The notes under the pieces were generated by a model, which ran no database searches, was not told where the DNA came from, and was given only the letters and a program-made list of their open reading frames with translations. Source: a virus. From it: DNA of 28,466 nucleotides. Location: the IMG/VR virus record IMGVR_UViG_3300044591_001147, positions 1-28,466 of that record; one strand, 5' to 3'. A program made the position numbers and the translations under genes. The number at the start of each line of letters is the position of its first letter. Position 1 is the first letter of the stretch. This document shows positions 1 through 28,466 of the stretch, piece after piece.

Positions 1-2052
1 GAGATGAACCAGCTCGCGGAGATGGGCATCCCGGGCTGGAAGATGATCGCCAGCGCCATCGGGGTGAGCATCCCCGAGGCGATGAAGATGGCCGAGAAGG
101 GCGCGATCGACAGCACGACCGCCATTAACGCGCTCATCAACGGAATGAACCAAAAGTTCCCTGACATGATGAAGAAGCAGAGCATGACGCTCAACGGCGC
201 ATTCTCTAACCTCGTTGACGGTGCGACGCGCACGGCGACCCTGATCGGCGAGAAGCTCAAGAGCGCTTTCCATATCACCGAGATCATAAGCAACGCGGCG
301 AACATCATCTCCGGATTCGCGGCTACCATCGAGAAGTCTGGGTTCGTCGCGGCGATGGACAAGCTGTTCCCGCCCGGGCTCCAGGTGACGATCGTCGCCA
401 TCGCTGGGGCGCTCACCGCCTCGATGATCCCGGCCCTCACGGGAGTGGCGACGGCGTTCGGCACAGCCGTCGTCGCTGCCGGCCCGTTCCTCGCGGCGGG
501 TGCTGCTGTCGCGGCGCTGGCCTACACGATCGCGCGCAACTGGGAAGGCCTGACGAAGTTCTTCTCGGGTCTGTTCTCCGGCATCTCGACCCTCGTTGGA
601 AAGCTCGTGGAGAACATCCGCAAGCCGTTCAACGCGGTGATTGACTGGATCCGCGAGAAACTCCGGTCGCTCCTGGAGATCGTCTCCGGTGTGCTCGATC
701 GCATCGGGGCGTTCGTCCCGGCCCCGATCAAGCAGGCCCTCGGGAACGCGCTGACGTTCCTCCAGAGCAAGGCCGATGACGTCAAGGACGCGATCGGTGG
801 CGCCGTCCAGGGCGTGATCACGCTGGGCGGGAAGGCCGTGTCGGCTGCCGGGTCCGGCATCCGGGCGCTCGGTGGGCTCATTACCCCGGACGTTAAGGCG
901 CTCATCGACGCTGGCAAGGCTGGCGGCGTGTCGACCGCGTTCAAGGGCCTGAGCGGGACCAAACCCGCCGCTGCCGGTGGTCCGACATCGGAGGAGATCA
1001 AGAAGGCTCAGAAGGACGCCGAGCATCGCAAGAAGATCATCGCCGATTACGTCGCGTGGCAGGCCGAGCAGGACCGCGACGCGGACGAGCGCAGCCGCAA
1101 GCTGACCAGCGAATACATCGCGTGGCAGGCCAAGCAGGACCGCGATGACGACAAGCGCCGGAAGAATCTGAAGACCGATTACATCGCGTGGCAGGCCAAG
1201 CAGGACCAGGAAGCTGCCAAGAACGCCGCGGCTCAACTCAATGACGCGCTGTCTATGGCGTCACAGATCTTCGCCGGAAACTTTGGTGCAGTCGCAAGCA
1301 CGATCGGCAGTAAGCTGAAAGATCAGATCGTCCAGGCCCTGGCGCAGAGCCCGGCTGTTCGTTCTGCGATTGACGGTCTGTCGTCTGCACTGACTGGTCC
1401 GCTCGGCATCGCCGCCATGTTCGGGCTGATGATGTACGAGGGCGTGGTCAACGCTGGCAAGGAAGCGGAGCGGATCTCCAAGGAGGTCAAAGACAACGCC
1501 GAGAAGATCGACAAGCTAGTGAACCCGGAGAAGTATGCCAACAGGAACCCGAGGTTCGATGAGCTCCAGCGAGAAACGAAGGCGGCTGAAGAACGAGCCA
1601 GGAAAGCCGAACAGGCTGTCTTTGACTTTCAGCGCAGTCCAGCATACAGCCTGAGCTTTGGCCTCATCGGAGGCGCTGAGCTTCGTGCCCTTCAAGAGGC
1701 TGCCAAGAAGGCTCGCGATCAGGCTAACCTGATCTTTCAGGAGATGGCCAAGACACCCAAGGACATGCCAATCGACGCGACGCTCATCCCGATCGGCGGC
1801 GGTCGTGCTGTCGTTCCGAACATGCAAGGCCCAAATCTGTTTGATCTCCGTAATCAGGCGCTGGCAATGCTCGGGATCAAACCCGATGAGAAACCCGCGG
1901 TGATGCCCGGCGAGACGCCGGATCGCCCGATCTACACACAGGTCGTCAACGTCCGGGACTTCCGCGAGGCGTTCCCTGATTCGGCCTACTTCCGGGCGCC
2001 ATCGGTCGACACGACCCGCAGCCTGAACGCGAACGCGGTGGCCTACCGATGA
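1..2052 (+). CDS. Tail tape measure protein, C-terminal part (5' partial)
   Basis: The reading frame is open from the first base, so the true start lies upstream and only the C-terminal ~683 residues are seen. Tape measure proteins set tail length and help deliver DNA across the membrane. Supporting features, numbered from the first visible Met at base 4: a long hydrophobic Ala/Gly-rich stretch at about 124-176, a second near 460-488, long helical regions, and three tandem 22-residue repeats from about residue 348 built on the motif (D/E)Y(V/I)AWQA(E/K)QD. The repeats are followed by an Ala/Lys/Glu-rich coiled-coil-like region. The gene lies directly before two large tail-tip genes, the usual siphovirus order, and its stop overlaps the next start (ATGA). 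The family call is by composition and context, because these proteins diverge strongly. Confidence 0.85.
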   Translation, partial: EMNQLAEMGIPGWKMIASAIGVSIPEAMKMAEKGAIDSTTAINALINGMNQKFPDMMKKQSMTLNGAFSNLVDGATRTATLIGEKLKSAFHITEIISNAANIISGFAATIEKSGFVAAMDKLFPPGLQVTIVAIAGALTASMIPALTGVATAFGTAVVAAGPFLAAGAAVAALAYTIARNWEGLTKFFSGLFSGISTLVGKLVENIRKPFNAVIDWIREKLRSLLEIVSGVLDRIGAFVPAPIKQALGNALTFLQSKADDVKDAIGGAVQGVITLGGKAVSAAGSGIRALGGLITPDVKALIDAGKAGGVSTAFKGLSGTKPAAAGGPTSEEIKKAQKDAEHRKKIIADYVAWQAEQDRDADERSRKLTSEYIAWQAKQDRDDDKRRKNLKTDYIAWQAKQDQEAAKNAAAQLNDALSMASQIFAGNFGAVASTIGSKLKDQIVQALAQSPAVRSAIDGLSSALTGPLGIAAMFGLMMYEGVVNAGKEAERISKEVKDNAEKIDKLVNPEKYANRNPRFDELQRETKAAEERARKAEQAVFDFQRSPAYSLSFGLIGGAELRALQEAAKKARDQANLIFQEMAKTPKDMPIDATLIPIGGGRAVVPNMQGPNLFDLRNQALAMLGIKPDEKPAVMPGETPDRPIYTQVVNVRDFREAFPDSAYFRAPSVDTTRSLNANAVAYR
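1045..1230 (+). repeat. Three tandem 66-bp repeats inside the tape measure gene
   Basis: Units begin at 1045, 1111 and 1177, exactly 66 bp apart, and keep the reading frame. Each encodes a 22-residue repeat starting (D/E)Y(V/I)AWQA(E/K)QD; the third copy decays after about 13 residues. The exact spacing suggests unequal crossing-over. As inference, copy-number change could alter tape measure length in 22-residue steps. Confidence 0.85.
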
Positions 2053-5000
2053 TTAACGAGCTGACCGGCCTCTCGGTGGACGGCCTCAACCGCGCACTGG
2101 CCTCGCGGCAGATCAGCATCCGCTACGACTTCCGGCTGCTCGACGAGCTTGGCGCGGCGTGGTCGCTGAACGGTGGCGCTGTCATCAATCGCTCCCGGTC
2201 GTTCGATCTCGACAAGGGCACCTGGACGCTAAACCTCACGCTGCTCAAGGCTCGCATCCCGGCGGGCCTGACGGTGAGCCAGTACCAGCAGGTGCAGGTC
2301 GACCGCGGGATCGGAGGGGGCCTGTGGGCATACTTCCGGGGCGTCATCCAGGAGGTCCGCGAGAGCGTCACACGCCGGGGCGGCAGCATCGTGGAGGTGC
2401 TGGAGGTCTCGTGCGAGGGCGTGCTCAGCAAGCTCAAGGGGATCTACATCCCTGCCGTCCGCATGCCGATCGACTTGCGCGTCTACAGTCACTGCCTGCT
2501 CGGCATCGCCAGGACCATCACGAACAAGCTGTCTCTCGCGAGCATCGCGACCGGTGATAAGTTCAGTCTGTCTGGCGAATCTCACATCTACTTGAGAGAG
2601 CTGGACGCTTCCGGTGCGAACCCGCAAAACGGCGACACGAACGACACTAACATCGGTACGACGATCACGCTCGGCAAGAATGCGGCGTTTACCAGCACCT
2701 ACACCCGCGGTACGGACTACATGGTTAACACCACCGTAGTCCCGTATCAAATTGAATGGCTTGCTCCGGCCGCTACCGGCTCTCCGGTGGACGTGTGGGT
2801 TCGCTACAGGGTCGTGGATCGCTGGATTCAACCGAAGGTTATGGGTCCGAACCTGGCAAGCGGAACGGCCACACAGACCGTCTCGAGCGTCCCCGCCGGA
2901 TACTATGCGATCACTGTCGAGGGCTCCGGCACGTTCACCACGTCCGCCACGGGCGCGAGCGTGTTCGATGCTACCGATAACGCGCTGTTCTATCTCGGCG
3001 CTACCACTAACGTGACGATAACCGTAACCGGAACGCTAACACGGCTTTATTTCGTTGATGTTAAGTATCGCGAGCCTTATTTTCTTAGCGATCGTAGAGA
3101 CTACACGAACCTGCTACAGACTAAGATCGCGAGCGTGGACACTGGAGCTAAGACCATCACGCCACTGGATGCTGCCGGGTATGCTCAAGGCGTGAGCAAC
3201 CTGTCCGGGACGGAGCCTGGGCTCCCTGCGTCAGGGTGGCAGAACCGCGAGTATGTAACGGTGACCTTCGCATCGAACGGCGCCCAGGCCACTGCTGAGA
3301 TCACAGCGATCAACCGGACAACTGGCGCGATGACGTTCGCTTCGCTTCCGGTTAACCCGGTCGGAGGCGCTACCGTAGCAGCCGGCGACTCGATCAGGCT
3401 CTCAACTCTCGAGCACTGGCCGGCTTGGAACGACGCGCACCACCAGCTCGGTATGCTGACGACAGCAGGAGGCGCCACACTCTCACAACCTCAGAGTGTG
3501 ACCGTGCTTCCGCTCGCTGGCGTGGTTGTCCCTAACAAGGGCAACACATGGAAGGCATCCGCCAGCGTCACGAACGAGTACGAATACTATCTCTCGACCT
3601 ATCACGCGATCATCAATCGCTGGCTTGGGTCTGACGTTTCTTACGGAATCAGGCGCGATGGGCCGCAGGCGATCGAGATCATTTCAGGTACATACGGCGG
3701 ATTCTCGGTTAATCTGAACAGCATCGAGAACGTGATCCGAGTGATCACAAGCCGCAACTTTTTCCGCGGTCCACTGGACTTCTCCGAATGGGTCGTTGAC
3801 GCAACCGGCATCGCGACAAAACCGTATCGCAAGGAGCGCGACTATCTCGATTCAATCGTGCGGCAAACGATGGCCGACACATGCCCGGCGAACGTGCTGC
3901 TGCGGGATAGGGTCGATGGCCAGGTTCGAATCGGTCCCGTAACGCAGAAGGCCGCTCCTGAGTATGTGCTACCCGGCATGGCCCAGGTCAAGGTCGAAGA
4001 CCGTGCGGAACGAATCACAAGCCTGACAGTGATCTCGGAGATGCAGGACCCGGCTGAGATCAACATCACCGCTCAATGCTTCGGCGGTGTCACGAGCGTC
4101 ATCCATTCATCGACGCTGCATCAGGCGTTCACGAATCCTGAACGAATGTATAACGGCGACCCGAAGAGCGTATCAACGCTAAGCACGACGACTCCGTTCA
4201 CAGGGACACCGTTCGCTCAATGGTTCTGGTTTACGATGCCGCCATCGAACCCGATGAAGGCGTTCTCTCGGATCAAGCGCATCACCATTAAGGGAACCGG
4301 GATGATCCTATCGGCGTTCTATACCTATGGAGATCGCCAGGTAAACATCACCGGATGGACAGATCTCGGCGGGTTTGCCAAGATGCCCAATCAGGACGAG
4401 ATCCTCGTAACAGAAGAAGGCGTAACGCTCGATGACGAGGTTCTAGCCGACATCCTCGATATTAATCGACCGACCATCATCGCGTTCGGCGTTCGGCAGA
4501 TCCTGAACTCAACTCATTACATCTCTGAGGTCGAGATCATCCAGGGAAATATCTCATCCCACACCGCTCAACTGTCGGACAGCACGGCTCTTACGGTGTC
4601 CAGCCCGGTCAACTCGGCAGGGTTCGGGACGACCTGGAGCATGCCGGACGCCCGCAAGAACGTTTCGATGCGGTACGCACCGACCTCGTGGGTCAAGCGT
4701 AACGCTGCGAAATATGGTCCTGCCGCCATCGAGGCGTTTGTAACGAACCGAGGAAGCGGGTACACGTCCGTCCCGACCGTCACGGCGACAGGCGGGACTG
4801 CGTCCGAGACCTGGACCGCCTACATTCGATCGGGTGTGATTGACTACATCCATCCGTCCTTTACCTGGGGCAACGGTCACACGACGTACCCGACCGTGAG
4901 CATCACCGGCGGCGGCGGTTCCGGCGCGACGGCTGTCGGCGACATCGTGGAGCACCGTGCCAAGATCATCCGCCTGGCCAATCTCTCGCAGATGGAATGC

Positions 5001-5216
5001 CGCACCTACGCCGAGAACTACATGGACGAGTATCTGCGGTCGCACCTCGTCTATACGGTCGAGGCCCCGCTCCTGGATTACGCCGAGCCTGGCGATACGG
5101 TCCTCGTGCAGCTCCCGGACGGCTCGCAGAAGACGCTCCTGCTCTGGGGCATAACAGATAGTGGCGGGCCGGGTGACAATATGGCGACGTACACGCTGAG
5201 GGATTATTCGCTATGA
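2049..5216 (+). CDS. Large tail-tip/hub-like structural protein (1055 aa)
   Basis: The start codon overlaps the tape measure stop (ATGA), so translation is probably coupled; there is no strong Shine-Dalgarno. The N-terminal ~140 residues and the C-terminal ~70 residues (ending in a segment with APLLDYAEPGDTVLVQLPDG) look like the beta-rich halves of a baseplate-hub-type tail protein, with variable beta-rich insertions between them. Near residues 890-970 there are two copies of a Gly-rich GSGYTSVPTVTATGG-like motif, a pattern common in bacterial and phage surface proteins. Size, position after the tape measure, and the tail-fibre-like gene that follows support a tail-tip role. I cannot assign a precise family. 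There are no obvious catalytic residues, signal peptide or membrane segment. Confidence 0.75.
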   Translation: MINELTGLSVDGLNRALASRQISIRYDFRLLDELGAAWSLNGGAVINRSRSFDLDKGTWTLNLTLLKARIPAGLTVSQYQQVQVDRGIGGGLWAYFRGVIQEVRESVTRRGGSIVEVLEVSCEGVLSKLKGIYIPAVRMPIDLRVYSHCLLGIARTITNKLSLASIATGDKFSLSGESHIYLRELDASGANPQNGDTNDTNIGTTITLGKNAAFTSTYTRGTDYMVNTTVVPYQIEWLAPAATGSPVDVWVRYRVVDRWIQPKVMGPNLASGTATQTVSSVPAGYYAITVEGSGTFTTSATGASVFDATDNALFYLGATTNVTITVTGTLTRLYFVDVKYREPYFLSDRRDYTNLLQTKIASVDTGAKTITPLDAAGYAQGVSNLSGTEPGLPASGWQNREYVTVTFASNGAQATAEITAINRTTGAMTFASLPVNPVGGATVAAGDSIRLSTLEHWPAWNDAHHQLGMLTTAGGATLSQPQSVTVLPLAGVVVPNKGNTWKASASVTNEYEYYLSTYHAIINRWLGSDVSYGIRRDGPQAIEIISGTYGGFSVNLNSIENVIRVITSRNFFRGPLDFSEWVVDATGIATKPYRKERDYLDSIVRQTMADTCPANVLLRDRVDGQVRIGPVTQKAAPEYVLPGMAQVKVEDRAERITSLTVISEMQDPAEINITAQCFGGVTSVIHSSTLHQAFTNPERMYNGDPKSVSTLSTTTPFTGTPFAQWFWFTMPPSNPMKAFSRIKRITIKGTGMILSAFYTYGDRQVNITGWTDLGGFAKMPNQDEILVTEEGVTLDDEVLADILDINRPTIIAFGVRQILNSTHYISEVEIIQGNISSHTAQLSDSTALTVSSPVNSAGFGTTWSMPDARKNVSMRYAPTSWVKRNAAKYGPAAIEAFVTNRGSGYTSVPTVTATGGTASETWTAYIRSGVIDYIHPSFTWGNGHTTYPTVSITGGGGSGATAVGDIVEHRAKIIRLANLSQMECRTYAENYMDEYLRSHLVYTVEAPLLDYAEPGDTVLVQLPDGSQKTLLLWGITDSGGPGDNMATYTLRDYSL

Positions 5217-8197
5217 GCCTGCAAGTTTTCGTCAACGGCCTCGAGCTGGTCAACGGGCCGATCCACCGGCTCAACATCCGCGAGACGACGGGCCTGTGGG
5301 ACCCCGCGGCCCTGGTCGAGCCCGGCACGGTCGAGACTTTCGAAGGTCCGTTTCGCGTCCGGCAGACGACCGTGGACTTCGGCGTGCGCGAGATCACCAT
5401 CGTGGGCAGCCTCTACATTGCCTCGGTGAGCTACGCTGACAAGCTGCGGGCTCTCGACTGGTTGCAAGGCGTCTACGCTCCCCGGCCCTCGCGGGTGGTC
5501 GTCGGGTCGCTCGAGCTGCTTGTCGACTTCGGGCGCGTGCAGATCCAGGCCGACGAACTCAAGCGGCTCACCGGAACCATCCGCTACCAGGTCACCGGCA
5601 CGGCTGTCCCGGCGACGATGAGCAGCTCCGTGAGTGCGGGAACCGGCTACGTGCAGGGCCTGGCCGTGGACACGGCCCGCGTGAACGAGGCCGCCACGCT
5701 GGCCACGATGGCCTCGGGCGTGGGTACGATCACGGTCCTCGGCGATGCACCGACGCCCGCTGTGATCACGATACAGAACAACCCGTCTACAGCTCGAACC
5801 TACTACCTCGCTACGAGCGCCACGGGTCGCCGGGTGCCGATCACCACGGACGCGAACGGGGTTGGCCGCATTGACGAGCGCTCCGGATTCTATCTCTCCC
5901 CTGGTGTGAACCGGATCACTGCGTACCAGGCTGCGACCGGGACGACTACGTTCACGGACATCACGGTGATGTCGCTCTACGGGACCAGCTGGCGCTTCAC
6001 GGGCAACGCGCCCGCTGGCAACGTGACGCGCTACGACCTCGGGCCTGCGCTGACCACGAACCGCACCGGCAGCGCCCGTTACTTCCTCGGGAACACGAAC
6101 CCGGCGAGCGGCGGGACGAACGGCATCGTGACCGCTGGAGACGACGAGCCGCGCATCGGATGGTCGTGGCTAAACCGACGGAATCTTTTTATCGATAGCA
6201 ACGACCTAAGTTCTTCAACTTCTACGACCAGAACCGGAATCGGGACTAACATCTATCAAGTCGCCGATCCTGATGGAGGACTGCGTGCTTATCGCGCGAT
6301 CAGCAATTCAGCTGATGCATCTATTGGATATGGAACAGCAAAACTAACATCTGGAGCAGTTGTAGTTGGAGTTGAATATACATTCTCAGTATGGCTTAGA
6401 TCAACAGGATCATCAAATACAATAAGAGCATACATTTACGATAGTACTAGCTCTACGATGACAAGCTGGACTGTCACTTCAACTTGGACGCGGTTTTCCG
6501 TGACCAGAACCGTAGCTAATACATCAGGGTTTGCTTTCCAGGTCGGAGGCGGATCAACATGGTCATCAGGAGAAGGCATAGAGATTTACGGTCCTCAGTT
6601 TGAAGTAGGTGCATCCGCAAGCGATTACCAGGCCACGGACGCGAACGGAATCGCCATCGACCACCCAGCGAACGCTGCCGGGCTCGTCCTGGAGGGGCTG
6701 GCGTCGAACCTGTGTCTTTACTCGGAAGATCAGTCTAACGCCGCATGGGTCAAGGGTGCTGGTGGCGTAACGTCGAATGCAGCGGTGGCACCGGACGGAA
6801 CGACCACGGCTGACCGCCTCCTGTTCTCGTCTCCGTTCGATGCCAGCACTTACCAGATCATCACGGGGCTGAGCGCAAGCGCGAATAACTACACATGGTC
6901 GGCCTGGGTCAAGGCGACCACCGGGACGGTCGCGATCACGATGCAGGTGCAGACCGTATCTGCTGGGGTGCCGACAGGAACGGACGTCTTTACCGACGTG
7001 GTGACCACGGTCGGGACAAACTGGACCCGCATCGCGATCACCGGCTCAAACGCTAACACGAGCATCGCGCTGCTTCTGAGCGCTGGCGCGAGTTTCGACG
7101 TCTGGGGAAGTCAGCTTGAACTAGGCACGGCCGCGACAAGCTACATCCCGACCACGACAGCATCAATACGTCGCGAGGCGGATATCTGCGGCGTAGTGAA
7201 CCCGCATAACCTGCTGCTCTACTCTGAGCCAATATCTCAAGGAACGATCGGCGCAGCAACGACACCGTGGCAAGTTTCAACGTGGACAGCAGCATCTTCG
7301 TCTGTTGACAGTCCGCAAGGGACTGACACATCGACGCTTTTGAATGTAAGTGGATCAGCAACTCAAGGCATCTATCAGGACGTAACCATACCTGGAGGGG
7401 TGGCTGGAAAAACGTACACTTTTTCGATATGGATCAGGAACAACGTGACCACGGCTAGCGTTGCAATCAGAATCATGAATCAACTTGGCGCCGCTACAGT
7501 CGGATCACCAGTAACATGCTCGTTTGATGCAACATGGCGCAGGTTTTCAGTTTCGGCAACAATGGGGGCATCTGATACAGCGATTCGCGTCAGAATCGAC
7601 ACATATAATTCCTCTGGATCAATTCTCGTGTTTGGCGCACAGCTCACGGAAGGCTATCTCCCTGGCCGATATGTCCGCACGACCGACACGCAGGTGCTTC
7701 CGACGACCGCCATCGATCCGTCGTGGTCGCAAAACGGTTACATCGAGTTTGATGCTATCTGGGCTCCCCGCGCGTCCGGCCTCGGAGAGTTCCTCGGGGA
7801 CACCGCGACGGGAGACACCGGCGGGTTTTTCTTCCGCACCGATAAGTCGGGGAACTGGGTAGTGTTCAGCAGGCGCGACACTGGCAACACGAACCGTAAC
7901 GTGCTCTATACTTCGGCCACCGTCCACGATCGCGGGTACGGCAAGATCCGCGCGGAATGGACAAACTACACGCTTTCCGGATCGAGATACATGTTCATGC
8001 GGATCTACATCGATGGCGTGCTCGGGCAGGAGATCAACTATGCCGGAACGGCAGGAACAGCGTGGCCGGTGATGAGCATGACGCGGCTTTCCAGGATGGC
8101 GCAGACCACGAGCGCACTCGGATCGCAAGGCACGATCAGCAACCTCACGATCGGCGTACCGGCCTTGCCGCAGGGCGCGGTGCCGGCGGGTATATGA
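5213..8197 (+). CDS. Modular tail-tip/fibre protein with Dit-like N-terminus and lectin-like modules (994 aa)
   Basis: It starts at an ATGA overlap with the upstream tail gene. The first ~140 residues, including ITIVGSLYIASVSYADKLRA, resemble the N-terminal fold of siphovirus distal-tail proteins and probably attach the protein to the tail. Residues ~323-842 hold three beta-sandwich modules of about 170 residues. Each opens with an NL-hydrophobic-YSE-type motif (NLFIDSND at 324, NLCLYSED at 499, NLLLYSEP at 666) and contains a (Y/N)(T/Y)(F/W)S(V/A/I)W(L/V/I) strand and a W-R-(F/I)-(S/A) strand. This pattern is typical of carbohydrate-binding or LamG-like domains of phage fibres. A further beta-rich domain starts near 843. 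Modules 1 and 3 are much more A+T-rich than module 2. Likely role: receptor binding to surface glycans; the glycan cannot be predicted. Confidence 0.78.
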   Translation: MSLQVFVNGLELVNGPIHRLNIRETTGLWDPAALVEPGTVETFEGPFRVRQTTVDFGVREITIVGSLYIASVSYADKLRALDWLQGVYAPRPSRVVVGSLELLVDFGRVQIQADELKRLTGTIRYQVTGTAVPATMSSSVSAGTGYVQGLAVDTARVNEAATLATMASGVGTITVLGDAPTPAVITIQNNPSTARTYYLATSATGRRVPITTDANGVGRIDERSGFYLSPGVNRITAYQAATGTTTFTDITVMSLYGTSWRFTGNAPAGNVTRYDLGPALTTNRTGSARYFLGNTNPASGGTNGIVTAGDDEPRIGWSWLNRRNLFIDSNDLSSSTSTTRTGIGTNIYQVADPDGGLRAYRAISNSADASIGYGTAKLTSGAVVVGVEYTFSVWLRSTGSSNTIRAYIYDSTSSTMTSWTVTSTWTRFSVTRTVANTSGFAFQVGGGSTWSSGEGIEIYGPQFEVGASASDYQATDANGIAIDHPANAAGLVLEGLASNLCLYSEDQSNAAWVKGAGGVTSNAAVAPDGTTTADRLLFSSPFDASTYQIITGLSASANNYTWSAWVKATTGTVAITMQVQTVSAGVPTGTDVFTDVVTTVGTNWTRIAITGSNANTSIALLLSAGASFDVWGSQLELGTAATSYIPTTTASIRREADICGVVNPHNLLLYSEPISQGTIGAATTPWQVSTWTAASSSVDSPQGTDTSTLLNVSGSATQGIYQDVTIPGGVAGKTYTFSIWIRNNVTTASVAIRIMNQLGAATVGSPVTCSFDATWRRFSVSATMGASDTAIRVRIDTYNSSGSILVFGAQLTEGYLPGRYVRTTDTQVLPTTAIDPSWSQNGYIEFDAIWAPRASGLGEFLGDTATGDTGGFFFRTDKSGNWVVFSRRDTGNTNRNVLYTSATVHDRGYGKIRAEWTNYTLSGSRYMFMRIYIDGVLGQEINYAGTAGTAWPVMSMTRLSRMAQTTSALGSQGTISNLTIGVPALPQGAVPAGI

Positions 8198-8430
8198 CGA
8201 GCATGGACGCCACGACCGTGATCATGCCGTATCTCGTCCCGCTGGTGACGTTCGCCGCGGGATACGGTGCTGTGTCCGCTCGCCTGCGGGCCGTTGAATC
8301 CCGGCTCGAGGAGACGGTCACGCGTCGCGAGCACGAGGCGCTCGAGCGGCGGCTCCTCGAGATCGTCCAGGAGCTGCGTGGCCTGCGTGCCGAGATCGTC
8401 GCTGCCGTCGTGTCCCGGAGGTCCGAATGA
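8194..8430 (+). CDS. Small membrane-anchored coiled-coil protein (78 aa)
   Basis: Its ATG overlaps the stop of the fibre gene, and its own stop overlaps the endolysin start. I chose this start over longer upstream in-frame options because of that overlap and because upstream residues would be out-of-frame fibre sequence. One hydrophobic segment (about residues 9-28, IMPYLVPLVTFAAGYGAVSA) is followed by a charged, heptad-like helix to the end. The architecture of one membrane anchor plus a coiled coil, next to a peptidoglycan hydrolase, suits a lysis accessory such as a holin or inner-membrane spanin-like protein. No family is recognised, so the role is inference. Confidence 0.7.
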   Translation: MTSMDATTVIMPYLVPLVTFAAGYGAVSARLRAVESRLEETVTRREHEALERRLLEIVQELRGLRAEIVAAVVSRRSE

Positions 8431-8882
8431 AGCTCTCCGCTCACTTCTCACTGGCTGAGTTCATCTCGCCGAACGACCCGAACCGCCCAAGCCAAGCGGC
8501 CCTCGCGAACCTGCGAGCCCTCGCTGCCGTGCTCGAGGTGCTTCGCGCCCGCGCGGGACGCCCGCTCAAGATCACCAGCGGTTACCGGAGCCCCTCGTAC
8601 AACCGCGCGATCGGTGGGGCGGCGATGAGCCTCCACACGACCGGCATGGCCTGCGACATCGAGGCACCCGGCGACATGCTCGAGCTGGCCGCCCTGGCCT
8701 CGCAGATCCCCGAGATCGGCGGAGTCGGCGTGTACCCCGGGCGTGGCTTCATCCACGTCGACATTCGCCGCAGGCCCGAGAACGCGAAGGCCCCGACGTG
8801 GTGGGCGCAGGTGGCCGGGGCATACGGCGCCGTGCCGAAGGACCTCGTGACCCGCATTCGAAAGGCAGGAGGCAGCATATGA
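8427..8882 (+). CDS. M15-family peptidase endolysin (D,D-/L-alanyl-D-Glu-type, 151 aa)
   Basis: A zinc-dependent peptidoglycan peptidase of the M15A type, single-domain and of normal length for the family. The zinc signature is visible as SLHTTGMACD (S68, H70, D77, the SxHxxGxAxD motif) with the third ligand in FIHVDIR (H110). SGYRSPSYNRAIGG (51-64) matches the conserved substrate-side loop. There is no signal peptide, so release into the periplasm should need a holin; the flanking genes are both membrane-type candidates. ATGA overlaps on both sides indicate an operon. As a phage enzyme in a lysis cassette it most likely cuts the peptide stems of the wall. The exact bond cannot be told from sequence. 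Confidence 0.9.
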   Translation: MKLSAHFSLAEFISPNDPNRPSQAALANLRALAAVLEVLRARAGRPLKITSGYRSPSYNRAIGGAAMSLHTTGMACDIEAPGDMLELAALASQIPEIGGVGVYPGRGFIHVDIRRRPENAKAPTWWAQVAGAYGAVPKDLVTRIRKAGGSI

Positions 8883-9175
8883 TCCTCGAGAGCATCCTCG
8901 CCCAGGTCGTGCCCGCGATGGTCGCGACGGTTGCGGCACAGCTCGCACCTGACCATCTTGTCCCGATCAAGGCAGACCCCGAGAGCCCGCGCCAGCACAT
9001 GACCCTCATCGGCGCCATCATCGCGATCCTGATCTCCGTCGAGAGTGCCCAGGCGGGACGGTGGGGCGAGATCAATCCCGAGCAACTGGTCGCGGCGGCG
9101 GCTATCGTCTGGGGGCTGCTGCCTCGCGTCCACGAGATCATCGACCGGGTGCGCGGGCTATGCAAGCCCCGCTAG
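8879..9175 (+). CDS. Holin-like small hydrophobic protein (98 aa)
   Basis: It starts with an ATGA overlap on the endolysin stop, preceded by AGGAGG at about 8867-8872. There are three hydrophobic stretches: an amphipathic N-terminus (1-22), a clear segment at about 41-56 (TLIGAIIAILISVESA), and LVAAAAIVWGLLPRV at about 69-83. A basic C-terminus (RVRGLCKPR) follows. Size, hydrophobicity, basic tail and adjacency to the peptidase fit a holin. No sequence family is recognised, so the product is inferred from context. The downstream gene starts 16 bp before this one stops. Confidence 0.65.
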   Translation: MILESILAQVVPAMVATVAAQLAPDHLVPIKADPESPRQHMTLIGAIIAILISVESAQAGRWGEINPEQLVAAAAIVWGLLPRVHEIIDRVRGLCKPR

Positions 9176-9969
9176 GCATCCCGACCGCTGAGGTCTCGCT
9201 TGCCCCGACGGGCGACCTCAAGATTCTCGTCGCGTCTGACTGGCATATCGGCTCCCCGTGGTGCGACACCCGTCTGATGGAGCGGATCCTCAAGGAAGCC
9301 GACCGCCAGGGAGCCTATATCATCCTCGCCGGAGACATGCTGGAGATGAGCATCCGCCGGAGCGTCGGCAACCCGCACGAGCAGACGCTATCACCGCAGG
9401 ACCAGCTCCTGGAGCTGGACGCCATATTCGGCCCACGCCGGCATCGCATCCTCGCCTGTCTCACGGGCAACCACGAGGCCCGCACGTCTCGCGAGGCTGA
9501 CGTCGATGTGGTCGGGCTGTGGGCCAAGGGCTTCACGGGCGCCCCGCCGATCCCGTACCTCGATAAGGCAGGTGCGCTCGCCATCCAGGCGAACGGCGCC
9601 TCGTGGGTGGTCTACATGCAGCACGGCGTGCGCGGCACGGGCCGGAAGCCGGGGGCCTCGCTGAACGCGATCCACGACATGACTGAGAACGTCGTGGCCG
9701 ACATCTACGTCCACGGGCACCACCACCGGGCGAGCTTCACGAGCAGCACCGTCATGCGGTACAAGCCCGGCCCCGGGTTCTACTGGCAGAAGCGCTGGTT
9801 CGTCAATAGCGGCACCATGCACCGTTACGGCGGATACGCTAGCGACGGCGCGTTCCCGCCGACTGACACCGGGTGCTACCTGCTCACTCTGAGGTACACG
9901 AAACAGGGCCGGCATGTGCGTGCCGAAATGCTCGACCGTGGGTACTTTAATCTGGGGGGCGACAAATGA
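9160..9969 (+). CDS. Calcineurin-like metallophosphoesterase (269 aa)
   Basis: All core motifs of the two-metal phosphoesterase fold are present in order: D27-W-H29, G58-D59, G103-N104-H105-E106, then VYMQHG and VHGHHH toward the C-terminus. These bind the dinuclear metal centre. I chose ATG at 9160 because upstream in-frame codons overlap the holin-like gene out of frame and the protein core begins immediately after (DLKILVASDWH). Substrates in this family range from phosphoproteins and nucleic acids to cyclic nucleotides. The phage copy could process DNA ends or degrade a signalling nucleotide, but the sequence does not decide. It lies between lysis and replication genes. Confidence 0.85.
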   Translation: MQAPLGIPTAEVSLAPTGDLKILVASDWHIGSPWCDTRLMERILKEADRQGAYIILAGDMLEMSIRRSVGNPHEQTLSPQDQLLELDAIFGPRRHRILACLTGNHEARTSREADVDVVGLWAKGFTGAPPIPYLDKAGALAIQANGASWVVYMQHGVRGTGRKPGASLNAIHDMTENVVADIYVHGHHHRASFTSSTVMRYKPGPGFYWQKRWFVNSGTMHRYGGYASDGAFPPTDTGCYLLTLRYTKQGRHVRAEMLDRGYFNLGGDK

Positions 9970-10427
9970 ACGTTTTCGCGAAACTGTGGCAGAAGCTGTT
10001 CGGCGAGCGCGCCTCCTCGCCACAGCGCGTGACCTTCAACGGCTGCACGGTCCAGATTATCTCCGGCACCGAGGTGGAGTTCACGGACGACGAGGAACCC
10101 GAGCGGGCCGGTGAGGACACCGCCGACGAAGTGGAGGCTCTCGTGGATAAGCATTTCGAAGCCCGCTGGATTCTGCGCACCCAGGCAGAGGTCGATGCGC
10201 TCGAGCAGGTGGCCGCGGAGAGCCCGAACCACGTCCGCGTGACCAGCGAATACCAGACCCTGCCGAAGTGGTGGTCGGTGAGCGTCTGGACGGTTAACGT
10301 CCAGTGGTTCAATTACTTGCAGTACCTGCGATTCGAGCAGCTCGGGCGTGCGACGTGTGTGGCTAAGGCTCTCGGAGAGCGGCCTCCGGTTCAAGCGTCG
10401 CCCGCCAGTCAACCGTCCGAGGGCTAG
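9966..10427 (+). CDS. Hypothetical protein (153 aa)
   Basis: It starts with ATG overlapping the previous stop (ATGA) behind a G-rich Shine-Dalgarno (GGGGGGC at 9955-9961). It opens with a basic amphipathic helix (FAKLWQKLFGERAS). A beta strand, a very acidic stretch (TDDEEPERAGEDTADEVEAL, about 36-59) and a Trp-rich C-terminal half (LPKWWSVSVWTVNVQWFNYLQYLRFEQLG) follow. I recognise no family. Its last 65 bp overlap, tail to tail, the end of a minus-strand gene, an unusual arrangement in this otherwise forward-reading genome. Confidence 0.65.
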   Translation: MNVFAKLWQKLFGERASSPQRVTFNGCTVQIISGTEVEFTDDEEPERAGEDTADEVEALVDKHFEARWILRTQAEVDALEQVAAESPNHVRVTSEYQTLPKWWSVSVWTVNVQWFNYLQYLRFEQLGRATCVAKALGERPPVQASPASQPSEG

Positions 10428-10611
10428 CAGCCACCCAGACCTTCCCGTGCTCGTTTAACAACTCGAGGCGGACGTAATCGCTCACGCGGTCCTTCGCTTC
10501 AAGGAGCCCCAGGTCGCCGCTGAAAATCCGATGCATGATGATCTTCCCGGGGCGGTTCGCCGAGTGGCGCACGGTCACATCGATGTCCGTCTCGATCGGT
10601 CCCTCGTTCAC
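10363..10611 (-). CDS. Hypothetical protein of the minus-strand island (82 aa, GTG start)
   Basis: On the minus strand it begins with GTG at 10611, overlapping the nuclease stop as GTGA. A good Shine-Dalgarno (GGAGG, 4 bases upstream, read on the minus strand) supports this start. The product looks like a real small soluble beta/alpha protein, with VRHSANRPGKIIMHRIFSG early and DYVRLELLNEHGKVWVA later. No family is recognised. It is translationally coupled to the VRR-NUC gene and so may work with it. Its final 65 bp overlap the convergent forward gene ending at 10427. A longer in-frame extension exists upstream but would be antisense to the nuclease and lacks a better start. Confidence 0.6.
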   Translation of the reverse strand: MNEGPIETDIDVTVRHSANRPGKIIMHRIFSGDLGLLEAKDRVSDYVRLELLNEHGKVWVAASPRTVDWRATLEPEAALREP

Positions 10612-10973
10612 TTTTCCTCCGGTGATCTGTCTGCCCGCCAGGCCCGAAGCTCGCGCAGGGCCTCGTCCGCGCTGTGAACCAGCAGGTAGCACCCGCCGAG
10701 CGCTTCGGTCTTTGCCTGGAAGTCTTTCTGTTCGGGCGACTGACGCCCGCCAGGGACCTTGCACTCGACCTCCAGGCGCACCCCGACAGGAAGCCCGATA
10801 CCGAGGTCCAGCCGCACGATGCCCGAGATGTCGCCCTGGCCCGGGATGCCGAACCGGATGGCCCGGCGAGCCCCGGGTGGCTTCGCGACGCCACAATTGT
10901 TCCGCCAGATCCAGACGCCGGGCTCATCGTACAGCGCCCGGATGACCTCGTTCACGATCGCGCTCTCGCCCAT
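10608..10973 (-). CDS. VRR-NUC family nuclease (121 aa)
   Basis: A stand-alone VRR-NUC domain of the PD-(D/E)XK nuclease superfamily. Visible motifs are WRNNCGVA (23-30, the conserved N/G region), FGIPGQGDISG (41-51, catalytic D48), RLEVECK (66-72, the E-x-K pair E70/K72), and QSPEQKDF (78-85), which resembles the SPEQ motif of the family. The start at 10973 is chosen for its Shine-Dalgarno (AGGAG about 8 bases upstream on the minus strand) and because the nuclease core begins soon after; a longer frame to 11081 has no better site. Known phage members cut branched or flapped DNA, for example Holliday junctions. A recombination or concatemer-resolution role is plausible. It is transcribed opposite to every neighbour except the coupled 82-aa gene. 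Confidence 0.88.
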   Translation of the reverse strand: MGESAIVNEVIRALYDEPGVWIWRNNCGVAKPPGARRAIRFGIPGQGDISGIVRLDLGIGLPVGVRLEVECKVPGGRQSPEQKDFQAKTEALGGCYLLVHSADEALRELRAWRADRSPEEK

Positions 10974-11013
10974 GGCCGGATCTCCTGCACGAATAATTAA
11001 CCTGACATGCTCG

Positions 11014-11041
11014 TTGACTCCCGAGAAACCCGGGGTAGAGT
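11014..11041 (+). promoter_or_regulatory. Candidate sigma70-type promoter for the replication genes
   Basis: TTGACT (11014-11019), a 16-bp spacer and TAGAGT (11036-11041) lie in the 126-bp gap between the divergent nuclease gene and the replication block. The -35 is good and the -10 moderate. The gap also has two GACATG motifs (from 11003 and 11043; the second is the palindrome GACATGTC), which could be operator half-sites. This is a match by eye, not a tested promoter. Confidence 0.45.
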
Positions 11042-11099
11042 GGACATGTCGGCACCCCGACACAAGCATACCCGACGACAAGACCCGAGGAGGTCAAGC

Positions 11100-11519
11100 A
11101 TGTCATTCGAGTTCCAGCCTGAGAAGGCCGCACCCAGCGACCGCAACAACGTCAAGATCCCCGACCGCACCTACACGGCCGGGTTCACCGGCTACCGGAT
11201 CTATCAGCGCCCGAACCGTGACACCGGCGTGATGGAGGACAGGATCGCGTGGACCTTTAACGTCATCACGAAGAAGGGCGAGTTCGAGATCCCCGGATTC
11301 ACCAGCACGAAGTGGGGCAACGCTGAGAAGCCGTCAGTCGCCCGCGAGTGGGTCGCGGCCATGATGAACCTTCCGGTCTCGAGCCCCGACCTGGTTCGCA
11401 AGATTGATGACCTCGTGGGCCGGCAGGTCCAGGTCCTCACGATGACCATCGGCGAGGGGGAGAGCGCCCGCAGCATCATCAAGGCCGTCCTCCCGAACGC
11501 GGACGAGCTGGACTTCTAG
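11100..11519 (+). CDS. Hypothetical replication-region protein (139 aa)
   Basis: ATG at 11100 is chosen because of the strong GAGGAGGTCAAGC leader directly before it. Longer in-frame starts lie across the divergent promoter region. The protein is mixed alpha/beta, with AGFTGYRIYQRPNRDTGVME followed by IAWTFNVITKKGEFEIPGF. It is reminiscent of small phage single-strand-binding or DUF669-type proteins that sit beside replication genes, but I cannot confirm that family. It is the first gene of the rightward replication block and is followed by a hairpin terminator-like structure, so it may be expressed at a higher level than the genes downstream. Confidence 0.7.
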   Translation: MSFEFQPEKAAPSDRNNVKIPDRTYTAGFTGYRIYQRPNRDTGVMEDRIAWTFNVITKKGEFEIPGFTSTKWGNAEKPSVAREWVAAMMNLPVSSPDLVRKIDDLVGRQVQVLTMTIGEGESARSIIKAVLPNADELDF

Positions 11520-11534
11520 CACGGAACGTCGCGA

Positions 11535-11570
11535 GAGCCGCCTGCCTGCCCCGGCAAGGCGGCTCTTCTC
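11535..11570 (+). terminator. Probable hairpin terminator/attenuator
   Basis: The stem GAGCCGCC (11535-11542) pairs with GGCGGCTC (11558-11565), and an inner TGCC/GGCA pairing extends it past a bulged A. TTCTTCTC-like sequence follows but there is no full U-tract, so it may only attenuate. It lies 15 bp after the 139-aa gene. Confidence 0.55.
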
Positions 11571-11635
11571 GTCGGAAGGTACAACGTGACCTCTTGCGGG
11601 AACAAATCGCTTCTAGGGGCTCTGAGGAGGTCGAG

Positions 11636-11863
11636 ATGTGGGATCCGGAATTCATGGGCATCATCTGGGAGTTCGCGGCAAAGGACCCGACGTGGATGTC
11701 TTATCAGCGCGAGCGGCTTGAGCTGACACTCGAGCACCTGGAGTACGGTCGCGGAAAGGTCCTCGAGGCAGCCTACGACGCGGCCACCCGTCATGGTCGG
11801 TTGACGGTGCGTGACGAGGACGGAAGTGTGATCGTTGCGACGGAGGTTCGGGCATGGCGGTAG
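11636..11863 (+). CDS. Hypothetical protein (75 aa)
   Basis: The start is chosen at ATG 11636, right after the GAGGAGGTCGAG leader shared with many genes here; an upstream in-frame ATG at 11594 lacks a comparable site. The sequence opens MWDPEFMGIIWEFAAKDPTW. It continues with a helical central part and a short C-terminal strand region (RLTVRDEDGSVIVATEVRAW). No family is recognised. Its last 10 bases overlap the start of the replication initiator gene, suggesting coupled translation. Confidence 0.65.
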   Translation: MWDPEFMGIIWEFAAKDPTWMSYQRERLELTLEHLEYGRGKVLEAAYDAATRHGRLTVRDEDGSVIVATEVRAWR

Positions 11864-12510
11864 GTAAGGGCCTGGATAGGCTGGCTCACCTCGGCCTCCA
11901 CGTCGAGCTGCTCAATATGGCTGATCAGAACATGGTCGTTGGGCTGTCCGACAAGCAGATCGCGGCAAGGCTCGGCATCGGCAAGAACAAGATCGGCCCG
12001 ATGATCGATTGGTTGCATGAGCAAAAGATGGTTTATCGCTTCGGCGGAAATCACGGTCAAGGCACGAAGCAAGGCTATCGGATTATAAAGGTCTACCAGA
12101 TCCCCGTGAAAGGGACGACCGTCCCTGTGAAAGGGAAACCCGTCCCTGTGAAAGGGACAGGCTCAGGTTATGAAATCCCCGTGAAAGGGACACATCTTAT
12201 CTCTCATGATCCCATGGTCTTACATGAGAAAAAGAAAGAAGAAGATGATGATCGTCGTCGTCGTCATCATCAGTTCTTCGAAGATAACATCGAGCTGAAG
12301 GTCATCTGGGGGCATTATCGACACAACCCAAGTACGAACCCGCACCGCGACAAGGACGAGACGATCGAACTGTGGCCAAATGTGGTCGAGAAGGTCGGGC
12401 TTCCGGCGATCTGCGAATACTTCGAGCTGTTCAACGAGTCGAACACGAGCCACAAGACACCTCGCTTCGTCGAGCACCTGCACCGCTTGATGAACAAGAT
12501 CGTGCTATGA
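11854..12510 (+). CDS. Replication initiator-like protein with intragenic origin (218 aa)
   Basis: The N-terminal ~75 residues look like a winged-helix DNA-binding domain (LSDKQIAARLGIGKNKIGPMIDWLHEQKMVYRF). The middle (about 83-112) is a low-complexity peptide with four (I/V)PVKG(T/K) repeats, followed by an acidic/basic run EEDDDRRRRHH. A separate C-terminal domain from about 134 ends in LHRLMNKIVL and may contact the helicase. The peptide repeats exist because the DNA holds four iterons plus an A+T-rich stretch and an inverted repeat, the layout of lambda ori inside gene O. With a primase-helicase gene 38 bp downstream, the best call is an O-like origin-binding initiator. The start overlaps the upstream gene; ATG 11854 is preceded by GGAGG at 11841-11845. 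Confidence 0.75.
   Translation: MAVGKGLDRLAHLGLHVELLNMADQNMVVGLSDKQIAARLGIGKNKIGPMIDWLHEQKMVYRFGGNHGQGTKQGYRIIKVYQIPVKGTTVPVKGKPVPVKGTGSGYEIPVKGTHLISHDPMVLHEKKKEEDDDRRRRHHQFFEDNIELKVIWGHYRHNPSTNPHRDKDETIELWPNVVEKVGLPAICEYFELFNESNTSHKTPRFVEHLHRLMNKIVL
12101..12190. repeat. Four origin iterons, consensus TCCC(C/T)GTGAAAGGGA
   Basis: Copies of a 15-bp repeat lie at 12101-12115, 12122-12136, 12143-12157 and 12176-12190. Copies 1 and 4 read TCCCCGTGAAAGGGA; copies 2 and 3 read TCCCTGTGAAAGGGA. Starts are 21, 21 and 33 bp apart, close to whole helical turns, so bound proteins would line up on one face. Each copy has TCCC/GGGA arms, so it is a partial palindrome. Lambda iterons, as I recall them, have similar TCCCT...AGGGA arms. 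They probably bind the protein encoded by the same gene. Confidence 0.85.
12191..12279. other. Probable replication origin: A+T-rich unwinding stretch plus inverted repeat
   Basis: Right after the iterons, 12191-12240 is about 64% A+T in a genome that is mostly G+C, and its end is purine-rich. An imperfect inverted repeat follows: GAAGAAGATGATGA (12238-12251) pairs with TCATCATC-AG-TTCTTC (12264-12279) across a 12-base TCG-repeat loop. Iterons, A+T-rich DNA and a palindrome in this order match lambda ori. The function is inferred. Confidence 0.65.
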
Positions 12511-12548
12511 TCCTCCTCCGCCTGGACGACAACCCCTAGGAGATCGAG

Positions 12549-14405
12549 ATGCTCAACCCCCCCACGATGACCGAGATCCGGTCGTTTTGCGATCGCTACA
12601 TCCCCGGCTGGACCGAGGTCCAGGGCTCGAAGGGGCCAGAGGCTGCGGCACGGTGCCCGTTCTGCGGGTCGGGTGACCGGAAGGGCCGGACCGCCGAGCG
12701 CACGTTCCGCGTCAACCTCGCGGACGGCAGGTTCATCTGCAACCGGCAGGACTCGTGCGGGCAGCGCGGCGGGTGGCTCACCCTGGTCGAGCGGCTGTCC
12801 GGCGCACGGCCGATCGCCGAGCCGCGGGAGCTGGTCTCGGTCCAGACCGCGCGCAAGGTCTACCGCCTCCCGCCCGAGGAAGCCGCGGCCAGCACGAGCA
12901 GCAACCACCTCGCATACCTCGAGCGTCGCGGCATCTCGGTGGAGACGGCCCGGGCGTGGCGGGTCGGCTTCCGTGACGGCTGCATCCTCTGGCCCGTTTA
13001 CGACGACGCGGGCACGCTCATCGACGTCAAGCGTCGCACGCTCTCCGGCAAGGGATTCTTCCACGAGGTGGACGCCCGCCCGGGCCTCGTGGGAATGCAC
13101 CTGATCCCGGACGACGCGGACAGCCTGCTCATCGTCGAGGGCGAGATCGACGCGATGAGCGCGACGGAGTACGGCATCCGGTCGGTCGTGAGCATGCCGG
13201 GCGGCACGGGTGACCTGCGGTGGGTCGAGGAGTGGCTCCCGTGGCTCGACCGGTTCGCTGAGATCGTCATCGGCCTGGACGACGACGACGCCGGAAGGCG
13301 ATGCGCCGTCGAGCTGGCGAAGCGCATCGGACACTGGCGCACCGCGGTCGCGAAGTGGCCGATGAAGGACCTGAACGAGTGCCTCGTGGCCGGGGTCTCT
13401 CGGTCGGACATCTACCACGCGCTGACGAACGCCACGGTGACCACCCCTGACGCCCTCGTGAGCATCCTCGACTGCGAGGACGCGATCGTGGCAGCGTTCC
13501 TGGACGAGGGCAAGCTCGTCGGCACGTCCTCGGGGCTGCGCGGCCTCGACGGGATCCTGCGAGGCTTCCGCGCCGGTGAGCTGACGGTCTGGACCGGAGC
13601 GAACGGAAGCGGCAAGTCGACCGTCCTCGGGCAGGTGGCGAGTAACATCATCGTGCACGCCGGCGAGCGCGTCTGCATCGCGACGCTCGAGCTTCCGGTC
13701 CCGAGGTACAGCCGCTGGCTGGTCATGCAGACGGCCGGCAGCCACCAGCTCGACGAGCCGATGGTCCGCGAGACAATCCGCCAGCTCGGCGAGGGGCTGT
13801 GGTTCCTCGACCACGTCGGCACCCTCGAGGTGGATCGCCTGCTGGAGGTGTGGACCTACGCCCGCCGCAGGTACGACGTTCGGCATTTCGTCGTGGACAG
13901 CATGATGAGGCTGCGGATCGGGGTGGACGACTACACCGCGCAGAAGACCACCGTGGACCGCCTGGCTGCGTTCGCGAGGACCTACGACGCGCACGTCCAC
14001 CTGGTCGCGCACCCGAGGAAGGGCGCATCCGACCACCAGGGCGTCGATAAGGCCGCGATCAAGGGCACGAGCGAGATCACGGACCTCGCCCACAACGTCA
14101 TCGTTGTCACCCGCCACGAGGCTCACAGCACGATCGAGGTGCTCAAGCATCGAGAGCACGGCACCCTGGGGAAGGTCGCCGTCATCGTGAACCCGGACAG
14201 TAAACTCGTCCTCGAGACGACCATACAGGAGGAGATAAAGGATGTCGGAAAAATCGAGAAGGCCATCATTGAGGCCCGGAAGAAGCAGTCTGTTCAGTCC
14301 GGAGGCGCTGGCGGAGGTGCTCCCACCGGACGAGACGCCGCAGCAGGTCGCGATGAAAGAGAAACCTTTGTCGACGAACTCGACCCCGAAGACAACACCC
14401 CCTGA
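12549..14405 (+). CDS. Bifunctional primase-helicase (T7 gp4/Twinkle-like, 618 aa)
   Basis: Makes RNA primers and unwinds DNA at the fork. Domains in order: a zinc-binding domain with C36, C39, C64 and C70; a TOPRIM primase core with LLIVEGEIDA (E197) and IGLDDDDAG (D244-D247); and a RecA/DnaB-type helicase with Walker A GANGSGKST (350-358), catalytic-type Glu in ATLEL (E382), Walker B HFVVDS (D450) and VHLVAHPRKG. The C-terminus is a Gly/Ala-rich then acidic tail, as in T7 gp4, where it contacts the polymerase. ATG follows AGGAGATCGAG. No polymerase is visible, so the host replicase is the likely partner. The last 164 bp overlap another well-initiated gene in a different frame. Confidence 0.93.
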   Translation: MLNPPTMTEIRSFCDRYIPGWTEVQGSKGPEAAARCPFCGSGDRKGRTAERTFRVNLADGRFICNRQDSCGQRGGWLTLVERLSGARPIAEPRELVSVQTARKVYRLPPEEAAASTSSNHLAYLERRGISVETARAWRVGFRDGCILWPVYDDAGTLIDVKRRTLSGKGFFHEVDARPGLVGMHLIPDDADSLLIVEGEIDAMSATEYGIRSVVSMPGGTGDLRWVEEWLPWLDRFAEIVIGLDDDDAGRRCAVELAKRIGHWRTAVAKWPMKDLNECLVAGVSRSDIYHALTNATVTTPDALVSILDCEDAIVAAFLDEGKLVGTSSGLRGLDGILRGFRAGELTVWTGANGSGKSTVLGQVASNIIVHAGERVCIATLELPVPRYSRWLVMQTAGSHQLDEPMVRETIRQLGEGLWFLDHVGTLEVDRLLEVWTYARRRYDVRHFVVDSMMRLRIGVDDYTAQKTTVDRLAAFARTYDAHVHLVAHPRKGASDHQGVDKAAIKGTSEITDLAHNVIVVTRHEAHSTIEVLKHREHGTLGKVAVIVNPDSKLVLETTIQEEIKDVGKIEKAIIEARKKQSVQSGGAGGGAPTGRDAAAGRDERETFVDELDPEDNTP

Positions 14406-14568
14406 TCCTCGCGTGCTCGACGCGCTGACCCGACTCGCGAAGGCGGAGGCGTGGCTCGAGGACCACGACGACGATCACCCGCAGTGGGAGGCGGCTCTCG
14501 CGCGTCTGCGGACGATCATCGGCGAGCTGACGGAGCTGGAGATGCAGGGCGCCGCGATCGACTGGTGA
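14242..14568 (+). CDS. Hypothetical protein overlapping the primase-helicase end (108 aa)
   Basis: ATG 14242 is preceded by a very strong GGAGGAG (about 14228-14234), so translation from here is likely although the first 164 bp overlap the primase-helicase in another frame. The N-terminal ~50 residues are Ser/Pro/Thr-rich and look disordered. The C-terminal half (from about 55) is a helical hairpin-like domain (LDALTRLAKAEAWLEDHDDD then WEAALARLRTIIGELTELEM). No family is recognised. An internal ATG at 14353 is a weaker start option, so the overlap could be shorter. Confidence 0.6.
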   Translation: MSEKSRRPSLRPGRSSLFSPEALAEVLPPDETPQQVAMKEKPLSTNSTPKTTPPDPRVLDALTRLAKAEAWLEDHDDDHPQWEAALARLRTIIGELTELEMQGAAIDW

Positions 14569-14607
14569 CCGCCGATAAACCGCCGGCGACCCGCCGATAA
14601 ACCGCCG
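14569..14607. repeat. 17-bp direct repeat CCGCCGATAAACCGCCG, two copies
   Basis: Identical copies lie at 14569-14585 and 14591-14607, 22 bp start to start, followed by seven A residues. They sit between the replication block and the early promoter. They could be protein-binding sites, and no convincing hairpin terminator is formed. Confidence 0.7.
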
Positions 14608-14639
14608 AAAAAAATCTCCAAGAATCTTCGCCAAACCCG

Positions 14640-14669
14640 TTGACGCGTCGAAGGATGACGCGTTAATAT
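14640..14669 (+). promoter_or_regulatory. Strong candidate promoter with overlapping ACGCGT operator-like repeat
   Basis: TTGACG (14640-14645), an 18-bp spacer and TAATAT (14664-14669), followed by a leader to the gene at 14764. Spacing and -10 shape match two other promoters here (20528, 21221). Two ACGCGT motifs (14643 and 14658) in the near-symmetric context TTGACGCGTC...GACGCGTTAA cover the -35 and approach the -10, which suggests a repressor or activator site. Confidence 0.65.
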
Positions 14670-14763
14670 CAATGTGTCGAGGGAACGCGAGGGCGCCACG
14701 GAGCGCGAGGGACACTCGGCAGGAACGGACGACCGCCCCGCCCGGGGCAACGAGGAGATCGAG

Positions 14764-14961
14764 ATGACGAACATTACCTTCCCTTACATCACCGCAAACG
14801 GTACCCCGGTGGTCCCTGCTATGGACCGCGACATGGCCGCACGAGCCCTCGGTGTGGACCGGAGCGACGTCGTGATCATCGATGAGCTTTCGCCGCGTGA
14901 TCGCCACGAGCTGCTCGTGAGCTGCGTCGAGGCACGCATGCTGTTCGGGGTGGCGTGCTGA
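14764..14961 (+). CDS. Small early protein (65 aa)
   Basis: First gene behind the 14640 promoter, with an ideal GAGGAGATCGAG leader directly before ATG 14764. A longer in-frame ATG at 14674 would overlap the promoter leader and has no Shine-Dalgarno. The sequence has a strand-like start (ITFPYITANGTPVVPAM). It then has an alpha/beta part (ALGVDRSDVVIIDELSPRDR) and a helix with two Cys near the end (SCVEARMLFGVAC). No family is recognised. Position as first early gene is a place where phages often put host-takeover or anti-defence factors, but that is only context. Confidence 0.65.
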   Translation: MTNITFPYITANGTPVVPAMDRDMAARALGVDRSDVVIIDELSPRDRHELLVSCVEARMLFGVAC

Positions 14962-15104
14962 TGATCACCATCCGCGAGGTCCTGGCCGCGGCTCTCGCTG
15001 CGGCCCTCATCTTCGCCGTGGCCGTGATCGGCTGCGGCAGCGTCCAGGAAGCCCACGACAACACCCCGAAGCGCGTCATCTTCGAGCGCGACACTGTTTT
15101 TTAG
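14961..15104 (+). CDS. Small predicted lipoprotein (47 aa)
   Basis: ATG 14961 overlaps the preceding stop by one base. Residues 5-24 form a signal-peptide-like segment (REVLAAALAAALIFAVAVIG) followed by C25, and VIGC fits the lipobox. Only 22 residues would remain after lipidation (CGSVQEAHDNTPKRVIFERD then TVF). Such tiny phage lipoproteins can block receptors or DNA entry (superinfection exclusion) or act as outer-membrane spanins. The gene is far from the lysis cassette, which favours the first idea. Function is inference. Confidence 0.6.
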   Translation: MITIREVLAAALAAALIFAVAVIGCGSVQEAHDNTPKRVIFERDTVF

Positions 15105-15113
15105 GAGGTCGAG

Positions 15114-15458
15114 ATGCCGAACCACGTTGAAATCCTCTGGCACCCGCACGGGAGACCGGACCGCCCGGTTCGCCCCGAGGTCGAGGTCACTGTGCGTGAC
15201 GCCGATGGCCGCGTGGCCTCGAGTCTCGTGTGGTCCGTCCAGGACGACCAGCATGTGAAGCTGCACGTCACCTGCGAGAGTTCGGCCGACCTGGCCGTGA
15301 GCATCCTGAGGAGCTACCTCAAGGCGGAGGGCTACTGGGATTCCCGTCAGTCGCTGGTCGGCATCTGCGGGATCTTCACCGCGATCGACGAGCAGATCGA
15401 CCGTGACCTCGTCCTGGACCTCGAGGCGCAGGACCGCGGATTCCGGGGCATCCTGTGA
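15114..15458 (+). CDS. Hypothetical protein (114 aa)
   Basis: The start is set by TTAGGAGGTCGAG immediately upstream, the same leader as several other genes. The N-terminal half is beta-rich (VEVTVRDADGRVASSLVWSV, then VKLHVTCESS). The C-terminal half is helical (LAVSILRSYLKAEGYW, then GIFTAIDEQIDRDLVLDLEA). I do not recognise the family. Its stop overlaps the next start (GTGA), so it belongs to the early operon-like run of small genes. Confidence 0.65.
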   Translation: MPNHVEILWHPHGRPDRPVRPEVEVTVRDADGRVASSLVWSVQDDQHVKLHVTCESSADLAVSILRSYLKAEGYWDSRQSLVGICGIFTAIDEQIDRDLVLDLEAQDRGFRGIL

Positions 15459-15925
15459 GTCCCGAGGTCGGGAATCTGAGCCCGCTGGCCATCGAGTGGC
15501 ACGCGGTGCTGCTGAAGATCTTGAAGCGGTCCGCCCCCGCGACGCGCATCACCGTGGATCTCGACAAGGAGATCCGCGGGATGCTCCGGCGGAACGAGGA
15601 GATCGAATGGGACCACATCACGGACAGCGTCGAGGCCATCCGCGAGCTGACGGAGAGCATGTTCCAGTTCAGCGTCCAGACCGTGACCGTCGAAGGCGCC
15701 GAGCTGACACGCCTGACGAACGGCCCGCTCTGGCAGCTCGTCGAGGCAACGGCCACGGCTGACGCGGATTGGTCTCCTGAGGACGAAACAACGTGGGTGC
15801 CCGAGACGCTGACCCTCGAGGTCGGCTCGTGGTGGAGGAGGCCGAAGGATGTCACGCAGCACGATCCGCGACAGCAGCGGCTGTTCGAGCAGCCCGACCC
15901 GGCGGACGACATCCGTCTCTTCTGA
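15455..15925 (+). CDS. Hypothetical protein (156 aa, GTG start)
   Basis: It begins at GTG 15455 overlapping the upstream TGA. The body is alpha/beta with a helical first half (LAIEWHAVLLKILKRS, then EIRGMLRRNEEIEWDHITDS). A beta-rich second half (SVQTVTVEGAELTRLTNGPL) leads to a C-terminal acidic tail that includes QQRLFEQPDPADDIRLF. No family is recognised. The last ~77 bp overlap the start region proposed for the next gene. Confidence 0.62.
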   Translation: MSPEVGNLSPLAIEWHAVLLKILKRSAPATRITVDLDKEIRGMLRRNEEIEWDHITDSVEAIRELTESMFQFSVQTVTVEGAELTRLTNGPLWQLVEATATADADWSPEDETTWVPETLTLEVGSWWRRPKDVTQHDPRQQRLFEQPDPADDIRLF

Positions 15926-16070
15926 CCGCGTGGAGGCGATGCTCGATGGCATCGACGCCCTCGTGGAGGGCCGGTTGTTCGGGCACCCCGAGACGGTGGC
16001 ACTATGGAACCGCGCGATGCGAGAACTTGCCGCGGTGATGGCCCAGGAGGCCGAAGGAGATCGCAAATGA
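15849..16070 (+). CDS. Hypothetical small protein (73 aa), start uncertain
   Basis: ATG 15849 has a good GGAGGAG eight bases upstream but would overlap the previous gene by 77 bp, and its first ~27 residues (Ser/Arg/Thr-rich) look like read-through of the other frame. ATG 15939 (43 aa, MLDGIDALVEGRLFGHPETV) gives a cleaner helical protein but has GGAGG only two bases away. The shared C-terminal part is helical with an ALWNRAMRELAAVMAQEAEG segment. The stop overlaps the next ATG. No family is recognised. Confidence 0.5.
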   Translation: MSRSTIRDSSGCSSSPTRRTTSVSSDRVEAMLDGIDALVEGRLFGHPETVALWNRAMRELAAVMAQEAEGDRK

Positions 16071-16351
16071 ACGGCTACATCGAGACTTTCAACTTCCGCA
16101 CCGGGCGTCATCGGAACACGATCGGGACGGCCTGGGAGGAGCTGGACGGCTGCTACAGCCGCGGATGGGTGACGGCGGTTCCGGTGATCCGTGACGGCGA
16201 GCTGCTGATGGGCAAGAGCCGGTATCTGAGCCGAACGACCGCTCAAGAGGTCGCGGAGCTGGTCGCCGCCCACGATGGGACCGTCGAGGAGCTGCGCGAG
16301 ATGGTCATCTCCCGGTGGCCCCAGGCCCTGCGCTCGGCGCTGGAGGTCTGA
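16067..16351 (+). CDS. Hypothetical protein (94 aa)
   Basis: ATGA overlap with the upstream gene and a GAAGGAGATCG leader fix the start. The protein has aromatic, beta-rich N-terminal sequence (YIETFNFRTGRHRNTIGTAW). It then has a strand (WVTAVPVIRDGELLM) and a C-terminal helical region (QEVAELVAAHDGTVEELREM). No family is recognised. It is part of the closely spaced early gene run. Confidence 0.62.
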   Translation: MNGYIETFNFRTGRHRNTIGTAWEELDGCYSRGWVTAVPVIRDGELLMGKSRYLSRTTAQEVAELVAAHDGTVEELREMVISRWPQALRSALEV

Positions 16352-16352
16352 C

Positions 16353-16568
16353 ATGCCGATGACGGAGAATGAGGTCGCGATGCTCAAGGACATCGTGACG
16401 CGCATCCGCGAGGAGTTCACGAGCGCCGTTACGGTCGCGATGGTCCGGGCTGGCTGGAGCCACGCCAGGATCCGCCGAGTGATCCAGGACGCGCTCGGGC
16501 AGGTCGAAAAGATTGACGAAGAAATGGTCCGGATCGCGTTTTCGGACTTCGAGGAGGTCGAGGCATGA
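16353..16568 (+). CDS. Hypothetical helical protein (71 aa)
   Basis: ATG 16353 lies two bases after the preceding stop with GGAGGTC upstream. It is entirely helical and charged (NEVAMLKDIVTRIREEF, then RAGWSHARIRRVIQDALGQV). This may be a small HTH-like or dimeric helical protein, but there is no clear recognition helix. Its stop overlaps the next start (ATGA). Confidence 0.6.
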   Translation: MPMTENEVAMLKDIVTRIREEFTSAVTVAMVRAGWSHARIRRVIQDALGQVEKIDEEMVRIAFSDFEEVEA

Positions 16569-16882
16569 CGGTTAGCATGGAGGTCAAGCGGTGGAGTCCG
16601 TTCGTGCGGGAGTTCACGGAGAGGCTGCTCGACGCCCTGGAGGCGGAGCTGACGATCGACCGCGTTAAGGTCTCGCCGGAGGCCGGCCCGGGTGACCGGT
16701 GGGAGCTGTCTAACTCGTGGTTCGTGCTCCCGCGGTGCGGGCTCGACGACCTCGACATCGGAGACTACATCGAGCTGGAGGCGGACTTCGCCGATGATCG
16801 CAGCGCCCTCATCCGGGCAGATGTCCACCCGCTGAACGACGACCAGGTCGGCGTGCAGCTCGAGCTGCTGGAGGTCTGCTGA
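16565..16882 (+). CDS. Hypothetical protein (105 aa)
   Basis: The start overlaps the preceding stop, behind GAGGAGGTCGAGGC. The sequence has an N-terminal helix (FVREFTERLLDALEAELTID), a middle strand region (WELSNSWFVLPRCG), an acidic stretch (DDLDIGDYIELEADFADD) and a final strand (VGVQLELLEVC). No family is recognised. The next ATG overlaps its stop by one base. Confidence 0.62.
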   Translation: MTVSMEVKRWSPFVREFTERLLDALEAELTIDRVKVSPEAGPGDRWELSNSWFVLPRCGLDDLDIGDYIELEADFADDRSALIRADVHPLNDDQVGVQLELLEVC

Positions 16883-17064
16883 TGTTCCGACAGATCCAGC
16901 CCCCGCTCGAGACGGTCGTGACCCTCGTCGAGTTCGAGGAAGGCCCGGGGCTGAGGATCGACATCCGGATCCCGTGGGACAGGCTCAAGGGCCTCGCGCA
17001 GCAGATCCGGTGGTGGTCCCGCCGGCTCGACATCCCGGAGGTGAGAGATGATCGGACCGATTAG
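16882..17064 (+). CDS. Hypothetical small protein (60 aa)
   Basis: ATG overlaps the previous stop by one base and GGAGG is seven bases upstream. It has two predicted strands (ETVVTLVEFEE, LRIDIRIPWDRL) and an aromatic basic helix (QQIRWWSRRL). The C-terminus overlaps the next gene by 17 bp. No family is recognised. Confidence 0.58.
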   Translation: MFRQIQPPLETVVTLVEFEEGPGLRIDIRIPWDRLKGLAQQIRWWSRRLDIPEVRDDRTD

Positions 17065-17299
17065 ACCGGTCGGAAACTATAGCGCGGTCGAGAGCCCGCA
17101 CGCCACCGAGACCTGCGAGGAATGCGGTAAGCTCTACCCGGCATCGTGGATACCGTCCTGGCGCCCCGGAGGGCACGCGACGAAGGTCAAATCCCGGTAC
17201 TGCGGCGAGCCGTGCCGACGCGAGGCGAAGCGACGCAACGACCGGGAACGCAAAGCAAGACAGGCCGCGGAACGACGCGGCGTAGACGTGGAGATCTGA
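17048..17299 (+). CDS. Small zinc-ribbon-like basic protein (83 aa)
   Basis: The start has GGAGGTGAG just upstream (17037-17045). Four cysteines in pairs, C23-x2-C26 and C52-x3-C56, look like a zinc-binding site. A strongly basic helical tail follows (RREAKRRNDRERKARQAAER). That composition suggests nucleic-acid binding or a small adaptor of transcription. No named family is recognised, and the HNH His/Asn residues are not evident, so I do not call a nuclease. Confidence 0.65.
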   Translation: MIGPIRPVGNYSAVESPHATETCEECGKLYPASWIPSWRPGGHATKVKSRYCGEPCRREAKRRNDRERKARQAAERRGVDVEI

Positions 17300-17300
17300 C

Positions 17301-17636
17301 ATGACGACGAAGAACCCCCCCGACGAGAAGGCCATGCACGCAGCCGCTGACGCCTACCGGGCCGGCGCGAGCCTCCGAGAGATCGCCGATAGCCTGATCG
17401 AGATGGGCTACACGGGTACCCGAGGCGGCACCCTGCACCCTTACGCCGTCGCCCTGGAGCTGCGGAAGCTCGGCGTGAAGATCCGCCCGAACGCCCGACC
17501 CGAGGAGTTCATCGCGCTCGTGTTGCGGATGACCCGCGCCGGGGCGAAGCAGGTCGAGATCGCCGAGAAGCTCGGGTGTTCTCAGCCTACCGTGAGCCTC
17601 ATCGTGCGGACCTTGCGAGCGGAGGGCAAGCTGTGA
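17301..17636 (+). CDS. Double helix-turn-helix DNA-binding protein (111 aa)
   Basis: Two HTH-like units can be read: about 16-56 (YRAGASLREIADSL, then TLHPYAVALELRKLGV) and about 67-107 (VLRMTRAGAKQVEIAEKLGC, then SQPTVSLIVRTLRAEGKL). The second is an excellent match to the classic pattern with a turn at KLGCSQPT. The start is ATG 17301, next to the previous stop. Its own stop overlaps the GTG of the next, larger HTH protein, so the two are probably co-translated. Likely role: transcriptional regulator or site-specific DNA-binding protein. Confidence 0.75.
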   Translation: MTTKNPPDEKAMHAAADAYRAGASLREIADSLIEMGYTGTRGGTLHPYAVALELRKLGVKIRPNARPEEFIALVLRMTRAGAKQVEIAEKLGCSQPTVSLIVRTLRAEGKL

Positions 17637-18319
17637 AGACGAAGCAACAGATCCGGGATCAGATCCGGGAGTATCTCGAGCAGGGACGGACGCAGGAGCA
17701 GATCGCCGGTGAACTCGGGACGACTCAACCGGCCATCTCGCAGATGATCACCCGAATGGAGCAGGCCGGAGAGATCGCCCCGCGCAGGCGCGTGCGCGAC
17801 CCGAAGTTCGTGTCGGCCGTCGTGAAGCTCTACAACGGCGGCGCCACCGTCGCTGAGATCAGTGTGGCTCTCGGGCGGAACCTGTCGACCTGCTACGCCG
17901 TCATCCGGGAGCTGGTCACGGTGGGTGCGCTCAATGGCAAGGGCTCGGGCCGTCGCTGCCAGCCCGGGCACGAGGACGCCGTGCAAACCGTGCTGGAGAT
18001 GACGAAGTCCGGCGCGACCATCGCCGAGATCGCCGCCGCGATCAATCGGTCGGATAACTGGGTCGTGCGGATGCGGGCGACGCTCCGGGCGCAGGGCAGG
18101 CTCGCGAAGGACCCGGGACGCCGCGGGTTCGGTCGAATTGACTGGGAGCCCAAGATCCCGCAGATCCGGCGGATGATCGAGGCAGGGCACGCGGTCGAGG
18201 CCATCTCGTTCGCGATCGGCGTCAACGTCGAGAGCCTGCGCCGGAAGCTCCGGGAGCTGGGCATCCAGAGCAACCGGCAGAAGGCCCTGGCGCGGTACCG
18301 TGGCGGGAGGTCAATCTGA
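17633..18319 (+). CDS. Tandem four-unit helix-turn-helix protein (228 aa)
   Basis: It starts at GTG 17633 overlapping the preceding TGA. Four HTH-like units run through the whole chain: about 11-46 (EQIAGELGTTQPAISQMITR), 60-100 (AEISVALGRNLSTCYAVIRE), 114-156 (AEIAAAINRSDNWVVRMRAT) and 176-212 (EAISFAIGVNVESLRRKLRE). Each carries the GAT/GRT-x-x-(E)I-A pattern before the turn. There is no catalytic domain, so this is not a recombinase or transposase as written. It would read an extended, repeated DNA site or bridge several sites. With the neighbouring two-HTH protein it makes six units in a row, which looks like repeat duplication. I know of no named family with exactly this build. Confidence 0.75.
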   Translation: MKTKQQIRDQIREYLEQGRTQEQIAGELGTTQPAISQMITRMEQAGEIAPRRRVRDPKFVSAVVKLYNGGATVAEISVALGRNLSTCYAVIRELVTVGALNGKGSGRRCQPGHEDAVQTVLEMTKSGATIAEIAAAINRSDNWVVRMRATLRAQGRLAKDPGRRGFGRIDWEPKIPQIRRMIEAGHAVEAISFAIGVNVESLRRKLRELGIQSNRQKALARYRGGRSI

Positions 18320-18486
18320 TGACGAGACAGGAGCGCGCCATGGTCGCCTTGCGTGACGTGATCGAGACACTGCTTGTCGAGTGGGGCTCGCTGAACCGAC
18401 CATCGACGATGGCAGTGAGATTCACGGACCTCGTGGTCCTCGAGGAGCTATGCGGCGTGATCGACGATGTGAAGGAGCAGGAATGA
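18319..18486 (+). CDS. Small helical protein, paralogue A (55 aa)
   Basis: ATG 18319 overlaps the HTH gene stop by one base, with GGGAGG nine bases upstream. It starts MTRQERAMVALRDVIETLLV and is helical. The following gene starts MTRQEQAQLAMWELIEDIVA at the same spacing, so the two are tandem paralogues. No family is recognised. The stop overlaps the next ATG. Confidence 0.6.
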   Translation: MTRQERAMVALRDVIETLLVEWGSLNRPSTMAVRFTDLVVLEELCGVIDDVKEQE

Positions 18487-18653
18487 CCAGGCAGGAGCAG
18501 GCGCAGCTCGCGATGTGGGAGCTGATCGAGGATATCGTGGCTGATTGGGCAGCTCGTGACCGCCAGGAGATCTACGCGATCCGGAAGGTCCGGATGGCGG
18601 AGCTTGAACGGCTCATCGACGAGGCGAGCGACTGGACTGAGGGGGGCGTGTGA
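18483..18653 (+). CDS. Small helical protein, paralogue B (56 aa)
   Basis: The start is ATG 18483 with AGGAG upstream, overlapping the previous stop (ATGA). The first ~25 residues parallel the preceding 55-aa protein (MTRQE, then a helix with W/L-x-E-x-I-x-D/T), and then they diverge: DRQEIYAIRKVRMAELERLI here. Likely a gene duplicated in place and now divergent. Function unknown. Confidence 0.6.
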   Translation: MTRQEQAQLAMWELIEDIVADWAARDRQEIYAIRKVRMAELERLIDEASDWTEGGV

Positions 18654-18880
18654 TGGAGAACGAAGCTTACAAGTGGCTAAGCGAGTGGGTCAGTGAAGGT
18701 TGCAGGTGGGTTGATGGAGATGATGTACATAAAGATTATATTTACCCGTTAACTTGTTTTCGATTTAAATCTTATAACGAAAGTCTATATGGACAGTATT
18801 TAGGGTTTTACGAAGGCATGTGTCAACTCCTGGCTGACGCCGAATCCGGACGCAAAATGCGGGAGGGTGACAATGGATAA
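18653..18880 (+). CDS. Stand-alone AYKWLS-domain protein (75 aa)
   Basis: ATG 18653 has GGGGGG six bases upstream; GTG 18650 is an alternative one codon earlier. It starts MENEAYKWLSEWVSEGCRWV and ends with a MCQLLADAESGRKMREG motif that recurs in the next gene's N-terminus. The middle is Tyr/Phe-rich and strikingly A+T-rich in DNA (about 18720-18800), unlike its neighbours, a sign of separate origin. No known family is recognised. Confidence 0.68.
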   Translation: MENEAYKWLSEWVSEGCRWVDGDDVHKDYIYPLTCFRFKSYNESLYGQYLGFYEGMCQLLADAESGRKMREGDNG

Positions 18881-19424
18881 TCAAGCATACAAGTGGCTGA
18901 GTCAGTGGGTCAAAGATGGCGGAAAATCATTCGGATATGAGTCTGACGGATGCGGATCATATTATGTCACGCTTGGTTATCAGCGATCATCGTGCATAGA
19001 TTTTAATGACTTAAAAATGGACATTAGCCAACTTCTCGAAGACGCTGAGGCAGGCAGAAAGCTGCGAGACGGTGCTGCGACGGACGTGTGGTCGACGATT
19101 GACGCGGGTTTCAGCGCCTACCAAGAGCAATCGCAGCGGACGGCCCGGACGGAGATGCTCTATCGTGACCGCCTGGCCGTCGCGGCCCTCGGGCTCGTGG
19201 GCGAGGCTGCCGAGGTCTCGGAGGCGGTCAAGAAACACATCGGCCACGGCCACGACCTGGACACGCTGGCCATGCTCGAGGAGCTAGGGGACGTGCTATG
19301 GTACATCGCGGAGCTGACGAGCCTGCTCGGTTCCGAGATGGGCGTGGTGGCAGGGATGAACGTGGCGAAGCTCCGGGCGCGATACCCGGACGGGTTCAGC
19401 GAGGAGGCAAGCCGTGAGCGGTGA
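18873..19424 (+). CDS. MazG-type nucleotide pyrophosphohydrolase fused to AYKWLS domain (183 aa)
   Basis: Residues 1-67 repeat the preceding protein (NQAYKWLSQWVKDG and ISQLLEDAEAGRKLRDG). From about 72 the chain is a MazG-like all-alpha NTP pyrophosphatase. The metal-binding signature is seen as E111-x2-E114 (VGEAAEVSEAVKK) and E137-x2-D140 (LEELGDVLWYIAEL). MazG-type enzymes hydrolyse (d)NTPs, and some phage members act on alarmones or altered nucleotides. ATG 18873 is chosen for GGGAGG six bases upstream. The first third is A+T-rich and the MazG part GC-rich, so the fusion looks recent. Confidence 0.82.
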   Translation: MDNQAYKWLSQWVKDGGKSFGYESDGCGSYYVTLGYQRSSCIDFNDLKMDISQLLEDAEAGRKLRDGAATDVWSTIDAGFSAYQEQSQRTARTEMLYRDRLAVAALGLVGEAAEVSEAVKKHIGHGHDLDTLAMLEELGDVLWYIAELTSLLGSEMGVVAGMNVAKLRARYPDGFSEEASRER

Positions 19425-19554
19425 ACATGAGCGCGAGAGGATGCGGGCGCGACAGGACGAGGACGACCAGGTGCTGCACCGGGCGCTCCGGCTCCTGGCG
19501 GAAGCGACTGCCACGCTCATCGAGCAGCGTGAGAAACGCGACGGGATCGGGTAG
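19414..19554 (+). CDS. Small charged helical protein (46 aa, GTG start)
   Basis: GTG 19414 follows a strong GAGGAGG six bases upstream and overlaps the end of the MazG gene. The chain is a single highly charged helix (GEHERERMRARQDEDDQVLH, then LLAEATATLIEQREKR). A translated gene is plausible because of the site, but its role is unknown. Confidence 0.52.
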   Translation: MSGEHERERMRARQDEDDQVLHRALRLLAEATATLIEQREKRDGIG

Positions 19555-19557
19555 AAT
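19529..19557 (+). promoter_or_regulatory. Weak candidate promoter before the hairpin leader
   Basis: GTGAGA (19529-19534), a 17-bp spacer and TAGAAT (19552-19557). The -10 is good and the -35 poor. It would give a transcript whose leader holds the hairpin at 19577-19615. Low certainty. Confidence 0.3.
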
Positions 19558-19576
19558 CAGGGTGTCCACCACCCGC

Positions 19577-19615
19577 ATGCCCGGTAGCCCTCGAGAGGTT
19601 CGAGGGGCCGGGCAT
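19577..19615 (+). other. Long leader hairpin before the HTH/zinc protein
   Basis: ATGCCCGG (19577-19584) pairs with CCGGGCAT (19608-19615), and inside it CCCTCGA (19588-19594) pairs with TCGAGGG (19600-19606). There is no U-run after it, so it is more a structured leader or processing site than a standard terminator. The next gene's Shine-Dalgarno begins about 11 bases downstream. Confidence 0.6.
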
Positions 19616-19636
19616 CGCGCTAGCAAGGAGATCGAT

Positions 19637-20266
19637 ATGGCATGGCAAGTTCGGGACATCAACGAGAACGACGTGGCGGCAATCGTCGACGTGCTGAAGC
19701 ACGGACCGATTCACGTCACGGAGCTGGCACGGAAGCTCAACCGGTCGGACGCGTGGGTGCGCTGGGTCGCGAACCGGATGGTAGAGGTCGGGCGCGGTAA
19801 GGAACTCAAGGGGCTCATGAGCTACCGGCGCGGCCAGTCGCGAATGGAGATCCCGTACGTCGAGAACCTCAAGCGCAACCGGAAGATCACCGCCGAGAGA
19901 CCGAAGGTCACCGCCGTCGGCTGTCGTTACTGCGGGCTCCTCGGCCAGCTGGTCGGGCAGTCGAAGGGGCGGCAGAGGACCGTGTGTGACACCTGCACGC
20001 CAGACGCTGACCTCCAGCAGCGTGACCCGGATCACACGAGGACGTGGCGCGATGACGCCCGGTGGAAGTCGATCCTCGCGAAAGCTCACCAGGCGACCGG
20101 TGGCTGTCTGATCTGCGGCAGCCCCCGGGCGGCCCTCCGGGACGGGCGATACTGCGACTGGCGACACGACCCTATCATGCTCGACCCCGGCGAGTTCGAC
20201 GCGCTCCTCGACAGGTACAGCGCAGCCCCGAGCCGGTGGGATACCTTCGGGAACCGGGTCCGGTGA
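19637..20266 (+). CDS. HTH and double zinc-site protein (209 aa)
   Basis: The start is set by CAAGGAGATCGAT upstream. Residues about 11-58 form a winged-HTH-like unit (IHVTELARKLNRSDAWVRWV). Two cysteine clusters follow: C96-x2-C99 with C117-x2-C120, a treble-clef or ribbon-like site; then C157-x2-C160 with C173 and H177. The mixture suggests a DNA-binding regulator. An HNH-type nuclease is an alternative for the second cluster but its catalytic His/Asn pattern is not clear. The NRSDAWV turn is shared with unit 3 of the four-HTH protein (NRSDNWV), hinting at common ancestry. The stop overlaps the next GTG. Confidence 0.72.
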   Translation: MAWQVRDINENDVAAIVDVLKHGPIHVTELARKLNRSDAWVRWVANRMVEVGRGKELKGLMSYRRGQSRMEIPYVENLKRNRKITAERPKVTAVGCRYCGLLGQLVGQSKGRQRTVCDTCTPDADLQQRDPDHTRTWRDDARWKSILAKAHQATGGCLICGSPRAALRDGRYCDWRHDPIMLDPGEFDALLDRYSAAPSRWDTFGNRVR

Positions 20267-20400
20267 ACCGACCGAGCGGCGACCCCGGGGCCGATGACGC
20301 CGACCGCCAGGACGACGAGCTGGAGCAGCAGCTCGACAACGCGGACGACACCGCCGGGCTCCTCGCGTGGCTGCGCCGTGGTATGATCATCCCGGGGTGA
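20263..20400 (+). CDS. Small acidic protein (45 aa, GTG start)
   Basis: GTG 20263 overlaps the previous TGA. The sequence is acidic and hydrophilic (DPGADDADRQDDELEQQLDN) with a short hydrophobic end (GLLAWLRRGMIIPG). There is no good Shine-Dalgarno, so expression would depend on coupling. No family is recognised. Confidence 0.48.
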   Translation: MNRPSGDPGADDADRQDDELEQQLDNADDTAGLLAWLRRGMIIPG

Positions 20401-20483
20401 ACAGCTAGGCCGCGAGGCTGAAAGGGACGGGGCCCCCCGAAGACAAACCGCCCTGGCGCACGCGCCGCTCTCGATCTCCTTCG

Positions 20484-20514
20484 ATCACCCGGGTCTCGGC
20501 CCGGGTGATTTTTT
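20484..20514 (+). terminator. Rho-independent terminator
   Basis: A perfect 10-bp stem, ATCACCCGGG (20484-20493) with CCCGGGTGAT (20500-20509), with a 6-base loop and a run of six T. It ends the early transcript just before the next promoter module. Confidence 0.88.
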
Positions 20515-20527
20515 GCGCAGAAAAGTG

Positions 20528-20557
20528 TTGACACCTTGATACGGGGCGTCGTAGTAT
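20528..20557 (+). promoter_or_regulatory. Promoter module copy 1
   Basis: TTGACA (20528-20533), an 18-bp spacer and TAGTAT (20552-20557), followed by a leader CATCGAGAGCGCACCAC and GAAGGAGACACCGAG before ATG 20601. Nearly the same sequence recurs at 21221-21293. It sits directly after a strong terminator. Confidence 0.75.
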
Positions 20558-20600
20558 TAATTCATCGAGAGCGCACCACCCACCCGAAGGAGACACCGAG

Positions 20601-20798
20601 ATGACCACCTACACGATCGGCGAGCACGTTTATGTCTGGGACCGCAAGGGAGACGCCGAGGCAGCATTCATCGAGTTCATCTACGCTGACGGTTATGTTA
20701 AGGTCTCGGTCCCCCGGTCGAACGGAATCCCCCAGGAGCGGATGGTGACGATGCGAGAGATCGAAATCGTGACCCCCTGGGAGCGGCTGATCCGATAA
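20601..20798 (+). CDS. Small beta-rich protein (65 aa)
   Basis: The leader with GAAGGAGACACCGAG fixes ATG 20601. The sequence suggests a small SH3/KOW-like beta barrel (IGEHVYVWDRKGDAEAAFIE, then DGYVKVSVPRSNG, then REIEIVTPWERLI). It is the only gene between a terminator-promoter module and a GAAA-loop hairpin, so it can be strongly and separately expressed. No function is recognised. A host-takeover or regulatory role would be guesswork. Confidence 0.68.
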   Translation: MTTYTIGEHVYVWDRKGDAEAAFIEFIYADGYVKVSVPRSNGIPQERMVTMREIEIVTPWERLIR

Positions 20799-20809
20799 TC
20801 CAGCCACCA

Positions 20810-20829
20810 GCCCCCGGGAAACCGGGGGC
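20810..20829 (+). other. GAAA-tetraloop hairpin between small genes
   Basis: The core CCCCCGGGAAACCGGGGG (20811-20828) forms a 7-8 bp GC stem with a GAAA loop and no U-run. The same 18-base core is found at 21544-21561, where T-rich sequence follows. Probably partial termination or a transcript-stabilising end. Confidence 0.65.
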
Positions 20830-20855
20830 GCACCCACACCCGAAGGAGATCCGAG

Positions 20856-21158
20856 ATGAACCACGGTAAGCAGCTGATGCACCTGAGCGGTAAGAACCCG
20901 ATGTATGCGACCGCCTGCGGAAACCGCGGCAACCACGCGATCAGCACCCGGGACATGAGCAAGGTCGAGTGCGGCAAGTGCAAGCGGAACAAGGCCTATC
21001 AGAGCTGGGCCGCGAAGCAGGAGCAGGTGACATATGACGATGGCCTCGGGGTGGAGGGATGGGAGCCGGTCGAGATCGACCTCGACGAGGAGGTCCGCAA
21101 GGCTCGCGCTTACGAGAGCCTCAAGATGGTCGATGTCTGGGGCCTCTGGCCAGCCTGA
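20856..21158 (+). CDS. Small zinc-binding-like protein (100 aa)
   Basis: The start follows CACCCACACCCGAAGGAGATCCGAG, a leader shared with the neighbouring small genes. It has a likely zinc site H9-x11-C21-x17-C39-x2-C42 (MHLSG, TACGN, VECGKC), a pattern seen in small actinophage and other phage proteins. A basic helix (KRNKAYQSWAAKQEQ) and an acidic C-terminal part ending MVDVWGLWPA follow. Function unknown; it may bind nucleic acid or a host protein. Confidence 0.66.
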   Translation: MNHGKQLMHLSGKNPMYATACGNRGNHAISTRDMSKVECGKCKRNKAYQSWAAKQEQVTYDDGLGVEGWEPVEIDLDEEVRKARAYESLKMVDVWGLWPA

Positions 21159-21173
21159 CCCGCAACCACCACG

Positions 21174-21208
21174 AGCCCCGGGGAGAGATTCCCGGGGCTA
21201 AACTTTTT
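21174..21208 (+). terminator. Probable terminator
   Basis: A 9-bp stem, AGCCCCGGG (21174-21182) and CCCGGGGCT (21191-21199), loop of 8, then AAAC and TTTTT. Slightly separated from the T-run but well placed before promoter copy 2. Confidence 0.75.
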
Positions 21209-21220
21209 CGTGGAAAAGTA

Positions 21221-21250
21221 TTGACACCTTGATACGTCCCCGAGTAGTAT
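21221..21250 (+). promoter_or_regulatory. Promoter module copy 2
   Basis: TTGACA (21221-21226), 18-bp spacer, TAGTAT (21245-21250), then CATCGAGAGCGCACCACTCAC and GAAGGAGACACCGAG. It matches copy 1 over the promoter and leader, with changes mainly in the middle of the spacer. Confidence 0.75.
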
Positions 21251-21293
21251 TAATACATCGAGAGCGCACCACTCACACGAAGGAGACACCGAG

Positions 21294-21536
21294 ATGTTCA
21301 TCGACACTTTCGAAGAGGGCTACATGACCATGGATTCTTACGGGCTCCTCGCTCAGTTCGGATTCATCAAGGACGAAGAGGACGGCACCGGAACCACGGC
21401 AACGATCGCCGAGATCGCGAACTTCATGGAGTGGACCCCGATCTACGCGTACCGGATGGTGATGAACATGGCGAAAGCCAAGTATGTCAAGTTTGAACCT
21501 ACTGGCCCGCGCGAGGCGCTTGTCACCCTCATCTAA
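21294..21536 (+). CDS. Small winged-HTH-like protein (80 aa)
   Basis: The start is fixed by the duplicated leader ending GGAGACACCGAG. The core TIAEIANFMEWTPIYAYRMV followed by KYVKFEPTGPREALVTL looks like a small winged helix with a C-terminal wing. It is under its own promoter and ends at a terminator, directly before the packaging region. It may regulate late genes, but that is inferred from position and fold only. Confidence 0.68.
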   Translation: MFIDTFEEGYMTMDSYGLLAQFGFIKDEEDGTGTTATIAEIANFMEWTPIYAYRMVMNMAKAKYVKFEPTGPREALVTLI

Positions 21537-21543
21537 CGAACGG

Positions 21544-21567
21544 CCCCCGGGAAACCGGGGGTTTATT
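21544..21567 (+). terminator. Terminator with GAAA loop
   Basis: CCCCCGG (21544-21550), loop GAAA, CCGGGGG (21555-21561), then TTTATTCTT. It shares its 18-base core with the hairpin at 20811. It ends the small-gene region before the packaging genes. Confidence 0.78.
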
Positions 21568-21745
21568 CTTGGGTACAATGCTCACATACGCTGCATGCAG
21601 GTTCGCCGGCTGGTCGTGTTCTGACCTCCCGCACCGTTCGTCTCGGTGGTGCAGCTCTGGGCCGCGAGGATGCTACCTTAGGCCCGCCAGGCGCCCCCGG
21701 GGTGACGGGACAGGGGCGATCCTGGCGTCTCTACATGGAGGAACC
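21568..21745. other. Non-coding region before terminase genes, candidate cos/pac
   Basis: 178 bp with no convincing gene. It holds a perfect 10-bp palindrome CTGCATGCAG (21591-21600), a short hairpin CACCG...CGGTG (21632-21648), and a GC inverted repeat CGCCCC...GGGGCG (21692-21718). Dense symmetric sites just upstream of terminase genes are typical of packaging sites. The nick position cannot be seen. Confidence 0.4.
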
Positions 21746-22147
21746 ATGGGCCGCACGAGCAAGTGCACTCCCGAGCGCCAGGAGCGACTCTGCCACGCCA
21801 TCGAGCTGGGCGCCACCTACGCCCACGCCTGCAACTTCGCGGGCATTAGCTACGAGACGTTCAGGCGCTGGATGCGCGAATCTCCGGCGTTTCATGACGC
21901 TATAAAAGAAGCTGAGGGCAAGGCGACGGTCGGGTGGCTGGCCCGGATCGAGAAGGCGGCGAGCGAGGGCAACTGGACCGCTGCCGCGTGGAAGCTCGAA
22001 CGCCGATACCCGAACGACTACGGGCGCAGGGATGGCCGGGAAGGCCTCCAGGAGGCCCGTGAAGGCGAGGAGCAGGTGAAGGTCGACGCGGAAGCCGTGA
22101 TGTCCAAGCTACGGGCGCTGACGGGCAGCCAGGACGGTCCAGCGTGA
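21746..22147 (+). CDS. Terminase small subunit-like DNA-binding protein (133 aa)
   Basis: ATG 21746 follows TGGAGGAACC; the longer in-frame ATG at 21569 would run through the candidate packaging site and is rejected. Residues 10-45 form an HTH (RLCHAIELGATYAHACNFAG then ISYETFRRWMRES). A helical region follows with WLARIEKAASEGNWTAAAWK and LERRYPNDYGR, typical of phage small terminases and related DNA-packaging HTH proteins. The C-terminus is Gln/Glu-rich and likely contacts the large subunit. It lies 13 bp before the large subunit gene. Confidence 0.78.
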   Translation: MGRTSKCTPERQERLCHAIELGATYAHACNFAGISYETFRRWMRESPAFHDAIKEAEGKATVGWLARIEKAASEGNWTAAAWKLERRYPNDYGRRDGREGLQEAREGEEQVKVDAEAVMSKLRALTGSQDGPA

Positions 22148-22160
22148 GCGCGGTTATCCC

Positions 22161-23426
22161 GTGAACCTGCACGACCTGGCCGGCAGCCCCGACGGGGAGC
22201 GCATCCTCGCGAGCCTCACGCCCGCCGAGCTGGCTGCGCTTCGCTACGCGTGGCCGTTCTGGGCCCGTCCGGAGCAGCTCGCCCCCGCGGGCACCTGGCG
22301 CACCTGGCTCGTGAAGGCCGGCCGCGGCTGGGGCAAGACGCGCGTCGGGGCTGAGTGGGTGCGGCATCAGGCCCGGAACGTCGGCCGCATCGCCCTCGTG
22401 GGCCCGACCGCCGCGGACGTGCGGGATGTCATGGTCGAGGGCGACAGCGGGATCATGAGCATCTGCGGCCCGCACGACCGCCCCGAGTACCAGCCGTCCC
22501 GCCGCCGGCTCGTGTTCCCGTCCGGTGCGCTGGCATACTGCTATTCCGCCGACGAGCCCGAGCGCTTGCGAGGCCCGCAGCACCACGCCGCGTGGTGCGA
22601 CGAGGTCGGAGCCTGGCGGTACCCGGAGGCGTGGGACCAGCTGCGGATGGGCCTGCGTCTCGGCAGCGACCCTCGTGCTGTCGTCACGACCACGCCCAGG
22701 CCGACGGACCTCATGCGCCGCATCGCAGCCGACCCCGGGACCGTCGTGACCCGCGGGACCACCTTCCAGAACCGCGCGAACCTCGCCCGGGAGTTCCTCG
22801 AGGCCATCGTGACCCGGTACGAGGGCACGCGCATCGGGCGCCAGGAGCTGCTCGGCGAAGACCTGGACGATAACCCGGCGGCCCTGTGGCAGCGTGGCGA
22901 GATTGACGCGAACCGCAGGCACGTCCTGCCCGAGATCGTGCGGGTCGTCGTCGCTGTCGACCCCGCGGTGACAGCTGGCGAGGAAGCCGACGAGACCGGG
23001 ATCGTCGTGGTGGGTCTCGGTGCTGACGGCCACGGGTACGTCCTGGACGACCGCTCGATGCGAGGCAGCCCGGACGCGTGGGGTCGCGAGGTGGTGGCCT
23101 GTTACAATCGCCACAAGGCGAACGCGATCGTGGTCGAGGTGAACCAGGGAGGCGACCTCGTCCGGCATCTGCTGGGTACGTTACAGGGAAGGCTCCCGAT
23201 CCGTGAGGTGCGGGCATCCCGCGGTAAGGTGGCCCGTGCCGAACCCGTGGCGGCCCTCTACGAGCAGGGCAAGGTCCATCACGTGGGCGCGTGGTCCGGT
23301 CTCGAGGACCAGCTGTGCGGGTGGACCCCGGGGCACGAGAGCCCGGACAGGATGGACGCGCTGGTGTGGGGCATCACGGAGCTGATGCTCGAGCGGGCAG
23401 CCGATCCGGGTATACGCAGGTTATGA
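22161..23426 (+). CDS. terL: Terminase large subunit (421 aa, GTG start)
   Basis: The packaging motor ATPase and nuclease. ATPase motifs: Walker A GRGWGKT (54-60), Walker B with AAWCDE (D147, E148), and coupling motif TTTPRP (176-181). RNase H-like nuclease domain: VVAVDPA (D267), IVVEVNQGG (E326) and DRMDAL (D399). GTG 22161 is the only sensible start in this frame; a GTG at 22144 overlapping the small subunit stop is in a different frame and stops after six codons. The length is slightly short but complete. It sits before the portal gene as usual. Confidence 0.95.
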   Translation: MNLHDLAGSPDGERILASLTPAELAALRYAWPFWARPEQLAPAGTWRTWLVKAGRGWGKTRVGAEWVRHQARNVGRIALVGPTAADVRDVMVEGDSGIMSICGPHDRPEYQPSRRRLVFPSGALAYCYSADEPERLRGPQHHAAWCDEVGAWRYPEAWDQLRMGLRLGSDPRAVVTTTPRPTDLMRRIAADPGTVVTRGTTFQNRANLAREFLEAIVTRYEGTRIGRQELLGEDLDDNPAALWQRGEIDANRRHVLPEIVRVVVAVDPAVTAGEEADETGIVVVGLGADGHGYVLDDRSMRGSPDAWGREVVACYNRHKANAIVVEVNQGGDLVRHLLGTLQGRLPIREVRASRGKVARAEPVAALYEQGKVHHVGAWSGLEDQLCGWTPGHESPDRMDALVWGITELMLERAADPGIRRL

Positions 23427-23427
23427 C

Positions 23428-25566
23428 ATGTCTGCGAAGGGAGCGATGATGGGATTCCGTGACTGGATGCGCCGGGCGCTGGGCGTCGAGGTGAAGGCCA
23501 GCGCGACCACGCAGGCGCTCGTACGCAACCTGCCGGACGCGGTATGGACGCCCCGGGATTACCAGGCGCTGAGCCGTGAAGGCTACGCGACGAACCCGTG
23601 GGTCTACGCCTGTGTGACCGAGATCGCCCGAGGCATCGCCGGCATTCCCTGGAGGCTCTACCAGGGCCGCGGCGAGGCCGCCCGTGAACTGGACAGCCAC
23701 CCGCTTCTCGACCTTCTTCGCCGCCCGAACCCCGAGCAGGGATACGGGGCATGGGCGGAGCAGCTCGTCTCGTTCCTGCTCATCTCCGGGAACAGCTACG
23801 TCGAGGCTGTCGGTCCCGACCGTGGCGCCCCGCGAGAGCTTTACATCCTGCGGCCCGACCGGATGCGCGTGCTTCCCGACGCCCAGAACCGGGTGCGCGG
23901 CTATCGCTACGAGGTCTCGACGGCTCGCATCGACCTCGACACTGAGCACTGCCTTCACATCCGGCTCTTCTCGCCGCTGGATGACTGGTACGGGATGAGC
24001 CCGCTCGAGGCCGCGGCCCGTGCGATCGACCAGGACAATGAGCTGGCCCGCTACGAAGTCCGGCTCCTCCAGAACCAGGCCATGCCCGGGATGGTCCTCC
24101 GCTCGCAAGACGCCCTCGACGACAGGCAGTACGACAGGCTCAAGCAACAGATCCAGCAGCTCTACCAGGGCACGGACAATGTCGGGCGCCCGATGATCCT
24201 CGACGGTGGCCTCGAGGCGCAACCGCTGAGCTTCTCGCCGCAGGACATGAGCATGGACAAGTCTATGCTGTGGTCCGCTCAACGGATCTGCGCGGCGTTT
24301 GGGGTGCCGGGCGAGCTGGTCGGTCTGATGTCTGCCACCTACCAGAACCGCCGCGAGGCCAGGAAGGCACTCTACACCGAGACCATCCTCCCGCTCCTCG
24401 ACCGCATCGCCGACGACCTGAACAACTGGCTCGCCCCGCAGTTCGGTCAGGGGCTCACGCTGTCCTACGACCGGGACAGCATCGAGGCGCTCCAGGAGGA
24501 CCGCGAGGCCCTGTTCAATCAGATCCAGAAGGCCGATTGGCTGACGGTCAACGAGCAGCGCGTAATGGCCGGCTACGAGGAGCGCGAGGAAGGCGATGTC
24601 ATCCTCGCGTGGAAGGCGAAGGCTCCTCTTCAAGATCTCTCGGCGCAGGCGCAGGCGGAGGCTCAGGCCGCCGCGGTGCAGGCCGAGATGCCACCGCAAG
24701 CCCCGACGACCGGCCAGGCATCCGCTCCGGCTCCCGAGGTAAAGGCAGCACCCGACCCGCTCGAGCAGCTGAACGAGGCCATGGACCGTCGCCGGGAATA
24801 CTGGGTCGGGATCTACGAGCCTCGCGTCCGAAAGGCTCTCCGCGCCGGTCTTGGCGAGATCGCCGATCAGGTGGAGGGCGGCAACGCAAACCCTAGCTTC
24901 GGCTCGCAGGACGCTCTCACGCCCGTCCTGACGAGCCTGTACGATCGTGTCGGGCGTGACAGCGCGAGCCTCGTGGGCAAGGCCATGGCGCATCGCAAGA
25001 AGGCTCTCGGAATCCGCGAGACGAAGGGCGTGTTTCAGAACGTCCGATCGCTGTGGGATTCCTGGGTCAAGTCCGCCGTGGCCTCGCAGGTGGCTCTCGT
25101 GAGCACGTCCACTCGTGACGAGATCCGCGGCATCATCCAGGACGGGCTCGACCTGGCGCTGGACTACAAGACCATCGCGCGGCAGATCCGCGGGCTCTAC
25201 GAGGTCACGGACGTCGGGGCGCTCCCGGGCGATTACGCGACGAACTATCAGTACCGCCCGATGCTAATCGCCCGCACCGAGGTCGGGGTGGCCTCGTCGA
25301 AGGGCGCGAACCTCGAGGCCGTGAGCCTCAACCAGGACGTGCAGCCCCTCGGCATCGAGCTGCGGAAGCGGTGGGTCGCGCTGGTGGACAGCCGCAGCCG
25401 TCCCGACCATGCGGCGCTGAACGGGACGATCGTCCCGCTCGCCGACCCATACGACGTGGCCGGGACGCAGATGATGCACCCGCACGACCCGGCAGGCGGG
25501 GCCGCGAACGTCTGCAACTGCCGCTGCATGGAAGTCTACGTCGAAGTCCCGATCGGAGGATCGTAA
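23428..25566 (+). CDS. Portal protein fused to minor head (SPP1 gp7/Mu F-like) domain (712 aa)
   Basis: Residues ~1-400 are an HK97-type portal: ATNPWVYACVTEIARGIAGI, then FLLISGNSYVEAVG, then YGMSPLEAAARAI, FGVPGELVGL and YQNRREARKALY. Residues ~404-450 are an Ala/Gln/Pro-rich linker. From ~450 the chain is a minor head protein with SRPDHAALNGT near 656 and a Cys-rich end NVCNCRCMEV, as in SPP1 gp7/Mu F proteins. These are usually two genes; here one frame covers both. ATG 23449 has a better Shine-Dalgarno (AAGGGAG) than 23428, so the true start may be seven codons later. Confidence 0.9.
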   Translation: MSAKGAMMGFRDWMRRALGVEVKASATTQALVRNLPDAVWTPRDYQALSREGYATNPWVYACVTEIARGIAGIPWRLYQGRGEAARELDSHPLLDLLRRPNPEQGYGAWAEQLVSFLLISGNSYVEAVGPDRGAPRELYILRPDRMRVLPDAQNRVRGYRYEVSTARIDLDTEHCLHIRLFSPLDDWYGMSPLEAAARAIDQDNELARYEVRLLQNQAMPGMVLRSQDALDDRQYDRLKQQIQQLYQGTDNVGRPMILDGGLEAQPLSFSPQDMSMDKSMLWSAQRICAAFGVPGELVGLMSATYQNRREARKALYTETILPLLDRIADDLNNWLAPQFGQGLTLSYDRDSIEALQEDREALFNQIQKADWLTVNEQRVMAGYEEREEGDVILAWKAKAPLQDLSAQAQAEAQAAAVQAEMPPQAPTTGQASAPAPEVKAAPDPLEQLNEAMDRRREYWVGIYEPRVRKALRAGLGEIADQVEGGNANPSFGSQDALTPVLTSLYDRVGRDSASLVGKAMAHRKKALGIRETKGVFQNVRSLWDSWVKSAVASQVALVSTSTRDEIRGIIQDGLDLALDYKTIARQIRGLYEVTDVGALPGDYATNYQYRPMLIARTEVGVASSKGANLEAVSLNQDVQPLGIELRKRWVALVDSRSRPDHAALNGTIVPLADPYDVAGTQMMHPHDPAGGAANVCNCRCMEVYVEVPIGGS

Positions 25567-25736
25567 TGGTCGAGATCGTTCAGCACGGCAACCGCAGGAC
25601 AGCTATGAACGCGGCGCAGCTGAAGTCGGAGCGGTACGGTCCGCTGGCCTCGGTGCTGCATCAGGACCGCGCGAGCGTAATCCTCAAGGGCGACGACGTG
25701 CTCGAGGTTCACACGTGGGTCCACGAGCATGAGTGA
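25566..25736 (+). CDS. Small hypothetical head-region protein (56 aa)
   Basis: ATG 25566 shares a base with the portal stop (TAATG), with GGAGG seven bases upstream. The sequence opens VEIVQHGNRRTAMNAAQLKS and ends in a strand and acidic/His tail (SVILKGDDVLEVHTWVHEHE). No family is recognised. It overlaps the next gene by 8 bp. Confidence 0.62.
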   Translation: MVEIVQHGNRRTAMNAAQLKSERYGPLASVLHQDRASVILKGDDVLEVHTWVHEHE

Positions 25737-26025
25737 GCCCGTGCACCCCGCGAGCCCGGACCAGAGCGAGGCGATCCGCCGGGCGATCATCCACCCGATC
25801 GTGTCGCACGTCCAGGGCGAGCGTCACGCGGTGGCTGCCTGCGCGATCCTCGAGGAGGACCTGCGCGCACGATTCCCCGGGGTCAAGACCCGGAGGAGCA
25901 TGTTCTGGGATGGAGACGGCGGTGGCGAAGCGGAAGTCTTCTGTGACGCGGTCCACGCGGGGGTGGCACCCGTCACCATCTTCCGGTGGCCCGATCCCGC
26001 CGATAGTGAGGCCGACTCTCGATGA
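25729..26025 (+). CDS. Hypothetical protein (98 aa)
   Basis: ATG 25729 overlaps the previous gene end. The chain is alpha/beta with a His-containing helix (RRAIIHPIVSHVQGERHAVA), ILEEDLRARFPGVKT and a Gly/Asp-rich loop (FWDGDGGGEAE). It ends in Pro/Asp-rich sequence (FRWPDPADSEAD). No family is recognised. It could be a small head accessory gene or a moron. Confidence 0.58.
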   Translation: MSEPVHPASPDQSEAIRRAIIHPIVSHVQGERHAVAACAILEEDLRARFPGVKTRRSMFWDGDGGGEAEVFCDAVHAGVAPVTIFRWPDPADSEADSR

Positions 26026-26029
26026 CCTC

Positions 26030-26263
26030 ATGCAGGACGAGCGCGGCAAGCGGTACGATTACCGGCCGTCGATCGACAAGTGGGACCGGGAGGTCTGGCA
26101 CGAGAGTCAACCCGCGGCCCGTGCGGGAGCGGAGGATGAGTGTCGAGAGAACCCCGGCAGCACGTACGTCCTCGAGACCGAGGGCTATCTCGTCGCAAGA
26201 AGCGATTGGACGTGGACCTTCCACCGGGTCAAGGAGATGCACCCGTACAGCGCGGATCACTAG
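26030..26263 (+). CDS. Hypothetical protein (77 aa), start uncertain
   Basis: The C-terminal frame looks genuine: DYRPSIDKWDREVWHESQPA, then STYVLETEGYLVARSDWTWT, then FHRVKEMHPY. It is rich in aromatic residues. ATG 26030 lacks a good Shine-Dalgarno; GTG 26006, overlapping the previous gene, is an alternative. Other frames here are Arg/Ser-rich shadows. No family is recognised. Confidence 0.55.
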   Translation: MQDERGKRYDYRPSIDKWDREVWHESQPAARAGAEDECRENPGSTYVLETEGYLVARSDWTWTFHRVKEMHPYSADH

Positions 26264-26275
26264 AGGAGGCGCCCG

Positions 26276-27298
26276 ATGCCGATCGAAAAGTATCTGACGC
26301 CTCCGCAGGGGGTGAGGGAGGCGCTGCGCCGGGGCCTGGAGCTGCACGAGGCCGGGGCAAGCGGAGACGGTCTCCAGCCCGAGACGGTGGCGTGGGCTCG
26401 CCGGATGGCCTCGGGGGAACCAGCGAGCCGTGACAAGATCATCAAGATGCGCGCCTGGCACGCTCGCCACGCGGTCGATAAGCGGCCCGGGTGGGACAGC
26501 CCGCCGACCCCTGGATACGTCGCGTACCTGCTCTGGGGCGGAGAGCCCGGGCGGGTATGGAGTAACAAGGTGGCTGCAATGATCGACCGAGAGGAGGCCG
26601 GCAAGGCCATGAAGACCATCGACCGCAAGTCCGTCCGCATCTCGGATGGCGACCTGGCCGACGAGGCTGGAGTGTTCACCGGCTACGCGAGCATCTTCAA
26701 CAACGTGGACCAGCACGGAGACGTGGTGATGCCCGGAGCGTTCCGCAAGTCGCTGAGCGAGCGCGGCAACGTCGTCCCCCTGCTCTGGCAGCACGACACC
26801 ACTGAACCCGTCGGCGTGCTCGAGCTGGTCGAGGATTCGAAGGGCCTGCGCGTCGTGCGCGGCGAGATCAACCTCGAGACCGCCCGCGGTCGTGAAGCTT
26901 ACGCGCTGCTCAAGCAGGGCGCGATCAAGGGCCTAAGCATCGGTTACCAGGTCGTGCAGGACGGCTGGCAGGGCAAGGTCCGCCAGCTCAAGGAACTCAA
27001 GCTCCTGGAGGTCTCTCTGGTGACTTTTCCCGCGAACGAACTCGCAAGTGTGACCGCCATCAAGAACGATTACGGGTCGGGGCATCAGGCCCGGATGGCG
27101 CAGGTCCTCACGCTGATCGAGGTGGGTATGAACAATCTGGTCATGGCGAAGGCCATGATGGAAGCACTCCTGATGGAGGGGCCGGAGGAATCCACCCCGC
27201 CCGAAGGAGCCGCACCGGAGGAGCCCGGCATGCCCGAGGAGGGCGAGCCGGAGATGGACACCCTCGCCGCCCTGCTGCGTGCGGCACTGAAAGGATAA
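26276..27298 (+). CDS. Prohead protease fused to an N-terminal accessory domain (340 aa)
   Basis: ATG 26276 follows GAGGAGG. Residues ~1-105 form an extra domain (ARRMASGEPASRDKIIKMRA, then HARHAVDKR, then AYLLWGGEPGRVWSNKVA) that I recognise as recurring in phage head proteins, though not by a sure name. From ~115 it is an HK97/U35-type protease: GYASIFNNVDQHGD, LLWQHD (H173), KGLSIGY (S221) and LLEVSLVTFPAN (E245). H173 and S221 are the likely catalytic pair. The Glu/Pro-rich tail fits a part that is trimmed or scaffold-like. It lies just before the capsid gene it should process. Confidence 0.9.
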   Translation: MPIEKYLTPPQGVREALRRGLELHEAGASGDGLQPETVAWARRMASGEPASRDKIIKMRAWHARHAVDKRPGWDSPPTPGYVAYLLWGGEPGRVWSNKVAAMIDREEAGKAMKTIDRKSVRISDGDLADEAGVFTGYASIFNNVDQHGDVVMPGAFRKSLSERGNVVPLLWQHDTTEPVGVLELVEDSKGLRVVRGEINLETARGREAYALLKQGAIKGLSIGYQVVQDGWQGKVRQLKELKLLEVSLVTFPANELASVTAIKNDYGSGHQARMAQVLTLIEVGMNNLVMAKAMMEALLMEGPEESTPPEGAAPEEPGMPEEGEPEMDTLAALLRAALKG

Positions 27299-27303
27299 CG
27301 AAC

Positions 27304-28410
27304 ATGTCCGAGATTCAGAATCTCTGGCACGAGTTCAAGTCGGTCAACGACCGGGCCCTGGCGGAAGCCAAGAAGCTCGGCGAATCGGCTGCTGAGACCC
27401 GTGCTCACGTCGACCGCATCAACGAGCGCATCGACGCCCTCGAGACCAAGACCAACCGCCCCGCTCTCCTCGGCAACGCTTCGGCTGGCGTCGATGAGGC
27501 GAAGGCCGCCTACAACAAGTTCCTTCGCACCGGCGCTGTCGAGCAGAAGGCCCTGATCCTGGCCGACGACACCCTCGGTGGCTACCTGGCCCCCGAAGAG
27601 TTCGTCCGCGAAATCATCAAGGGCATCACGGTTGCCTCGCCGGTCCGTTCGGTCGCTCGCGTCCGTCAGACCGCTGCCAAGGCCATCCAGCTCCCGAAGC
27701 GCTCCGGCGTGTTCTCGGCAGCCTGGGTCGCCGAGTCCGGCGCCCGCGCCGAGACCACCGGCCTGACCTTCGGCCTCGAAGAGATCCCGACGCACGAGAT
27801 GTACGCTCTCGTCGATGTCTCGCGCCAGATGCTCGAGGATGCCGCGTTCAACGTTGAGGCCGAACTCAACGCCGAATTCGCCGAGCGGTTCGCCGTGGCT
27901 GAAGGTTCCGCCTTCATCTCGGGCGATGCGATCGGCAAGCCGGAAGGCCTGCTCACGAACGCCTCGATCGGCGAGACCAACTCTGGCGTCTCGACGGCTG
28001 TCGGCGCAGACGGGCTCATCGAGCTGTTCTACGCGATCAAGGATGCCTACGCTCGCAACGCCGTGTGGATGATGCGCCGCGCGACCATCGCCAGCGTCCG
28101 CAAGCTCAAGGACGTGACCTCGGGTCAGTACCTGTGGCAGCCCGGCCTGTCTGGCAGCGAGCCCGGCCTGCTCCTCGGCCGTCCCGTGGTCGAAGCTCCC
28201 GATATGCCCGCGGAAGCCGGCGGCGCGTTCCCCGTGCTGTTCGGTGACTTCGGCGCCGGCTACACGATCGTCGACCGCGTCGCGATCGAAGTCCAGCGCG
28301 ACCCGTTCACCCAGGCCGCTTCCGGCAACATCCGGTTCATCGCCCGCAAGCGGGTCGGTGGCCAGGTGGTTCTGCCCGAGGCGATCCGCAAGCTCAAGTG
28401 TTCGACCTAA
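27304..28410 (+). CDS. Major capsid protein, HK97 fold (368 aa)
   Basis: ATG follows GGATAACGAAC, a weak Shine-Dalgarno. Residues ~1-50 are a coiled coil (LAEAKKLGESAAETRAHVDR, then INERIDALETK), the delta/scaffold part usually removed by the prohead protease. The mature domain follows, with LADDTLGGYLAPEEF, AAWVAESGARAETTG, FISGDAIGKPEGLLTN (the family's G-x-P-x-G-(I/L)-L motif) and a C-terminal VAIEVQRDPFT strand. The length is typical. There is no sign of an insertion domain. Confidence 0.94.
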   Translation: MSEIQNLWHEFKSVNDRALAEAKKLGESAAETRAHVDRINERIDALETKTNRPALLGNASAGVDEAKAAYNKFLRTGAVEQKALILADDTLGGYLAPEEFVREIIKGITVASPVRSVARVRQTAAKAIQLPKRSGVFSAAWVAESGARAETTGLTFGLEEIPTHEMYALVDVSRQMLEDAAFNVEAELNAEFAERFAVAEGSAFISGDAIGKPEGLLTNASIGETNSGVSTAVGADGLIELFYAIKDAYARNAVWMMRRATIASVRKLKDVTSGQYLWQPGLSGSEPGLLLGRPVVEAPDMPAEAGGAFPVLFGDFGAGYTIVDRVAIEVQRDPFTQAASGNIRFIARKRVGGQVVLPEAIRKLKCST

Positions 28411-28422
28411 GGAGGGGCGACG

Positions 28423-28466
28423 ATGAAGGACCTCAAGAACAACATCGAACCCGCTCTCTCGCTGAA
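28423..28466 (+). CDS. Start of a further head gene (3' partial)
   Basis: ATG 28423 with AAGGAGGGGCGACG upstream. Only 14 full codons are visible (MKDLKNNIEPALSL). A gene at this place after the capsid is often a head-tail connector or head completion protein, but the fragment is too short to tell. Confidence 0.6.
   Translation, partial: MKDLKNNIEPALSL

Follow-up and report, generated by a model that had tools for sequence, protein, structure and literature searches.

The window, by which we mean the whole stretch of DNA analyzed, is the entire IMG/VR record IMGVR_UViG_3300044591_001147 and is 28,466 bases long. It carries an initiator gene with four short repeats (iterons) inside it and, directly after it, a gene for a primase-helicase. 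An earlier note, made from the letters of the sequence, had described a lambda-style replication origin at this place with the repeats enclosed in a single open frame, and that frame was found to encode 218 amino acids. The features of the locus are as follows.

11854-12510, + strand: initiator ORF, 218 aa (ORF list, weak O-like profiles, hhalign, AlphaFold2 model)
Initiator residues ~1-80: predicted winged-helix N-terminal domain (AlphaFold2 model, profile comparison)
Initiator residues ~82-126: predicted flexible linker encoded by the repeats, disordered in the model (AlphaFold2 model)
Initiator residues ~130-218: predicted helical C-terminal domain (AlphaFold2 model)
12101-12115, + strand: iteron 1, TCCCCGTGAAAGGGA (repeat search, pattern match, symmetry)
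12122-12136, + strand: iteron 2, TCCCTGTGAAAGGGA (repeat search, pattern match, symmetry)
12143-12157, + strand: iteron 3, TCCCTGTGAAAGGGA (repeat search, pattern match, symmetry)
12176-12190, + strand: iteron 4, TCCCCGTGAAAGGGA, 33 bp past iteron 3 (repeat search, pattern match, symmetry; the 33-bp gap is also in the relative L005)
12192-12242, no strand: A+T-rich stretch, presumed duplex-unwinding element (65% A+T; start nearly identical in L005)
~12238-12279, no strand: imperfect inverted repeat or hairpin, codon run GAT-CGT-CAT (fold compared with synonymous shuffles)
12549-14405, + strand: primase-helicase, 618 aa (phrog_239, E=2.6e-104; Toprim_2; DnaB_C/AAA_25)

The primase-helicase matched the Toprim_2 profile at 1.3e-11, over the cutoff, and the DnaB_C profile at 7.1e-06, slightly under it. 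A gene for a loader of the lambda P type was not found beside the initiator, where the next gene is the primase-helicase itself. An endonuclease- or Holliday-junction-resolvase-like ORF (10608-11081; phrog_93, E=2.3e-11) lies on the - strand, opposite to the replication genes.

Several features elsewhere in the window are recorded here. An overlapping pair of ORFs with helix-turn-helix units occupies 17301-18319, and many helix-turn-helix profiles match along 17576-18319, as if it held multiple tandem units. The adjoining ORFs at 18650-18880 and 18867-19424 are alike at their starts (EAYKWLSEWVSEGC and QAYKWLSQWVKDGG); the second runs into a MazG domain, and the surroundings of this pair are the most A+T-rich and G-skewed part of the window. 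A single 712-aa ORF (23428-25566) is a fusion of a portal protein with a head-morphogenesis domain. Finally, two translated stretches on the - strand, at ~20540-20600 and ~21230-21290, are alike as read from the ORF list only (SPSGGWCALDELIL and SPSCEWCALDVLIL), which suggests a repeated DNA element before two small ORFs.

The initiator protein

The initiator matched PHROG profiles of the O-like or replication-initiation kind weakly (phrog_270, E=0.0016; phrog_345, E=0.043). In the Pfam search no family passed, Phage_rep_O (PF04492) and HTH_36 included, and KORA alone appeared, at E=0.15; the initiators of loci L110 and L084 match Phage_rep_O at 1.9e-34 and 4e-37. AlphaFold2 arranged residues 2-80 as helix-strand-helix-helix-strand-strand, in agreement with the winged helix that the earlier note had proposed, in a model that is poor overall (mean pLDDT of 59, with ~75-80 at residues 11-60 and 52-62 at residues 61-80). 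When the N-terminal domain was compared by hhalign with ten O-like winged helices, the probability was 69 and the E value 4e-5 over 59 columns. With the same low-confidence model, Foldseek returned generic winged helices only from the PDB, the closest folds being MarR-like regulators, and from viral models several replication initiators together with a replication protein O of an E. coli phage (E values of 1e-4 to 1e-3). By sequence, then, the initiator is not a recognized member of the lambda O family, and it is predicted to work as lambda O does.

Relatives of this protein were few. A tblastn search gave no match in phage records or plasmids, and no match was confirmed when the whole initiator was searched against viral contigs or when the N-terminal alignment was used to search bacterial and archaeal genomes. 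The N-terminal domain alone found a single contig, IMGVR_UViG_3300044949_001206 (L005), which is the sole close relative found to carry the initiator gene. An exact 15-mer scan of viral contigs returned 40 stretches, one of which (L030) is on the same contig as L005; because the others had one match each, we took them as chance.

Iterons, A+T-rich stretch and hairpin

The 15-mer TCCCYGTGAAAGGGA has four exact matches in the initiator ORF, spaced 21, 21, and 33 bp, just as the earlier note had claimed. At up to two mismatches, there was no further copy in the 28,466-base record. At up to three mismatches, there were seven matches (two of them the same iterons read on the other strand) against 1.1 expected, and none of 100 dinucleotide shuffles of the record reached seven. 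All four iterons have TCCC and GGGA half-sites (TCCC-N7-GGGA), and 10 to 14 of 17 positions are symmetric. On the + strand of the window, this pattern occurs just at the four iterons, where about one site is expected. The window thus contains the dyad-symmetric, phased, in-gene repeats expected of a lambda-type origin, where phasing is by ~20 to 24 bp or by a few helical turns. The consensus DnaA-box pattern had no match in the window.

Right after the last iteron, as in a lambda-type origin, comes a stretch that is 65% A+T over 12192-12242 (about 64% had been claimed) and 60% over 12192-12279, against a window mean of 36%. Melting energy, a check that the earlier note had proposed, was taken as nearest-neighbor energy, by which this region ranks third among the least stable 60-bp regions of the window. 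The leucine codon TTA is nearly absent from the other genes counted (~0% of their Leu codons) and is nevertheless present in the A+T stretch of both the window and L005. In the survey described below, the 60 bp after the array were richer in A+T than the gene mean for 16 of 16 arrays.

The 14-bp inverted repeat described earlier is present, with its length understated: the actual stem spans ~12238-12279. It was equaled by 1 of 40 synonymous shuffles, a significance that is modest because the hairpin arises from a run of codons, GAT3-CGT4-CAT2. At the same place, L005 has two strong hairpins (equaled by 0 of 40 synonymous shuffles), and the sequence of the window hairpin was not found there. 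Downstream hairpins with 0 or 1 of 40 synonymous shuffles as good accompany 6 of 16 surveyed arrays (the window, L005, L063, L084, L113, and L117), a proportion that is suggestive only. Given the absence of its sequence from L005, we rejected the hairpin as a conserved element of the origin. GC skew, which had also been put forward as a check, was weak and was not used as origin evidence: the cumulative minimum falls at 11225, near the iterons and not on them, and third-position skew shows no clear switch in the window.

Selection on DNA or on peptide

Because the iterons encode (I/V)PVKG, the effect of peptide repetition had to be set aside. The iteron copies resemble one another more closely than the repeated peptide demands: when the codons of this protein were resampled 5,000 times by codon usage, 3 resamplings equaled them. 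Among the other genes counted, AAA makes up 8% of Lys codons and GGG 22% of Gly codons, yet each is found in four of four iterons. The probability that GTG-AAA-GGG would be chosen independently in all four is ~2e-9, a figure to be read with the nonindependence of copies made by tandem duplication.

Comparison with L005 is, at the sequence level, a stronger test of DNA against peptide than these codon statistics within the window. The two phages share a primase-helicase that is 94% identical. L005 has three iterons, spaced 21 and 33 bp, which is one 21-bp unit fewer than in the window. Across the three aligned iterons, the core bases number 45 and the sole difference is at the Y position, whereas in the winged-helix part 31 of 243 bases differ; 72 residues are unchanged there, and 18 synonymous changes fall among them. 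For the A+T stretch, the count is 1 synonymous change over 13 unchanged residues, and the first part of the stretch is nearly identical. Iterons and A+T stretch are therefore kept almost to the letter, at rare synonymous codons, in a conservation that rests on two sequences because one close relative only carries the gene.

These data bear on whether selection acts on the protein instead, in which case a recent tandem duplication would have multiplied the linker peptide IPVKGT and the identity of the DNA would be a by-product. A linker that is disordered in the AlphaFold2 model would suit this explanation, as would copy numbers that differ by one 21-bp unit between the two phages. We nevertheless consider it very improbable, since the wobble bases of rare codons (AAA and GGG) are held in every copy in the window and in L005, against the 18 synonymous changes of the winged-helix part. 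Moreover, the peptide does not explain the dyad symmetry, and the repeats of other phages encode quite different peptides.

Relation to known origins and proposed mechanism

We surveyed the gene upstream of such primase-helicases in 57 loci, 45 of them nonredundant, and counted arrays from at least three repeats. In-gene arrays were present in 20 of the 45 nonredundant upstream genes, 18 of them beyond synonymous shuffles, compared with 1 of 68 control ORFs from the same loci (0 of 68 beyond shuffling). Their position was mostly ~0.3 to 0.6 of the gene length. In-gene arrays upstream of this primase-helicase family are common. When viral contigs were scanned for pairs of TCCC-N7-GGGA sites at a 21-bp spacing, with any inner bases allowed, 17 loci were returned, the contig of L005 among them. 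By eye, at least five further loci appear to have the sites in an initiator-like ORF (L139, L140, L144, L146, and L147; the ORF of L146 is displayed on the strand opposite to its listed coordinates), so that the search for conserved iteron spacing with changed sequence that had been proposed turned out favorably. For L139 and L140, the start of the following gene looks, by eye, like that of a DnaB helicase.

The anatomy of the window resembles that of known systems. Like the lambda O gene with ori-lambda, it has four dyad-symmetric iterons in midgene with an A+T-rich stretch next to them (PMC7466680). The lambda iteron is an imperfect inverted repeat with footprints on its G-tracks (PMC7466680). 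The two differ in iteron core, in protein sequence, and in the supply of helicase, for which lambda uses the loader P and host DnaB and the window has a phage primase-helicase. The O-like protein of Pseudomonas phage vB_Pae_U7 is likewise a winged-helix initiator with four in-gene repeats (spaced 20 to 23 bp); these adjoin the same helicase family, its product being named DNA primase/helicase, whereas the repeat sequence, GGGTAGTAGC, is unrelated to that of the window.

The earlier note had regarded the pairing with a T7-type primase-helicase as a notable mix. This pairing already exists in Salmonella phage ES18 (gp59, ori, and gp61) and in epsilon34, g341c, Oslo, and others. In the ES18 record, the annotation likens gp59 to lambda gpO, places a rep_origin "similar to lambda ori" within gene 59, and calls gp61 a "putative primase/helicase; similar to phage T7 gene 4." L110, whose DNA is 98% identical to ES18, contains a sequence almost the same as ori-lambda (94% identical to lambda over 136 bases) and then a primase-helicase. 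Like ES18, epsilon34, g341c, Oslo, and SEN22, the window has a probable lambda-type origin within an initiator gene, followed by a primase-helicase, which in the ES18 group lies ~100 bp past the O-like gene and is annotated as similar to T7 gene 4. Unlike the window, with no Pfam match, the ES18-type O has the Phage_rep_O domain (PF04492, tested on L110), and its iterons are longer and of the TCCC-N9-GGGA type, compared with 15-bp TCCC-N7-GGGA. Some lambdoid phages encode a bifunctional primase/helicase (PMC8508860). On the strength of this report and of the ES18 annotation, the combination of initiator and primase-helicase is already known. The window has the ES18-type module, in which an initiator gene holding the origin immediately precedes a toprim/RecA-like primase-helicase, and its initiator and origin belong to the class that ES18 already represents.

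Taken together, the anatomy, the codon-level conservation in L005, and the phage survey give good support to the lambda-style origin inside the initiator gene. We put at roughly 88% the probability that the origin is of the lambda type, in which, as we infer, the initiator binds the iterons that its gene contains, opening of the A+T stretch follows, and the primase-helicase is recruited. What is observed are the repeats, the A+T stretch, the gene order, the conservation at codons, and the recurrence of the anatomy in other phages. In the proposed mechanism, the initiator would bind each TCCC-N7-GGGA iteron via its N-terminal winged helix, probably as a dimer, and the four complexes, about two and three helical turns apart, would wrap the DNA. 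The adjoining A+T-rich stretch would then melt, and the C-terminal domain would bring the phage's own primase-helicase onto the exposed strands, dispensing with a separate helicase loader.

A winged-helix protein that has dyad sites is frequently a repressor, and the repeats could alternatively be operators for autoregulation of the replication operon, at which the protein would repress or pause transcription within its own gene. The MarR-like regulators among the closest PDB folds fit such a role, which is not exclusive with that of an origin. As an explanation of the repeats, however, we find it very unlikely: the sites are in midgene, away from a promoter position, the A+T stretch and the primase-helicase adjoin them, and the anatomy is the same as that of annotated lambda-type origins.

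By eye, the C-terminal halves of the initiator in the window (12243-12510) and L005 (3240-3587) look unrelated, and neither had a significant match among the surveyed initiators. The switch comes just past the A+T stretch; winged helix, iterons, A+T stretch, and primase-helicase are shared. Lambda and ES18 are likewise alike through the origin and differ from shortly past it. This pattern suggests a possible recombination boundary after the origin. It is conceivable, although we rather doubt it, that phages of this group recognize the origin with one cassette and recruit the helicase with another, the two being separable. Under this reading, the same helicase would be recruited by C-terminal domains of two different kinds, or else recruitment would fall to another part than the C-terminal half. 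The window and L005 together offer a small experiment of nature on where in such an initiator the helicase-recruiting function resides. For the known class of in-gene origins, whose arrays often accompany a phage primase-helicase, the window adds a high-G+C environmental phage with an iteron sequence of its own.
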